A stretch of DNA of 64,000 nt, from positions 1 to 64,000 of the forward strand of contig JAKVCA010000025.1 of NCBI GenBank assembly GCA_022448315.1. Reading direction: 5' to 3'. Of this stretch, positions 1 to 64,000 are shown one piece after another. This DNA comes from Pirellulaceae bacterium. Its GTDB lineage: Bacteria; Planctomycetota; Planctomycetia; Pirellulales; Pirellulaceae. The notes under the pieces are model-generated. The model had not been told where the DNA came from and made no database searches. It worked only from the letters and a program-made list of their open reading frames with translations. Every line of letters starts with the position of its first letter. Positions within the stretch are counted from its first letter, which is position 1. The position numbers were made by a program, and so were the translations under genes.

Positions 1-456
1 CCAGAAACTATTCAATAGAACGGAAGTGCGTGCGATTTCTTTGTAACGAAGCCTCTGGCTCGGGACAACACCTCTCCGCCCAAAGGGCACGCCACCTCGG
101 CCAAAATTGCATCGAGGACCCGCCGACCGAATTGACCAACCATGGATGAGTGGTCCGTTCAAACTTGGCAGGAACGGGAGCGGGGATGAGCGAATCTGGT
201 TCGTCATGCGGCAGTTCGTGGAGACCTAAAGATTCGCGTCGCAATATTGACATCGATGACGCGCATCAAACTCAAACGACATTCTAGGTGGTCCAACTTC
301 ATCGGTCACTGTGCCGTACGACGCTCATTTCGTGGGCGCAACATAATGATTTCGATTTCCTGAGGATTCGGTTTTCGCCCATCAGGGATTAGGTCGATCG
401 GTGCAAATGGGTGGGTTCATCACTGCCGATGGCGATCAGTTTTTATCCCGACATGT
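1..456. other. Left flank, no supported gene
   Basis: This stretch lies downstream of the minus-strand peptidase gene. A short minus-strand open frame covers 8-253, but its product has an unbalanced composition, no recognisable motif and no ribosome binding site, so I do not call it. Just after the peptidase stop codon, around 445-470, there is a modest inverted repeat (CCCGA/TCGGG) but no T-run on the minus strand, so I do not call a terminator either. Confidence 0.5.
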
Positions 457-2553
457 CTATCGGGCACCACGGGGCAAAGTCTCGATCAGATACCTCAGAA
501 TCAGCATGCGGACGTGCACCACCGAACCCGGTCCCTCACGCAGACCATGGTCGCGATTGGGATACACCATGTAGTCAAACGGTTTGCCAAGTTCTACGAG
601 GCGATCTACAAGTCCCTCGACAATCTGAATGTGCGTGTTGGTTTCTCCGGACCCGGTGATGATCAGCAGTTTCCCCTTCAGACCTTCAGCGAAGAAAATC
701 GGAGCCGACTTCTTGTATCCCGCGGCGTTTACCTCACGCGTCCGCATGTAGATCTCCTGAAACCAGGCGTTGTAAAGCCAGGGTTGTGGCTTTGGCACAA
801 CGGCAATCCCGGTGTGGTAAACCTCAGGCTTGCGGAACATCGCGTTTAGCGTATTGGACCCACCACCACTCCATCCCCAAATCCCAACTCGGGAAAGGTC
901 CAGGTAGGGTCGCATATCACCCAACTTTTTGAGGGCATTCGCCTGGTCCTCGGTGGACAATGGGCCGAGACTTCCAAAAACAGATCGTCTCCAGGCAGCA
1001 CCCTTGGGACAAGCTGTCCCGCGATTATCAATCGAAACCACGACGTATCCCGTATCTGCAACGACTCGGTGAAAATCAATCTGTTCGGCTCCCCAACGAT
1101 CAAGCACCGTTTGCAGGTAGGGTTCCCCGTAAACGTAAACGAATACGGGATACTTCCTGGATGGATCAAAGTCGCTTGGCTTGGTGATTGAAGCATCCAT
1201 CAACACCCCTTCGCCAAGATCCACCTCAACGAATTCTGTCGGATTTTGAATGACGGCATCCGCTCGTGCTCTGAGTTCCTCGTTCGCTTCGAGAACACGC
1301 ACTTGTTTGTGAGACGCCAACTCCACAAGATCAGTGATCGGTGGGCTATTGAGGGTCGAAAACGTGTGGATCGCCCATTTGCCGTCGGGTGAAATATCAT
1401 ACGTGTGCGTTCCAGGCTGACCCTCGGGTGTCACTTTTTCGAGCGTCGCGGAGCCATCAAGCGGAACCCGATAGAGATATCTCTGGGTTGCATTGGAAGG
1501 TGACGCATAAAAATAGTACCAGCCGCCGGCTTCGTCCAGAAAAACGCGGTCGATGACGTCATAGTCGCCCTTCATCAGGCTTGTGACCTGTCCACCATCC
1601 TTTGAACAGATGTAGGCCTGTCGCCAGCCGTCCTTTTCGCTGACAAAAACAAAAGCTTGCCCCTCTCGAATCCACTCGGCGCCCGAGTTGATTCCATGAC
1701 TTCCTACCGCCCATGCCTCATTGACTTCACGAAAAATGGGTTTGACCTGGCCATCTTCTTCCACAAGCAGGAACTCACGTTTGTCCCGAAAACGGCTGAG
1801 CGTTTCGACAAGCATCTGATCCGAGCCTGGGCACCAACTGACGTGCCCCAGATAAAAGCCTTCCTCCGGCCTGTCGAACTCCAGCCAACGGACCTGCGGA
1901 TCCTGGACATCGATGATGCCAACCCGTAGGGACTCGATGGTTTCACCCACGCGGGCGAACCGACGCGTGGCTGTCCCGGGATACGAAGGATCTGTCGGGA
2001 CCAAAACGGTTCGCAAAGGAACGTCCGTTCGATCCACTTCGACAAAGGAGGCATATTTTCCGCTGGAACTCCATTGAAGATCACGAAAAGACACATCCCG
2101 GTTGGGCGAGGCTTCGATGATTTGGGTCCGCTCACCATCGTCCAAGTTTAAAAGGACGAGACTTCGACCTTTGCGTTCCAGTCGCCGCCTCCCATTGGGT
2201 GATTCGTTTGCTCCTCGCTTTTTCATGGGTTCGGCAGGCGAACGTTCCCCACTACGAACATCGATCCGGTATTGCCCAACCTGATTGGTCTGTGCATTGC
2301 GCTGACGCACCCGATATCCAGTGCTGTCGGCGAGCCATTCCGCTTGAAACGTTTTTGCCCTGAATTCACCACGATCATAGATTCCCTTGAGCCGAGCACT
2401 CGCCAGCTTCTGCCAGTCGTCATCACGAATCGGCTGCGCAGCGAGAACCTTGAGACCACCGCTTGTGAGCAGGGTTATGGCGAACGAGATTCGCAGAACG
2501 TTTACAAGGAGTCGCCGAGTTGGATGGCGGAGATCAATCCAATCTTGTTTCAT
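457..2553 (-). CDS. Exported S9B dipeptidyl-peptidase IV-like serine peptidase
   Basis: Probable exported prolyl-oligopeptidase-family peptidase (S9B), which would release dipeptides from peptide N-termini. An N-terminal beta-propeller region with DPPIV_N-type repeats is followed by an alpha/beta-hydrolase domain. The nucleophile motif GWSGGG is clear; His lies in RDHGL near the C-terminus. The catalytic-Asp position reads GSGETNTH where DPP IV has GTADDNVH, so the triad acid appears to be Glu. Ser-to-acid and acid-to-His spacings (75 and 32 residues) match DPP IV. An upstream ATG at 2622 overlaps the stop of the preceding gene (ATGA), but it adds 23 His-rich residues. I prefer 2553 because it puts a normal signal segment (MKQDWIDLRHPTRRLLVNVL) at the N-terminus. 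Probably cotranscribed with the upstream double-propeller gene. The family is confident; activity is uncertain because of the Glu. Confidence 0.85.
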   Translation of the reverse strand: MKQDWIDLRHPTRRLLVNVLRISFAITLLTSGGLKVLAAQPIRDDDWQKLASARLKGIYDRGEFRAKTFQAEWLADSTGYRVRQRNAQTNQVGQYRIDVRSGERSPAEPMKKRGANESPNGRRRLERKGRSLVLLNLDDGERTQIIEASPNRDVSFRDLQWSSSGKYASFVEVDRTDVPLRTVLVPTDPSYPGTATRRFARVGETIESLRVGIIDVQDPQVRWLEFDRPEEGFYLGHVSWCPGSDQMLVETLSRFRDKREFLLVEEDGQVKPIFREVNEAWAVGSHGINSGAEWIREGQAFVFVSEKDGWRQAYICSKDGGQVTSLMKGDYDVIDRVFLDEAGGWYYFYASPSNATQRYLYRVPLDGSATLEKVTPEGQPGTHTYDISPDGKWAIHTFSTLNSPPITDLVELASHKQVRVLEANEELRARADAVIQNPTEFVEVDLGEGVLMDASITKPSDFDPSRKYPVFVYVYGEPYLQTVLDRWGAEQIDFHRVVADTGYVVVSIDNRGTACPKGAAWRRSVFGSLGPLSTEDQANALKKLGDMRPYLDLSRVGIWGWSGGGSNTLNAMFRKPEVYHTGIAVVPKPQPWLYNAWFQEIYMRTREVNAAGYKKSAPIFFAEGLKGKLLIITGSGETNTHIQIVEGLVDRLVELGKPFDYMVYPNRDHGLREGPGSVVHVRMLILRYLIETLPRGAR

Positions 2554-2618
2554 GGTCGTGTCCGAATCGTGGTGAGCATGACGTTGATGGTCAGGGACAA
2601 CTTGGCCTGGGTGCCCCA

Positions 2619-5120
2619 TCATTTCGCAGGCGTTCCCAGGATGGCGGTGAGCCGTTCTGTGGTCCGGATGAAAAGAAGACCCTCAGAAATCGCGGGCGTG
2701 GCAAAGCAAGGACCGTCCATCGAATTCTCGGCAAGAACACGCATTTCAGGGCCGTGAGCAAGCACGTAGACCTTACCGTTTTCCGAGGCACAGTAGATTT
2801 TTCCATCCCCAGCAACCAGCGAAGCAATCACACCCGCTCGATCGCCCAACCTTTGTTCAAAAACCTTCGCCCCCGACTTCGCATGGAATGACCGAACAAT
2901 CCCATTGGAATTGCCGAGATAAATCTGCTCGCCGTAGACGACGGGGGTCGACATGTAAGACCCTCCCTTGTCGACGCTCCAAGCCATCGCTGAGTCCTGC
3001 GAGTTCGGTTCCAATTGCCCTTCGGCCTCTGGATGGACCGCGTGAATCGGCGAGGGACCGCCATGGGCGTTGGTGATGTAGATCAATCCATGGGCTTCAA
3101 AAGGACTTGGGATCGGGTTATCGCCGCCGCCTTGAATTCGCCAGATTTCTTTGCCGTCAGACAACTGGTACGAAACCATCCACGGCCAACCGTTGACGAC
3201 CACCTGCTCGCGACCTTGAGTATGGATCAGCGGGGTCCCCCAGCTTCGTTCACACACCTCTTTTCGAGAAGTCCGCCAAATCTCCTCACCGTCACTGAGT
3301 CGACGCGCGGTGACGAAGGGGTTCTCAGGATCATCACAAACCAGAACGATCCGATCCCCATGCACAGCGGGTGAGCTTGAGAACCCCCAACCGATGCCGT
3401 ACTTGCTGATGTTGATCACCCCGAGATCCTGTTTCCAGAGCTCGTTGCCAGACAGATCATGGCAATAAAGCCCTTCGGAACCGAGGAAAGTCACCAAGTG
3501 GTTGCCGACGACGCAAACACTGGTATTTGCATGCGTCGCTTTGGTGTGTCGCGTCGCCCGGGGCTTTCCCTGTCGAAGCGTCCGGCTCCAGAGTTTATGA
3601 CCTTTGGACTTGTCATAGCAGAGCAATAACCAGTCCTGACTTTCATTATCTTCAGCCGCCGTGGGCTTGCCTCCTGCTGCGACTTCGAGCGGCGCTTTTC
3701 CGTCCTTGGCAACGGCTGTCAAAAGGAACAATTTGTCTCCCGCCACCACGGGGCTCGAGTGCCCCAAGCCGGGCACTTCAATCTGCCACAGGACATTTTC
3801 CAAATCCCCCTGGCCAGGATCGGCATTCCAGGTTACGGGCAGCGGAAACCCTTCCGCCACACCACGCCCCCCCAACCCCCGGAATGCGGGCCAATCCCGA
3901 CCCTGATATTCGACGCGGCCCTGAAACGCTTTCAATTGATCAGCACTGGAAGTCTCAGATTCCTCCAGAATGTTTGAAGTCGTTGCAGAAGTTTTCTCGA
4001 GCCGACCCAAGAAGACTTGATTCGTCGAATCCGAATTCGCTACTGCGACATCCGGAGTGCCATCAGAATTGAGATCCCCAATACTCAGTCCGTAGGTCAA
4101 ATTTGCGGCATCGTCAAAGACCACTTCGCGAAATGATTTTCCTTCACCCTCGTTCAGGTACACGACATTGGGTTGGCCCGAGTTTCCCGCCACCAAATCA
4201 AGATCCCCGTCCCGGTCCATATCGAATGACGCCAAGCAATAGGTACGGCTCTCCGGGTCGCCGAAAGGAACTTCAGCTTCCACCCCTCCCTGACCGTCGC
4301 CGAGAAAGAGGCGATTGGCCTGTCCGACATTGCCAACCGCCCAATCCAGATCTTGATCCCCATCAAAGTCGCCAATCGTGACGGCTCTTGACTGCCCCTT
4401 GGGGTCGCCAAAATTTTTGACCTGCAGAAAGTTCAAACGCCCGTCGTTCAGCAACCAGCTACTTTGCTGTCCGTCGCGATTGGCCAACACAAGATCGTTG
4501 TCCCCATCGCCGTCGACATCTCCAACCTCGACATCGATGGTCGAATCGGTCTGTGTGCCGAACGTGAGTGTCTCTGGAAAATTGGCCGCGCCGTCGTTGA
4601 GGCAAATCTGATTGGAGCGTCCTCGGCAAGTGATCAAGATATCGGGATCTCCATCCTGATCGATGTCGGTAAGCGTCAAACTTCGAACCGAAGAGATTTC
4701 TCCGAAGGTCCTGTGAAAACGAAAGCTCGCCTTACCGTCATTGAGAAAAATCTGGCATGGTGCCATATCATTCCCGGTCACAACATCCAGATCACCATCC
4801 CCATCGAGGTCGGCGAGTTCACAGGCGTAAGTGGTGGAGCGGTCAATTCCGAGGGGTCGCATCACGTTAAAACGTGCTCGCCCCTGATTCAAAAAGGTGT
4901 AATTCTGCTGGGGCCAATGTCGACCGTTGGCCACCACAACGTCCAGATCACCGTCCGCATCAAGATCACCGATCCGTAGAGAAGCCGTTCGATTTGCTTC
5001 GGTTCCCAATAACAGGCGAGCGTGACTCTCGTAAATCTGAGCCACCGTAGCGGACGAGGCGGGCCCCAGACAACAGGAAATCACAACCGCAAAAACCCAC
5101 GCGTTTCGTGTCGCATTCAT
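2619..5120 (-). CDS. Exported double beta-propeller protein: seven VCBS/FG-GAP units plus PQQ-like domain
   Basis: An 833-aa protein with a signal peptide ending near ASSATVA. Residues about 45-370 hold seven calcium-loop units of the form GDxDxDGDxD (for example GDLDADGDLDVVVANG and ADLDGDGDLDVVTGND), enough for one seven-bladed VCBS/FG-GAP propeller. A linker leads to a PQQ-like propeller from about residue 415 to the end, with repeated blades such as SSPVVAGDKLFLL and STPVVYGEQIYLGN. The haem-c CxxCH motif of true PQQ dehydrogenases is absent, so enzymatic activity cannot be claimed. Binding or scaffolding outside the membrane is the likeliest role. Its stop overlaps an ATG of the downstream peptidase frame, so the two genes probably form one operon read from the 5121-5455 intergenic region. 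Confidence 0.85.
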   Translation of the reverse strand: MNATRNAWVFAVVISCCLGPASSATVAQIYESHARLLLGTEANRTASLRIGDLDADGDLDVVVANGRHWPQQNYTFLNQGRARFNVMRPLGIDRSTTYACELADLDGDGDLDVVTGNDMAPCQIFLNDGKASFRFHRTFGEISSVRSLTLTDIDQDGDPDILITCRGRSNQICLNDGAANFPETLTFGTQTDSTIDVEVGDVDGDGDNDLVLANRDGQQSSWLLNDGRLNFLQVKNFGDPKGQSRAVTIGDFDGDQDLDWAVGNVGQANRLFLGDGQGGVEAEVPFGDPESRTYCLASFDMDRDGDLDLVAGNSGQPNVVYLNEGEGKSFREVVFDDAANLTYGLSIGDLNSDGTPDVAVANSDSTNQVFLGRLEKTSATTSNILEESETSSADQLKAFQGRVEYQGRDWPAFRGLGGRGVAEGFPLPVTWNADPGQGDLENVLWQIEVPGLGHSSPVVAGDKLFLLTAVAKDGKAPLEVAAGGKPTAAEDNESQDWLLLCYDKSKGHKLWSRTLRQGKPRATRHTKATHANTSVCVVGNHLVTFLGSEGLYCHDLSGNELWKQDLGVINISKYGIGWGFSSSPAVHGDRIVLVCDDPENPFVTARRLSDGEEIWRTSRKEVCERSWGTPLIHTQGREQVVVNGWPWMVSYQLSDGKEIWRIQGGGDNPIPSPFEAHGLIYITNAHGGPSPIHAVHPEAEGQLEPNSQDSAMAWSVDKGGSYMSTPVVYGEQIYLGNSNGIVRSFHAKSGAKVFEQRLGDRAGVIASLVAGDGKIYCASENGKVYVLAHGPEMRVLAENSMDGPCFATPAISEGLLFIRTTERLTAILGTPAK

Positions 5121-5455
5121 AAATCACTTGAAGCGTTGTTGGAGTTCAGATTCACCGTCAGACTCAAGACAGGTTCGCCACACGGATTCGCATCGCCAAC
5201 TTGGCTCAATTCTATCTCAATCGGTTCAGGGGAGAATGTCACGGCTGGGAATTCTGAAGAGAAGGTCGGGTGACGCGAGGCATGTTGACGCGACGATCCT
5301 GATCGTTGTCCGTCCCTGAGCCGAGACAAAAGCGAGGTTTTCCAGTACAAAGGAGTTTCCCCTAGAGATGAATGGGTAATCTGCCGTCGTTTGCCCCCAC
5401 CTGAGATTCCTCTCGTTCTACCGAAAACCGTTAAAAAAACACTCCGAGCTGCAAT
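5121..5455. other. Divergent intergenic region
   Basis: These 335 bases separate the minus-strand double-propeller gene from the plus-strand esterase, so promoters for both must lie here or nearby. I see no convincing -35/-10 pair, operator palindrome or small ORF. The long minus-strand frame that crosses it (to 6229) is antisense to the esterase and is not a gene. Confidence 0.5.
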
Positions 5456-6577
5456 ATGAAAACTGGCTTTTTTAGAACTCTTCTCACGAGCTTTGTGATC
5501 ATTTACGCCGCCGTCGACGGTTGGTCCTACGGTCAGGAAGCCAGCGACCCGTTCAAGAGACTGGACCGAAACAAGGATGGAAAACTGACCAAGGAAGAAT
5601 TCCCCAATCGTCTTTTCGACCGCATCGACACCAATCAAGATGGAATCATTACGATCGAGGAAGACCAGGCTTTCATGCGTCGCCAACCCAATCGCCCCGG
5701 CCAAAACAGCCAAAACAGTCGCAACTCTGAAGCGGTTGAGGCAAGGCTGGACCTGCCTTATGCCGAAACCGACAACCCTCGACAAACGCTGGACCTTTAT
5801 CTGCCCAAAAAGCGTGTCGGAGACCAACCTCTGCCCGTGGTGGTTTTCATTCATGGCGGGGCATGGCGAGCCGGCGACAAGCGGGGTGGCGCAAGGACGG
5901 TCGTTCCCCTGGTTGAAACGGGACAGTACGTCGGAGTTTCCATTGGATATCGCTTGACGGGCGAAGCCGTATGGCCCGCCCAGATCCATGACTGCAAAGC
6001 GGCCATCCGTTGGTTGAAAGCAAACGCGCAAAAGTACCAATTCGACGCTGATCGCATCGGGGTGACTGGAACCTCGGCAGGGGGCCACCTGGTCGCGATG
6101 CTGGGCACCAGTGGAGACTCGGCCGACCTCGACGGCGAATTGGGGGGGCACCTTGACCAGAACAGTCGCGTGGCCTGTGTGGTGGATCAGTTTGGCCCAA
6201 GTGATCTGCTGTCCATGGGCGGGTCCCATAACAATGCCAACTCCCCAGAATCCATATTAGTGGGGGGCCCTCTTCAGGAGACGAAGGCGACTGCGATTCA
6301 AGCGTCCCCCACAAACTACGTCACCAAGCAAGACCCTCCCTTTCTTTTCATTCATGGGACCGATGATCCCCTCGTTCCATTTCAGCAATCGGAATTGCTC
6401 CATGAAAAATTGCAGACAGCTGGCGTTGCTTCGCTGCTCGTCCCCGTCGAAAAAGGGAGGCACGGCAACTTTGGAACTTCGGAAGTTGCTGAAAGGATGA
6501 AGCAATTTTTCGACAAACACCTCAGGGGTCAAAAAATCGTAATTTCAAAGGCTGCCATTGCACAGGGTGGTCGTTAG
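5456..6577 (+). CDS. Exported EF-hand alpha/beta-hydrolase (BD-FAE/Aes-type esterase)
   Basis: A 373-aa secreted esterase-like protein. A signal peptide (about residues 1-27) is followed by two EF-hand loops, DRNKDGKLTKEE (37-48) and DTNQDGIITIEE (58-69), and then an alpha/beta-hydrolase domain of the bacterial feruloyl-esterase/hormone-sensitive-lipase kind. Visible catalytic elements are the oxyanion motif HGGAW (about 133), the nucleophile GTSAGG (Ser207), the acid in HGTDDPLVP and the base in GRHGNF. The likely role is removal of ester substituents (acetyl or feruloyl) from polysaccharides outside the cytoplasm, which fits the two downstream sulfatases. The EF-hands suggest calcium binding, a common planctomycetal add-on. 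Substrate is not predictable from sequence. Confidence 0.88.
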   Translation: MKTGFFRTLLTSFVIIYAAVDGWSYGQEASDPFKRLDRNKDGKLTKEEFPNRLFDRIDTNQDGIITIEEDQAFMRRQPNRPGQNSQNSRNSEAVEARLDLPYAETDNPRQTLDLYLPKKRVGDQPLPVVVFIHGGAWRAGDKRGGARTVVPLVETGQYVGVSIGYRLTGEAVWPAQIHDCKAAIRWLKANAQKYQFDADRIGVTGTSAGGHLVAMLGTSGDSADLDGELGGHLDQNSRVACVVDQFGPSDLLSMGGSHNNANSPESILVGGPLQETKATAIQASPTNYVTKQDPPFLFIHGTDDPLVPFQQSELLHEKLQTAGVASLLVPVEKGRHGNFGTSEVAERMKQFFDKHLRGQKIVISKAAIAQGGR

Positions 6578-6782
6578 CCGATGTGAAAACTGCCGAACCG
6601 AGATGACCAAAGCCGGACCGGCCGCCAAAAGGCTTGAAACAAACGATGGTGAGTGTCAGCGAACTAGATCTGACAACTCCGTCAATGACTCCAAATTCTG
6701 TCTTGGCCGTTGAGGGCCGTCCCACACCGCGGTTCCAACAACTCCTAGCCACTTTGTTGATAAAAAATTGGAGGAATATCCA

Positions 6783-6944
6783 ATGACGAACCCAGAAGAT
6801 TCGTGGCTCGACCGCCTGTGGCTTGTCAACACGGCCCTCTACCGGGCAAGCCTTTTAGGCTTTCTTCTAACCTTACTTGCGGTGCCAAGGAATCTGAAAA
6901 GGCACTTAGACGAGATCATCATTTGGTACTTGGCACCGTCTTGA
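6783..6944 (+). CDS. Possible 53-aa membrane micro-protein
   Basis: This frame is too short for usual gene calling. ATG at 6783 is preceded by a textbook Shine-Dalgarno GGAGG (6770-6774) with 8-base spacing, better than those of most genes here. The 53-aa product begins MTNPEDSWLDRLWLVNTALY, has one hydrophobic segment (about residues 17-35, ASLLGFLLTLLAV), then a basic stretch and an amphipathic C-terminus, as expected for a single-span membrane micro-protein. It ends 68 bases before the first sulfatase gene, so it could also be a leader peptide. I recognise no homologue. It could be chance. Confidence 0.4.
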   Translation: MTNPEDSWLDRLWLVNTALYRASLLGFLLTLLAVPRNLKRHLDEIIIWYLAPS

Positions 6945-7012
6945 GGCGCGACCGAGTCTCTGCAGCACCGAGCATCCGCGGACAGGTGCTCCTTTCCCTC
7001 AGTGAGTGAACC

Positions 7013-8422
7013 ATGCAAGTCATGACGAAAAGACGTTCAAACCCCATCACGGGGCGCATCGGTTACCAGACGCTCTTTGCGTTGGCATTGCTGTTCAACG
7101 TCGGCCTCGCTGCCGAACAAGAGAAACCCAACATTTTGCTCATCCTCGCCGATGATCTGGGTTACGGTGATCTCGGATTCCAGGGTTCGACAGACATTCA
7201 GTCGCCGCATCTCGACAGACTTGCCGAAGGAAGTATACGTTTCACTGACGCGCACACGACGGCCTCGGTTTGCAGTCCTTCCCGCGCAGGGCTGATGACG
7301 GGCAGGTATCAACAAAGATTCGGACATGAAGCCAATACGCCCGATTATCCCAACGGAATGGACATCGACGAGACCACTCTCGCCCAACGACTTCAGTCGC
7401 TTGGCTATCGGACCGGCCTGATTGGCAAATGGCACCTTGGAGCCACCGACGAACAATATCCAACCCAAAGAGGTTTCGACACCTTTTACGGCCTCCGTGA
7501 GGGGAGCCGAAGCTACTTTTACGACGCCCAGAAAAATGACAAGCCGGGAGACCCCCGAGCCATTGAACTACAGGGCCAGCAAGTCGAATTTGAAGGGTAC
7601 CTGACCGACGTCTTCGGAGATCAGGCGGTCGAATTCATCCGATCACCTTCAGATGCACCGTTCTTTCTGTACCTTTCTTTTACAGCGCCGCATGGCCCCA
7701 TGCATGCCACCAAAGACGATCTTGAGCGGTTCAAACATATCGAGAATCAACGTCGGCGAACCTATGCGGCCATGGTCTGGGCCATGGACCGTGCGATTGG
7801 GAAAGTCATCGCGGAGTTGGAGAAGCAGAATCAACTCGACAATACCCTGATCTGGTTCCTCAGTGACAACGGCGGTGCAACGAACAACGCCTCAAGCAAT
7901 TTGCCGCTGGCAGGGCACAAGGGCATCAAATTCGAGGGTGGAATCCGAGTCCCATTCCTGATGTCGTGGAAAGCCCGTTTTCCAGACGGCAAATTAGATT
8001 CTCGAATGGTTTCCGCATTGGACATTCTGCCCACCTCTGTCGCTGCGGCGGGTGGAGTTCCCTCAGCCACCTCTTCCTCTCGCCCTCTCGATGGCGTGAA
8101 CCTGCTCCCTTACCTGACGGGGGTCAAGGAAGGCGTACCTCACGAAAAACTTTATTGGCATAAACTCTGGTTCAGCGCAATGCGTGACGGCCCGTGGAAA
8201 CTGATCTACGTCCAAGATTATGGATACGCGTTGTACAACCTTGAAGACGATCTGGGTGAGAAACGTAACCTGGTCGCTCAACACCCGACGCGAGTCAAAG
8301 CCATGCAGGAGGATTTGGATGCGTGGAAAAGCCAAATGATCGAACCCCTCTGGGGGGAAAACGAAAGATGGTTTCGGGTCCATAGCCAGAATCACATACG
8401 CATCATCGAGGGCAAGAAATGA
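7013..8422 (+). CDS. Exported type I sulfatase
   Basis: A 469-aa sulfatase of the alkaline-phosphatase superfamily, which would hydrolyse sulfate esters on carbohydrates in the periplasm or outside. The signal peptide ends near GLAAEQ; the metal-binding motif is ILADDLGYGD (Asp47, Asp48); the formylglycine maturation motif is CSPSRAGLMTGR (Cys87). GKWHLG, the downstream SDNGG and the C-terminal ELYDLE-like segment (here LYNLEDDLGEKRNL) complete the usual S1 layout. It carries the canonical CxPxR, so it depends on a formylglycine-generating enzyme that is not in this window. The start is either 7013 or the in-frame ATG at 7022. A second sulfatase follows on the same strand. Substrate unknown. 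Confidence 0.92.
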   Translation: MQVMTKRRSNPITGRIGYQTLFALALLFNVGLAAEQEKPNILLILADDLGYGDLGFQGSTDIQSPHLDRLAEGSIRFTDAHTTASVCSPSRAGLMTGRYQQRFGHEANTPDYPNGMDIDETTLAQRLQSLGYRTGLIGKWHLGATDEQYPTQRGFDTFYGLREGSRSYFYDAQKNDKPGDPRAIELQGQQVEFEGYLTDVFGDQAVEFIRSPSDAPFFLYLSFTAPHGPMHATKDDLERFKHIENQRRRTYAAMVWAMDRAIGKVIAELEKQNQLDNTLIWFLSDNGGATNNASSNLPLAGHKGIKFEGGIRVPFLMSWKARFPDGKLDSRMVSALDILPTSVAAAGGVPSATSSSRPLDGVNLLPYLTGVKEGVPHEKLYWHKLWFSAMRDGPWKLIYVQDYGYALYNLEDDLGEKRNLVAQHPTRVKAMQEDLDAWKSQMIEPLWGENERWFRVHSQNHIRIIEGKK

Positions 8423-8601
8423 CCCGGCCTTCCACCGCTGAAACGAGTGTCCGGTATCGATAAACATGAACCGCCACCCTTGGGGCTTAACGGAATCCGG
8501 AAGAGGGAGTGCATCGAAGGCTGGCCGGTGACCCCACGTCGGTACGTCTCAGCTACATCAGGAAACGAACACCGTTTTTCATTCTTGAAGAGATTCGCAA
8601 C

Positions 8602-10254
8602 ATGTGCCAACACTTTCTGTCGACCCGCTGTTTCTGGTCACGAATAAAACCCATCCTCAATCAAGGGGTGGGCCCGATGTTGCTCCTGGCTGCCTTTGTT
8701 TCGACCTCGTTTCCCTGTGCAGCTGCGCAACGCCCCAACATCATCGTCTTCTTGGTTGATGACATTGGATATGGGGATCTTGAAGCCAACAATCCAGAGT
8801 GTGGCATCCCGACCCCCAACCTGAATCATCTCGCGAAGCATGGCGCGAACTTTATGAATGCACATTCCTCCGCTTCGGTCTGTGCCCCTACGCGCTACGC
8901 TTTACTGACCGGAAATCGGGTTTATCGCGGCAGCAATCCGATGGGAACCTGGCCCGCATTTGGTGGGAGCCAAATCCTTCCGGGTCAGAAAACGCTGGCA
9001 GACCTGCTTCACTCCGAAGGTTACGCCACCGCATTCTTCGGTAAGTTGCACCTCGGTGGTGTCCCTTCAAAAAACGGTCCCTATGGTCAGTTTCTTCAGG
9101 GCCCCCGCGGTCATGGTTTCGATTATTCTCTGACATTACCAAGCGGAATTCAGGCAAAACCTCGAGCCTTCTTTCGCAATGATCGCCTCAGTCGCTGGGA
9201 CGATCGCCAAAAAGACTTTGTCCATTTCCACAACGCAGCCGCAGCGGACCCGCACTACCAAAATCAAACGATGGATAACTGGTCCACCGAGACAGCGGGC
9301 CCCCTGCTGATGCACGACGCACTCGACTTTATCGATCGACATCACGAAGAGTATCAAGGCAAAAAACCGTTCTACATTCACTACTGCTCCCAAGCGGGAC
9401 ACACGCCCTACACGCCTCCGGCCTTCTTCAATATCGAAGATCCGATGAACACTCGGGAAGGCATCCCTGTCCGAGGTCAGACGACCAATTTGAGAACCGA
9501 TATGGTTTACGAAGCCGACATTGCGGTTGGACTCTTCAAAGAACGTCTGCTCGAACACCAACTCTGGGACAACACGTTATTGATCTTCACCAGCGATAAC
9601 GGTGTCGCCAAGGGCCTTCATTCGACGTGGTCAAAACCGATTTATCATGATTCAAAAGACGGTCTGTATGGTGGCCGGCGCACTGAAAAAACACAGACAC
9701 CTGCCGGCAGGGACCACATCAATGGGCAAGGTGTGGTCGATGGAATCCCGATTCGTGGAAAAAAGGGCTACTGTTATGAAGGGGGGCACCGAGTGCCGCT
9801 CATTTTTCATTGGCCTGACCAAATCGCCCCCCGAGACGTCGAACCGTTGTTCGCGCTTCATGACGTTTACCGAACCGTCGCCGGACTTCTTGACGTCAAG
9901 GTTGCCCCTCAACAAGCCATGGACTCCGTCGACCTCTCGGACTTGGTTATTTCCGGCGACACCTCGACTCACCGCCAACATCTAATGATCCAAGCCAATC
10001 GCCCCACGAAAAGTCAAAATAAAAATCTTAACTCGTGGAGCTTCTACACGACGGAAACAGAAGGGGGTGACTTGACGATTTGGAAAGCGATCATCAACAA
10101 CAATCGAAAGTCGCCTCAAATGACAGCCATGGCGGAAGTTGCTGAACTCTATCACCTTTCCACCGATCCTGGCGAAACCATGCCCGTCAGCGATGACAAG
10201 CGATCTGAAGCGATGCTTCAAGCTTACAAGGAGTCCATTTCGAATCCGAAGTAG
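8602..10254 (+). CDS. Exported type I sulfatase
   Basis: A 550-aa sulfatase. The frame opens further upstream (8509), but the ATG at 8602 has a purine-rich GAAGAGA 9 bases before it and starts a good signal peptide (through CAAAQ), so I use it. Metal-site motif FLVDDIGYGD; maturation motif CAPTRYALLTGNR (Cys94); GKLHLGG where most relatives have GKWHLG; SDNG near the second metal site. Two insertions around the central sheet make it longer than the preceding sulfatase, which suggests a different substrate. The stop codon is followed after 7 bases by a pentanucleotide tandem repeat. Confidence 0.92.
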   Translation: MCQHFLSTRCFWSRIKPILNQGVGPMLLLAAFVSTSFPCAAAQRPNIIVFLVDDIGYGDLEANNPECGIPTPNLNHLAKHGANFMNAHSSASVCAPTRYALLTGNRVYRGSNPMGTWPAFGGSQILPGQKTLADLLHSEGYATAFFGKLHLGGVPSKNGPYGQFLQGPRGHGFDYSLTLPSGIQAKPRAFFRNDRLSRWDDRQKDFVHFHNAAAADPHYQNQTMDNWSTETAGPLLMHDALDFIDRHHEEYQGKKPFYIHYCSQAGHTPYTPPAFFNIEDPMNTREGIPVRGQTTNLRTDMVYEADIAVGLFKERLLEHQLWDNTLLIFTSDNGVAKGLHSTWSKPIYHDSKDGLYGGRRTEKTQTPAGRDHINGQGVVDGIPIRGKKGYCYEGGHRVPLIFHWPDQIAPRDVEPLFALHDVYRTVAGLLDVKVAPQQAMDSVDLSDLVISGDTSTHRQHLMIQANRPTKSQNKNLNSWSFYTTETEGGDLTIWKAIINNNRKSPQMTAMAEVAELYHLSTDPGETMPVSDDKRSEAMLQAYKESISNPK

Positions 10255-10261
10255 TCTTCGT

Positions 10262-10300
10262 ATCGCATCGCATCGCATCGCATCGCATCGCATCGCATCG
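10262..10300. repeat. Pentanucleotide tandem repeat (ATCGC, 7.8 copies)
   Basis: Seven perfect ATCGC units plus ATCG run without interruption, starting 8 bases after the stop codon of the sulfatase at 8602-10254. Such microsatellites are prone to slippage. Being outside any ORF it would not switch a protein phase, but it could vary in length between strains. Confidence 0.95.
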
Positions 10301-10599
10301 ACATATGGGATGGGAACGTTCTTCTAGGTGCCGCATTATTTCCCGAGTTTCAAGCGATTGCTGAAGGCTCCGACGCCGCGGCAATCGACTGGAAAATCAA
10401 CCGTCGGATACGCTACGATAGGCCTGAAGCGATGGGTGCATAAGCCGTAGAGATCGTGAGGTCGCAGTGATGCGTTGGATTGGACTTTTCTGCTCCTGAG
10501 TCGCGCCCGCGTCTGGATACCGCGCTCACCCCAACTTGTAATAGACACCCAGTTTTGCCGAAACCCACCTTGTCTTCTAACTCCCACTTTGGCTGCGGA
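10301..10599. other. Intergenic region before the DUF1592 gene
   Basis: About 300 bases between the pentanucleotide repeat and the DUF1592 gene. The DUF1592 frame is open back to 10480, but that upstream part looks non-coding. I see no small ORF with a ribosome binding site, no terminator and no clear promoter. Confidence 0.4.
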
Positions 10600-12588
10600 A
10601 TGTTACTCCCTCATCCAAATCGGTTCCTCTCCGGTCATTTAAAATCACGTCGGACGAATGTCTTCCGTTGCGTGGGCGTGTTTATGGTTGGATTGGCAAT
10701 CGGACTGGTTGCACTTGTCACGGTGCCCAAGGGTTTTGCAGAGGAGGAGCCAACCCAACCGGAACCCACGAGGGAAGAGACGCTTCGTGCAGAGGCCAAA
10801 GTCATTTTTAAGGAGACGGTTCAGCCGTTCGTTCGCAAGTACTGCACCGACTGCCATGGAAGTCGGCCTGAAGGTGGAATCAACCTCGAATCGGCACTGA
10901 AAGATCCGGGAACCACCTCAGCCTCACTCCATTGGCGGCAGGCCGTGGCAAACGTTCGGGTGCATGATATGCCGCCGGAAGACGCGGGCGAAGTGCCAAC
11001 GGATGAAGAGCGTCTGGAATTCTTGGATGGGGTCGGGAAGCTGAAGTACCTGGCACCGATGGATCCTGGGCAATACGTCATGCGTCGGCTGAACAGGACC
11101 GAGTACGGTAATACGGTCCACGATCTCTTCGGTGTCGATCCGTCGATAGGAAATCGCCTGCCCGACGAGGTGGAAGGTGAGGGGTTTCTGAATTCCATCT
11201 CTCCGCTTCAATCGGAAATATTCCTCGAACTCGCCAACGAGGTGGTGGAGCAGGTGGTTTCGCCGACGGGCATGCTACCGACCGAAGTGCAGAAAAACCT
11301 CTTCAGAGAAACGCCGGCCGATCCAAACGAATACCGAAATACCGCCAGACAGGTCGCACGTAGACTGACGCGGGATGCCTATCGCCGTCCGGCGTCTGAA
11401 AGTGAACTGAACGTTCTGATGGATATCTTTGTTCTTGCTCGTGACCATGAAATGGACTACCAGTCGGCCCTCGGCATGGTACTGAAGGCGGTTCTTGTCT
11501 CTCCCCAGTTTCTCTTCATCACGCCCGTCGAGCACACCGTCACGGAAGAGTCGATTGTTGCTCTGGACGATTACCAACTTGCCTCTCGGCTCTCGTATTT
11601 GCTCTGGTCTTCTCCCCCGGATCCCGAACTCGCTTCTTTGGCAGACCAAGGCAGACTTCATGAACCCGGTGTCCTGGGGTCACAGATCGAGCGATTGCTG
11701 GAGGCCCCACGTTCAAGGGCTCTATTCGACGGATTTGGCGCTCATTGGTTAGGTCTCAGAGGGTTTGCCGACCAGACCTTTGACCTTGAAGTTTTCCCTG
11801 AACTGACCCCTGAACTCCGCGAAGCGATGCTGGATGAGGTCCGACTTCTTTTCCAAAGTGTCATCGACGAAAACGGGGCCATTTTCCAACTTATTGACAC
11901 CGACTACACCTATCTCAATGGCCCTCTCGCCAACCTTTACGGATTGGAGGACCACGTTCAGGGTCGCGACATGCAACGCGTCCAACTGGAAGATCGGAAT
12001 CGAGGTGGTATCCTCGGCATGCCAGCCACCCTTGCGACCACCTCCCTCCCCAACCGAACAAGTCCGGTTCGACGCGGTTACTGGGTGTTGGAGCGGGTCC
12101 TCGGGGAAACGGTTCCACCGCCACCACCCAACGTTCCTGAATTGAAGGAGACGGAACAGAAAAATATCGAGGGGCTGACACTCCGACAAAGAATGGAATT
12201 GCACCAATCCGAGCCGACCTGCGCCAATTGTCACAAGCTTCTGGATCCCATCGGGTTTGGGCTGGAGTCCTTTGATGCCATCGGCCGTTGGAGAGGAGTT
12301 GATGACGTCGGTGGGAAAATCGATTCGGCCGGTCAACTATCAACCGGAGAGACGTTTTCCAATCCAGCAGAACTGAAAACAATACTCGCATTACGGAAAG
12401 ATGCGATCGCCCGGAACCTGACCGAACGTTTTATGGCCTACGCCATTGGTCGCCCCTTGGAAGGTTACGACGAAGTTGTCATTGATCAGTTGATGACGAC
12501 ACTGACTGAAGATGGCTATCGGATGCGGACGATGATTAAAGAAGTCCTGTCCAGCTACTTGTTTACGCATCGAAAAATCAAAGGTTAA
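10600..12588 (+). CDS. DUF1592-family cytochrome-like protein (DUF1587-1595-1592-1588-1585)
   Basis: A planctomycetal multi-domain protein of unknown biochemical role, about 662 aa. After a membrane/signal segment (about residues 24-46) there is a haem-c-like motif CTDCH (Cys82). The order is then DUF1587 ([19 protein letters not shown]), DUF1595 ([18 protein letters not shown]), DUF1592 ([17 protein letters not shown], and [20 protein letters not shown]), DUF1588 with a second motif [19 protein letters not shown] (Cys541), and DUF1585 at the end. Both CxxCH motifs suggest covalent haem and electron transfer, but this is inference. The frame is open back to 10480; I start at the ATG at 10600 because that leaves a normal export signal. 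It is followed by DUF1552 five bases downstream, the standard pairing. Confidence 0.88.
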
Positions 12589-12593
12589 CTGGC

Positions 12594-13991
12594 ATGAAAG
12601 ATCGCACCTCTTTCGATCGTCGGCACTGGCTTAAAGGGGCAGGAGTCTCTTTGGCACTTCCATTTCTGGATTCAATGAGCTGGGCGTCGGGCGAAAACTC
12701 ATCCACGCCGCCTGTTCGACTGGGTTTCATGTACATGCCCCACGGCGTCATCATGGATGATTTTTGGCCGTCCGAACCAAACAGGTTTCTCGATTCACCT
12801 CCCCCGGCGATCGAATCACTTGGGCCCATTCTTGATCAGTGCCTCATGATAAAGGGAATTTCCGGCGTTCCCATATCCCCGTTTAACGGGGCCCCTCATG
12901 CGCTTGAACTCTCGACGTGGCTGACGGCAACACTTCCCGATTCGGATACCCGAAGTCGAGTCAATATTGCGATTTCGGCCGACCAGATCATGGCGAATTA
13001 TGTGGGTTCGGAAACTCCACTTCCCTCACTCGAGTTGGCAACGATGCCCCAGACGTGGAAGGAGAATCAGGAAGGCCTGCACGAGGCCTATTATTCCCAT
13101 TGCAGCTATCGGTCTCCAACCCAACCTGTTCCCGCTGAAATCGACCCTCGCAACGTCTTGAACAGGCTCTTTGGCAAGAGTGAAAAATTTGGCAGCGTGA
13201 GCCGGGCCAATCCGTTGGACCGGCAAATGCTTGATCGGGTGCTGGGCGGAGCAAGAGATCTGCGGCGCACGCTGGCCAAAGGTGATCGATTGAAGCTTGA
13301 CGAATACCTTGATAGCGTTCGAGCGGTGGAACGCCGCATCGCCGCAATTGAGAACCGCCAAAAAGAGAACGCACTCGAAAAATCAGGACTTCGTTCTGCC
13401 GGCCGTGACTCGAATCAATCGGCCCCGATCGAGATCAGCATTCCGGAGGGCGACAAGCGAAGCGAATACATGCAGGTGATGTGCGATCTCACGGTCTTGG
13501 CGTTCCAAACCGACACGACACGCGTCAGCACCTACATCGGTTCCACACCAAATGGCGTCTCCTATCCCGAACTTGGCTTTACCGATCAGCATCACTCTCA
13601 AACGCACCACGAAAATCAGGAGGAGATGGTGGGCAAGGTGGCTGCAATTACGAAGTTCAACATTGATCAGTTTGCCTATATGGTCAACAAGATGGCCCGA
13701 CTTCAGGAAGGTGACGGTACACTGCTTGACCATTGCATCATGATGTGGGGCTCTGGACTCGAGGACGGCAATAATCACACCCGCAAGAACCTCCCCTTCA
13801 TCCTTGCTGGCCGGGGCGGGGGTACGGTCAATACCGGGCGGTTCCTGACTGATCTCCGTGGTAACCAGGGTGACCTTCTGACCACGCTGCTATCCTGCGC
13901 GGGTGTTCCATTGGACCGGCCGATTGGCATTGCCACCAAGCAGATCGAGGAGCTCAAAACAAAAAGTGCCCGAGGAAGCCAAGACGGGTAA
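12594..13991 (+). CDS. DUF1552 protein with Tat-type signal
   Basis: A 465-aa DUF1552 protein, function unknown. The N-terminus has the twin-arginine pattern [20 protein letters not shown], so export folded through Tat is likely. Family landmarks are YMPHGV near the start, [14 protein letters not shown] in the middle and [20 protein letters not shown] before [11 protein letters not shown] near the C-terminus. The fold is likely related to DUF1501/alkaline-phosphatase-like proteins, but no catalytic residues are established. It starts 5 bases after the DUF1592 stop, so translation is probably coupled and the two products probably work together. Confidence 0.9.
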
Positions 13992-14065
13992 TTCGAGAAG
14001 GTCGCTTCTCAACCAAGCACAGGAAAGCTCAGTGTTGAGCCCAGGGCTGGCCCAACTTCTCTGGA

Positions 14066-15514
14066 TCAACTTGCACTTTGCCGAACTTGATTCATCAGCG
14101 CGGATATTTTCGTATCGTCGTACCCCGCTTTTCTGGCGGCCGTACGAATCATGTGCATCTCGTAGACCGTCACATCTCCATCGGCCATTGAAAGACGAAT
14201 CAGGTTGTTGAGATGCGACTCGGTTGTCCGCTCCTGCTCGGGGATCAATGCTCGCTGCGTGACGACCTCGTCGATCACCTGTTGGCATTTCTCAGTCGTC
14301 CATCCGTGTTTTTTGCCCCACTGAAAAAGGAACGATTCTTCTTTTTCATCGACGTCACTGTCCGAATATGAAAGGTAAGCCAGCTCACGGAATTCCAGAT
14401 CTTCAAACTCCTCATCTTTGATCACATGCCCGAAATCGCTTTCCAATTGCTGCCGGATCACCTTCTTTCTGCCTTCACCCTTGCGACGCAACCAGAAGAT
14501 TAAACCGGCAATGGCAGCAACGATTCCCGCCAGCAAAAAAGGATGACTCAAAAGATAACTGACGAGCACCGCAATGAAAGCAACGGGGATTCCAACGCAC
14601 AGCGCCATGATAAACGCACCGCGTTCGACCAGAGAACCGATGATCGGAATGGGAAAAAGAAACCGTGCGATGGACCCAAAGAGAAAAACGAATCCGAGGA
14701 CGACGCAACCTGATCCGGCCAGTCGAACGATCCATTTCAATCGCGTAAGATAAGCCTTCATCGTCGCCAGTGAACCCTCCCGTTCCCCCGCAACGATGTG
14801 ATGCAAAACCCCGGAATCACCAATCATCTGGCTGATGAATCCGGTCCGTCGATTCTCGTCATAAGCCACTCCCCGGCCACCTGAAAACTTGCCGAAATAA
14901 GTCGCGATGTCTGGTATTGGAACACCCGAGTAACGGACACGCTCGTCCCCAATGTTGTCAGAGCGACCTTTCGCAAGGTACAGTTCATCCCAACGTTTAG
15001 ACAGATCGAATCGGGTGGCCGTCTCGGTAAGCGTCAGATCAAGAATGTTGATATCCTCGCTTGCATCAACAAACTCGATGGCATCAGAAACCACGCTCAA
15101 TTCACCTACCCTGTAGTCACGTGGCAGCAACCTTGACGAACTGAGTCTTTGCGAGAAACCCGTGTTCCGACTATTCCCCTCAAGCCGGCTCATCCACCGT
15201 TTGGACCAAGTGGTACCATCATCGTCCTCGTCTTTCTCCCATGCGTAGATTTCTGCGTTCCGATTCACGACCAAATAGCCCTCGAACGATTCCAGATAGT
15301 TGCCTGAAATCTCCATCGTCTTGTCCATTGGCCCGGTAAACGAGATCCTTTGGCCCGACGTCGCCGTTCCAACATCGGTGACCGGGGTGCATCGCGTCGC
15401 CTCCCGGTGGTAGTCGTATCGGGTCTCATTTTTCCAGATCACGGCGATGGATAACAGAATGAGGATGGGTCCAAAAATCACGCCACCCATGCCACTCTTC
15501 TTGCGACGCTTCAT
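14066..15514 (-). CDS. TMEM43-like membrane protein with C-terminal TerB-like domain
   Basis: A membrane protein of about 482 aa. A single N-terminal span (GVIFGPILILLSIAVIW) is followed by a large external domain starting NETR, in the style of the TMEM43/DUF1625 family. Three or four spans then lie at roughly residues 280-355 (GCVVLGFVFLFGSIARFLF, FIMALCVGIPVAFIAVLV, FLLAGIVAAIAGLIFWL). The last ~75 residues (HLNNLIRLSMADGDVTVYE, then MIRTAARKAGYDD) are an acidic helical TerB-like unit facing the cytoplasm. Role unknown; TMEM43 proteins act in membranes and TerB domains in stress and metal sensing. I start at 15514 (MKRRKKSG) because the 19 residues before it look like untranslated leader. 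It lies convergent to the DUF1552 gene, 74 bases apart. Confidence 0.7.
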   Translation of the reverse strand: MKRRKKSGMGGVIFGPILILLSIAVIWKNETRYDYHREATRCTPVTDVGTATSGQRISFTGPMDKTMEISGNYLESFEGYLVVNRNAEIYAWEKDEDDDGTTWSKRWMSRLEGNSRNTGFSQRLSSSRLLPRDYRVGELSVVSDAIEFVDASEDINILDLTLTETATRFDLSKRWDELYLAKGRSDNIGDERVRYSGVPIPDIATYFGKFSGGRGVAYDENRRTGFISQMIGDSGVLHHIVAGEREGSLATMKAYLTRLKWIVRLAGSGCVVLGFVFLFGSIARFLFPIPIIGSLVERGAFIMALCVGIPVAFIAVLVSYLLSHPFLLAGIVAAIAGLIFWLRRKGEGRKKVIRQQLESDFGHVIKDEEFEDLEFRELAYLSYSDSDVDEKEESFLFQWGKKHGWTTEKCQQVIDEVVTQRALIPEQERTTESHLNNLIRLSMADGDVTVYEMHMIRTAARKAGYDDTKISALMNQVRQSAS

Positions 15515-15595
15515 ACCAAGTCGACCAACTTTTGAGTGTAGAACAAGACGATCTTCCCGGTCGATCGTCAACTGTCGTTCACCTGAATCCGCAGA

Positions 15596-17149
15596 TTACG
15601 AGGGGAGGATCGGGCGAAGCTCTTTCCCTTGATCATCCACAGGAAACAGGGCGCCCTCCGCCTCGAGCTGATCCACCATCTCTTCCATCAGTCGCTTCAA
15701 TTCCTGCGGTTGCTCCTCGGCAAGGTTATGGTTCTCATACGGATCACTTGCCAAATTGAATAATTCATACCGAGTTTTCGAAGGATTCATCGCCGGCAGG
15801 TAATGGTAAACCACCTTCCAGTCGCCCAAGCGGAGCACCGTGTAATAACTACTGCGGTGGCTATGCGGAAAGTGCATCAGAAAACGCTCGTCCCGATCCG
15901 GATTGCGTTCTCCAGACAATTGTTTGGCAAGGTCTTTTCCATCAACCACGTGACCACGTGGAACGGAAACATCGACAAGGTTCAGCACGGTGGGGTAGAG
16001 GTCCATGACACAACCGAGTTGCGATTGAATCGCCCCCTGTGCAATCGGCAATTTTTGTTGCCAAACATTGCCGGCATCGGGCTTGGCCCATGCCGCAATG
16101 AACGGAGCACGCATCCCGCCCTCGTAGTGGGTCCCCTTTTTGGCCCGCAGCGGAAAAGAACTGTGGTGCTCGTGCGTCGGGCCTAATGGCGCGTCGCTCC
16201 CGTTATCCCCAAGGAACAGGATCAAGGTATTCTCCGCAATCCCCTTGGATTCGAGATGATCCATCACCTGATTCAGACAGGTGTCCATGCTCTCAACCAG
16301 TGTTGCGTAGGCCTGAGCGGCTTTAGGTTTGCCGGAATCTGCGTAGTTCGCCGCATAGCGTGGGTTGCTGTGAAAGGGTGCGTGTAATGCGTAGAGGGCG
16401 AGGTCAAGGAAAAAAGGTTTTCCATCTTCGACCGCCGCATCGATCTGCTGTTTGGCCTCAAGCGTCAAAGCTTCTGTGAGGAACGTCTCCGACCCATGAT
16501 ACTTTTCCAGATGGGGAACCGCGCGTCTCTTATTTCCTTTGATGTGGCCATATCCTTCCTGACCGTAGTAGCTGCCAGGTTGCCCCCATGAGCACCCTGC
16601 AATGTTGACATCAAAACCCAGGTTTTCCGGAAATTCCGAGGGCGCATCATTCGGTCCGAAATGCGCTTTACCAATAAAGATGGTTCGATAACCGGCTGTC
16701 TTCAGGCGACCCGGCAGGGTCCGTGTCGCATCCTGAAAACCTGTCCAGTTCCATTCGGGCGGACCGAAGGGCCCCTTATTGTTACCCTCGGAGCGAATCC
16801 ACTGTGTAACGCCGTGTCGCGTCGCATTTTGACCTGTGATGATCGAAGTCCGCGTGGGTGAGCAGACACTCATGGCGTAAAAATGATTGAGCCGGGTCCC
16901 TCGAGACGCCAACCGTTCCATCCCCGGCGTCCGGTAATAGTCGTTGAGCGGATACCGCTTCGGTTTGCCTTCCCCGTCCGTCATGAAAGGCACGGACGTA
17001 TCCATGGGCCCCATATCGTCGACCAGGAAGATGATGATGTTCGGCTTATCCGCGGCCCTTCCCGTCGATAGCAATAGGAGAAAAACGACCAGAGATATCA
17101 GAACCCAAGAACAACGATGAATACCGACAGGAGCCTTCAGCGGCAGCAT
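15596..17149 (-). CDS. Exported type I sulfatase
   Basis: A 517-aa sulfatase. ATG at 17149 is preceded by AAAGG with ~9-base spacing and begins a signal peptide (VLISLVVFLLLLSTGRAA), so I prefer it over the upstream in-frame start at 17185. Motifs: FLVDDMGPMD (metal site), CSPTRTSIITGQN (maturation Cys96), GKAHFG in place of GKWHLG, GDNGSDAPLG and a C-terminal RYELFNLASDPYENHNLAEE. An insertion between the first metal site and the maturation Cys (a TDGEGKPKRYPLNDYYRTPG segment) is typical of one planctomycetal sulfatase subgroup. The substrate cannot be told. Confidence 0.92.
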   Translation of the reverse strand: MLPLKAPVGIHRCSWVLISLVVFLLLLSTGRAADKPNIIIFLVDDMGPMDTSVPFMTDGEGKPKRYPLNDYYRTPGMERLASRGTRLNHFYAMSVCSPTRTSIITGQNATRHGVTQWIRSEGNNKGPFGPPEWNWTGFQDATRTLPGRLKTAGYRTIFIGKAHFGPNDAPSEFPENLGFDVNIAGCSWGQPGSYYGQEGYGHIKGNKRRAVPHLEKYHGSETFLTEALTLEAKQQIDAAVEDGKPFFLDLALYALHAPFHSNPRYAANYADSGKPKAAQAYATLVESMDTCLNQVMDHLESKGIAENTLILFLGDNGSDAPLGPTHEHHSSFPLRAKKGTHYEGGMRAPFIAAWAKPDAGNVWQQKLPIAQGAIQSQLGCVMDLYPTVLNLVDVSVPRGHVVDGKDLAKQLSGERNPDRDERFLMHFPHSHRSSYYTVLRLGDWKVVYHYLPAMNPSKTRYELFNLASDPYENHNLAEEQPQELKRLMEEMVDQLEAEGALFPVDDQGKELRPILPS

Positions 17150-17349
17150 GATCGAGCCTTTCGAGGTGCAGAGCGTTTGATCCAAACCGAGATGGAAATA
17201 ACTTAACGGTTGGCGTGCCTCAAAACCATCACGGACATCTAGATTACGGGCCCCTTCGACCGGGTCATCCAGTCGCGAACGCCTCTCTCGGTCCCATCGC
17301 CCCCACGCTCACCGGACGCATGTGGAAAGCTCAACTTTTCGTTGGCCAA

Positions 17350-20300
17350 TCAAGGACGATCGTAAGTGACAGGCTGTTCGCTTCTGATGGCTCCGATCAA
17401 ACCTCCCCCAGCTGAAATCTGTTCGAGTTTCACCATCAACAAGTTTTCGCCTCGCTTCAATCTCACGGCAACTTGATCGCTTCCAAACCGGGCAGGACGC
17501 CGAACAAAGTTGAGATGCACAGATTCCCCATTAAGCCAGACCTTGACGGCGTCTTCTGATCCGATCAGCAGAACCGCCTCCTGCTCCGCCGGCGAATTGA
17601 CGGCAATCGCGTTGTAGGTCACCAGATCTCCCTGCCGTGCTTGCCGGGTCTGAACGTAGGACTGAAGGTCGAATCCTGAAGAGCCATTGAAAGGGCGACA
17701 TGCGATCGGTTCCCAGCGAACTTCGCTGTCGCCAATCCCCTTGAACGTCCTATCGTGATCGACTTGGCCGGGCGTCTCCTCAGGGCCGTAAACGGTTTCA
17801 AAACCTGTCCCCTGTCCATCGTTCTCGAATACTCCGGCAACCCACCACCGAGAAATCAGGGCGGTTTCAGATCTCAAACTTCGCAGATACGCCACGAGAT
17901 CCGCCAAGCCTTGAGCCGTCATTGAAGTGGCAAGTTGTTCGGGCATCAGGGACATTTTCATGCGTGCAATCTCTTCGATTTCTTCAGCATCCAGATCGTA
18001 AATCCGTCCGTCTGTCGTACGAACCGTCACTCCTTCGTCGTGCGATCGGGCGAATCCCAAGAGCGTACGACCATCCGTCGTGATCACAATCGAACCTGCA
18101 TAATCTGGAGAAATGGCTCGCGAAGGCTGAAGGATCGACTCCAACAGGGCCTCTTGCCCCAGCTTTCGACCAATCAAAGAAAGTCCCGGCCCGACATCCG
18201 ACCCCTGTTCGTTGACCGCGTGACATTGAATGCAGCCGACCGAACGGAACAGACCTGCGCCCCGCGTCGCGTCACCTTCCAGAGAAAAGATCTCTGCTGG
18301 ATCCACGGTACTTCCAAGCATCGACGGACGTTCCGCTTCAGGTACGTTTTGCAGATAAATCGCTCGCACACTTGGATCAAGGTGGTTCACCCCCAAGCTC
18401 ACCGCTCGTTCACGGAGTTCCTTCGTGAGGACTCCATTTTCACATAACCTGTAAAGCCACGTCGCTCCATCGACATCGCGAGCGACTGAATCGACGAGCA
18501 TGGTACGCAATTCGGCATCCATCTCATCATCAAGCATGGCAGCCTGCAGGGAGGCCTGATTACGAAGTTGGACAAGAGCTCGCACACCCCCCAGACGAAT
18601 TTCATGCGCGGCATTTTTATCCTGAACCAGCGTCAAGATTTCGGGAGCGGACTCGATATCGGCAATTTCTGAAAGCGTTTCTAATGCTGCGGATCGCACG
18701 GCGTCGTGGAGTGTCGTATCGGAGATTAGAGATCGCACGGAACTGGCGACCGCATCGAGGGAAAGTTCAGCCACCATGGAAAGTGCTTGCTCTCGAAGCT
18801 CGTCTTGAGTCAGGGCAAAACGGATGGCATCTCGCAGTTCATCATTGGCACGCAAGGTCGCCCACGGTCCCGAGAGATTGCGTCGAATCGTGGTCAATGC
18901 CAAACGCTGGACTCCACGGGGAACATCGGACCGCCGAATCATCGCGATCAGGCTCCGCCCAATCTCGACATCCACTCCCGGTCCAAGGGCCGCAAGAATC
19001 GCCGTACGAGTCCCTTCATCCAGATCCTGTCGATTAAGATTTTCGACGAGATATTGATCGGATTCTTTACGCGTCAACAGAAGACGGGTCAGATCAATGG
19101 TTGGAGGATCGAATTGTGGATCTTCATGATCCACCAGTTGGGAAAACAGTCGCTTCATCCTTGAACGATCACCCAGATTTTCCGTTTCGTAATTTGCGTA
19201 ACGATCAAACCGCTGATTGGCCTGCCCCGGTTTTCCCCGTGCTGCGATCCCCAACGCCTCAAGATACCATCGGTCCTTTCCATCCCACTGCGTGGCGAGA
19301 TTCACCAGAGCCTTATCGGCGGCGTCGGACTCCAAGTCGCGCAGGGCAAGCAAAATCTCTCGCCTCACTTTTGGTGAAGGATCGTTCACCAAACGGAGAA
19401 TATTCTTTTCATACTTGGAACCGTGGCTCCGCAAGATGCGGATGGCGAGGGCTCGCATCTCAGGCACTGGAGCGTCCAATCGGTCCAAAACGATCTCTCG
19501 AGCCTCGTCACCCAAACGATCGGCCAGCCACATCGTGCGGGCGATCATTGAAGAGTCATCGCCTCGGACGAGTTGCTCGAAAACGGGCAACACTTCCGAG
19601 CCTGCCTCGAGAAGGCGTTGCCGCGCCTGATACTGCGCGTCAATGTTTCCACTCTGCAACGCATCTATTGCATCGTCGATCTTCACGTAAGGACCCGGTT
19701 GGCACGTCTTGGCCGGCGGGCCAGACTTTCGCACCATGTAAATACGGCCCCGATTCGGGTCATTGTAGGCATGGCCACCGACGCCCTGATCATACCAATC
19801 TGCTACGTACATAGCCCCCTCGACTCCAAGGGCGACATCCACAGGTCGAAAATAGGTGTCGGTTGCACTAGAGAGGAGCAGTTCGCGGCGAACTTTGAAG
19901 CCAGCTCCATCAGATTGTATTTTGAACGCCCGCACTTCCCTTGGACCGGGGTCAGCATGGACGAGCGTTCCACGCATCGACTCACCGAAGTGATCACTCT
20001 CAATAAACATCTTTCCGACGGGCGAACCAAATCCAGTGATCTGGACGGGTGGGACAACTCCTGGCTGCTCAACGTGCCAGTGGGCATCGGCGATGGGCAA
20101 ACCGGACTCCCGCCGTGCTCCGTAGACTCCCCAATGTCGCCAACCGTAGTTCCCCCCCTCCAACGCCCAGTCCAGCCGACACATCTGACGCCCGTCGTCA
20201 TCGTTGCCGCTGAACCACGCATGCCCTTGACTGTTGACGGCCACTTCGAGCGGATTTTTCAAATCCCAGGCGATGACCTCCAATTCCGAACCATCCATCT

Positions 20301-23300
20301 GGCAGCGAATCACAGCCCCGGTATCGTGAGCAATTCTCACGCCGTCGGGCCCGGTCACGTCAAAACTGAGGTCACCCATGGTCATGTAAAGTCGGTGGTC
20401 CGGGCCAAGTGCCAGGCCATGGAGCGACTGATCATCATTGAATCCCCCGAATCCAACCAGCAACTTCCGTGGCGGGCCATCGGCACGCAGGTCCCCGTCC
20501 TTGTCTTCAAAGACGTAGAGGTAAGGAGCCTCGGCGACGTAAACTCGGTCGCCAGCAACCGCGAGTGACATTGGGGACATGAGTCCCTCGTAAAAAACAG
20601 TGGCCTTGTCAGCCACGCCGTCGCCGTTGGTATCCTCCAAAACCTTGATGCGGTCTGGTCGGGCCGTTTCCTTCGATCGCTCCTCTTGAGTCCCACCCCA
20701 AGCGTAATTGTGGCGGTAAAGCTGAATCTCGGTCACCCAGACTCTGCCGTGACTGTCGACACAGAGGGAACTCGGGTTCGCAAGAAGGGGCTCAGCCGCG
20801 AACAACGAAACTTCGTAACCGGCCGGAACACGAAGGTCGGCGGTGGTCTGATCAGGTCCCAGTCCACCGGCAGGTAACCCGGGCATGGCCTGGTCGACGG
20901 CCATAAGCCTCAGTTCTTTGACGTCCGCGACCTCGCCGTTCACCGGAGTCAGAGGTCGCATGACGACCTCATTGAGTCCTGCGGTGAGGTGCAATGCTCC
21001 GATTTTGTTCAACGAAAAATGATCGAAGCTCCCCGTCGTAGGTACCTGAAAGATCAGTCGACTCGGCCCACTTGTGATTTCAACCCAATTGCCAGCCCAA
21101 CGATCTGGGATGGAATAATGCAGCAGGGCGTCGAAGGCGCCCGTGCGAGGGGACTCGACTTGCCAGCGAATGAAGTCGCTTTGCCGGGTCCACCAGCCCA
21201 CACACATCTGACCGTCGTAGATGGCAATTTCACTACCCTCAACGCCGTAAAGTTCGGCTTGGGTTGCCAACAGACGGAGTGAACCATCATTTTCAGCTTC
21301 AACGACCTTTGGATCGTTATGGTCGACCTCCCGCCGTCGGGCAACGGACGATTCGGTCGTTGAAGGTTCTTCGGGTTTCGAGGGAACAGGCCTGGCCTGC
21401 GAGGAGCGGACTTCGACGGGCGGAAGTGGCTTTTCCCCGGAAAGTCGATTCAAAACGTTTCGAGTGATTGTTGCAACACGATCACTGTGCGCTCGCCCTC
21501 CGGCGTCAAACTGAAGACGAAAACTCTCGTCTTGGCCGTCGAGCCGCGCGATTTGAAAACCCATGATGTCCGTGTACGCCTCATCCAGATTGTCATAAAT
21601 CATGGAGATGAAGTCTTCAGTCCCGTCAATGCGAACCTTGGCCGACGCGTAGTTCCCAGCCTGCTCGGGTGTTGCCATGACCCACTCCGTTTGGCTACCG
21701 CCTGAGGCCACAAACGATTTTGCCGTAAGCTGATCAAGATTGACTCCGATCTCCCATCGAAACGACGTTGAAGGCTTGACGGCAAAGTGCCTCAACGGCG
21801 CAAAAACCAGGTACTCTCCCGCTGGCAAACCACGGATCCTCACACCACCCTGCTCGCGGACGACCCCCTGACTGAAGAGCATGTCATTCATCAGTGCCGT
21901 GTTGCCAACCCCCTCAGGCGACTTGTCGTTGAACCAGGGCGTTTGAGGAACGACTCCCCAATTGGTGATCGGCGCATCCACGTCGGCCGCCCCAAATTCA
22001 ACATGGATTTCATGGGGCAGCTCATTTCCATCTTCATCGAGAACCTTGCCGGAAAAATGACTGTGCAACGGGTTCCAGACACCTCCCTCGAATACCCCCG
22101 TAGCGTGACCAGGTCCCAGCGCGCCCTTCGCATTGACTGCAGAATCAGTCCTCTGAGGTGACGCCAGACCATGCGACCAATCCGTTGTCGCGGCCGTGAA
22201 CACCGTGCCACCTCCGGGTCGGGTATAGATGCCCATGCAGCCGTGCTCGTGCTCGTTTTTTTTCCAGATGTCGTGGGCAGGCTTGTACCAACCCAGGTCC
22301 TCTTCACCCCACTTCGCAGGAGCCGTTCCAAGGATGATGAAATTTTTGGGCGTTCCGTCGTTGCCCGTGGGAACAGGGCGTCCATCCACCAGGGTAAATT
22401 CACAACCATCGCACTCGTACCCGACAATGGTGGTCGCGCCACCAAACTCCTCTCCTTCCTTCAAACCGGTACCCTCGAACACCCAGTGGTCCGGGCGATG
22501 CACCTTGTAACCTCCGCTTCCGTCAAGAATCTGGCGGAACTGATGGAAGCCTCCTCGCAGAAAACCGACTCCTGTGAGTTGGTTTTCCGGCCGCTTGATG
22601 AGATGGTGACTCCACAACGTCGAGAGCAGGGGGTGCCCTTCCGGAGTGTAAAGTGGGTCCTGCCTGAAAGCTTCCTTCCAGCAGACAAGATCATTGCCGT
22701 TATCTTCCGAGCGGACCTGCCAACAACAGGTATTGCCGCTGAAAAACGCGACGTTGCCGCCTTGAGCAATATAGTCCTCAAGGTTGTCGCGCATCGGTGC
22801 GGACCAGTATTCGTCGTGCCCAACACTAAGCACCAGTTTGTAGTGCTTGAGCATCTCCGGATGAAATTCGAGGTCACTGTTGATGGCGTAGTCGATCTTG
22901 TAGCCATTGCGTTCTGCCCACTGAATGAAGGGGAGTTCCCAATTCCGATCCACCCCGCCGAACGGTCTCTGAAAGCTCACGCGACGCCCCAGGACATCTC
23001 CGGGTTCATGCTTCATATTCCAGTGAGCTGAACCCCAGTAGGTGTAAAGACTGTACCCGCCCCAAGCGTTGTAAGCGTTGTAGGTATTGGTGGAAAGCTG
23101 CAGCAGGATTTTCGCATCGCGACCGGGGTTCGAAGATCTGACGACAAAGAACATGGGATTTCCCTGGGTGCCGCCAGAGCTTGCCGTCGCTTCATAGCAA
23201 CCACTCCGCCAGTCACCCGGAATCTCCACAGTCACCGAGATCGGCCAATCACAACCGTGAGAACTCGCGTGTGCGGGAACCGGCTGTTCCGCAACCTGGA

Positions 23301-23532
23301 TCTCCTTGCCCCGCCAAACCACTTCCCGTTCCGCACCCACCCTCGCAATCTCGAGATTGACTTTTTCCAAGTTGGATGACAGATGAAACGTCGCCCCTTC
23401 GCCTGCCACATGACTGCGTTGCCCCGGATACCCTTGAATAAATGGATCCGCTGCGAACGCATGGGTGGAACAACAGGTCAAAAGCATCATCACGCGGATA
23501 ACGCGAGCAGGAAAGCCATGGGAGAAAGTCAT
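17350..23532 (-). CDS. Giant exported mosaic: DMFase-like domain, CBM-like domain, PVC propeller, HEAT repeats, haem-c
   Basis: A 2060-aa exported protein. Residues ~30-560 resemble the C-terminal domain of the N,N-dimethylformamidase large subunit (LSTNTYNAYNAWGGYSLY, SVGHDEYWSAPMRDNLEDYI, GGNVAFFSGNTCCW). Next come a carbohydrate-binding-like beta-sandwich, a planctomycetal membrane-bound-dehydrogenase propeller (VPAGYEVSLFAAEPLLANPS, VADWYDQGVGGHAYNDPNRG), a long series of HEAT-type repeats, and a mono-haem c domain with CIQCH at Cys1767 and the usual DGRTLLG and PEQL tail. A final ~130-residue beta-sandwich holds a VWLNGESVH segment. I start at 23532 (MTFSHGFPARVIRVMMLL) because the 39 residues upstream are not signal-like. 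Combining an amidase-like domain with an electron-transfer tail is unusual; substrate and activity are unknown. Confidence 0.85.
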   Translation of the reverse strand: MTFSHGFPARVIRVMMLLTCCSTHAFAADPFIQGYPGQRSHVAGEGATFHLSSNLEKVNLEIARVGAEREVVWRGKEIQVAEQPVPAHASSHGCDWPISVTVEIPGDWRSGCYEATASSGGTQGNPMFFVVRSSNPGRDAKILLQLSTNTYNAYNAWGGYSLYTYWGSAHWNMKHEPGDVLGRRVSFQRPFGGVDRNWELPFIQWAERNGYKIDYAINSDLEFHPEMLKHYKLVLSVGHDEYWSAPMRDNLEDYIAQGGNVAFFSGNTCCWQVRSEDNGNDLVCWKEAFRQDPLYTPEGHPLLSTLWSHHLIKRPENQLTGVGFLRGGFHQFRQILDGSGGYKVHRPDHWVFEGTGLKEGEEFGGATTIVGYECDGCEFTLVDGRPVPTGNDGTPKNFIILGTAPAKWGEEDLGWYKPAHDIWKKNEHEHGCMGIYTRPGGGTVFTAATTDWSHGLASPQRTDSAVNAKGALGPGHATGVFEGGVWNPLHSHFSGKVLDEDGNELPHEIHVEFGAADVDAPITNWGVVPQTPWFNDKSPEGVGNTALMNDMLFSQGVVREQGGVRIRGLPAGEYLVFAPLRHFAVKPSTSFRWEIGVNLDQLTAKSFVASGGSQTEWVMATPEQAGNYASAKVRIDGTEDFISMIYDNLDEAYTDIMGFQIARLDGQDESFRLQFDAGGRAHSDRVATITRNVLNRLSGEKPLPPVEVRSSQARPVPSKPEEPSTTESSVARRREVDHNDPKVVEAENDGSLRLLATQAELYGVEGSEIAIYDGQMCVGWWTRQSDFIRWQVESPRTGAFDALLHYSIPDRWAGNWVEITSGPSRLIFQVPTTGSFDHFSLNKIGALHLTAGLNEVVMRPLTPVNGEVADVKELRLMAVDQAMPGLPAGGLGPDQTTADLRVPAGYEVSLFAAEPLLANPSSLCVDSHGRVWVTEIQLYRHNYAWGGTQEERSKETARPDRIKVLEDTNGDGVADKATVFYEGLMSPMSLAVAGDRVYVAEAPYLYVFEDKDGDLRADGPPRKLLVGFGGFNDDQSLHGLALGPDHRLYMTMGDLSFDVTGPDGVRIAHDTGAVIRCQMDGSELEVIAWDLKNPLEVAVNSQGHAWFSGNDDDGRQMCRLDWALEGGNYGWRHWGVYGARRESGLPIADAHWHVEQPGVVPPVQITGFGSPVGKMFIESDHFGESMRGTLVHADPGPREVRAFKIQSDGAGFKVRRELLLSSATDTYFRPVDVALGVEGAMYVADWYDQGVGGHAYNDPNRGRIYMVRKSGPPAKTCQPGPYVKIDDAIDALQSGNIDAQYQARQRLLEAGSEVLPVFEQLVRGDDSSMIARTMWLADRLGDEAREIVLDRLDAPVPEMRALAIRILRSHGSKYEKNILRLVNDPSPKVRREILLALRDLESDAADKALVNLATQWDGKDRWYLEALGIAARGKPGQANQRFDRYANYETENLGDRSRMKRLFSQLVDHEDPQFDPPTIDLTRLLLTRKESDQYLVENLNRQDLDEGTRTAILAALGPGVDVEIGRSLIAMIRRSDVPRGVQRLALTTIRRNLSGPWATLRANDELRDAIRFALTQDELREQALSMVAELSLDAVASSVRSLISDTTLHDAVRSAALETLSEIADIESAPEILTLVQDKNAAHEIRLGGVRALVQLRNQASLQAAMLDDEMDAELRTMLVDSVARDVDGATWLYRLCENGVLTKELRERAVSLGVNHLDPSVRAIYLQNVPEAERPSMLGSTVDPAEIFSLEGDATRGAGLFRSVGCIQCHAVNEQGSDVGPGLSLIGRKLGQEALLESILQPSRAISPDYAGSIVITTDGRTLLGFARSHDEGVTVRTTDGRIYDLDAEEIEEIARMKMSLMPEQLATSMTAQGLADLVAYLRSLRSETALISRWWVAGVFENDGQGTGFETVYGPEETPGQVDHDRTFKGIGDSEVRWEPIACRPFNGSSGFDLQSYVQTRQARQGDLVTYNAIAVNSPAEQEAVLLIGSEDAVKVWLNGESVHLNFVRRPARFGSDQVAVRLKRGENLLMVKLEQISAGGGLIGAIRSEQPVTYDRP

Positions 23533-24529
23533 CGTGTTCGGCCCCGTAAAAACCTTGAAGTGCCCTGCCTCGAACGCGTCGTCCCTCGGCATGGCCCCTA
23601 CACATGAAGCCCCCATGGTACACCAGTCAACTCTCGTTGAGCGACCCAATCCGCCTAACGCAACAGTTTGCGTGTCAAGGAACCCGTAAGGGCTTCGTCG
23701 CGGTCCCGAATCGACCCGATGCGCAGAACATCATGCAAAATTTCTCCGTCGCCTTGTGGAATAAATTTGAGCACTATGATGCTGTCCGCAGTTTTGTTGC
23801 GTGCGGCCTCGGGTTTGTCAAACTCGAAGTGCGTCGATTTTGAAGGGAACAACGCGCGATAAAAACGGCGGAACGAGCGGTCCGCTACACACCTGCGAGG
23901 GGATCATATACGGGACTTCAAGCAGGGCGAAGGACGGTGCGTTTTCCGCAATCATTGCGCCGCGGACGGAGGTTCGCTTCGCACTCAACGACGGCCAGAT
24001 CACCCAAGACCTAATCCCAGGGCGTCTACGCAACGAAAGTTGCGGAATTAAACGAAAGTTGCGGAATTAAACGACGCGGAAGGGATCCTACGCGGTTAAA
24101 CCAAGCAAATGAAAAGTCTCGAATTTGGTAGCCTCATTTCAGCCGTTACACTGTATATTGACGGCAAACAAGGCAGCTCCGTCGTCCTGACAGGCAAGTG
24201 AGTTCTACAGATTCGCGGGAGCCCGTCTCGACCCGCAGATGTCCATATTGGCCTCTGAGTTTTCGGGAGGTCGCGAGCCACGGTAGGCAAATTCCTAATG
24301 AGGGAACGATCGACCGGAACCTTCGATGGGTCAATCTCGATTCGACAATTTTTGGCTTTTCGTGGCCGAACGGGTGAATCATCTACGGTCGACATGGAAG
24401 TCTTTTCCTGCTTTTGTTTCATCGCGGCTCCAACGTTAACACTCGACGCTTCCTCCGTAGCGATTGACACGCCTGCCCAATAAAACATCACCTGCACGAC
24501 CGTATTTCAACGTGGAGAATCCAAGTCCG
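23533..24529. other. Long divergent intergenic region
   Basis: Nearly 1 kb between the minus-strand mosaic gene and the plus-strand thioredoxin-fold gene, much longer than other gaps here. Short open frames exist on both strands (for example 23655-23852 minus, 23818-24033 minus, 24096-24497 minus) but none has a ribosome binding site or a recognised domain. It contains a duplicated 19-base unit (24032-24069). It could hold regulatory sequence, an unrecognised small RNA or the decayed remains of a gene. The ribosome binding site of the next gene (GGAG, 24514-24517) closes it. Confidence 0.5.
24032..24069. repeat. 19-bp direct tandem duplication
   Basis: The unit AACGAAAGTTGCGGAATTA occurs twice back to back without mismatch, followed by AACG of a third copy. 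It lies in the gene-poor divergent region. Either a slippage duplication or a pair of binding sites; spacing of 19 bases is not a whole number of helical turns. Confidence 0.9.
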
Positions 24530-26062
24530 ATGCGATCAAGAATCAACCACCGCCCAATGCGTCAAATGGCCCTTGTTACCGTTTTGTTCATCTCCTTTGC
24601 CATTCATGCCGTTGCTCATCCCGCCTTTGCTCAGGAGATCTCCTACGAAGACCGAATCGGTTCAAATCGTGACTTTGACATGTGCGAAGACTTTCGCTTC
24701 AAACAGATTTCAAAGCTTGTGGAGCAGGGGGCACTCTCGCAAAAACAGGGCTTTAACATCTGGATGCGTCTTGAATCCAACAAGGAGGCCGTAAAAACGA
24801 TCTTCAACCAGGCGGTCAAAGCCGGTGAGCTCACCGAGGAGCAGACCCAGCGGCTCCTTCCTCTACTCGACATGGACATGACCTATAGGGACACCCAACA
24901 TGGAAAGTTTGGTGTCCCCAAGGAGCTGACCGACGGCGAGTTCAAAGAGGGCGAAGTCACCAGTGCCAATCGAAAAGCGATTTACCAGAGGCTCGTGGCT
25001 GCGAACAAACGGGGTGACATCTACGACTATGATGTTGCGTCGATCATGAAACAGCTTTATGCAGGCTTTGACGAAGCCGAGGCGTCCGTCGACGAGGTCA
25101 CCGACTATCGAAGCGCGCTTAATCCTCGAATCGCCCAAAGCGGATCTGAAGCGCGCATACGTCAAAATGTCCAGCGCGGCCGACCCAGTTCCAGTGGAGA
25201 GAAATATGGCCGCGGGGAAGTCAAGATCACGGACCCGGCAACATGGACAAAAAGCCTCGAGAAGCCGATCTACTCTGGCCCGCAACCGGGTGAAAAAGTC
25301 CTTCCGCTGACCGTCTACAGCTTACGAGGAAAGGAAGCCGGAAAAGAATTCGATCCCGTGACCCGCGCCGGCGACAAATTGCACCTCATGTTTTTCGTCC
25401 GTGAATCCCGAACATTCGGCCGATTTCTAGGGCAATTGGCGGGTCAAATTCAAGCCATTGAAGACAAATCCCAAAAATCATGGGCGGTCTCCGTGGTTGT
25501 CTGCACGGACGATGCCAACACAGCGGAAAAGGAATTCGCCATCCTTGATCAACGGTATCCCCCAAAGTTGTCGGTCGGTGTGTCCGTGAATGGCGCAGCG
25601 GGCCCTCCCGCCTACGGACTGGACAAAAACGTGACGGCCACCGTCATCGTGGTCAAACAGGGCAAGGTCGCCCACAACTTCGTCTACTCGAGTAACGAGT
25701 TTTACAATCAACCCCACATCCTCGGTGCGATCGCCGAGGTCATGGAAGTTGATCACGAAACCCTGCGAAAATACATCGGAGAAACCCCCGGTGATGCGGC
25801 CACAGCGGCCGCGATGCGAAGCCGTCGCGGGAATCCTGACGCGCAGGAGCAGGAACTAAGAAACCGACTGACCCCGTTAGTTCTCAATGGGCGTCTGACG
25901 CGATTCGACGCAGGCGAATTATTGAAAGCCTCTGGAGATAAAGCCGCTCGCCAGGCGATGATTGATCAATGGCTGAAAATGGACAAGCTGACGCCGGAGG
26001 AAGCCAGATCCCTTACCGCTCCGCTCCCCAAAAAGGCGGACAAGAAGCCGGCGAACCGATGA
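24530..26062 (+). CDS. Exported thioredoxin-fold protein lacking CxxC
   Basis: A 510-aa secreted protein of unknown function. The start at 24530 has GGAG 12 bases upstream and yields a signal peptide ending HPAFAQ. The N-terminal half is charged and helical (QISKLVEQGALSQKQGFNIW, repeated EQGxL/LTEEQ-like phrases). From about residue 265 a redoxin-like fold appears: PLTVYSLRGKEAGKEF, HLMFFVRESRTFGRFLGQL and AYGLDKNVTATVIVVKQGKV. Where thioredoxins carry CxxC this protein has RESRTF, so it is unlikely to be a disulfide oxidoreductase. The C-terminus repeats the helical GRLTRFDAGELLKASGD pattern. It precedes the DUF1549/DUF1501 genes by 59 bases and may share their transcript. Confidence 0.7.
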   Translation: MRSRINHRPMRQMALVTVLFISFAIHAVAHPAFAQEISYEDRIGSNRDFDMCEDFRFKQISKLVEQGALSQKQGFNIWMRLESNKEAVKTIFNQAVKAGELTEEQTQRLLPLLDMDMTYRDTQHGKFGVPKELTDGEFKEGEVTSANRKAIYQRLVAANKRGDIYDYDVASIMKQLYAGFDEAEASVDEVTDYRSALNPRIAQSGSEARIRQNVQRGRPSSSGEKYGRGEVKITDPATWTKSLEKPIYSGPQPGEKVLPLTVYSLRGKEAGKEFDPVTRAGDKLHLMFFVRESRTFGRFLGQLAGQIQAIEDKSQKSWAVSVVVCTDDANTAEKEFAILDQRYPPKLSVGVSVNGAAGPPAYGLDKNVTATVIVVKQGKVAHNFVYSSNEFYNQPHILGAIAEVMEVDHETLRKYIGETPGDAATAAAMRSRRGNPDAQEQELRNRLTPLVLNGRLTRFDAGELLKASGDKAARQAMIDQWLKMDKLTPEEARSLTAPLPKKADKKPANR

Positions 26063-26121
26063 CCAACAGGGTCGGTCTGAGTCCTTGAAAATCGCCTGAA
26101 CTCAACCTGCAGGTTTTTGAC

Positions 26122-28299
26122 ATGAGAAAAATTACCGCCATTTGGATCCTTGTCGCTCTGGGGATGAGTTCGGGCATTGCTGTCGCGCGTGCCGGTGACG
26201 ACGTGCCAGAGCAACAGTCCAGCGCGGTTGATTTCAAAAATGACCTGGTTCCCATGTTCACGAGACTCGGTTGCAACGCAGGGAAGTGTCATGGATCGGC
26301 GATGGGGCGAGGTGGATTCAAGCTCTCGCTTTACGGTGGATCCCCGAAAGCAGATTTCAACCAGATCGTGCATCATTTGGGCGGGCGAAGAATCAATTTT
26401 ACGGACCCGAGTTCCAGCCTGATTCTGATGAAACCCGCCGAACTCGTCGAGCACGGTGGCGGCACATTGATCGAAGAAGACGATCCTGCTGCAAGATCAT
26501 TGCTGCGGTGGATCGAACAGGGAGCACCCTATCTGGAGCAGCGTCAATTGGACCGGGTGGTCGTCACACCAAGTCGATTGATTGCGAGCGAAACGGGCTT
26601 GGAAACGCCACTGCGCGTCACGGCTTATTTTGACGATGGTTTGCACCGTGACGTGACCCACCTGACCCAGTTCGTCGCGGAAGATTCGAACGCGATCACT
26701 GTGGATTCCGTTCGCGCGACGGCAAGGGTCGAACGACCAGGTCGCCATCTCTTGATCGCTCGATACTCCACCGAAGTCGTCCCTGTGGAACTGATCGCTC
26801 CCATGACCTCGCGGCCTATCGATCTATCACTCGAAGTCCGAAGAAATTACGTCGACGACGAGATTTTGAAGACACTCGAGGAACTGCGTCTGCCTGTTTC
26901 AACCTCAATTGACGATGCGACTTTCCTTCGGCGAATCACTCTGGATCTTACCGGACGTCTCCCGTCGCTCGATGCCGACCTCACCGTCGCTCCACTGAAC
27001 AGGGAAGCGTTGGTCAACGACCTGCTTGCCTCGGAGGCATTCATTGCGTATTACGCGTCAAAATTATCGAGGTTGTTCAGAATCCAGTCCAAAATCGACA
27101 AGAACAAAGTCACAACAACTCCGAAAGCCGCCCGCAACTTCCACGACTGGCTGGCCGAGCAGTTACGGAAGGGGAGGGGGTATGACGAACTCGCCCGCCG
27201 GGTCATCACGGCGACCGGTGATTCTGAGACTCATGGCCCAGCAACCTTTTTTACGTTGGCCGAAGACGCAAGACTGCAGACGGAATTGGTGACGGAAATC
27301 TTCATGGGCAGTCGCATGAAATGTGCGAATTGCCACAATCACCCCTTGGACCAGTGGACTCAAGATGATTTCCATGGCCTCACGGCCATGTTTGCGAAAC
27401 TCACGCGACAACAAGTCATTCAACTCAATCCGATCGGCAGAAACATTCACCCGAACACGGGTGAAATGGCCCTGATGAAAATTCCAGGAGGCAATTTCCT
27501 TCCAAGAGAAACTCGTGATGGCCGAGGTGAATTGGCCGATTGGTTGACCTCACCAGAGAACCCTTTCTTTGCCAAAGCGATCGTCAATCGGCTTTGGAAA
27601 TCTTTGATGGGCCGTGGTCTTGTGGAACCTGTCGATGACTTCCGTTCGACCAATCCGGCAACTCACCCCAAACTGCTTGAGCTTCTGGCGGAGGATTTTG
27701 CGGATCATGGGTATGATCTCCGGCATACCCTGAGGACGATCGCACTGAGCGGGACCTACGCGCGAAGCTCAAATCCAGTCGACGAAAACGAGTCCGACGA
27801 CCGTTTTTATTCGCACGCGTTTCGAAAACCCCTGGCCCCCGAGGTCCTTTCGGATGCAATCTCAGATGTCCTCGGAATCAGCCCGCAATACGGTGATGAA
27901 GTTCCCGGGACCCGGGCTGTGGCGTTGCGCGACGGTGCGGTCGCATCCGACGCCTTGGACATTCTAGGGAGATGCGACCGATCCAAAACATGCGAAGCGG
28001 CCCCTCCATCGATTGGGCCATTGGCCCAGAAACTTCACCTGATGAATGGCGAATTGCTGAATGGGCGAATCGGGGCGGAAGGTGGACGGTTGAAAAACCT
28101 GATCCATTCGGATCACACGCCCTCGGAGATCATCGATTCGTTTTATCAGGTGGCACTGAACCGCCGTCCCAGACCGGAGGAACTTGAGTTCTTTTCTCAG
28201 TGGCTTGATGACGCTCGACCGTCGTCCGAGCAAATGGAACCTCTGGAGGATTTTGTCTGGGGCCTCATGACGTGTGAAGAATTTTCCGTAAACCATTAA
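26122..28299 (+). CDS. DUF1549/DUF1553 cytochrome-like protein
   Basis: A 725-aa exported protein. The signal peptide ends near VARAGDD. An N-terminal CNAGKCHG (Cys51-x4-Cys56-His57) resembles the planctomycetal haem-binding motif but with four residues between the cysteines. A BIG2-like segment (LRVTAYFDDGLHRDVTHL) follows, then DUF1549 (FLRRITLDLTGRLPS, with CANCHNHPLDQW at Cys401) and DUF1553 (LADWLTSPENPFFAKAIVNR to the end). Its biochemical role is unknown; haem and electron transfer are inferred from CANCH. AGG sits 9 bases before the ATG. It pairs with the DUF1501 gene directly downstream, the usual arrangement in this phylum. Confidence 0.9.
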   Translation: MRKITAIWILVALGMSSGIAVARAGDDVPEQQSSAVDFKNDLVPMFTRLGCNAGKCHGSAMGRGGFKLSLYGGSPKADFNQIVHHLGGRRINFTDPSSSLILMKPAELVEHGGGTLIEEDDPAARSLLRWIEQGAPYLEQRQLDRVVVTPSRLIASETGLETPLRVTAYFDDGLHRDVTHLTQFVAEDSNAITVDSVRATARVERPGRHLLIARYSTEVVPVELIAPMTSRPIDLSLEVRRNYVDDEILKTLEELRLPVSTSIDDATFLRRITLDLTGRLPSLDADLTVAPLNREALVNDLLASEAFIAYYASKLSRLFRIQSKIDKNKVTTTPKAARNFHDWLAEQLRKGRGYDELARRVITATGDSETHGPATFFTLAEDARLQTELVTEIFMGSRMKCANCHNHPLDQWTQDDFHGLTAMFAKLTRQQVIQLNPIGRNIHPNTGEMALMKIPGGNFLPRETRDGRGELADWLTSPENPFFAKAIVNRLWKSLMGRGLVEPVDDFRSTNPATHPKLLELLAEDFADHGYDLRHTLRTIALSGTYARSSNPVDENESDDRFYSHAFRKPLAPEVLSDAISDVLGISPQYGDEVPGTRAVALRDGAVASDALDILGRCDRSKTCEAAPPSIGPLAQKLHLMNGELLNGRIGAEGGRLKNLIHSDHTPSEIIDSFYQVALNRRPRPEELEFFSQWLDDARPSSEQMEPLEDFVWGLMTCEEFSVNH

Positions 28300-28383
28300 T
28301 CTTTAGCATTCGCGAAAATTTGGGGGCATTCGGCTTCCCACCCGTTTCACGATGCCTTTTCAATCAATGAAGGTCGACGAGTC

Positions 28384-29766
28384 ATGAGTCTTTTCCAAAG
28401 ATGTGACGGAATCACACGCCGAAATTTTGTTCGTGTTGGTGGCCTCTCTGCGCTGGGAATGGGTCTGGGCCAATTTTTCCATCGACGTCGACTCACTGCA
28501 TCCGCCCCAAGCACTCATGGGGACAAGTCCACCCAAGCGCGATCCTGTATTTTGATTTGGCTCGATGGTGGTGCGAGTCACCTGGATCTTTTCGATCCCA
28601 AACCCAACGCGCCCTCGGAAGTACGCGGTCCATTCGGATCAATCGCGACCCGTCTGACCGGGATACGAATCAGTGAGCACCTGCCTCAGACCTCGAATTT
28701 GATGGATAAAATCGCGCTTATCCGAAGTGTGACCTCGCCCTTTGGAGTTCACAACTTCGCGCTCCAGTACCTCATGACGGGTTACAAGCCGACACCTGCG
28801 TTGGAGTATCCAAGCATGGGATCCACAGTGGCTCACCTGCTACAGAATCCCGGGGTACTCCCCTCAAATATCGCGATCCCAGATTTGAGTTCACGCGACG
28901 GGGCCACCATCGGGAACGGCTTTCTCCCCAGCAGCACCAAGCATTTTTCGTTAGGCAGTGACCCGGGCAAGTCAACCTACAAAGTACGCGACCTTGACTT
29001 TTACCAAGGCCTCGATGTCTCGCGACTCGATCGACGTCGCAAGATGGTCAACGCTATGAACCGATTTGGAGATCTCAAGTCGCAAGCGGAAAGCTCGGGG
29101 GATCGTGATCTCGAACAGGCTTACCGACTCATCACTTCGGACCGCGCGAAGGCCGCATTCAATCTGGAAGAGGAACCCCAGCAGGTTCGCGAACGTTATT
29201 CCTTGGACCCACGCGCAAACCTTCAGGACTCAAATAACATTGGACAACAATGCCTGCTGGCCAGACGACTGGTCGAACGAGGTGTCCCGTTCGTGACCGT
29301 GAACAATACCGGCTGGGATAATCACTTGAATCTGGCGACTTATGCGAATCGCAACCCGGGCGACTCCAGGTCCGCTTCCCATGCCCTGATACCGGGTTTG
29401 GACAAGGCCATTGCGGCATTGATTGGGGATCTGGCAGATCGAGACATCCTCGATGAAACGCTTGTCCTGATCATGACCGACTTTGGACGCACCCCTAAAA
29501 TCAACAGCACTGGAGGTCGAGACCACTGGCCCAATTGTTTCAGCGTGGCGATGGCTGGAGGAGGTGTTCAAGGCGGGCAGGTGATTGGGTCAAGTGACGC
29601 TCTTGGTGAATTTGTAGCAGATCGTCCGATCACCCCAGGCGACCTTTCATCAACGATCTATACGCTCCTCGGACTGGATCCATCCCGGGAATTGACTACA
29701 CCTCAGGGTCGTCCCATTCGGCTGGCCCCGGAGGATTCCAAGGTGATTGAGGATTTGCTGGCATGA
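28384..29766 (+). CDS. DUF1501 protein with Tat-type signal
   Basis: A 460-aa member of DUF1501, a family structurally related to sulfatases and alkaline phosphatase but without proven activity. The N-terminus ITRRNFVRVGGLSALGMGLG is a twin-arginine-type signal. Landmarks are CILIWLDGGASHLDLFDPKP, NNTGWDNH, and DFGRTPKINSTGGRDHWPNC, with GGGVQGGQVIGSSD after it. It lies 84 bases after DUF1549/1553, and the next gene (WD40) overlaps its last four bases, so the three are probably one operon. Confidence 0.92.
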   Translation: MSLFQRCDGITRRNFVRVGGLSALGMGLGQFFHRRRLTASAPSTHGDKSTQARSCILIWLDGGASHLDLFDPKPNAPSEVRGPFGSIATRLTGIRISEHLPQTSNLMDKIALIRSVTSPFGVHNFALQYLMTGYKPTPALEYPSMGSTVAHLLQNPGVLPSNIAIPDLSSRDGATIGNGFLPSSTKHFSLGSDPGKSTYKVRDLDFYQGLDVSRLDRRRKMVNAMNRFGDLKSQAESSGDRDLEQAYRLITSDRAKAAFNLEEEPQQVRERYSLDPRANLQDSNNIGQQCLLARRLVERGVPFVTVNNTGWDNHLNLATYANRNPGDSRSASHALIPGLDKAIAALIGDLADRDILDETLVLIMTDFGRTPKINSTGGRDHWPNCFSVAMAGGGVQGGQVIGSSDALGEFVADRPITPGDLSSTIYTLLGLDPSRELTTPQGRPIRLAPEDSKVIEDLLA

Positions 29767-30740
29767 CCCATCAAAGGCTTCCTGCCTCGAGACGACTACG
29801 GATCGTCTTGCTGTCGACATGGGCGTTCGCATTGACCGCAGTGAATTCATGGGGGCAAAGTCCACCGATTACTGATCTTGCGTTCAGTCCAGAAGGTACT
29901 TCAATCGTCGCTTGTTCGCAGGATGGATTGCAGGTCTTCAGTTGGCCGGCGCTCGAGAAACAACGGTCGATTACCGTTTCATTCAGGAATTTACATTGCC
30001 TCGCTTTTTCGAACGATGGGCAACGGCTTGCGTTGGGAGGGGGGAATCCCTCTGAAAATGGAGGGGTGGAAATCTTCTCGTGGCCCCAAGGCAAGTCCCT
30101 GATGAGCTTTCTCGATCACGAAGATTCGGTCATGGAAATCGCATGGAGTGGGGATCAGAAGATCGTGACTGCGGGTCGAGATCGTCGCTTGATCAAATAT
30201 GATCTTGAAACGGAAGAGCGCGTTCAGACTTACGAGGGACACTCGCGCGGGATCAATGCGGTCAGCCTGTTGCCGCAAGGTGCGATGGTGACCGCGGGAC
30301 ATGATGCTTCCGTTCGTGTCTGGGATGACGACTCGGGGACTTTGTTGAAAACGTTAAGTCAACACACCCAACCCGTAAATGCAATCGCCGTCTGCCCGGC
30401 AGAATCGGCCCTTCCGATGGTCGCGACCGCCGCAAAAGATAGGACGGTACGTTTCTGGCAACCAACGATCGGTCGTCTGATGCGTTATGTACGCCTCGAG
30501 TCGGAGCCCTTGGACATCACCTGGCTCAATGATTCCTTTTTGGTCGCCAGTTGCGTTGACGGCCGACTGCGGTGTGTCGATTTCGAAAACGTGCAAGTTG
30601 TTGAAATCCGACCTGCGATCGAGGGTTGGGCCTACGCCATCACGGTCCATCCCGAGGATGGTTCGCTGGCAATCGCCGGCAGTCGAGGGCAGATTCGTCG
30701 CATCACTCTCACGTTGCCGACCACGCAAAGCAACGATTGA
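29763..30740 (+). CDS. Exported WD40-repeat beta-propeller
   Basis: A 325-aa protein with a signal peptide (ending NSWGQ) followed by about seven WD40-type blades. The clearest are TYEGHSRGINAVSLLPQGAM with DASVRVWDDD, and LSQHTQPVNAIAV with KDRTVRFWQ. No enzymatic domain. It starts inside the stop of the DUF1501 gene (ATGA overlap), which implies translational coupling, and WD40 proteins are a frequent third member of DUF1549/DUF1501 loci. A scaffold for the complex those proteins form is the likeliest role (inference). Confidence 0.88.
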   Translation: MTHQRLPASRRLRIVLLSTWAFALTAVNSWGQSPPITDLAFSPEGTSIVACSQDGLQVFSWPALEKQRSITVSFRNLHCLAFSNDGQRLALGGGNPSENGGVEIFSWPQGKSLMSFLDHEDSVMEIAWSGDQKIVTAGRDRRLIKYDLETEERVQTYEGHSRGINAVSLLPQGAMVTAGHDASVRVWDDDSGTLLKTLSQHTQPVNAIAVCPAESALPMVATAAKDRTVRFWQPTIGRLMRYVRLESEPLDITWLNDSFLVASCVDGRLRCVDFENVQVVEIRPAIEGWAYAITVHPEDGSLAIAGSRGQIRRITLTLPTTQSND

Positions 30741-30998
30741 ATCACTGAGGCGTTGCATGAGATTGGAATCAGTAAAGTCCCTAGTTCCCCGACTTTAGTC
30801 CAGCGGCTTCCCCCCAACCTCTGGGGTAGTCTTCTTCTTGTCCCTCGGCGGCAGCGTGGTGGGGCATGTAATGCTACCAACCACTGGCATTGATCTTGCA
30901 ACGCATGGCCATGAGCGGTAGCATCCGCGCGGCTTTCAGAAGACTCTGTCCGTGGCAAAGCTCTGTCGATTCTGTATCAAGTGAAGCACGAGGTCATC

Positions 30999-31364
30999 GT
31001 GAACAAATCGAATCTTATTCTCCTTTCCGTCGCCGTCGCCAGCATGACGCTGACCCTCGGATGTGCGCGTCAGGTCGTGCGAGGACAGGACTACGGAGTC
31101 GTCGCGATTCCCTCCAATTCCAACATGTGGCCTTTCCGCATGCGTGATAAGGCAGAAAAAATCATGCAGGAACACTTTCCAGAGGGCTACGTGATCGAGC
31201 ATGAGGAAGAGGTCGTTGTCGGGGAAACCGTTCAAGTTGACAGCGAAACGACGACCAATAGTCTGGAGACGAAGGGCCCGTTTTCCATTGAGGCTGGCAC
31301 CACACGAACTTCGGCGACCACATCGCCAGACACAGAGTGGCGTATTCACTATCGACGCCGCTAG
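30999..31364 (+). CDS. Small putative lipoprotein
   Basis: A small secreted protein of 121 aa. The frame also has an upstream GTG at 30981, but the GTG at 30999 has GAGG 5 bases before it and gives MNKSNLILLSVAVASMTLTL followed by GC, a lipobox-like signal. The mature part has a VVAIPSNSNMWPFRMRDKAE segment, a central GYVIEHEEEVVVGE and a basic C-terminus. I do not recognise a family with certainty. Such WPF-containing small lipoproteins next to no obvious partner are common in planctomycetes. It is probably monocistronic. Confidence 0.65.
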   Translation: MNKSNLILLSVAVASMTLTLGCARQVVRGQDYGVVAIPSNSNMWPFRMRDKAEKIMQEHFPEGYVIEHEEEVVVGETVQVDSETTTNSLETKGPFSIEAGTTRTSATTSPDTEWRIHYRRR

Positions 31365-31748
31365 TCAAGTTGCGAGAAAAGACTGCTCTCAGCCTCATTC
31401 CAAAGGCAACAGTCTTTCACAAATCGAACGTGCGCCCGTGAATGACATTACGCCGCGACATTACGCCGTTTGGTTCAACGAAGTGAGACCCGTATTTCCT
31501 CTCTGAAATTCTGGCATTCTGGCTATTTTTGGAACGCCAACGGGTCTAGGACTCCCTTGACCAAAACTTGATGCACCTCACCTGTGACCGGCCATCAAAG
31601 GAAATCGTTTTTTTTGCATAGCAAAATGTCCACGATCGGGCCACAATTTTGTGTTTGGCTGTGTGGTTCGGCCGCGGCGTTTGATGCCGACTTGATTTGC
31701 CCCTTTTTGGCACGAGCTCGGCTGATCACTTTTCGTCGTTAACGCTTG
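31365..31748. other. Intergenic region with a short duplication
   Basis: About 380 bases without a supported gene. It contains a tandem 12-13-base duplication (31444-31468) and an AT-rich stretch near 31606-31630 that could be part of a promoter. The open frame on the minus strand (31578-31868) has no ribosome binding site and no domain. Confidence 0.4.
31444..31468. repeat. Short tandem duplication (13-bp unit, two copies)
   Basis: GACATTACGCCGC is followed directly by GACATTACGCCGT, so 12 of 13 positions are duplicated. It lies in the intergenic region downstream of the small lipoprotein gene. Probably a replication-slippage product. Confidence 0.8.
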
Positions 31749-32042
31749 ATGCATGCCGATTCTCGGCCAAAACACGAGAAACGCTTGCGAGCCGGGATGA
31801 AGAAGGAACGTTTGAGTATCAATCGCCTCGGACAATTCACGATTGATCCCATCGTTCGCGATCGCCAAGACGAGTTAGCGGCAAGCCCCGAAGGCTTGAT
31901 TCTGGGTGGAGTTTGGACGTTTACCAGCGGCCGGGAGCCAGCGGGCCTCGAGATTGCCGAGGTTGAATTGATTCCACCCGAGATCTCGCCGGGCAATCCA
32001 GAAAAACCTGCGGCACAAACCCGAATCGAATCGCGTGACTAA
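31749..32042 (+). CDS. Hypothetical small protein
   Basis: A 97-aa frame from ATG 31749 (a second in-frame ATG is at 31797). Codon use looks like the neighbours', and the product has a plausible composition (GQFTIDPIVRDRQDEL, LILGGVWTFTSGREPAGLEI), but there is no ribosome binding site at either start and no signal peptide. It ends 12 bases before the propeller gene at 32055, so it may be its upstream partner. No family recognised; it could be a chance frame. Confidence 0.35.
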   Translation: MHADSRPKHEKRLRAGMKKERLSINRLGQFTIDPIVRDRQDELAASPEGLILGGVWTFTSGREPAGLEIAEVELIPPEISPGNPEKPAAQTRIESRD

Positions 32043-32054
32043 GGAGCTGCTACA

Positions 32055-33053
32055 GTGAACATTGATTCTTGGATCTTCTACGGGATCGTATGCCTGAGTA
32101 TGCCTTGCCTGAGTGCCAGCTTGCCGGCCACAGAGCAAGATGAGACGGTCGGAGAGAAAAAAGAAGCTCCTTCCGCGTTCAAGGCTCACCGAGGCGCGTA
32201 TTACAAGAATGGTGAAATCCACGTCAACATTTACGGTGAGCCGGAAGGTGAGCCGTTGACTTCAGGCCACCACGATTTCAAACCGTCATGGTCCAAGACG
32301 GGCGACATGCTCGTCTTCTTTCGCCGACTGAAAAATGACAAAGAGGTCACCAACTGGAAGACCGCGATTCATGTCATCAATACCGATGGCACTGGATTGC
32401 ACGCCCTGAGCGATGGCACCCATACGGACTTCAATCAGACTTGGTCACGTGACGGAACAAACACCCCCATCTGGAACCGCAAAAATCCCGGCAGGGGTAG
32501 CTTTCAGGTAATGGCCAGCAAGGTGGGGAATCGGCCCGGACAAGAGATCGCATTGACACCCGGGAGTTACCACACTTGGGCCTATTCATGCCTGATGGAT
32601 GGTCGAATTCTCGTCCAATGCAACCATCCAACCCTCGGCTGGGGCTATTACCTTTTGACCCCGAATCCCGCTGGCGAACCCAAGTTCCAACCGATTAAGT
32701 GTGCACTGAGTAAGCGAGGGGTCCTTGACCGAATCAGCGTTTCGCCTGACGAAACCCAAGTCTGCTTTGAATATCAAAAGGGCTTCAAACGCAAAACCAC
32801 AGGTCGCACACTTTACGTGGCCAAATTTGATGCGGCAAACCCCTCCATTACGGAAGCCAAGGCTTTTGCCAATCTGGAGGGCGAAAACCGCTGGTATGCG
32901 TATCCCCGGTGGACGAGAGACCAATCAGGAATCGTTTACCACGCGAGCCCCGCGCTGTTCTTATACAATCTGGAAAAGGGTAAGACGGTCAAAGTTTCGA
33001 CCACCCCCGACGCCGACTATCGCTACCCCCATTGCGAAGCCACCCCAAAATAG
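32055..33053 (+). CDS. Exported PD40/TolB-type beta-propeller
   Basis: A 332-aa secreted protein starting at GTG 32055 with AAGGAG 8 bases upstream. A signal peptide (to about residue 22) is followed by a propeller with PD40-type blades: FKPSWSKTGDMLVFFRRL, HVINTDGTGLHALSDGTHTD, DRISVSPDETQVCFEYQ and YAYPRWTRDQSGIVYHAS. No catalytic motif is visible. TolB-like propellers usually bind proteins or oligosaccharides. It is followed 53 bases later by the sulfatase-haem gene and may belong to that operon. Confidence 0.8.
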   Translation: MNIDSWIFYGIVCLSMPCLSASLPATEQDETVGEKKEAPSAFKAHRGAYYKNGEIHVNIYGEPEGEPLTSGHHDFKPSWSKTGDMLVFFRRLKNDKEVTNWKTAIHVINTDGTGLHALSDGTHTDFNQTWSRDGTNTPIWNRKNPGRGSFQVMASKVGNRPGQEIALTPGSYHTWAYSCLMDGRILVQCNHPTLGWGYYLLTPNPAGEPKFQPIKCALSKRGVLDRISVSPDETQVCFEYQKGFKRKTTGRTLYVAKFDAANPSITEAKAFANLEGENRWYAYPRWTRDQSGIVYHASPALFLYNLEKGKTVKVSTTPDADYRYPHCEATPK

Positions 33054-33106
33054 AATGGGGACGAAACAGACATTTCTCAACTTGCACCCTGACGCTCGGT
33101 TTATTG

Positions 33107-35197
33107 ATGAAACCCCCTAGAACTCGCAATTCGATCCTGAGCCTTCTGGCCCTACTTCCGGTATTATTCTGCGTGGCGACCTGCGGTTCGGCAGAGCGTC
33201 CACCTAATGTGGTCGTGCTCCTCGCAGACGACTTGGGCTGGAAAGACATCGGCTGTTACGGAGGACCGGTTCAGACGCCTGCTCTCGACAAACTGGCGAG
33301 TGAGGGCACACGGTTTACCCATTTCTACTCGGGAGCAGCCGTTTGCTCACCCTCACGAGCAGTCCTGCTCACTGGGCGAAATAACTTGAGAGCCAGCATC
33401 TACAGCTGGATCAATGATCAAGATCAACGATCGCACCTACCCGTGAACGAGACAACGCTGGCAGAAGTATTGAAATCGAACGGCTTCGATACGGCCCATT
33501 TCGGCAAATGGCACCTTGGCATGCCAACGGCTCGGCAACCCGACAAACCCACCCCGTCGGAACACGGATTTGATTACTGGTTTGCCACAGCCAACAATGC
33601 GCAGCCCAGTCATCGAAATCCGCGTAATTTTTTCAGAAACGGAAAGCCTGTCGGAGAGCTCAAGGGCTACGCCTGCGATCTGGTGGTCGAAGATGCCATC
33701 CAGTGGCTTGACTCTCGAAAGGAGACCGAGCGTCCGTTTTTTCTGAACGTCTGGTTTCATGAACCCCACGCCCCCTTGGCTGCTCCCCCGGATTTGATCG
33801 AAACCTACGGACAGACGTCCGACCCAGCTGCGATTTATTCGGCGACTATCGCGAACACCGATCAGGCAATCGATCGATTGATCAAAAAGCTTCGAGAAAT
33901 CGACGCGCCGGAAAACACACTTATCATTTACGCGTCGGACAATGGAAGTTACCGGAGTGATCGCGTCGGCGATCTGCGGGGTACCAAAGGGTCCAACTAC
34001 CAAGGAGGTGTCCGAGTTCCCGGGATTTTCTACTGGCCTGGCCACATCGCAAGAGGTGCGGTCACCGACACACCTGCCGGACTCGTCGATCTGCTCCAGA
34101 CCGTCTGCGGACTTGCGAAAATCGCCCCCCCCGAACGTCCACTTGACGGCACGGATCTCAGCCCCGTTTTGAGACAGGAATCCGCTCGTATCCAACGAAA
34201 ACAACCCTTGTTCTGGGCATTGCCTCTCGCCGGTCCTGCCTTCGCCATCCGTGAGGATCAGTACGCCATGGTGGCCCACAGGGACGGGCCAATTCCCAAA
34301 GATCAGGAGGCCCTGACCCAGATCAAACGCAGAATCGAAGAGGTTCTGCGCAGCAAAGGTATATTTGAAAAGGAGACTCGGAGCAGCACGTTTGAGAAAC
34401 AACTCTTCGAAGGTTTTTCGGATCGGGATGCCGAGAGACTGAGAGGGCAGTTCATTCGACTGAACCAATTTCACGAGTCTTGGATTCCCACCCTGAGAAA
34501 AGCGGATTTGGCAGGATTCGAGTTGTATGACCTGGAAGCCGACCCGGAACAAAAGGTGGATCTCTCTGCCCGCTTACCCTTGGTGCACGCAAGACTCAAA
34601 AAAACGCTGCAAAAACTGGTTGAAAGCGCCTATCGAGATGCCCACGACTGGTCGTCTGATCTTCCGATACCCGGTGCCGAGGCATCATCTACTCCAAAGG
34701 TTCATCGGCTGGAGACCACGTTTCGTTCCCCATTCGATGCCTTCCTTTACGTCAATCGGATCCCGACGGAACTGGAACAAGGGGAATCGCCTGCAGAACT
34801 CGCCGGCCGTATTTTGGGTCGACTTGCCAATCAGGAGGGTCGCGTGCTGGTCAAGCTTCCGCCTAAAATGGATCTTATGGGTTACGAAGGCTTCAAGTTT
34901 GTTTTGGAGGAATCCGCCGCCGAATCGATTCGAGGCTGTCTGCAATGCCACTCCCTTCCAAAACTCGGACGCGTCGACTCCACGCCACCCATCCCCTCGC
35001 TTCGCAACCGTTCGCTTTCACCCGCGGAACTCAAGCGGGCTTTGTCAACCAAGGTTCATCAAGCCACGGCCATGAGCATGACTGAACTCGACCAACTCCA
35101 TGCCTTTATGAACACACTTTCTGACCTCCCGGACAACGACTTCAGGAACAGCATCCTGAAAGCCACTGTCCTTGATCTGAATGGAGATCCTCAATGA
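33107..35197 (+). CDS. Exported sulfatase fused to a C-terminal mono-haem c-type domain
   Basis: A 696-aa fusion. The first ~450 residues are a type I sulfatase with signal peptide, VVLLADDLGWKDIGCYGG, maturation motif CSPSRAVLLTGRNN (Cys80), GKWHLGMP and ASDNGSYRSD. A long linker (about 480-600) is followed by a c-type haem motif CLQCHS at Cys611; an MSM segment 45 residues later could supply a Met ligand. The frame is open upstream to 33032, but 33107 begins the signal peptide. It overlaps the next gene by ATGA. Coupling sulfate-ester cleavage to a redox group is not an expected combination; the haem may dock the enzyme to cytochrome-like partners encoded downstream (inference). Confidence 0.88.
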   Translation: MKPPRTRNSILSLLALLPVLFCVATCGSAERPPNVVVLLADDLGWKDIGCYGGPVQTPALDKLASEGTRFTHFYSGAAVCSPSRAVLLTGRNNLRASIYSWINDQDQRSHLPVNETTLAEVLKSNGFDTAHFGKWHLGMPTARQPDKPTPSEHGFDYWFATANNAQPSHRNPRNFFRNGKPVGELKGYACDLVVEDAIQWLDSRKETERPFFLNVWFHEPHAPLAAPPDLIETYGQTSDPAAIYSATIANTDQAIDRLIKKLREIDAPENTLIIYASDNGSYRSDRVGDLRGTKGSNYQGGVRVPGIFYWPGHIARGAVTDTPAGLVDLLQTVCGLAKIAPPERPLDGTDLSPVLRQESARIQRKQPLFWALPLAGPAFAIREDQYAMVAHRDGPIPKDQEALTQIKRRIEEVLRSKGIFEKETRSSTFEKQLFEGFSDRDAERLRGQFIRLNQFHESWIPTLRKADLAGFELYDLEADPEQKVDLSARLPLVHARLKKTLQKLVESAYRDAHDWSSDLPIPGAEASSTPKVHRLETTFRSPFDAFLYVNRIPTELEQGESPAELAGRILGRLANQEGRVLVKLPPKMDLMGYEGFKFVLEESAAESIRGCLQCHSLPKLGRVDSTPPIPSLRNRSLSPAELKRALSTKVHQATAMSMTELDQLHAFMNTLSDLPDNDFRNSILKATVLDLNGDPQ

Positions 35198-37659
35198 CCC
35201 ATCCTTTCATCGTTTTTTGCTTTTGTACCGTCAGCTTGCTGCCGGTGATCGCAAGTGCGAAAGAAACCAGCGGCAGATCACTATCGGGGGCGATTGTGGA
35301 TGCCTCTGGCAAGGGGATTGCAGGCGTCATGGTATCGGCCATCGACGAGGAACAACGAAAGTGGACCTCGGTCTTCTCGGACGAGGATGGCTCGTTCGTC
35401 ATCAGGGATCTACGGTCGACGGATTACAGCATCCGAACCCGACTGATGGGCCTCGCTGATGAGTGGCTCAGCGGTGTGGAGACCGACAACCATCTCACCA
35501 TTTCAATGAGACCGGCGGTGGGTAAAGAATTGGAAGCCCAACGGCCAGCAAGCAGTGCCTTCAGCATGCTCAAGTTCGACCATCCCAGGGACAAGATGAA
35601 TTTCAAAATGTACTGTGCTTACTGCCACCAAGTTGGCACGGTCGGCTTTCGCACCCCCGAAGAACCTGTCGATTGGGAAACCATGATTCGAAGGATGGAT
35701 GGATTTGGCGGACTTTATCGACATACCCAGGACACCATCGTCCGACGCCTGATGGAAACCTACAAAGATAACGCCGTCGAAAAGTGGCCCACATTTGTCC
35801 CTCCACCTGCGCCCACGGGACTGGCCGCGGCGGCCACAATCACGATGTGGGAATTGGACGAACCATTGAAGGGATCATTCCACGATTTGGAGATCGGTCG
35901 TGATGGCCTTGTTTACGCCGTCAACATCAGCAAGCATCGCATGACCGCATTGGATCCCAACACCGGCCGACAAACTATTTACAAGTTTCCCCCGCGAACC
36001 TACGGCCCTCACTCGATCGAAACCGCAAATGACGGAAGCCTTTGGACCACCATGTGCGCCAGTGGACAGATGGTTCGATTTGATCTCGAAACCAAGAAGT
36101 TTGACACGTACAGCAGTGCAGAGGCACCCAAGAAGCGAGGCAACTACCCACACACCTTGCGTATCAATCCAGCAGATCCCGAAGGCTTGATCTGGTACAC
36201 CGATGCGGGATCCAACTCTTGTTTTTCGATCCATCCGACCTCCCATGAGGTGAAGGAATACAAGCTCCTCTCGGCTGGCCAGGCGATGGGTGCCGGACGC
36301 GGAGAATCGAAGGGCATTACCCCCTACGGTTTGGATTTCTCGCCGGTAGACGGGATGATTTGGTACTCAAAACTGAACGGCAATCGGATCGGCCGAATTG
36401 ATCCCAAGGCGGAAGATGGAGATATACGCGAGTGGAATCCACCTTTTCGCGGGCCTCGACGTTTGCACGTCGCGCCCGATGGCATGGTGTGGGTCCCAGG
36501 TTTCGGCTCAGGTGTCTTCGGTAAATTTGACCCCAACACTGAGAAATGGACGGTTTACGAACTGCCCGATGCAGAAAATCAGATCCCATACGCATTGAAT
36601 GTGGACAAAAACGGCATCGTCTGGATTTGCGGCACCGGGAACGACACCCTGAATCGTTTTGATCCTGAAACTGAAAACCTGGTCGAAATTCAGCTTCCCA
36701 CGCGTGTTTCTTACACGCGTGAAATCGAATTCGATGACGAGGGCAACGTCTGGACCAGCACTTCGGGGCCCGCACGACATATGGAACGAGGCTCCGGTGC
36801 CGTGATTAAGATTTCGTTGCCTGAAACGCTCCCTGAAACCGGTGGCCTCCGACTGGCTGCGAAAGTTTACGACAGCGACCATGACGTCGGCAATCTGGCC
36901 ACGGCCCCACCGTCCGATGCCGATTCTAAGATGGTTGCTTTATTTGCCGAAATTGGTCAGCGAGATTTGCCCGAGGCCTACATCCCACAGCGACACCAGG
37001 TTTACGTGGATGCCGTGATGGAAGGCATGCCTGAAAATCGCAGGAGTCGAGTTGGCCAAATGTGGAACCATTTTCGTCAGCTCAACCCCGATCGAAAAAA
37101 TGACGGTCAGATGTTTGTGAGAATCATGGACTACCTCGCCAACGACACAGCCGCCGGATTCTCAAGCCGTCGTTTCGTCAAGAAGTGGAAACACCACTAC
37201 TTCGGCAATGTGGCCGAGAACCTGAATCAGCGATCCATCGCCAACGGCAAAAAGATCTATGAACAGGCGACTTGCAGCCGATGCCACGCGATCGAAGGCA
37301 AGGGTGAATCCCTCGGCCCCGATCTCACGAAAGTCGCCATACGGTTCAAAGGAGGCAACTTGCTTCAACAAATCGTCAATCCATCGAAAGAAATCCACAA
37401 GGACTTTAAAACCGAAATGATCCTGGTGGATGACGGTCGACTGTTGAGGGGTGTCATCATCGAGGAAACGGAAGAGCAACTCCGACTCTTGACCAACATG
37501 TTGAAACCCGACAGTGTGGAAACCATCGCGGTCGATTCCATTGAGGATCGCAAGATCGCTGACATCTCAACCATGCCCGAAGGATTGCTGGATACCTTCA
37601 CCATGGATGAAGTCCTTGATCTTCTGGCCTACGTTCAATCGGGAGGCCTCTCGAAGTGA
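35194..37659 (+). CDS. Di-haem protein: carboxypeptidase-regulatory domain, Vgb-like propeller, haem-c tail
   Basis: An 821-aa exported protein. After the signal peptide comes a carboxypeptidase-regulatory-like beta-sandwich (LSGAIVDASGKGIAGVMVSA, residues ~30-110) and a haem-c motif CAYCHQ (Cys141). A virginiamycin-B-lyase/SMP-30-like propeller then spans about 210-560 (blades such as HSIETANDGSLWTTMCASGQ, GKFDPNTEKWTVYELPD and NGIVWICGTGNDTLNRFDPE). A helical stretch leads to a second haem domain, CSRCHAIEGKGESLGPDLT (Cys694), with the DGRLLRG and MPEGLLD tail of PVC cytochromes. GGAG lies 7 bases before the start, which overlaps the sulfatase stop. Vgb-type propellers include lactonases and lyases, but no specific activity can be assigned. 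Confidence 0.88.
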   Translation: MTHPFIVFCFCTVSLLPVIASAKETSGRSLSGAIVDASGKGIAGVMVSAIDEEQRKWTSVFSDEDGSFVIRDLRSTDYSIRTRLMGLADEWLSGVETDNHLTISMRPAVGKELEAQRPASSAFSMLKFDHPRDKMNFKMYCAYCHQVGTVGFRTPEEPVDWETMIRRMDGFGGLYRHTQDTIVRRLMETYKDNAVEKWPTFVPPPAPTGLAAAATITMWELDEPLKGSFHDLEIGRDGLVYAVNISKHRMTALDPNTGRQTIYKFPPRTYGPHSIETANDGSLWTTMCASGQMVRFDLETKKFDTYSSAEAPKKRGNYPHTLRINPADPEGLIWYTDAGSNSCFSIHPTSHEVKEYKLLSAGQAMGAGRGESKGITPYGLDFSPVDGMIWYSKLNGNRIGRIDPKAEDGDIREWNPPFRGPRRLHVAPDGMVWVPGFGSGVFGKFDPNTEKWTVYELPDAENQIPYALNVDKNGIVWICGTGNDTLNRFDPETENLVEIQLPTRVSYTREIEFDDEGNVWTSTSGPARHMERGSGAVIKISLPETLPETGGLRLAAKVYDSDHDVGNLATAPPSDADSKMVALFAEIGQRDLPEAYIPQRHQVYVDAVMEGMPENRRSRVGQMWNHFRQLNPDRKNDGQMFVRIMDYLANDTAAGFSSRRFVKKWKHHYFGNVAENLNQRSIANGKKIYEQATCSRCHAIEGKGESLGPDLTKVAIRFKGGNLLQQIVNPSKEIHKDFKTEMILVDDGRLLRGVIIEETEEQLRLLTNMLKPDSVETIAVDSIEDRKIADISTMPEGLLDTFTMDEVLDLLAYVQSGGLSK

Positions 37660-40130
37660 AGCGAGTCCATTGGCTGGGGTTGCTCGTTCTAATCTGCGGG
37701 CCTGTCTCAGCAGAAAACCCACGGGACGTTCTCGGGCCCGATGAATCCTCGGAAACGAACACACTGAATGAATCCATGCGTGTCTTCTTTCAGGACACCT
37801 GCATGGATTGTCATGATGGGGGTACCGAAACGCGACTTAACCTCAGCCAATTGGGTGACGATCTCCAACAATCGTCGAACTTTCGAACCTGGTTGATGAT
37901 ATTCGATCGGATCGATCGTCGGGAAATGCCCCCGAGTGACGCGCACCAACCCTCGGACGCAGCCCGCAATGCAGCGTTGAAAACGCTGCGAACAGAATTG
38001 ACGAGTGCAAATCGACGTCTCCACGAAACTTCAGGTCGAGTGGCCACCCGACGGCTGAGTCGGCAGGAATACGAGTACACGTTACATGACCTTCTCGGGA
38101 TTGGGGGGGACGTCGCTCGTCATTTGCCTCCCGAGAATGCGTCGGGGTCTTTCGACGTGGTTGCCTCCACGCAGAAGACTTCAAGCGTGCACGTTCAGAG
38201 TTTGCTGACGGCCGCAGATCTGGCCTTGGATGAAGCGATTCAGCTTGGACCGCCCCCAGAGATGAGACCGCGCGAAATTGACTACTTCAACTCACCCTAC
38301 ATCCAGATGTGGGTAGACCGTCCTGTACGTCGAGGTGGAGGGACCATCTTCAAAACCAGCGAAGATGTGGTCACCTTCCGAGGCGCCAATTATGTCTTTC
38401 GCTCTGATGCCAGCGGTTTCCGTCCCCCCGTGGATGGAAGGTACAGGGTCACGGTGAAAGCGGCTGCCCACCAGCCTCGATCTTCGATCACGGTAAGCCT
38501 GAAACGCCAGAATGACCAGCAAGGCGAAAGCGAGCTTTTTGCCGCGTGGGACCTGACAGGTTCTGAGTTTCGCGAAGTGGAGACCGTAAAGTACCTGCGA
38601 ACCGATGATGTGATCTATGTCAGTGCGGATGAACTCGATCCAGCGCCGGACGGGAGTATCATCTATAGCAGCCAACCCGCACGTGACTACAAGGGTGAAG
38701 GGGTAAAGATTCGTCGAGTCGAGGTCGAAGGCCCCTTGGAAACGATGTGGCCGCCAGAACGCACTCAGCGATTATTCCCGGGAATCGAGTGGAAGTATCG
38801 CAGGGGACTCTCTCCGAATCGAAGAGCCTATGAGCCGGTCTTCACACGATCGCCGCTTGAGCACGCGCGAGAAATCATCGAAGCCCTCGCCACCAAGGCC
38901 TTTCGCCGTGAAGTCAGCGAAGACGAAATTGAGTATCTGGTCGCGCTCGCCAAGCCACGTCTGGACGACGGCGAAAATTTTATCGACGCCATGAGAACAC
39001 CGCTGCGGGCCATCCTTGTCTCACCCGAGTTACTTTTCATGACGGGCCCTCCTGGTCCACTCGATGATGTCGCCCTTGCAAGTCGCCTTTCATATTTTCT
39101 ATGGCGCAGTGTCCCCGATGAAGAACTGACCGACGTGGCAAAGTCCAATCAGCTTTCTGTAACCGGAACACTTTCCGAGCAGGTCAACCGCATGCTGGAT
39201 GACCCGAAAAGCGAACGATTCCTGAACGATTGGATTGATCAGTGGCTTGAACTTGACCAAATTGATGCCACCACGCCGGATGCTTATCTCTACCCTGAGT
39301 ACGATGATGTTCTACGTCGCGCCATGCTGGCAGAAACACGTGAACTCTTCATGCATCTGGTAAAAGAAAATCTCAGCGTGACCCACCTGATCGATTCGGA
39401 CTTTACATTCTTGAACCGTCGTCTGGCCGAACATTATGGAATCGAAGGCGTTGAGGGAGAGCGGATGCGGAAAGTCGAACTCGACCCGACGAGCGTTCGC
39501 GGAGGACTATTGTCTCACGCATCCATTGCCAAAATCACGGCGAATGGAACCGTCACAACGCCTGTGAGACGTGGCAACTTTGTGCTGACCAATTTACTCG
39601 GCCTGCCACCCAACTCACCCCCGCCCGGCATTGGCTCGATCGAACCGGATACCCGGGGCGCAACGACGATACGAGAAGTCCTCGCCAAGCATCAGTCCAA
39701 TCCAACTTGCGCGTCATGTCACCGTCAGATCGATCCGCCCGGCTTCGCGCTCGAATGCTTTGACCCGGTGGGTAATCATCGAACGCGTTATCGGAATAGC
39801 AAAGGCGTTACACGGGAAATCAATGCTGGGCTTCGATTTTTGCATCGCGATTATGACCTTGGACTCCCGGTCGATGCATCAGGAGCGACCGCGAGCGGCT
39901 TTGAATTCGACGACATTCGAGACTACAAAAAACACCTCAAGCGAACTTCAGCAAAGCAGGTTGCCCGTCATGTCGTCTCCCTCCTTCTTACTTTCGCGAC
40001 CGGGGGTGAGATTGAGTTCGTGGATCGCCAGGAGGTTGAGCGAATCTTGGCGGAGACCGAAGAAGAAGGATATCCGCTCCGTCGTCTGATCCACCAAGTC
40101 GCGACCAGTCAAACTTTCAGGAATCGATAA
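37656..40130 (+). CDS. DUF1592-family cytochrome-like protein
   Basis: An 824-aa protein starting at GTG 37656, which overlaps the previous stop (GTGA), with GGAGG 9 bases upstream. The signal peptide is followed by haem motif CMDCHDGG (Cys49), then DUF1587 (RRLSRQEYEYTLHDLLGIGG), an inserted beta-rich domain of ~200 residues not seen in the DUF1592 protein at 10600, DUF1595 (ALATKAFRREVSEDEIEYLV), DUF1592 (ALASRLSYFLWRSVPDEELT), DUF1588 (CASCHRQIDPPGFALECFDP) and DUF1585 at the C-terminus. Function unknown; export and haem are inferred. The insert suggests a distinct ligand or partner from that of its paralogue. Confidence 0.9.
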   Translation: MKRVHWLGLLVLICGPVSAENPRDVLGPDESSETNTLNESMRVFFQDTCMDCHDGGTETRLNLSQLGDDLQQSSNFRTWLMIFDRIDRREMPPSDAHQPSDAARNAALKTLRTELTSANRRLHETSGRVATRRLSRQEYEYTLHDLLGIGGDVARHLPPENASGSFDVVASTQKTSSVHVQSLLTAADLALDEAIQLGPPPEMRPREIDYFNSPYIQMWVDRPVRRGGGTIFKTSEDVVTFRGANYVFRSDASGFRPPVDGRYRVTVKAAAHQPRSSITVSLKRQNDQQGESELFAAWDLTGSEFREVETVKYLRTDDVIYVSADELDPAPDGSIIYSSQPARDYKGEGVKIRRVEVEGPLETMWPPERTQRLFPGIEWKYRRGLSPNRRAYEPVFTRSPLEHAREIIEALATKAFRREVSEDEIEYLVALAKPRLDDGENFIDAMRTPLRAILVSPELLFMTGPPGPLDDVALASRLSYFLWRSVPDEELTDVAKSNQLSVTGTLSEQVNRMLDDPKSERFLNDWIDQWLELDQIDATTPDAYLYPEYDDVLRRAMLAETRELFMHLVKENLSVTHLIDSDFTFLNRRLAEHYGIEGVEGERMRKVELDPTSVRGGLLSHASIAKITANGTVTTPVRRGNFVLTNLLGLPPNSPPPGIGSIEPDTRGATTIREVLAKHQSNPTCASCHRQIDPPGFALECFDPVGNHRTRYRNSKGVTREINAGLRFLHRDYDLGLPVDASGATASGFEFDDIRDYKKHLKRTSAKQVARHVVSLLLTFATGGEIEFVDRQEVERILAETEEEGYPLRRLIHQVATSQTFRNR

Positions 40131-41389
40131 TGCACCGCCCGATATCTCGACGAACCGCACTGAAGGCTTCTGGAGTCACGCTGGCTCTCCCACTGCTCGA
40201 GACGATGAGTCACGCGATTGGGAAAGAAGCTGCCTTACCTCCCAAACGCATGGTCCTGATCTGCACGACCTTGGGACTCTATCCGCCGTCCTGGTTTCCA
40301 AAGGGAAATGGATCGGATTACGAAACGACCGAATACCTCGAGATTTTGAAACAACACCGCGACGACTCGACAATCTTCTCCGGCCTGTCACATCCAGACC
40401 AAAATGGCAAGCAACCCCACGACACGGAAATCACATGGCTGACCGCTGCAAGAAACCCGGGACTTGGTGGATTCAAGAATACCATTTCAGTCGACCAGGT
40501 CGCCGCGAAGAAGCTGGGTTATGAAACTCGGTACCCATCGATTGTCCTCAGCACTCATACCCGAAAAAGTCAGTCCTACACGGATACGGGAGTGATGATC
40601 CCCGCGGACGATCGTCCTTCGTCAGTTTTTTCCAAACTGTTCCTTGAAGGGAGTCCGATGCAGATTCGACGTCAACGTCAGCAACTCAAAGAAGGTCGGA
40701 GTATTCTGGATAGCGTTCTGGAACAGACGCGATCTTTGGAACAGAAAGGGAGCCAGCGGGACCGCAACCAACTGGAAGAATACTTTGGGGCAATCCGAAA
40801 AGCTGAAAAGGAATTGCTGGAGGCCGAATCGTGGTTGGATCGCCCCAAACCCACAGTGGACCAACCGCCGCCTCAAGACGTTGCCGATTCATCGGATATC
40901 ATTGGCCGCACGCAAGCCATGTTCAATCTCATTCCTCTCATCCTTCAAACCGACTCGACCCGCGTTTTGACGATGCTGATTCAGGATCATCTGGTGGTAC
41001 CAAAGATCGAGGGGGTCTCCGCAGAACACCACAATTTATCGCACCACGGGCAGGATCCGTCGAAAATCAAACAACTGAAAACCATCGAATCCAGACTCCT
41101 CCAATGTCACGCAGACTTCCTCACCGAGATGACAAAGGTCAAGGAAGGAGAGCGGCGGCTCCTGGATCAGACGTCGGTCCTATTGGGAAGCAATCTGGGG
41201 AATGCCAACGCGCATGATCCTCGAAATCTTCCTATTCTGCTCACAGGGGGCGGTTACGCCCACGGTCGTCACGTCGCTTTCGATCGTCGTGACAACACCC
41301 CACTCTGCAATCTGTTTGTTAACCTGCTTAACCGCATGGATGTGGAAACCGATTCTTTTGGCACCAGTACCGGTACGCTCGACTGGTAA
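40130..41389 (+). CDS. DUF1552 protein with Tat-type signal
   Basis: A 419-aa DUF1552 protein whose ATG shares a base with the previous stop (TAATG), so translation is coupled. The N-terminus PISRRTALKASGVTLALPLL is twin-arginine-like. Landmarks are LICTTLGLYPPSWFP, EYFGAIRKAEKELLE, LQTDSTRVLTMLIQDH, EHHNLSHHGQDPSK, GSNLGNANAHDPRNLPILLT and the tail FGTSTGTLDW. It is close to the DUF1552 gene at 43116 and to the remnant at 48624, which suggests local duplication. Biochemical role unknown. Confidence 0.92.
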   Translation: MHRPISRRTALKASGVTLALPLLETMSHAIGKEAALPPKRMVLICTTLGLYPPSWFPKGNGSDYETTEYLEILKQHRDDSTIFSGLSHPDQNGKQPHDTEITWLTAARNPGLGGFKNTISVDQVAAKKLGYETRYPSIVLSTHTRKSQSYTDTGVMIPADDRPSSVFSKLFLEGSPMQIRRQRQQLKEGRSILDSVLEQTRSLEQKGSQRDRNQLEEYFGAIRKAEKELLEAESWLDRPKPTVDQPPPQDVADSSDIIGRTQAMFNLIPLILQTDSTRVLTMLIQDHLVVPKIEGVSAEHHNLSHHGQDPSKIKQLKTIESRLLQCHADFLTEMTKVKEGERRLLDQTSVLLGSNLGNANAHDPRNLPILLTGGGYAHGRHVAFDRRDNTPLCNLFVNLLNRMDVETDSFGTSTGTLDW

Positions 41390-41445
41390 CCCCAAGCGTT
41401 CTCTGGTGTTCGACACCTCACCTTTTAGGAAGAAATGATTTCAGA

Positions 41446-42789
41446 ATGTTGAGAATCAATCCCGTCATCACTTCGACTTGCCTGGCATTCATTCTGGCAT
41501 CAATCGGCGCCGTTCGTGGACAGGGAGTCGAAGACTTTGCAGGCCAGTGGCACCAATGGCGCGGTCCCGAAGCCAATGGCGTTTCAAAGACAGCGAAACC
41601 ACCCATTGAATGGAGCGACACCAAAAATATCCGCTGGAAGGTGGCGATTGAGGGGCAGGGGAATTCAACGCCGATCGTCTGGAAGGATCAGGTTTTTGTG
41701 CTTACCGCCATCAATACGGGAGAGGTCGATCCCAACTTGCCAAAACCAGAGGACCAGCCCAAGCGGGTTTTCGGGATCACCTACCCGAACACCACGTATC
41801 AAATGGCGGTCATCAGCCTCGACCGAGAGACAGGGAAAGAAAACTGGCGTCGTATCGCGACAGAACGCATCCCCCACGAAGGGCATCACGGGGATGCCGA
41901 CTTTGCCTCTGCGTCTCCGATGACGGACGGAGAACGTCTCTATTGCTGGTTCGGCTCCCAAGGCCTGTACTGCTATGACTTGAAGGGACAAAAACTGTGG
42001 GAACGAGATCTTGGCCGGGCCCGAGTGGGCGCAAGTCTGGGTGAAGGCTGTTCACCCGTCGTTTTCAAGGACCGGTTGGCCATCGTCCGTGATCATGCAG
42101 GACAGTCCACCATCGAAGTCCTTGATGCCAAGAGTGGCGAAACGGTGTGGAAAAAGAAACGTGACGAACCCAACGCTTGGGCAACTCCGCGGATCATCGA
42201 ACATCGCGGTCAAGTTCAGGTGATTACTGCCGCCTCGAACAAGATTCGGAGCTACGATCTTGAGAACGGCGACATCTTATGGGAGTGCAGTGGACTTACC
42301 GGCAACGTGACTCCCTGTCCGGTCGTTGAGGGGGATGTGGTGTACTGCATGAGCGGGTACGAAGGCCATGCACTGCTCGCCCTGCCTATTGATCAGAAGG
42401 GAGACCTGTCCGACTCGGATAAAATCCTCTGGTCGTTGGATCGCGGGACACCTTACGTTGCTTCACCGCTCCTTTATGAGGGCGTCCTCTACTTCAATCA
42501 ATCCAACAATGCCATCCTCTCCGGGGTCGATACGAAAACAGGTGAGATGCTTCTGAAACGGACTCGATTGCCCGACCTGGCGAACGTTTATGCCTCACCC
42601 GTCGGTGCGGCAGATCGCATCTACATTACGGGACGAGATGGCACGACTCTCGTGATCAAACGTTCTGCCGAATTGCAGATTTTGGCCACCAATCGGCTTG
42701 GGGACACGATCAACGCATCACCCGCATTGGCGGGGGACCAGTTGTTTCTCAGGGGCCGCCAGTTTCTTTACTGCATTCAACAACAATGA
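41446..42789 (+). CDS. Exported PQQ-like beta-propeller
   Basis: A 447-aa protein with a signal peptide (to about residue 25) followed by WHQWRGPEANGVSKT and seven PQQ-like blades (GNSTPIVWKDQVFVLTAI, GASLGEGCSPVVFKDRLAIV, SYDLENGDILWECSGLTGN, TPYVASPLLYEGVLYFNQ). No CxxCH and no PQQ-dehydrogenase active site, so it is probably a binding scaffold rather than a dehydrogenase. It lies 56 bases after the DUF1552 gene. A purine-rich AGGAAGAA lies about 15 bases before the start, rather far, with a five-codon mini-ORF (41435-41452) between them overlapping the start. Confidence 0.88.
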   Translation: MLRINPVITSTCLAFILASIGAVRGQGVEDFAGQWHQWRGPEANGVSKTAKPPIEWSDTKNIRWKVAIEGQGNSTPIVWKDQVFVLTAINTGEVDPNLPKPEDQPKRVFGITYPNTTYQMAVISLDRETGKENWRRIATERIPHEGHHGDADFASASPMTDGERLYCWFGSQGLYCYDLKGQKLWERDLGRARVGASLGEGCSPVVFKDRLAIVRDHAGQSTIEVLDAKSGETVWKKKRDEPNAWATPRIIEHRGQVQVITAASNKIRSYDLENGDILWECSGLTGNVTPCPVVEGDVVYCMSGYEGHALLALPIDQKGDLSDSDKILWSLDRGTPYVASPLLYEGVLYFNQSNNAILSGVDTKTGEMLLKRTRLPDLANVYASPVGAADRIYITGRDGTTLVIKRSAELQILATNRLGDTINASPALAGDQLFLRGRQFLYCIQQQ

Positions 42790-43115
42790 TTGGCTGACCT
42801 CGACGACCTTTCCTTATCGTTTAAGCAGACCACCCGTCCATGTTTCACTCCAGAGTGCTGTGCGAGGCAAGCTTGCCGATCAGCAAGGCGACTGCGATTG
42901 ACGGTAGGCCAGTATGAATGCCTTGCGGCAAATTCGTTGTTCACTCGATCGGCTGGCACTAGGAGAAAAATCTTGCTGGTAACCATCGCGGTTTCGAGCG
43001 TTTAGAAACGCGGACAAATATTTCCGCGGTCGGTCGCGTTTGGTAAACTGGGGAAATACGCTGAGCGGCCCTCCCTGAATCACCCTCCAATCATCTTTCT
43101 TCCCGGGGACAACCC
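42790..43115. other. Intergenic region before the second DUF1552 gene
   Basis: About 325 bases. An imperfect hairpin GCGTTTAGAAACGC lies near 42998-43011. GGGG eight bases before the ATG at 43116 can serve as ribosome binding site. The short frames across it have no support. It separates the preceding operon from the DUF1552/DUF1592/sulfatase group and probably contains that group's promoter. Confidence 0.4.
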
Positions 43116-44375
43116 ATGCCGAAGTTCCATGCAAGACGGCGATTCATCCAAGGCGCGGGTGTGACCCTGGCGATTCCACAGTTCGAGTCGCTACTGTCAA
43201 AGAGCGACGCGGCGGAGGCGACTAGCCAACCGATCAAGCGATTGATTTGCTTGACGAACAATTACGGGGTTTACCAGAAGGCTTTTTTCCCAACGGAATC
43301 CGGCCCCGATTATACGATTCCCCCTACGCTTCAACCGTTGGCGAAGCACCGCCACGACTTCACTGTATTCTCGAACCTGGATCATGGGCTGACCGGCGGA
43401 CATGCTTGCGTACCCACCTTTCTCAATGGGATCCGGCCTGATATGGCAGCCGGGTTTCCCGAGGGCAATATCAGTGTGGATCAGAAAGCTGCCGAATTTG
43501 TAGGCACCGCAACTCGGTACAGCTCCATGACGCTCAAGGTCAAAGAAAACAATCAAGTCAGTTTCACTCGGACGGGCGTTCAGGTCCCCGCAGTGGACGT
43601 GACGGGCATGTATCGCAAATTGTTTCTCGAAGATTCAGCCGAGGCCAAACAACAGGAGAGGCTGCGGCTTAAGCGTCACCGAAGTATTCTCGACACCGTG
43701 AGAGAGCGTGCAGGTGCTGTCGGGCAGGAACTGGGACGGCAGGATCAGATCAAGTTTTCCGAATACCTCGATTCGGTTCGCTCTCTCGAGAAAAAAATCA
43801 CCCAGCAACAACCTTGGATCGATCGCCCAAAACCAAAAACCGACCTCTCCGAGCCGCGACCGGCCCGCCAGTCACCGGATGAAATGAAAATCATGATGGA
43901 ATTGATCGCCGCGGCGATTGAGACCGATTCCACCCGCATTGTCACCCTCGCGACGGGCTTCGCAAATGGCGATTTTGGACTGCAGGGCGGTTATCACGGG
44001 TTCTCCCACCATGGCGAGGTCGCCGAAAAAACCGAGGCGCTGATGCAGATCGAACGAAACCAGATCGCACAGATGTCCTATTTGATCGACCTACTTAAAT
44101 CGAAGGACGATCCCTTGAACGGTGGCTCACTTTTTGACCACACCATGATTCTGTTCGGGTGCGGAATGGCCACCGGCACACACTCCTGCAAAAACATGCC
44201 ACTCGTTCTTGCGGGCGGTGGCTTCGATTTGGGTGAACACCGGGTGATGCCGGCTGCCCCTCACCAACGAGTGAAAGCTTGCAACCTGCTTTTATCGATC
44301 CTGCAAAACTTTGGCCTCGAAGTGGACCGTTTCGGGACAAGTACCGGAACGCTGACCGGCCTCAATTGGAGCTGA
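43116..44375 (+). CDS. DUF1552 protein with twin-arginine-like N-terminus
   Basis: A 419-aa DUF1552 protein. The N-terminus HARRRFIQGAGVTLAIPQFE has the Tat-like pattern. Motifs parallel those of the protein at 40130: LTNNYGVYQKAFFPTE, EYLDSVRSLEKKI, ETDSTRIVTLATGF, GGYHGFSHHGE, DHTMILFGCGMATGTHSCKN, LAGGGFDLGEHR and tail FGTSTGTLTGLNWS. Here DUF1552 precedes its DUF1592 partner (two bases apart), the reverse of the order at 10.6 and 37.7 kb. Function unknown. Confidence 0.92.
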   Translation: MPKFHARRRFIQGAGVTLAIPQFESLLSKSDAAEATSQPIKRLICLTNNYGVYQKAFFPTESGPDYTIPPTLQPLAKHRHDFTVFSNLDHGLTGGHACVPTFLNGIRPDMAAGFPEGNISVDQKAAEFVGTATRYSSMTLKVKENNQVSFTRTGVQVPAVDVTGMYRKLFLEDSAEAKQQERLRLKRHRSILDTVRERAGAVGQELGRQDQIKFSEYLDSVRSLEKKITQQQPWIDRPKPKTDLSEPRPARQSPDEMKIMMELIAAAIETDSTRIVTLATGFANGDFGLQGGYHGFSHHGEVAEKTEALMQIERNQIAQMSYLIDLLKSKDDPLNGGSLFDHTMILFGCGMATGTHSCKNMPLVLAGGGFDLGEHRVMPAAPHQRVKACNLLLSILQNFGLEVDRFGTSTGTLTGLNWS

Positions 44376-44377
44376 AC

Positions 44378-46951
44378 ATGGTCCTTCAGACTCCCCTGCG
44401 ACCCCCAAGGATCCTGGTCTTTTTCAGCTTACTCACCGTGGCTTTCTCCCTATCGCTGCATGGTTCTGAGCTTGAGGCGGTCAAGCCATTTCTGCAGCAA
44501 CACTGCCTCCGCTGCCATGGCGCCGAAGTCCAAAAAGGGGATCTTCGATTCGACCGACTCAACCATGAGTTGAAAGACATTGAATCCATCGAAGCCTGGC
44601 AGGGAATTCTTGATCAACTCAACAGGGGCGAAATGCCGCCTCCGGAGGAATTGCAACCAGAAGAGATCGAAGCACGTGCCGTAATCCAGACACTGACCGA
44701 AGCCCTCCAAGAGGCCTATGCCGCTCGTCGAAGCACGGGTGGGCGAGCCGTGATTCGACGGCTCAACAAATTCGAACTTCGCAACACCCTCCGTGACCTC
44801 TTTTACATCAACCATCCGGATTTTGCCCCCGACGTCGTCTCCGGACTCTACGATTTCAACGGGAATGGAATCACGGCACAGAAAACGATTGAACCGACCC
44901 GCAGCTTTCAAGACGACGAAGAGGCGGAGGGTTTCGACAACATTGGTCAAAAACTCGTCATGTCAGACTTTCTTTTGCGCATGATTCTTGGGGCCGCAGA
45001 AGAGACGATTGAATTGGCCACATTCGAGGGTCCAGAAAGACCCTTCGCAGCAGAAACTTTTTCGTCGCCAATATGCACGAAAGCCCTTTTCGGAGACAGC
45101 CTGGGGAAACACCATCGAAGCACCGGCGCTCCGTATGATGAAGTCTTCCAGAGGTGGGATCGTTACAACCGCATCGGGCCGGACAAATATCATGGCGGGA
45201 TTCATCGACCCGCAAGATACCGCATTACGATCGAAGTTTCGGCACACAATCCGCCGGCCGGAGCTTGGGGGGAGTGGTCCGTTCGCGAAGGTCACTTGAT
45301 TCACCAGGGACGTACCCATCTCGATGAACCTTTCGAGATCGGGCTCTACCTGGAAAGGTACGAACACCAGCGGGGTGAACGAAAACACAGAATCCAGAAA
45401 TGGACGCTACCCGGTGATGGAAAGGTTCGGACATTTTCATCCGAAACTTGGATCGATGATCCTTGGTCTGCATGGATCGGCTGGGAGAATGGTCCCTGGA
45501 TCCAGCATAACGCGTTCCACGTTCTGCTTGAGCAGTGGTATCCAGAGGAATACGCGAAGATCGACCGCAAACAAAAGGATTTCAAAAAGCAGGTCGCCGA
45601 GAAACTTTTTGCGAACGGTTATCTTGGCCCAACCCTCAGAGTGCACACGTTCAAGATCGAACCCATTCAGAATGAATGGCCTCCGCAGAGTCATACGGCC
45701 TTGTACGGGACCGGCTCGATTGACCAACTGAATCTTAAGACCCATTTTCAGCGGTTTGCGGAGAGGGCTTACCGCCGCCCTGTAGACGAAGAGGAAATCG
45801 AACCTTACATCGAGTTGGTTGCGCGGCTGGAATCGGAGGACAACTCTCGCATGGAATCGGTGAAAGCCGCGTATTCAGCGATGCTCTGTTCGCCCGACTT
45901 TCTTTTCATTCGACAACCATCTGAAACTCTGAACGATTACGAACTCGCATCGCGATTGAGTTACTTTCTCTGGTCCTCCATGCCCGACGAAACACTTTTT
46001 CGCCTCGCCCGAGACAAAAAACTGAGTCAAGGTGATGAACTCGCTCGGCAGGTCGAACGCATGCTGCAAGATCCGAAAGCAGGGGCGTTTACCAGGCATT
46101 TCCCTGAACGCTGGTTGAAACTCTATCAACTCGGCAGCATGGAGCCCGATCGCAAAGGACCTTACGGTTCCTATTTTCGTGTGAAGGACGATTTGATCCC
46201 ACAAGTCGAAGCCTTCTTCAGTGACATGCTGGAGAACAACCTCGCGATCCGAAACGTGATTGATTCCGATTATACGTTCCTGAACAATCGACTTGGCGAA
46301 CTGATTTATCGGCAAGAAGTAGTCGGTGAGCATTTGAAGAAAGTGGCGTTGGAAGACGGCCGCCGCGGTGGGCTTCTGACCATGCCGGCAGTCATGACGG
46401 TAACGGCCAATGGTGTAGATACATCGCCGATCGTTCGAGGTGTTTATGTTCTCGAGAACATTCTCGGGACGCCGCCACCTCCACCTCCACCTGATGTGGA
46501 ACCGCTATCGCCTGACTTGAGAGGACTGTCGACACTCAAAGAACAGTTGGCTGGTCATCGCAATCAGGCCGCATGTAAGAGCTGCCATCAAAGGATTGAT
46601 CCCTATGGGTTTGCGATGGAGAATTTCGATCCCATCGGCCGATGGCGTGACCAATATCCGAAACCTGACAAAAATGCGAAACAAGGCATGGCGATCGATA
46701 CGACCGCAACTTTGCCAGATGGCGCCGAGATCGCCAACTTGACCGAGCTTAAATCCCGATTACTGGATCGCGAAACCGAAGTCGTTCGTTGCCTGGTTGA
46801 AAAGATGGCAACCTATGCAACGGGCCGTCTGATCGAGGTGGGTGACCGAGAAGAAATCGACCACATCGTTTCCGAACTGGACGCCCGCGGAAATGGTCTC
46901 CGGGATCTGGTTCATCTCATTGTCGATAGCGACCTGTTCCAATCCAATTGA
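44378..46951 (+). CDS. DUF1592-family cytochrome-like protein
   Basis: An 857-aa exported protein. The frame extends back into the previous gene (44279), but ATG 44378 has GGAG 6 bases upstream and starts a clear signal peptide, so it is the real start. Order: haem motif CLRCHGAEVQKG (Cys43), DUF1587 (RRLNKFELRNTLRDLFYIN), a large insert with beta-rich character (about residues 150-460), DUF1595 (AYRRPVDEEEIEPYIELV), DUF1592 (YELASRLSYFLWSSMPDETL), DUF1588 (CKSCHQRIDPYGFAMENFDP) and DUF1585. Only two bases separate it from DUF1552 upstream. Biochemical role unknown. Confidence 0.92.
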   Translation: MVLQTPLRPPRILVFFSLLTVAFSLSLHGSELEAVKPFLQQHCLRCHGAEVQKGDLRFDRLNHELKDIESIEAWQGILDQLNRGEMPPPEELQPEEIEARAVIQTLTEALQEAYAARRSTGGRAVIRRLNKFELRNTLRDLFYINHPDFAPDVVSGLYDFNGNGITAQKTIEPTRSFQDDEEAEGFDNIGQKLVMSDFLLRMILGAAEETIELATFEGPERPFAAETFSSPICTKALFGDSLGKHHRSTGAPYDEVFQRWDRYNRIGPDKYHGGIHRPARYRITIEVSAHNPPAGAWGEWSVREGHLIHQGRTHLDEPFEIGLYLERYEHQRGERKHRIQKWTLPGDGKVRTFSSETWIDDPWSAWIGWENGPWIQHNAFHVLLEQWYPEEYAKIDRKQKDFKKQVAEKLFANGYLGPTLRVHTFKIEPIQNEWPPQSHTALYGTGSIDQLNLKTHFQRFAERAYRRPVDEEEIEPYIELVARLESEDNSRMESVKAAYSAMLCSPDFLFIRQPSETLNDYELASRLSYFLWSSMPDETLFRLARDKKLSQGDELARQVERMLQDPKAGAFTRHFPERWLKLYQLGSMEPDRKGPYGSYFRVKDDLIPQVEAFFSDMLENNLAIRNVIDSDYTFLNNRLGELIYRQEVVGEHLKKVALEDGRRGGLLTMPAVMTVTANGVDTSPIVRGVYVLENILGTPPPPPPPDVEPLSPDLRGLSTLKEQLAGHRNQAACKSCHQRIDPYGFAMENFDPIGRWRDQYPKPDKNAKQGMAIDTTATLPDGAEIANLTELKSRLLDRETEVVRCLVEKMATYATGRLIEVGDREEIDHIVSELDARGNGLRDLVHLIVDSDLFQSN

Positions 46952-46998
46952 GTGCAGCAATTCTGCCTGAGTCGCGGCACTTTCTCGGGACCCTGCTC

Positions 46999-48480
46999 AT
47001 GAAAACCCTCGATCGATTCACCTGTCAACTCTTGCTGGCCCTCATCGGTGCTTTCATCGGGTACCCGTCCCCTGGTTACAGCATGGATCGCCCCAATATC
47101 CTCCTGATCTGCGTTGACGATTTGCGTCCTGCCTTGGGTTGCTACGGAGACGCGATCGCCATCACACCGTCCCTCGATAAACTCGCGGAAAAAAGTACGC
47201 TTTTCTCCAGAGCCTACTGCCAACAGGCCGTTTGCAGTCCATCGCGACTCTCCCTGTTGACCGGCCTACGCCCCGATACGATTCGCGTATGGGACCTGAA
47301 AACACATTTCCGTGCTGCGGTTCCCGATACCGTGACGCTCCCTCAGCATTTCAAGAACAACGGTTACCACACCGAAAGTATCGGCAAGATCTATCATGGC
47401 AGCGGAACTCCCGCAAAAGATCCCCCTTCGTGGTCCCAACCGCCTCGGTTTGATCAGGTTCGTGAAGCTGAATTACGCTACGCGCTTGAGAAAAACCTCC
47501 GAGGCAAAGGGCTGAAACGTTCTTCGACCGAGTCCGCTGAAGTGCCAGATGACGCCTACGTCGATGGGCTCGTCTGTCACGAGGCCTTGCAGGCCATTCG
47601 CAGACTGGGACTAAACTCAGACCCTTTCTTTCTGGCCGTAGGTTTCCGGAAACCTCACCTGCCATTTTGTGCCCCGAAAAAGTACTGGGACCTTTACGCG
47701 TCGGAAAAATTCAGGCTGACCACCAACACGGAGCACCCTCAAAACGCGCCCGAATTGGCCACCAGGAGCTGGAATGAACTCGAAGGCTATCAGGACATTC
47801 CCAAGGATCGCGACCTGAGCGCTCAAGAAGTTGCCCACTTGCGACACGGCTACTACGCGTGCGTCAGTTACATCGATGCACTGATCGGTCAGATGCTGGA
47901 CGAGTTGAGCGCCGTTAATCTCTCGCAGAATACCATCGTCCTCGTGTGGGGCGACCACGGATACCATCTGGGTGAGCAGGGCCTTTGGACAAAAGCGAAT
48001 AACTACGAACTCGCAACACGAATCCCACTGATCGTCCATGTTCCCAATTTATTGAGTCAAGGCAATCAAACTCGGGCCATCGTGGAACTGGTCGACATCT
48101 ATCCAACACTTGCCGAACTCTGCGGACTAAGCCTTCCCCATGAGCTTGAAGGATATAGTTTCAAACCGTTGCTCACCTCACCAAACCGACCCTGGAAAAA
48201 GGCGGCCTTCAGCCAGTACCCACGAGCAAAGAACGGCTCGCGTCATCAGACTCACGGTGACATCATGGGGTATGCGCTTCGTACCGACCGGTATCGTTAC
48301 GTGGAGTGGCGGGATTGGGAATCGCAAGGTGTCGTGGCGCGAGAGCTCTATGACCACCTCCACGATCCCTCGGAACAGAAGAATCTTGCGGAAGTCGAGA
48401 GCCTCCGCACCAAGGTTCGATCGCTCTCTGAACAACTTTCTACTGGCTGGAAGTCCGCGTTACCCGACGAAACGCCATAG
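46999..48480 (+). CDS. Exported sulfatase (iduronate-2-sulfatase-like)
   Basis: A 493-aa sulfatase. The longest frame begins at a TTG (46948), but ATG 46999 has GGGA upstream and starts the signal peptide, so I use it. Motifs: LLICVDDLRPALGCYGD, maturation CSPSRLSLLTGLRPDT (Cys79), ESIGKIYHG (in place of GKWHLG), FFLAVGFRKPHLPFCAPKKY and WGDHGYHLGEQGLWTK. The VDDLRPxLGCYGD and GFRKPHLPF signatures are those of the iduronate-2-sulfatase/choline-sulfatase branch. It follows DUF1592 by 47 bases. Sulfated glycan is a plausible substrate class; the exact one is unknown. Confidence 0.92.
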   Translation: MKTLDRFTCQLLLALIGAFIGYPSPGYSMDRPNILLICVDDLRPALGCYGDAIAITPSLDKLAEKSTLFSRAYCQQAVCSPSRLSLLTGLRPDTIRVWDLKTHFRAAVPDTVTLPQHFKNNGYHTESIGKIYHGSGTPAKDPPSWSQPPRFDQVREAELRYALEKNLRGKGLKRSSTESAEVPDDAYVDGLVCHEALQAIRRLGLNSDPFFLAVGFRKPHLPFCAPKKYWDLYASEKFRLTTNTEHPQNAPELATRSWNELEGYQDIPKDRDLSAQEVAHLRHGYYACVSYIDALIGQMLDELSAVNLSQNTIVLVWGDHGYHLGEQGLWTKANNYELATRIPLIVHVPNLLSQGNQTRAIVELVDIYPTLAELCGLSLPHELEGYSFKPLLTSPNRPWKKAAFSQYPRAKNGSRHQTHGDIMGYALRTDRYRYVEWRDWESQGVVARELYDHLHDPSEQKNLAEVESLRTKVRSLSEQLSTGWKSALPDETP

Positions 48481-48623
48481 TGAATTTTGCCTCAACGCGG
48501 GCGTCCTGAACGGGCTTCTCCGGCAACAAGAATTCGCCGAGGCTTCGGTAATCGGTAGCTGTGTCCATCCTTTTGGGTCACTCCCTGAAGCGAATCAGGT
48601 CGCCTCAAGCGTGAATTCGAATC

Positions 48624-48785
48624 ATGCCTGCGGGCGGTGGTTTCGAGCACGATCAACACGTGGCATTTCCTCGTGATCGCAACAGGCCGCTGTGTGACCT
48701 TTTCGTGACACTCCTTCAGCGACTTGGAATTGAGACGGATGATTTGGGAAGTAGCACGGGCAACCCGTATGAACTTGCCGGCTAA
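48624..48785 (+). pseudogene. 3' remnant of a DUF1552 gene
   Basis: A 53-codon frame that matches only the extreme C-terminus of DUF1552 proteins: [20 protein letters not shown] then [20 protein letters not shown] and [11 protein letters not shown]. The intact paralogues show the same pattern (TGGGYAHGRHVAF, PLCNLFVNLLNRMDVETDSF, GTSTGTLDW at 40130). The in-frame codon at 48612 is TGA and the sequence further upstream shows no DUF1552 similarity, so about 350 codons of 5' sequence are missing. It lies directly behind a sulfatase and overlaps the end of the convergent symporter gene by four bases. Most likely the scar of a deletion in a duplicated DUF1592/DUF1552 unit. Confidence 0.8.
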
Positions 48786-50302
48786 GTCGTGGGAGTGAAC
48801 TGCTCATTCCCTTGGTTTGGATCGTGGGCAAGGCTGTCCAATGGCATTTCCCGCTTGGGGAACCAAAGCGAACCGAAAACGGCGATCAGTAGATTGCCGG
48901 CGAGACCGAAAAGCCCCGGATGGACACCCAGAAATTTTTTGTACCCCAATCCCACCATCAACAGCGAAATCAAGATCCCCACGATCAACCCGGCCAGAAC
49001 CGCCTTCCCTCGAAGTCTTGACCACCAGATCCCGAGGATAAAAGCGGGACTCAACTGCACGAGGAGATCAAGCTTACGGTCAAGCAACGTGACGAGCGTC
49101 GTATTTCTTAAAAGGATTGCCCCCAGGGCTGCCAGGCCAATCAATGCCCAGGAAAGTCGCTTTCCAACTTTCATCAATTCATCTTCTGGCATTCCGGGAC
49201 TGATCCAAGTTGCAAAGACGTCCTTGGTCAACATGGACGAGATGGAAAGGAGAATGGAATCCGCCGTCGACATGATGGCCGCTAAAATCGCAGCAAAGAC
49301 GATGACAACAATCCAACGGCCGAGAATCGAATGCTGCTGGATCTCACGACACAACACCGTCAGTAGAGAATCCGACTGCTCCCCAAGATCCGGGATGTAG
49401 GCTCGGCCAATCATGCCAGCCGCAAGCGAGACGACCGTGGTCGTAAGGGGCAAAAAAACCATGATTCCCAAACTCAGACGCAAGGTTCGCGCATTTTTCG
49501 CACTGTAAATTCGTTGAACGGACTGCGGATACATGGCCCCACCGATTCCAACCATCAGGCAGTAACTCATCCACTCACGGATTCCATTCCCAGAGGGCGG
49601 CTGAACCGCCTCGGGTGTTCTCTCCGCCACCGTCCTTGTCGCCTCACCAAGGGTGCCAAATTGCTGAAACATCATCACCAGCAATGCGATAAACCCAACC
49701 AGCAAAATGCTCCCCTGAATCGCATCCGTCCACGCCACGGCGCGAAAGCCTCCCAGTGTTTCGTAAACGATGATGATTCCTGCAAGGAAGATGACGCCCG
49801 CAACAAACGCGTACTCGCCGTTTGGAAATAGTCCCTCCACCGCTTTGCCCATCGCCATCATCTGAGCCAGCAGAAAGTTACCGATTGCAAACACCATCAC
49901 GATTGATGACAGCAAACCGAGGAGTGGAGTTCGATAGCGATATTCGAGGTAATCCGCCGGCGTGACGAAGTTATTTTTTCGGCTGAGCGCGTAGAGTCGC
50001 GGAGCGAACAACAGGTAGACGACCACGATCGACATCATGAACTGAATACTGACCGTCCAGGCATAACCCACCCGATACGTTTTGCCCGTGAAACCAAAAA
50101 GCGTATTGCCGCTGTACTGGGTGGCATACAGCGTCAGCAGTAGGACCCACAGTCCCGTACGTTGTCCACCGAGGAAAAAGTCCTGGAGAGTGTTTGCCTT
50201 TTTCGCTCGAAAACCGAAGTAACCGACTAGAAGCAGGCTCAGGAGGTAGAGACCGATGAAGCCAATCTCCACCGCATTCAACGGCATGAGTTCTGAGTTC
50301 AA
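48782..50302 (-). CDS. Sodium:solute symporter (SSS family)
   Basis: A 506-aa integral membrane protein of the sodium:solute symporter family, importing a small solute with Na+. About 13 membrane spans are visible ([80 protein letters not shown]). Family marks are [11 protein letters not shown] after the first span, [13 protein letters not shown] and the [12 protein letters not shown] Na+-site segment. The start overlaps the stop of the small DUF3311-like gene upstream, and the two are a known pair. The substrate may be a sugar or amino acid released by the exported enzymes around it; this is inference. Confidence 0.93.
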
Positions 50303-50511
50303 GAAGGCTCCTCCTCACCCGGCCATGGCTCCCTCAAGACCCACGCTGTATGCAAGGCAATACCAAGAGCTGACAGAATCGACACGGCGACCCAAAGGGG
50401 CACACCCACGACGAGTTTTTCCGACAGACTCCCCAACCATTGCCAGTACCAAGGAACGGCGACAGAAAACAGGGCGGTGTAGGTTAACAAAATGGTCAGG
50501 TTACGATTCAC
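50299..50511 (-). CDS. Small membrane protein partner of the symporter (DUF3311-like)
   Basis: A 70-aa protein with two membrane spans (LTILLTYTALFSVAVPWYW and VVGVPLWVAVSILSALGIAL), short basic N-terminus and acidic C-terminus ([10 protein letters not shown]). This size, topology and the ATGA overlap with an SSS symporter gene are what DUF3311-type small subunits show. It probably assists symporter assembly or activity. Confidence in the family assignment is moderate because the protein is short. Confidence 0.75.
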   Translation of the reverse strand: MNRNLTILLTYTALFSVAVPWYWQWLGSLSEKLVVGVPLWVAVSILSALGIALHTAWVLREPWPGEEEPS

Positions 50512-50651
50512 GGCGTGGCAACTCCAGTGGTTTCGCTTGCCGCTTCACCCAAACGGCACCCGGTCCTCAAAATCCTGGCTCGATCTACGGGGAAAACCTC
50601 GGAAATTCTCCGTGCCCTGCAACCCGGTGGCGGATCGAGTTTTGAAAACGA

Positions 50652-51257
50652 TCAACCACGTTTTCTCTCCAACAATGTCATCATGAGAAATGACATCAAA
50701 CATTGCAATTCGGTCTCTTCATCAAGGTCCATGAATTTTTCCAACGTGAACTTCCCCTCGAGGAAGGCAGGTTCCTTCTTGAGTCGCATGACTTCTTGAC
50801 CGTCCAGTGTCTTCAGGGTGTAAGACGGATTAAAAAAATACCCGGTAAACATTCCAATGATAGGCAGCTCGCCAACGGTCGCATCAAGCACCTTCACCCA
50901 ACCGTTATCCTCAGTGATATTCATGACCGGTTGTCCGTCCTTCATGACGTCGTAGTGCGCCTTGAAAATGGACTTGGCTCCCTTTCTTCCCACGGTGCCA
51001 AACGGATTCCCTTGGGCGTCTTCGAATTGATACTTGGCAGAAAAATCAATGATGCGATCTGCCTTGATTTGGCAGAGCAGATTCTGTTGGGTGGAATCAG
51101 AAAAAACATTCACCGCCTCTTTGAGCTTTAACAATTTCTGTTTGACGTAGCAGACAGAATCTCCATTGGCGTCATGAACGTAGATCTGTGGCGCCAGGGC
51201 CATAATCTTGAAAGTCATGGAAAGTGGATACTGCACCGCCTGCCTCCTTTTTGCCAT
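50652..51257 (-). CDS. LURP-one-related / tubby-like fold protein
   Basis: A cytoplasmic protein of 201 aa with no signal peptide. It has the LURP-one-related (LOR) pattern: YPLSMTFKIMALAPQIYVHD, CYVKQKLLKLKEAVNVFSD, ADRIIDFSAKYQFEDAQGNP, GRKGAKSIFKAHYDVMKDGQ and MGWVKVLD-like NGWVKVLDATVGELPIIG, an alternating strand structure around a central helix as in tubby and scramblase-like domains. The function of bacterial LOR proteins is unknown. I start at 51257 rather than 51311 because it gives the natural domain start and AAGC-type purines precede it. It lies 141 bases from the DUF3311-like gene on the same strand. Confidence 0.75.
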   Translation of the reverse strand: MAKRRQAVQYPLSMTFKIMALAPQIYVHDANGDSVCYVKQKLLKLKEAVNVFSDSTQQNLLCQIKADRIIDFSAKYQFEDAQGNPFGTVGRKGAKSIFKAHYDVMKDGQPVMNITEDNGWVKVLDATVGELPIIGMFTGYFFNPSYTLKTLDGQEVMRLKKEPAFLEGKFTLEKFMDLDEETELQCLMSFLMMTLLERKRG

Positions 51258-51619
51258 TTGGATAGCTTCGCTCGCGTGGACCGCCAAGTCTGAACACAGA
51301 CTCTCATTCAATTTCTGGACGCAGATTTCAATTTCTGAACGCAGATGATTGAACCTCTGCGTTGCTGGCCACGTCGCGAACTCGTACGAACACCGGCACC
51401 AAGTTACCAGATTTCACGCGGTGACCTGAAGTGCGACGGGCGATTTTTAAATGGGTCATGGAAAGGTTGAAGGCCGCATTGATGCACACCTGAAGTCCGA
51501 CCGATTGGATTCTCGACCACAATCAAGTTACGCTGAGAAGAAGCCAAACTCGGAGAGGAGATCGTCTGTTTCTCTCAGGACCATCGTTCCGTGTCTTTCT
51601 GACTGTCTCATCTTGCCCC
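51258..51619. other. Divergent intergenic region with a 20-bp duplication
   Basis: About 360 bases between the LOR gene (minus) and a sulfatase (plus). It holds a tandem 20-base duplication (51307-51346) 50 bases upstream of the LOR start. No small ORF is supported and no terminator is evident. Confidence 0.45.
51307..51346. repeat. 20-bp direct tandem duplication
   Basis: TTCAATTTCTGGACGCAGAT is followed directly by TTCAATTTCTGAACGCAGAT, one mismatch in 20. It lies just upstream of the LOR gene on the minus strand, so it could affect that gene's transcript leader. Confidence 0.9.
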
Positions 51620-53101
51620 ATGGATCAATCTCCGGTGCAGACAACCACGTCACCATTAAAAAAGCGATTGACTGCAATTGTCTGGCTGGTCATCTTCGGA
51701 ACTCTGTTTCTGATGGGCCGAGTCGAAGCCGACGAAACACGTAGCCCAAACGTGCTGATGATCTGCATCGACGACCTGAATGACTGGGTCGGCTTTCTTG
51801 GAGGCCACCCTCAGGCGTTGACACCCAACATGGACGCTTTGGCTCGCCGCGGCGTCAACTTCACCAATGCCCACTGCGTGGTTCCAGTATGCTCGCCCTC
51901 TCGGATCAGCGTAATTTCGGGCACCGCTCCCACAACCCATGGAAGTTACGAACTCGGCCCCAAGTTTGAGGAACTGCCTGCACTCCGTCGCACGCCCACG
52001 ATGCATCGATACTTCAAAGATCACGGGTATGTCACGATCACCGGTGGCAAAGTCCTGCATCACAATTTTGGAGGACGACTTGCGCAGGATATTGATCGAA
52101 ATCTGGGGAGAACTCGCAGTCCTCGCCCCAAGATGCAACTCAATCGTCCCGCCGACTGGAGTGCCGCTTGGGATTGGGGAGCTTTCCCCCAAGCCGATGA
52201 AAGCATGGCGGATTTCCAACTCTCTCAAGAAGTTGCAAGAACCTTGAAGAGGCCGATGGATCAACCGTTTTTCATGTCGGTTGGATTTTTCAGACCCCAC
52301 GTTCCCCTTTACGTCCCACCGAAGTGGTTTGAGCTTTATCCACCCTCCGAATTGAAGCTGACCACTCCCGCTTCAGATGACCTTGATCATCTTCCACCCA
52401 ACTTCCTGAATATCAATCAATACGCCGTCGCACCCACTCACCAGCAGGTCATTCAAAACCATAAGCAGCAGGGACTCACTCAAGCCTATCTCGCCTCAAT
52501 CAGCTTCGTCGATCATTGTGTCGGGGTGGTTCTGGACGCACTCGAAAAGGGGCCTCATCGCGACAACACGATTCTCCTGCTTTGGAGCGATCACGGCTTC
52601 CATCTCGGCGAGAAACACCACTGGGCCAAACGAACCCTGTGGGAGGAATCGACTCGAGTCCCCTTATTGTTTTCGGGCCCGGGAATCACTGCGGGGCAGG
52701 TCTGTCATGAACCCGTGAGCCTTTTGGACCTTTTTCCTTCACTCGTCGAACTATGCCACCTCCCCACAAATGAACGGAATGAGGGTGTCTCGCTGGGGCC
52801 GCAATTGAGACGTGCGGAGACGCCCCGAGATCGCCCCGCCATATCCTCGTCTTACGCTGGCAATCATGCGGTTCGTTCACGCGACTGGAGATTGATTGTC
52901 TATGATGATGGACAGAAAGAGCTCTACCATCACAAGGTCGATCCTCAAGAGCACCACAACCTTGCCGATCACCCCGAACACTTGGAGACTCAGCGGAAGT
53001 TGATGCGTTGGCTTCCGAAAGACGCAGCGCCGGAATTCAAGCGGAAGTCGGAAAGACCTTATCGTTCCAGAGTGAATTCGAATACGCCTCCTCCTAAATG
53101 A
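51620..53101 (+). CDS. Exported sulfatase (iduronate-2-sulfatase-like)
   Basis: A 493-aa sulfatase with signal peptide (IVWLVIFGTLFLMGRVEA). Motifs: LMICIDDLNDWVGFLGGHPQ, maturation CSPSRISVISGTAPT (Cys91), GGKVLHH in place of GKWHLG, FFMSVGFFRPHVPLYVPPKW and WSDHGFHLGEKHHWAKRTLW. These are marks of the iduronate-2-sulfatase branch, similar to but distinct from the sulfatase at 46999. It is followed after 143 bases by a glycosidase-like protein, an arrangement typical for stepwise desulfation and cleavage of a sulfated glycan. Substrate unknown. Confidence 0.92.
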   Translation: MDQSPVQTTTSPLKKRLTAIVWLVIFGTLFLMGRVEADETRSPNVLMICIDDLNDWVGFLGGHPQALTPNMDALARRGVNFTNAHCVVPVCSPSRISVISGTAPTTHGSYELGPKFEELPALRRTPTMHRYFKDHGYVTITGGKVLHHNFGGRLAQDIDRNLGRTRSPRPKMQLNRPADWSAAWDWGAFPQADESMADFQLSQEVARTLKRPMDQPFFMSVGFFRPHVPLYVPPKWFELYPPSELKLTTPASDDLDHLPPNFLNINQYAVAPTHQQVIQNHKQQGLTQAYLASISFVDHCVGVVLDALEKGPHRDNTILLLWSDHGFHLGEKHHWAKRTLWEESTRVPLLFSGPGITAGQVCHEPVSLLDLFPSLVELCHLPTNERNEGVSLGPQLRRAETPRDRPAISSSYAGNHAVRSRDWRLIVYDDGQKELYHHKVDPQEHHNLADHPEHLETQRKLMRWLPKDAAPEFKRKSERPYRSRVNSNTPPPK

Positions 53102-53244
53102 AGGAGAGCAACCTCGCGGTTAGCAGGGCGACGATTCGACTTAGACCCGTCAAGCCCCCGCGAAAGGTCAATTGCAACGACGACCCACAATCGCAGGCTT
53201 GCCGAAACAAGAAAGCCTCCATCCAGGTGTCAGGGAAATTAAGC

Positions 53245-55632
53245 ATGCATCTTCGATGCCTTCATCCATTAAAGCTTGCCACGGCAGGTCTATTTTCAGT
53301 ACTGCAGGTTTTCCTTTTCACGCCACAATGCGTCTTTGCCGAAGCACCTCCCCGGATTGATTATTGCCAACGCCTGCAACAGGAAATCCAGAATCGAAAG
53401 CACGGCTTCCTTGCAGGCAACCTTGCGTACTATGTCGGAGGTTTCCATGCGAGCTGGGACCTGAAGGAGCATGAGACGCTTGGGCTGACCCACCCCTTCT
53501 ATCATGACCTCCGCAGTCGTGGAGTGGGCTTGGTGGAAAGTGCCGGCACCGGTTCCGAGGATACCGGGGTCGGAAATGATTTTTCAGGTTGGGAATTCTA
53601 CAAAGACACGCGTGTGCTTGTTGGCAGCGTGGTGGTTGACGGAGAAACCCATCGGAATCCGATTCCATCGAGCATGAAATGGCAACCTGACAAGATGATC
53701 TGTGAATACCTCGTCGGCGGAGTTCACATTCGGGAGGAAAAGTTTATTTCACTCGATGATGTTGCCTGCACCATCATCACGTCCGATCAACCCGTTCTGC
53801 TACGGTTTGAAGGTCAAAGCTTCCTGGGTCGGCACAGTATCGAGAGCACTGCGACGATCCAACACCACGGCGAGATGAATGCCCTGCAAATCACCGAAGG
53901 TGGAACCACGCATTGTGTCCCCGATCCGGACCGGATTCGAAAGATGGGGCCGATCATGTATCAGGGAATGCATACGGTCCTCTCTTCTTCGCGAGACTTT
54001 GGAAAAGCTCACCGACTGGAAAAAGGGCCCGAGGGCCAATGGAAATATGAAATCGATCTTCCGTGCGATTCGGAAGGAGTCGCGGTGGCTTGGACGATGC
54101 ACGACGATGCACGAACTGCCTTATTGAAGGCTCGAAAGTTGCTTCAAAAACCACACGAGAAACTCGCTGCGAAAACCGCAGAAATGAATCGCCAGCTTAA
54201 CGACGAAATCCCCTGGTTTCGTTGCTCGGACCCAAAACATGAGGACATCTACTACTTTCTCTGGTCCCTGTACCTCATGTATTACATCGATGTCGATCGG
54301 GACTGGGAGACCGTCCCGCATACGCAAACGGCAGTCAACAATTTCCTCGGGATGCATCGTTATGACGCGACATTTCAAATTAAAGTCGGGTCTTGGCTGG
54401 CCGACAAGCGGGAATTCGCATACGGGAACGTCTTGACGTGGAAACCCCTTGTCGAGGCAGGGCATTATCGTAAATCTCCCAACGGAGTGATTGCCCTTTC
54501 TGACAACAAGGGACGGACATGGCATTCCGGAGCCTATGGAAATGAACTGTCCGAACACGTTCGAGGCGCTTGGCAGATCTATCAGCACACGGCCGACCTG
54601 AGCTTCTTAAACGCTTGCTATGACTCCTACTTTCGCGAAGTCTTCTGGGACCGCATCTCCTCGTTTTACTCCAACCATTTTGAAGTGGCCGAGATCTTGG
54701 CTGAAATGGCACGACTGACCGGTCACCTTGATGACATCCCGCACTGGAACCAGCAGGTCCCTGACCAACCAGAAGACCGAGACCACTGGTTTCGCCAACG
54801 GTGGGAAATGCATGACCACGAAAAGTACTTCGCTGGCCCACGGGATGGCATGTTGATGACCACAGGTTTCTGGCACATGCGGTCCAAGTATTTCCCGCGT
54901 GAATATGCAAAACAGATGACCGACCATTGGGCGAAGAATTCGGAGCGTGGATTTTTCGGCCAGTTTTTTCCGCTGGCAATGTCCCGACACTCCATGCGAC
55001 AGTTTGCGACACAAGATGACCTGGCCTTCGGCTATACGCCCGACACCGCCTACTTCACTTTGAGCGGCATGTTTCACCAAAGACTGTGTGACGTCGCGTC
55101 ACAACTGACACTTAACCATCTGGAACGCTACAACTACCACGATGAGTGGCAACTTCCCGTCGCACCAGAAGCGTACCGGAGGGATGGCAGCCTGTTTGGG
55201 GATCAGTTTTCAAATTTTAACGCGGGTAAAATTCTGCTTTACCTCGAAGGACTCGCAGGCCTCGAGTATTCGATCCCTCAAAATCGTCTTTTCATTCGCG
55301 AGTCGATGCCGAAGTCGTGGCAATGGATGGAATTCCGCCTCCCCCTGTCCTTAACCGAAGGGGGTGAGGAAACGTGGACGACCATTCGAGTTGAACGGAA
55401 GGGTGAGGGCAAAGAGGTGATCAAGACCATCTCGGTAAGTGACTCTCCGCTGCAGATCACCATTGCCCCATGGTTGGATGACCAAAAGCAGGTTTCCACG
55501 CTCCCTCACCCCCAAGCGTCGCAAAAAACGCTGGATAACAGGAACGACCTTGCGGACTCGCCCCTCTTTCCTGAGTACACGTTTGCTCCAAAGCAAAACT
55601 CGGCCTCCGTCGAACTTCACTACTCGCGATGA
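53245..55632 (+). CDS. Exported (alpha/alpha)6-barrel glycosidase-like protein
   Basis: A 795-aa secreted protein. The frame overlaps the previous stop (53098), but ATG 53245 has AGGG ~10 bases before it and opens a signal peptide (LATAGLFSVLQVFLFTPQCV), so it is the start. The N-terminal ~300 residues are a beta-sandwich (GWEFYKDTRVLVGSVVVDGE, LLRFEGQSFLGRHSIES). The rest is a helical barrel of the six-hairpin glycosidase type (YYFLWSLYLMYYIDVDRDWE, RYDATFQIKVGSWL, NELSEHVRGAWQIYQHT, GMFHQRLCDVASQLTL), similar in layout to GH63/GH37-like enzymes. I cannot assign the catalytic acid and base or a family number with confidence. The preceding sulfatase suggests a sulfated oligosaccharide substrate. 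Confidence 0.7.
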   Translation: MHLRCLHPLKLATAGLFSVLQVFLFTPQCVFAEAPPRIDYCQRLQQEIQNRKHGFLAGNLAYYVGGFHASWDLKEHETLGLTHPFYHDLRSRGVGLVESAGTGSEDTGVGNDFSGWEFYKDTRVLVGSVVVDGETHRNPIPSSMKWQPDKMICEYLVGGVHIREEKFISLDDVACTIITSDQPVLLRFEGQSFLGRHSIESTATIQHHGEMNALQITEGGTTHCVPDPDRIRKMGPIMYQGMHTVLSSSRDFGKAHRLEKGPEGQWKYEIDLPCDSEGVAVAWTMHDDARTALLKARKLLQKPHEKLAAKTAEMNRQLNDEIPWFRCSDPKHEDIYYFLWSLYLMYYIDVDRDWETVPHTQTAVNNFLGMHRYDATFQIKVGSWLADKREFAYGNVLTWKPLVEAGHYRKSPNGVIALSDNKGRTWHSGAYGNELSEHVRGAWQIYQHTADLSFLNACYDSYFREVFWDRISSFYSNHFEVAEILAEMARLTGHLDDIPHWNQQVPDQPEDRDHWFRQRWEMHDHEKYFAGPRDGMLMTTGFWHMRSKYFPREYAKQMTDHWAKNSERGFFGQFFPLAMSRHSMRQFATQDDLAFGYTPDTAYFTLSGMFHQRLCDVASQLTLNHLERYNYHDEWQLPVAPEAYRRDGSLFGDQFSNFNAGKILLYLEGLAGLEYSIPQNRLFIRESMPKSWQWMEFRLPLSLTEGGEETWTTIRVERKGEGKEVIKTISVSDSPLQITIAPWLDDQKQVSTLPHPQASQKTLDNRNDLADSPLFPEYTFAPKQNSASVELHYSR

Positions 55633-56019
55633 TTTCGATCCATTCCACCGCGATCATCAAGAATCTCAACGTGTGGTCAACTGAAGACTCGCCACTCGGC
55701 GCTCTGAAATTCAACCAAGACCCCCGGCGGAAATTTTTCAAAACCATTCGCGACTCCCATATCCCCACGCACCACCCGACGCGGATCTCATCTCGCCCCG
55801 TCCCGTAACGGGATCGCAATCCACCGGCAAAATGCGGCGTCAATGCGGTCCCCCCAAACGACAGTTGAGTTACAATGAGCGAAATCGTGCCCCTCAAGAC
55901 ACTCCGAGATGGAGGCCAATGTTTTGGGTTTATTGCCCACAGATATCACACGTGACGCTTACACCGACACCCAGAAACACAACGTTCCCTCGAGAAATCC
56001 CAACAAAGGTTTTGCTTAT
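55633..56019. other. Intergenic region before the CxAxR sulfatase
   Basis: About 390 bases. The sulfatase frame is open back to 55909, where a GGAGG follows the ATG rather than preceding it. The extra 37 residues are polar and unlike a signal peptide, so I treat this stretch as leader. No other gene is seen. Confidence 0.4.
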
Positions 56020-57504
56020 ATGAGATTCGCCACCCTCTTTATCCAAGCCATTGTTTTCTTCGGCTGGATCATGCTTCCTCAACCAACGACCGAAGCGGAA
56101 GAACGCCCGAATATTCTCTGGATCTACCTTGAAGATGTCAGCGGCTGGTTCAGTTGTTACGGGGATGAGGTCATCAAGACGCCCCACATTGATTCTTTGG
56201 CAAAACGAGGCATCCGCTTCGACCGATTCTACACGTCGGCTGGCGTCTGTTCCGCCATGCGTTCGGGAACCATTCTGGGGATGATGCAGACCTCCGTTGG
56301 CGCGCATAACCATCGGAGTTGTCGATCGTCCTTTCGAAATCAGACCTTTGACGAGTACGATAAAAATGTGCTGCCCGAGGGCGTGAAAACGGTCCCCGAA
56401 CTATTTCGGGCAGCTGGATATTACACGTTCAATGAAGGCACCGGAAAAGATGACTTCAATTTTGAATTCGACCGCGACTCCCTTTACGACCACCATGCAG
56501 GAGGTTGGAATTTCAAAGGGGCCAAAGAAGGGTCCGACTGGTCCGGTTGCCCCAAAGACAAGCCGTTTTTCGGTCAGATTCAATTCTCCGGTGGAAAGTC
56601 GGGAAAACGAGCGCCTCAAAAGACGCCGAGGGATTCAGTCCCGGTACCACCCTACTATCCAGACGTTCCCGAGGTTCGCGAAGAAATTGCTCACCACTAT
56701 GATTGTCTGCTCTACACGGATGAACAGATCGGCAATTTGATCGCAGCCCTGAAGCGTGATGGCCTATGGGAGAATACGATCCTGTTTCTCTTCAGCGATC
56801 ACGGATACAAACTGCACCGTCACAAACAGTACCTGTACGAGGGTGGGATCAAGATGCCCTGCATCGTCGCTGGTCCCGGTATCGAGGCGGGACAGGTGCG
56901 AAGCGACCTGATCAACAGTATTGACATCGGTCCTGCTTCGCTGGCAGCAGCAGGACTCCCAATCCCCAAGACCATGGAAGGACAGGATTTCCTATCCAAA
57001 GATTACCAAGCCAAGGCGTACACCATTTCCGCGCGGGACCGTTGCGACTACACGATCGAAACCATCAGAGCGGTGATCACACCTCGGTTCAAGTATCTCA
57101 GGAATTACACGGATGACCGGCCCTACATGCAGCCAAGTTATAAGGATCCATGGCCGGTCTCGAAAAAACTCCGTTCCATGATGGCGGCAGGAGAGATGAA
57201 CAAAACGCAACTCGTGTTCTTTGCCCCCAAAGGCAAACCCGCGGAAGAACTTTATGATTTGGAAACGGACCCACATGAGATTTACAATTTGGCTGACGAT
57301 CCTAACTACGCAAAACCATTGGCCCAGCACCGGATCATCCTCGCGGAATGGATCGAGGAGACCGGAGACCAAGGACAAACCCCCGAATCGGACATCGGTC
57401 TGATTTGCGCGTTGAAACGTTGGGGAGATAAATGTGTCAACCCAGAATACGACCGGGTGCGTCACCTCCTTGAGCCAAAAGAAAGCTCGAAACCGCCCAA
57501 GTAA
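56020..57504 (+). CDS. Exported sulfatase with CxAxR-type maturation motif
   Basis: A 494-aa sulfatase. Start at 56020 gives the signal peptide MRFATLFIQAIVFFGWIMLP. Metal-site segment ILWIYLEDVSGWFSCYGDEV has Glu-Asp in place of the usual Asp-Asp. The maturation motif is CSAMRSGTILGMMQTS (Cys77), a CxAxR variant that formylglycine-generating enzymes accept, rather than CxPxR. Further marks are FLFSDHGYKLHRHKQYLYEG and ELYDLETDPHEIYNLADDP. This is a subgroup frequent in planctomycetes. The substrate cannot be told. It lies between the glycosidase-like gene and the DUF1080 protein on the same strand. Confidence 0.9.
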   Translation: MRFATLFIQAIVFFGWIMLPQPTTEAEERPNILWIYLEDVSGWFSCYGDEVIKTPHIDSLAKRGIRFDRFYTSAGVCSAMRSGTILGMMQTSVGAHNHRSCRSSFRNQTFDEYDKNVLPEGVKTVPELFRAAGYYTFNEGTGKDDFNFEFDRDSLYDHHAGGWNFKGAKEGSDWSGCPKDKPFFGQIQFSGGKSGKRAPQKTPRDSVPVPPYYPDVPEVREEIAHHYDCLLYTDEQIGNLIAALKRDGLWENTILFLFSDHGYKLHRHKQYLYEGGIKMPCIVAGPGIEAGQVRSDLINSIDIGPASLAAAGLPIPKTMEGQDFLSKDYQAKAYTISARDRCDYTIETIRAVITPRFKYLRNYTDDRPYMQPSYKDPWPVSKKLRSMMAAGEMNKTQLVFFAPKGKPAEELYDLETDPHEIYNLADDPNYAKPLAQHRIILAEWIEETGDQGQTPESDIGLICALKRWGDKCVNPEYDRVRHLLEPKESSKPPK

Positions 57505-57607
57505 GCTTGAATCTGATTCATCACTCGATTAATCCTTCGACGTGGGAAATCCAACATCCTCGGCTTCCCGGAAGGTCACCACCTTTTTTACTGACATTAA
57601 AATCTTA

Positions 57608-60600
57608 ATGAAAAACCTAATCACTTTGTCGCTCGCGTTTCTCCTTGTCCCCGCCCTGCAAGCCTTGGCCGTGGAGAAGGAATTCAAGTCCCTTTTTAAT
57701 GGGAAAGATCTGACCGGCTGGGCAGGCAAGTCGGAATTTTGGTCCGTCAAAGATGGGGCGATTTTCGGCGAAACGACACCCGATCGCCCCACCCAAGGCA
57801 ATACGTTTCTTGTTTGGCAGGGTGGGGAAGTCGATGATTTCGTCTTCAAAGCCAAAGTCCGATTCTCCGGCAATAACTCAGGGGTTCAGTATCGAAGCGA
57901 GCATGTTGGCCCGGCGAAAAACTATGTCATGAAGGGTTACCAGGCGGACCTGCACCCTAAACCCGAATACTTTGGGATGCTGTACGCCGAGAAATGGCGT
58001 GGCGTTGTTGCCCAACGATTTCAAAAAGTGGTGGTCGGTCCAGACGGAAAGGCCGAGGTCATGGGTGAGGTGGGTGACAAAAACCAGAAACTGGTGGATC
58101 AAGAGTGGAATGAGCTGACCATTGTTGCGGTTGGAAACCGCCAAATTCATCGGGTCAATGGCGTGACGACCATGGACTTGACAGACAACCATCCTGAAGC
58201 CAAAAGAGAAGGACTGATCGGACTACAGCTCCATGCCGGCAAACCGATGAAAGTTGAATTTAAAGACATTCAACTCCTCAAACTGGGAATGGCAGAGGGT
58301 CGCAAGTGGCTAGATTCAGTCACGATCAAAACGGGCAACCTCGCCACGCCTGTCGATCGCATCAAGGCTCCCGAGGGCTTCAAAGTTGAATTGCTTTATT
58401 CTGTACCGTTCGAATCACAAGGCTCGTGGGTCAATCTCTGTGCGGACGACCGAGGCCGCCTGATCGTCAGTGATCAGTTCGGGGGCCTTTATCGCGTGAC
58501 GCCGCCTGCTCGCGGCGAGACGCTTTCTGCCCAGAATGTTGAAAAAGTCGAAGCACCTATCCGGGCCGTAAATGGCATGGCGTGGATAAACGGTGCATTG
58601 TATGTCGGCGTCAATGATTACGAAAATAAAATCCCTTCGGGCCTCTACAAAGTCACCGATAGCGACAACGATGACCAACTTGATCATGTCGAATTGCTGC
58701 GGGAATTTTCAGCCCGCGGTGATCATGGTGTTCACGCCATCGTGCCGACACCTGATGGAAAGTCGTTTTTCCTCATTACCGGCAACACGGCCAAGCCCAC
58801 GGAATTGGCTTCAAACTCTCAAGTGCCGCAAATCTGGGGCGAAGACCACCTTTTGCCCAGCTTTCCGGATGGCCGAGGCCATAATCGAGGTGTGCTTGCC
58901 CCCGGTGGGATCATTTACCGAGTCGATCTTGCAGGAAAGAACTTCGAAGCCTATGCAAACGGATTTCGGAACATTTTCGATGCCGCGATCAATCGGGATG
59001 GGGAACTATTCACGTACGACGCCGACATGGAATATGACTTCAATGCCCCCTGGTATCGACCGACGCGAATTTGTCACGTGGTCAGTGGCGCGGAATTTGG
59101 ATGGAGAAACGGGGCAGGGAAACGTCCTCCCTTTTATTCGGACAACGCCCCCGGGGTGCTCGATATCGGCCCGGGATCACCGACAGGAGTCACGTTCGGT
59201 TACGGTGCGAAATTCCCTGCTCGATTTCAAAACGCGCTTTACGCGTTGGACTGGAGCTGGGGTAAGCTCTACGCCGTCCACCTGACCCCGGATGGGGCTT
59301 CCTATTCCGCCACCAAGGAAGAATTCCTGACTGGAGCACCTTTGCCCATTACCGATGCCATCGTTCATCCTGGCGATGGAGCCATGTACTTCACCATTGG
59401 GGGTCGGAAGGTGCAATCGGGATTGTACCGAGTCACCTATGTGGGAGACGAGTCGACGCAACCGGTCCCGAATGTGACGAGTCCTCCTTCCGAGGCCGTC
59501 ACTTTACGCCGATCCCTCGAAAAATTTCACGGGCGACAGGCCCCCGAGGCGGTGGAGGTCGCATGGCCTCACCTCGCAAGCAGCGATCGTTTCATCAGAA
59601 TGGCTGCCCGTACTGCTATCGAACACCAGGCGGTCGATAGCTGGACCCAGAAGACACTCGATGAAAAAAATCCTGCCATCCAGGTTGAAGCGATGCTTGC
59701 CTTGGCGAGAGCCGCCGGGACTTGCCCGGAACATCGAAATGACGACTCTCCGGTTGTCGATGCTGGTTTACGGGACCAACTGCTCACTTCGATTCAAAGC
59801 ATCGACATGTCAGATCTCGATGAGGATCGACAGTTGACTGTTTACCGCACCCTCCAAATCATCCTCTCACGCATGGGTCGACCTGCGGACGTCAAGGCAA
59901 ACAAGTTGATCGCTTGGTTGGAGCCCCGATTTCCCGCGGACTCTTACGAAGTGAACTGGCTACTCTGTGAAACTTTAGCTTGGCTGCAGTCACCGGAAGT
60001 CGCGGCCAAGACCATGGCGTTGATTGCCAAAGCTCCGACACAAGAGGAACAAATGCAGTACGCCAGATCCATTCGTATGCTCAAAAATGGGTGGACACCT
60101 GAACTCCGAGAATCTTACTTCGAATGGTTTCTCAAAGCCGCCAACTATCGAGGGGGCGCGAGTTTCGAGAAGTTTGTGCAGTTCATAAGGGACGATGCCG
60201 TTGCATCTTTGACAGACAACGAAAGAGAAACCTTCAAAGATTTGCTGGCCAAGAAGCCGGAGCAAAAGTCGGTGCTTGAAAACCTGGGCGCCATGTTCGA
60301 AGGCCGAACACCGACAAACTGGAAGCTCGATGCACTCACCGAGGCCGTTGAAGACGGCATGCAAGAACGAGACTTCGAGAAAGGTCGCGAGTTGTTCGCG
60401 GCGGCCGGTTGTTACGCGTGTCACCGTTTCCAAAATCAAGGGGGCATGACAGGGCCGGACCTTTCAACGGCTGGACGTCGATACTCAATTCGCGACTTGC
60501 TTGACCAGGTGATCAACCCGAGCAAAGTGATCAACGACCAGTTTTCTTCCGTCATGGTCCTCACGGATGATGGGGTGCTCCATACCGGAGTGATCGTCAA

Positions 60601-60841
60601 TCTTGGCGTAAGGCGTGACGGAGGAGCCATCGTGCTCAATACGGATCTGACCAATCCAAACCAGAGAGTCACGATTGATCGAAGTACGATCGAAGAAATC
60701 GCTGTTTCGAAAACCTCGGCCATGCCTGCAGGTTTGTTAGCTCCGCTAACGGAAGAAGAAATTCAGGATCTCGTCGCTTACCTGATCAGCGGCGGTGACC
60801 CGAGTCATCAAGTGTTTGCACCTGCAAACGCAAGTGAGTAG
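57608..60841 (+). CDS. DUF1080 - PVC propeller - HEAT - haem-c protein
   Basis: A 1077-aa exported protein. Start at 57608 (MKNLITLSLAFLLVPALQAL) gives the signal peptide; 22 residues upstream are in frame but not signal-like. Residues ~25-225 are DUF1080/3-keto-disaccharide hydrolase-like (FKSLFNGKDLTGW, NNSGVQYRSEH, LIGLQLHAGKPMKVEFKDIQ). A PVC-type propeller follows (FKVELLYSVPFESQGSWVNL, AYANGFRNIFDAAINRDGEL, DWSWGKLYAVHL), then HEAT-like helices and a haem-c domain with CYACHRFQNQGGMTGPDLS (Cys935) and tail MPAGLLAPLTEEEIQDLVAY. DUF1080 domains act on or bind sugars, so the protein probably handles a carbohydrate coupled to electron transfer (inference). Confidence 0.88.
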   Translation: MKNLITLSLAFLLVPALQALAVEKEFKSLFNGKDLTGWAGKSEFWSVKDGAIFGETTPDRPTQGNTFLVWQGGEVDDFVFKAKVRFSGNNSGVQYRSEHVGPAKNYVMKGYQADLHPKPEYFGMLYAEKWRGVVAQRFQKVVVGPDGKAEVMGEVGDKNQKLVDQEWNELTIVAVGNRQIHRVNGVTTMDLTDNHPEAKREGLIGLQLHAGKPMKVEFKDIQLLKLGMAEGRKWLDSVTIKTGNLATPVDRIKAPEGFKVELLYSVPFESQGSWVNLCADDRGRLIVSDQFGGLYRVTPPARGETLSAQNVEKVEAPIRAVNGMAWINGALYVGVNDYENKIPSGLYKVTDSDNDDQLDHVELLREFSARGDHGVHAIVPTPDGKSFFLITGNTAKPTELASNSQVPQIWGEDHLLPSFPDGRGHNRGVLAPGGIIYRVDLAGKNFEAYANGFRNIFDAAINRDGELFTYDADMEYDFNAPWYRPTRICHVVSGAEFGWRNGAGKRPPFYSDNAPGVLDIGPGSPTGVTFGYGAKFPARFQNALYALDWSWGKLYAVHLTPDGASYSATKEEFLTGAPLPITDAIVHPGDGAMYFTIGGRKVQSGLYRVTYVGDESTQPVPNVTSPPSEAVTLRRSLEKFHGRQAPEAVEVAWPHLASSDRFIRMAARTAIEHQAVDSWTQKTLDEKNPAIQVEAMLALARAAGTCPEHRNDDSPVVDAGLRDQLLTSIQSIDMSDLDEDRQLTVYRTLQIILSRMGRPADVKANKLIAWLEPRFPADSYEVNWLLCETLAWLQSPEVAAKTMALIAKAPTQEEQMQYARSIRMLKNGWTPELRESYFEWFLKAANYRGGASFEKFVQFIRDDAVASLTDNERETFKDLLAKKPEQKSVLENLGAMFEGRTPTNWKLDALTEAVEDGMQERDFEKGRELFAAAGCYACHRFQNQGGMTGPDLSTAGRRYSIRDLLDQVINPSKVINDQFSSVMVLTDDGVLHTGVIVNLGVRRDGGAIVLNTDLTNPNQRVTIDRSTIEEIAVSKTSAMPAGLLAPLTEEEIQDLVAYLISGGDPSHQVFAPANASE

Positions 60842-61256
60842 TTATGCCGCGCTAGTGCATTCCAGAGGCAAGCCGAAGACGGAAGGTTCGATTTTTTCCG
60901 AGCGAGATTCGCGACGCGGCTTATGCCGTTTGTGTTTTTCCGGCCAGGATCCTTCGGGTTGGCCGCCGCACACTGCGGAAGTCTCCTCTGCTTTAGGCTG
61001 AGGACTTGCCTCGCTGTTCGTCCCTAGGTCGGAATGGTCGTCCTTGTGCTAGTGGGAGCCAAGTGCCCGCTCTGCGAGTTCAGCCGTTGCCGGTCCAAGC
61101 CGAGTGCGAAACATGCCGCTCTGGAATGACGGTCTTGCTGGACAACGGCAAAAGCGGTTGCCTTCATGACGAAGCGCGCTGAAGATGCTGGCCCAAGAGA
61201 AATGCTCGAGGGCGAAGGAAAATCTAGGAGCGATCCGCAGATGGACCCGCTCCGCG
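60842..61256. other. Intergenic region, nothing convincing
   Basis: About 415 bases between convergent genes. Open frames on both strands run through it without ribosome binding sites or domains. A 10-base inverted repeat (CATTCCAGAG near 60859, CTCTGGAATG near 61120) is spaced by about 250 bases, which might be a remnant of a mobile element, but no transposase fragment or target duplication is visible. A plus-strand CPLCEF phrase near 61065 is not enough to call anything. Confidence 0.4.
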
Positions 61257-62570
61257 TCATCGTCGACGCATGAATTCCCGCCACTCTTCGCGAGTCACCT
61301 CTCCATCCTCGTCCAAGTCCGCCCACTGAAGCGGTCCTCGCGCCTCCTGTTTTTGAATCACGCCGTCCCGATTCATGTCCATGCGATGAAACATCGTGCG
61401 AGCCCTTTGAAGATTCAGATCTTGCATCTGCGGCTGCCGTGCACGCCGTCCGTTGGGGCTCCTCGGCATGGCGTCCCGCCGGGAACCGCCATCTGCATCT
61501 CGCGCAAGTTTGACCTGGTATTCCTGAGTTACCGGTTTGCAAAACGTCTCTTTATCATCGCAGGCAACGTACTTCACGGTAATGTCAAAAATCGTTTCTC
61601 CCGGTTGTCCATTCTTCACGGCCACCAGAAACTCTCTCGGATCGGCATCACTGGGCTCTTCCACTGCCGGGCCCCGAAGTCGATCAGGGGTGACCTCCGT
61701 TTGACGAACGGTGATTTCGACCTCAGGAGCACCTACATGATTATTCCAATGAACCTCATAGAGGGGATCCAAAAAGAGTCCGAGATAAAGCTGCCCATCG
61801 CCTTGCTTGAGAAGTGACTCATCGGCCTCAACACGTAGCTTGGCGAAAAAGGGCTCACCACCATTCTGACGCGATACAACCTCCAATGCTGTCATACGTC
61901 CTTCCAGCTTCAGCCGGGGTACGATCCCAGTCGCTGCCGTCTTCGGAGGATCGAGAGGACTCATCCCTACCTGTGCCTCCGCCGTCTCCGGCTTAACCTC
62001 GCCGACCAATTCGGCCAGATCTTCTCTCAACTCCGACGGACTGCACCATGACCGCGATCTGACGATTTTTCCTTTCGGGTCGATGATGAATTCAGAGTTC
62101 GGTGCATTTCCCATGGCATGTTTGAAGTCGTTAGACATGTTGTCGCATAGCCAAGGGATGTCACTTCCGAGTTTCTCTTTAATCTCAGTGACATGCCGCA
62201 GTCTTTCCTCATGATCAAAGGGCGAAACGTAGCCGTTATTCCCCGGATGCGCCAAGGTTTTGTAGATGTAGAAGAACTTGACGCCTTTGGGGTGATAGTC
62301 TCGGTAGATCGCCTCCAAACTGGGGGCGTTTCGAAGAAACGGGGGTCAGGTCAGGCAACCAAAGACGAGGACGGTATAGTGCTCCTTGAGTGTCTTTGTT
62401 AAAAATGGCTGACCTTGCTGATCCCACAGACTGACTTCCGGCAGAGCACCACCCACTTTCGGAACCTGAAAGCTGGCTCGGTTTCGATTGCCCGGCTGAG
62501 CCAAAACAGACGTTGTGAAGAGGGCAAAAAAGACGAGATACTGAAACGCGTACCGAATCTGGATTCTCAT
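61257..62570 (-). CDS. Candidate selenoprotein: deiodinase-like thioredoxin-fold protein with EF-hands
   Basis: A 437-codon gene read through one in-frame TGA (62348-62346, residue 75). ATG at 62570 has GGGAG 6 bases upstream and opens a signal peptide (YLVFFALFTTSVLA). The fold then reads LPEVSLWDQQGQPFLTKT, HYTVLVFGCLT, U, PPFLRNAPSLEAIYRDYHP, and FFYIYKTLAHPGNNGY, matching the iodothyronine-deiodinase/redoxin layout (FGSCTUPPF in vertebrate enzymes, Cys in many bacterial homologues). With Cys72 it forms CxxU. A central beta-rich region ends with two EF-hands (DMNRDGVIQKQE, DLDEDGEVTREE). The frame on both sides of TGA is continuous and family-like, and the true stop is also TGA. Without recoding the protein would lose its whole domain. 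Likely an exported redox enzyme; deiodination itself is not implied. Alternative: recent nonsense mutation or sequencing error. Confidence 0.8.
62310..62328 (-). promoter_or_regulatory. bSECIS-like hairpin
   Basis: On the mRNA, bases 18-24 after the TGA (CGCCCCC) pair with bases 30-36 (GGAGGCG) with one C.A mismatch, leaving apical loop AGUUU. Loop start at about +25 and a G in its first two bases agree with the published bacterial SECIS model (loop 16-37 bases after UGA). A second, competing hairpin CGUUUC-UUC-GAAACG occupies +5 to +19. Pairing was done by eye. Confidence 0.5.
62346..62348 (-). other. In-frame TGA, probable selenocysteine codon
   Basis: The TGA falls exactly between FGCLT and PPFL, the position of catalytic Sec or Cys in the deiodinase-like family. 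Translation continues 362 codons in the same frame. TGA is an ordinary stop elsewhere here, including at the end of this same gene (61259-61257), so a general code change is excluded. Confidence 0.75.
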
Positions 62571-62731
62571 TTCCATCTCCCACGCTGAAGTGTCTTTGAT
62601 CTTTATGTACGATCGCGTGCAACGATCCTTTCGGCGCAGCGCCGACATCAAAGCCTGAACCTATTGAGCGTCCCTCTCGGGTTCCCCTGCTGACAGATGG
62701 ATGGATCGCAATGCGATCTTGCAAGGCGTGA

Positions 62732-64000
62732 CTACAACAAGTCCATGGGACGATCTGTTTCGGCAAATTGTTCCAAAGGCAGACCAAGTCTCTGCAAGAT
62801 CGATAAATGCAGTTCAGACATTGAAGTGTCCCGGGTTGTCCCTCGCAGCCTTCCCTGATTGACCTCACAGGACCCGCCACCTGCCAACAACAGAGGAAGG
62901 TTCCTCGCCGAATGCTCGTGTCCATCTGACAGACTTGAGCCATAGACAATCATGCTCGAATCCAACAAGTTGCCTTGAGGCTCCTCGATATTTTTCAACT
63001 TCCCTAGCAGGTAACCCACTTGTTCAGTGTGCCACCGGGTGACGCGGTTATACATATCACGTTTTTCATCACGTGAACTCCAGGATGTCATTCCATCATC
63101 GTCTTCCGTTCTTCCACTGATATCTTTCCAGTGGGAGAGCGCGTGCCACGTCCCTTTGACGCCGTCGATGAAATTGAAGTAACGGTTGCTCTGACCATGA
63201 TCCATCATGAAGGTACAAACGCGAGTTGCATCGCTCCAGAACGCGAGCACCACCATATCCATCATCAGCTGGAGATACGTTTCATGATCCTCGGGAATGC
63301 CAACTTCCGGGCGTTTGAGCGCTTCGAGGAGGCCCGGTGTCTTTGCCGCGCGCTGCTGCTGAGCATCGGCAAAATCGAGCCGCCTCTCAATCGCGCGGAC
63401 CGATTCGAGATACTCATCGATCCTGGATTGATCCGCAAGACTGACGCGACGTTTGAGACTCCTGGAATGTTCCATCACAAGATCAACGACACTGCGATCC
63501 CCCAGCCCACTCTCTCCGCCACGGAACATCCGATCGAAGACGACTCGCGGCTCAATATCTCGCGGTACGGGTGTCGAGGTATCCGCCCATGAAAGTGTAT
63601 TTCGAGGTAGGCTTCGCGCGAAAATGCCCTCACCTCTTACAGAGAGTTCCAGTGAGGGCAAAAGGGTCTTTCCTTTGAAGAACTTTGCCGCAATCTGATC
63701 GACAGAGGCTCCCCCGGCCGTCAATCGCTGGCCGTCAAAGCCGCCGCCGGTCAACCACGTCGCGGTTCCAGCCACGTGACCATTCCCACGGGGCGTCCAC
63801 AGATTGCGAAAGACCGTAAGTTCGTCCTTGAAGGGATCAAGCGGCTTCATCCAACGGTTGAGACGCTCAAGCTTGCTTTGCTGACCCAGTTCCTCTGGTT
63901 GCCACGCGCCTGCCGCTACCCCGTTCGGGATGTAGAGGTAGGCGACTCGACGAGCCGAATCGGGACCAGAGCGGGACAGCGAAGCCGCCTCACCCTCCAT
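62732..64000 (-). CDS. DUF1552 protein, 5' end cut by the window edge
   Basis: At least 422 aa of a DUF1552 protein. The usual Tat-type N-terminus (RRxFLxGAG...LALP) is missing because the gene runs off the right edge; the ATG at 63998-64000 is probably internal. Landmarks: VAYLYIPNGVAAGAWQPEEL, DEYLESVRAIERRLDFADAQ, FWSDATRVCTFMMDHGQSN, DSSMIVYGSSLSDGHEHSAR and LPLLLAGGG. The C-terminus lacks the FGTSTG tail of the other copies, so it belongs to a different DUF1552 subgroup, closer to the copy at 12594. It ends 81 bases before the selenoprotein candidate's longest upstream frame, on the same strand. Confidence 0.9.
   Translation of the reverse strand: MEGEAASLSRSGPDSARRVAYLYIPNGVAAGAWQPEELGQQSKLERLNRWMKPLDPFKDELTVFRNLWTPRGNGHVAGTATWLTGGGFDGQRLTAGGASVDQIAAKFFKGKTLLPSLELSVRGEGIFARSLPRNTLSWADTSTPVPRDIEPRVVFDRMFRGGESGLGDRSVVDLVMEHSRSLKRRVSLADQSRIDEYLESVRAIERRLDFADAQQQRAAKTPGLLEALKRPEVGIPEDHETYLQLMMDMVVLAFWSDATRVCTFMMDHGQSNRYFNFIDGVKGTWHALSHWKDISGRTEDDDGMTSWSSRDEKRDMYNRVTRWHTEQVGYLLGKLKNIEEPQGNLLDSSMIVYGSSLSDGHEHSARNLPLLLAGGGSCEVNQGRLRGTTRDTSMSELHLSILQRLGLPLEQFAETDRPMDLL

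Follow-up and report, generated by a model that had tools for sequence, protein, structure and literature searches.

The window analysed here, a stretch of 64,000 nucleotides from a Pirellulaceae bacterium (GCA_022448315.1, contig JAKVCA010000025.1, positions 1 to 64,000), carries on its minus strand a gene whose features are collected in Table 1. Read from 62570 to 61257, it forms one frame of 437 residues with a sole internal TGA at 62348-62346, which lies in the context VLVFGCLT-U-PPFLRNAP (U75) and is followed by 362 further codons. The initial annotation, made from the sequence alone, had described two same-frame pieces split by TGA as one protein with a good ribosome binding site, a signal peptide and a 362-codon continuation, and both its coordinates and its description were right: translation recovers the joined frame with all 362 codons, a GGAG motif precedes the ATG, and residues 3-19 form a helix in the predicted structure model, which fits the expectation for a signal peptide; the protein looks exported. 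No membrane helices were found except for this signal stretch. Without read-through, mechanical ORF calling splits the gene into two pieces that both start at TTG, one of 101 aa (62346-62651) and one of 353 aa (61257-62318), the same two that had been anticipated. The curated NCBI models of June 2026 give the window member no name, and genes of this kind have therefore probably been annotated as pairs of fragments.

Table 1. Features of the selenoprotein gene in the window.
Feature	Position	Strand	Basis or remark
Complete selenoprotein gene	61257..62570	-	437 aa, with TGA stop at 61257-61259
Likely ribosome binding site, GGAG	62577..62580	-	By eye; 6 nt 5' of ATG 62570
Hydrophobic signal-peptide-like stretch, residues 1-24	62499..62570	-	By eye and structure model
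Thioredoxin-fold redox domain (Redoxin/AhpC-TSA, deiodinase-like), residues 38-191	61998..62459	-	Pfam, structure model, profile
Cys72, first CxxU residue	62355..62357	-	Invariant in 21/21 aligned members and 87/87 distinct Sec forms
TGA codon read as selenocysteine, U75	62346..62348	-	Same TGA in relatives
bSECIS-like stem-loop, loop AGUUU, 7 positions per side with one C-A mismatch	62310..62328	-	Comparison
Likely DsbD-alpha-like beta-sandwich, residues 197-364	61479..61982	-	Profiles and model
Cys337, first Cys of second-domain pair	61560..61562	-	Invariant in 21/21; weakly aligned to DsbD Cys
Cys344, second Cys of second-domain pair	61539..61541	-	Invariant in 21/21; weakly aligned to DsbD Cys
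Two EF-hands, residues 389-436	61263..61406	-	Pfam EF-hand_5; tail variable in family

The TGA codon recurs in relatives of the gene. Among the 296 genomes of the same order, strong matches (45-54% identity) span the TGA in 17 other genomes, and full or near-full strong matches with TGA occur in 18 genomes besides its own. Seventeen of these 18 relatives are intact, with a single TGA placed in GC(L/M)TUPPF; the eighteenth (locus L036, genome G261) keeps the Sec TGA together with further stops and a frame break, and is either decayed or poorly assembled. A wider scan with one genome per species gave 234 relatives, of which the best 80 were kept by a similarity ranking that favours Sec forms, and in 80/80 of these named relatives a TGA stands opposite U75. 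This set shares members with the first one (L096 = G212, L071 = G125, and others), and the 98 records of both comprise 87 distinct ones. Because the matches run across the TGA in 17 genomes and the codon is TGA in all 80 named relatives, its conservation is more than chance. The initial annotation had also asked whether U75 aligns to Cys in homologues: all three Cys-form relatives read (L037, L038, L039) have Cys at this site (CLTC), a fourth stop-free match, the second copy in G212, having been left out, and the position matches the Sec/Cys position of deiodinases too (see below). The complete genome G212 carries, on its contig C1 (7825642-7826934 and 5301635-5302651), both a TGA form of the protein and a relative of it that has no internal stop.

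Downstream of the UGA, comparison of the Sec forms reveals a bSECIS-like stem-loop, the first base of which is the 18th base after the UGA. Its loop reads AGUUU or GGUCU in 70 of the 87 distinct sequences, and all 87 have G as their second loop base, a G early in the apical loop being expected of bSECIS elements. In an alignment of 18 sequences, 86.5% of the cells of the seven-pair structure can pair (79.2% in shuffles, with 0/500 as high, and at most 52.4% in slid controls), the covariation score is 0.317 (0.171 in shuffles, at most 0.168 when slid), and both sides are changed in 15 cells (5.5 in shuffles, at most 5 in slid versions). Counted over the same 18 sequences by pairs, changes on both sides were not enriched (3 vs. 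2.0, 105/500 shuffles as high), and the number of further pair types did not favour the hairpin (5 vs. 5.9, 493/500 as high, two slid versions higher). A C-A mismatch in 11/18 sequences makes position 31-41 a partial bulge. Pair 30-42 is standard in all 87 distinct sequences (CG 73, TA 11, TG 3), and pair 27-45 forms in 73/87, mostly as CG, TA and GC; positions 27, 30, 42 and 45 all fall on the third base of a codon (frame assigned by eye), the covariation thus being synonymous. On a quick protein tree, C27 and G45 occurred together in a mean of 6.8 independent pairs vs. 0.0 (median p 0.016, range 0.016-0.125), T27/A45 alone in 4.2 vs. 1.0 pairs (median p 0.375), and pair 30-42 offered only 4 independent pairs (2.6 vs. 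0.0). Of the seven hairpin pairs, 5 to 7 can form in the Sec-form genes, as against 3, 3 and 1 in the three Cys-form genes. In single-sequence folding the window hairpin alone is unremarkable (z -1.62), and hence the case for it rests on covariation.

A search of the organism's own genome for selA, selB, selD and the selC tRNA, which the initial annotation had proposed as a check, recovered all four over their cut-offs. The tRNA-Sec scored 72.3 bits (cut-off 47) and was called by ARAGORN as SeC with anticodon tca; since the tRNA-Sec cut-off was also exceeded in 5/14 control genomes, this call matters, as do the other genes, namely selB (359 bits, cut-off 242), selA (557, cut-off 268) and selD (250, cut-off 125). 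Across the order, selA exceeded its cut-off in 82/296 genomes, namely in 17 of the 19 Sec-form genomes (own included) as against 65 of the 277 others (Fisher p 9e-9, kinship uncorrected). The two Sec-form genomes without it are both assemblies of many contigs: G231 (99% complete) has a tRNA-Sec of 65.8 bits, and in G285 (91% complete) neither selA nor tRNA-Sec was over the cut-off. None of the three Cys-form-only genomes (G200, G243, G095) has selA over the cut-off, and two of them gave marginal tRNA-Sec matches (47.6 and 49.4 bits). The selD of the own genome (L048, G000 contig C53, 55000-55947) lies within an open frame of 767 aa, more than SelD by itself would need; the frame may perhaps be a NADH dehydrogenase-SelD fusion of the type known from marine bacteria, as far as the available part of PMC2398784 describes it. 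With the TGA kept in relatives, Cys in the three Cys forms and the sel genes present, the initial claim of a selenoprotein is borne out, and we conclude that the TGA at 62348-62346 very probably encodes selenocysteine within one read-through protein.

The Sec-containing domain has a deiodinase-like shape combined with what reads, in sequence and model, as a thiol-oxidoreductase motif. The window protein exceeds the Pfam cut-offs of Redoxin (32.2 bits, cut-off 26.6) and AhpC-TSA (31.7, cut-off 26) and falls below that of PF00837, T4_deiodinase (23.5 vs. 27), which matches 20/21 members at E<=0.1 (best 4.3e-7) and gave no match in a search of the own genome, a result made uninformative by its lack of matches in the controls as well. 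No NCBIfam model of June 2026 was over its cut-off on the window protein, the best being NF038285, deiodinase family protein (65.9 bits, cut-off 250), which is also the NCBIfam model matched by most members (21/21, best E 1.3e-21). The full-length model has a pLDDT of 87, and VIA alignment against the 999 chains ranked highest by Foldseek placed mouse Dio2 first (Z 20.4, 155 residues, 1.9 A), followed by Dio3 (Z 19.2, 160 residues, 4.7 A) and ResA (Z 17.8). By E-value, Foldseek ranks DipZ and ResA above the deiodinases for the whole model, its top matches being the DipZ C-terminus laid across both domains at an rmsd of 13-14. Searched against PDB sequences, the family profile finds Dio3 first (5.2e-6; ResA 5.9e-4) and aligns U75 to the Sec/Cys position of Dio3.

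According to the accessible part of PMC11592359, the Dio2 proton relay consists of Ser127, Thr129, Tyr157, Glu160, His162 and His182. Three of these six are kept, namely Thr74, Tyr103 (20/21 members) and His108 (the equivalent of Dio2 His162), and three are lost, Ser being replaced by Cys72 in 21/21 members and Glu by Leu106 (Leu 19, Val 2), with the second His falling, by manual counting, within an insertion; Pro157 is kept in 20/21 members. Thus the AHP region that had been likened to deiodinases does align through its His, and the description of the protein as deiodinase-like stands insofar as deiodinase cores are its nearest solved relatives and U75 falls on their Sec/Cys position, but it is limited by the scores below the PF00837 and NF038285 cut-offs and by the loss of half of the relay residues. 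The same order also holds other deiodinase-like proteins: L042, L046 and L047 have a TGA in (Y/F)TU(P/G)PF, with L046 and L047 bearing REAHP as well and lying nearer to deiodinases than the window protein, and L040, L041, L043 and L045 are Cys versions with EF-hand-like stretches (by eye) N-terminal of the domain.

Behind the Sec domain lies a second domain that carries two invariant Cys residues; neither this domain nor its Cys pair figured in the initial annotation. Taken alone, it matches DsbD_N (PF11412) in 12/21 members at E<=1 (best 5.3e-5), and full-length members do so in 4/21 at E<=0.1; for the window protein itself, the isolated domain had no Pfam match at E<=1. A PF11412 search of the own genome found nothing and matched in 3/14 controls, which places the second domain, along with the N-terminal part of the genome's own DsbD, beyond the reach of this profile. 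A separate model of the domain (pLDDT 91.8) retrieved the E. coli DsbD N-terminal domain as Foldseek rank 1 (E 3.5e-3, prob 0.99, TM 0.29/0.38, rmsd 7.7), with no match reaching E 0.001, and in VIA the DsbD-alpha entries had Z scores of at most 7.4, below unrelated rows at 8.0-8.2, so that other beta-sandwiches are not separated. An hhalign alignment to E. coli DsbD sets C337 and C344 on its Cys pair, weakly (E 0.0034, probability 9.6), and the second-domain profile found nothing among PDB sequences up to E 5. We regard the second domain as likely DsbD-alpha-like.

The C-terminal tail of the window protein scores 37.6 bits against EF-hand_5 (cut-off 25.9) over two stretches. The same family matches only 10/21 members, the others stopping early or bearing other tails, and the EF-hands are therefore optional; the initial description of an EF-hand-fused protein was correct as to the two EF-hands, but they do not define the protein. 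In L024-L027 the EF-hands are replaced by a different C-terminal module, some 60-80 residues long, which by eye looks alike in these members.

The 87 distinct Sec rows in the tree are labelled as 40 Planctomycetota, 18 Acidobacteriota, 7 Verrucomicrobiota, 1 Kiritimatiellota, 1 Poribacteria and 20 without a phylum, the named Sec-form genomes being nearly all metagenome bins whose labels may be wrong; one complete planctomycete chromosome with the Sec form is CP036526.1 (L096). Two clades take in fourteen of the 18 Acidobacteriota rows and a single one holds four of the seven Verrucomicrobiota rows, with the remainder scattered, and an old spread with some transfer of the Sec form is plausible. 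When frames of at least 120 aa around 20 loci (one decayed copy and one Cys form included) were clustered, no neighbour was common to all loci; the widest cluster covered 6/20 loci, and the three-locus clusters came nearly all from one genus.

A possible redox partner is encoded in the same genome. A DsbD_TM search of the own genome found one protein (L151, 247-2727, plus strand; G000 contig C65, about 4.4-5.7 kb), the frame of which breaks off at a TGA lying precisely in the gamma-domain motif. With this codon translated as Sec, the sequence runs through FVDFTADS-U-LTCKVNE with 102 residues after U725, and a six-pair hairpin lies 3' of the UGA (z only -0.54). Judged from this sequence, the genome's only detected DsbD is likely a selenoprotein with UxxC in its gamma domain; UxxC forms of Sec-containing thiol:disulfide interchange proteins already appear among the known selenoproteins in the accessible portion of PMC13188914. 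A UxxC DsbD was verified in 7/19 family genomes (L152, L154, L155, L161, L162, L166, L181), the motif was read as Cys in 11/19, and G282, outside the verified count, has a TGA. No DsbD match with an internal TGA was found in 12 comparison genomes (nine with selA and without a window-type protein, three with Cys forms only). The co-occurrence of UxxC DsbD and the selenoprotein (7/19 verified vs. 0/12, p 0.026, with comparison genomes of our own choosing) is only suggestive, and, since UxxC DsbD was verified in only 7/19 genomes, it is not an obligate partner.

Taken together, we consider it fairly probable that the gene encodes an exported CxxU selenoprotein with UGA decoded as Sec, a DsbD-alpha-like domain serving as a built-in electron shuttle, and an optional EF-hand tail; the best reading of its function is that of a periplasmic CxxU oxidoreductase that carries its own electron-accepting domain. 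The UGA at 62348-62346 would be decoded as Sec by SelB, tRNA-Sec and the hairpin that starts at the 18th base, a step strongly supported by the sequence comparisons. Sec75 and Cys72 would then form the CxxU redox pair of the thioredoxin/peroxiredoxin-like domain: to judge by motif and fold, the Sec would attack an oxidised substrate, such as a peroxide, a protein that is oxidised or bears a disulfide bond, or another compound reducible by selenium, and Cys72 would resolve the oxidised Sec as an Se-S bond. The pair Cys337/Cys344 could accept electrons from membrane DsbD and hand them to the Se-S bond, so that the shuttle would be built into the enzyme itself, while the EF-hands are predicted to be an optional Ca2+-binding tail. 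As the only detected DsbD is likely a UxxC selenoprotein, two selenoproteins, this DsbD and the window protein, may act in series. A selenium-to-selenium relay across the inner membrane, running from the Sec-gamma DsbD through the DsbD-alpha-like domain of the CxxU enzyme to oxidants of the envelope, is a tentative extension, to which we assign a distinctly lower probability.

The decoding step itself has to be weighed against other explanations of the TGA. The codon is a stop in the standard code and the relative in G261 may indeed be decayed, so the window gene might be taken for a pseudogene, or its TGA for a miscalled TGC, TGT or TGG; yet the same TGA stands in 17 intact and in 80/80 named relatives, from many assemblies and one complete chromosome, and 362 conserved codons follow it. 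This comparison with relatives makes a pseudogene or sequencing error very unlikely, and we rejected both with hardly any residual doubt. For a changed code, in which TGA would be read as Trp or Cys, no supporting evidence was found; the window gene as well as L021, L022, L024, L031 and L034 terminate in TGA, the Sec machinery is present, and the covarying hairpin would stay unexplained, on which grounds this explanation, too, was rejected as having next to no chance of being right.

The chemistry is less constrained. Deiodinase cores are the top VIA matches and Dio3 the top PDB profile match, the Sec, Thr, Tyr and AHP His align to deiodinases, and PF00837 is found in all but one of the 21 members at the relaxed threshold given above, all of which would suit a true bacterial deiodinase-type enzyme that reductively removes iodine or another halogen from organohalogens. 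However, the relay Glu is Leu/Val and the Ser is Cys in 21/21 members, the second His lies within an insertion (residue roles as given in the part of PMC11592359 available), the PF00837 and NF038285 cut-offs are missed, and better deiodinase candidates exist in the same order, where L040, L041, L043 and L045 keep REAHP(S/E)DGW. Strict membership of the deiodinase family is not supported by these cut-offs and relay residues, and a deiodinase-type activity seems improbable to us. A cell-envelope Sec peroxidase of peroxiredoxin-like type, with Cys72 resolving, is a better contender, though still a doubtful one: Redoxin and AhpC-TSA are over their cut-offs, and the Sec stands second in the motif, just as it does in the TxxU given for Sec peroxiredoxins in the table excerpt of PMC13188914, but the first motif position is Cys rather than Thr, and CxxU together with Pro157 looks more like thiol-disulfide oxidoreductases. 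We therefore retain the periplasmic CxxU oxidoreductase as the preferred reading.

These findings add a widely shared CxxU selenoprotein group, and the joining of a bacterial deiodinase-like fold to a DsbD-like reducing domain would offer a testable electron route to Sec enzymes outside the cytoplasm. Moreover, the genome also encodes a likely Sec form of DsbD, a hint that these bacteria invest selenium in the redox chemistry of their envelope.

Parts of this architecture have been met before. The initial annotation held an exported, EF-hand-fused CxxU form to be undescribed; this has to be narrowed, since a fusion of EF-hand and deiodinase-like selenoprotein from ocean metagenomes was reported in 2021 (PMC9402790, as far as its available text shows). 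In the accessible part of the 2026 table of prokaryotic selenoproteins (PMC13188914), the redoxin family is given as UxxC, and no CxxU entry with a redoxin or deiodinase-like domain was found. Deiodinase-like selenoproteins, too, appear as UxxC in the excerpts of the 2022 and 2026 (PMC13188914) selenoprotein tables. Planctomycete selenoproteins include FdhA and FmdB according to the portion of PMC4807772 at hand, whose full candidate list (table S9) may contain the window protein. A literature search returned no paper joining selenoprotein, DsbD and Planctomycet, and the match for selenoprotein, deiodinase and planctomycetes has, in its visible text, algae and plants as its subject. Hence the combination of CxxU, a DsbD-alpha-like domain and a variable tail appears to be new, within a kind of selenoprotein that is already known.

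Of the known systems, the bacterial deiodinase-like selenoproteins (PF00837; PMC1088965, from the part available) share with the window protein a thioredoxin-fold Sec domain that is known in Sec and Cys forms, whereas the window protein has GCLTU (CxxU), lacks the relay Glu and Ser, and carries the likely DsbD-alpha-like domain in addition. A Prx-like U/CxxC selenoprotein from ocean metagenomes, fused to PF11412 (a domain there named DsbC), combines, as the window protein probably does, a redoxin-like Sec domain with a domain of the DsbD N-terminal type; compared by its description in the accessible text of PMC9402790, it has Sec at the first motif position, unlike the window protein with Sec at the second, and that text mentions no EF-hand tail. 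With the thiol-disulfide oxidoreductases of the ResA/TlpA type the window protein has in common the exported thioredoxin fold and the CxxC position, as reflected in the ResA Z score of 17.8, but in it the second Cys is Sec and extra domains follow. Finally, the second domain probably resembles the DsbD alpha domain (nDsbD) in its beta-sandwich and in a Cys pair matched in one weak profile alignment; in contrast to DsbD, it is joined to the C-terminal side of a Sec domain, and the protein has no membrane helix other than its signal stretch.
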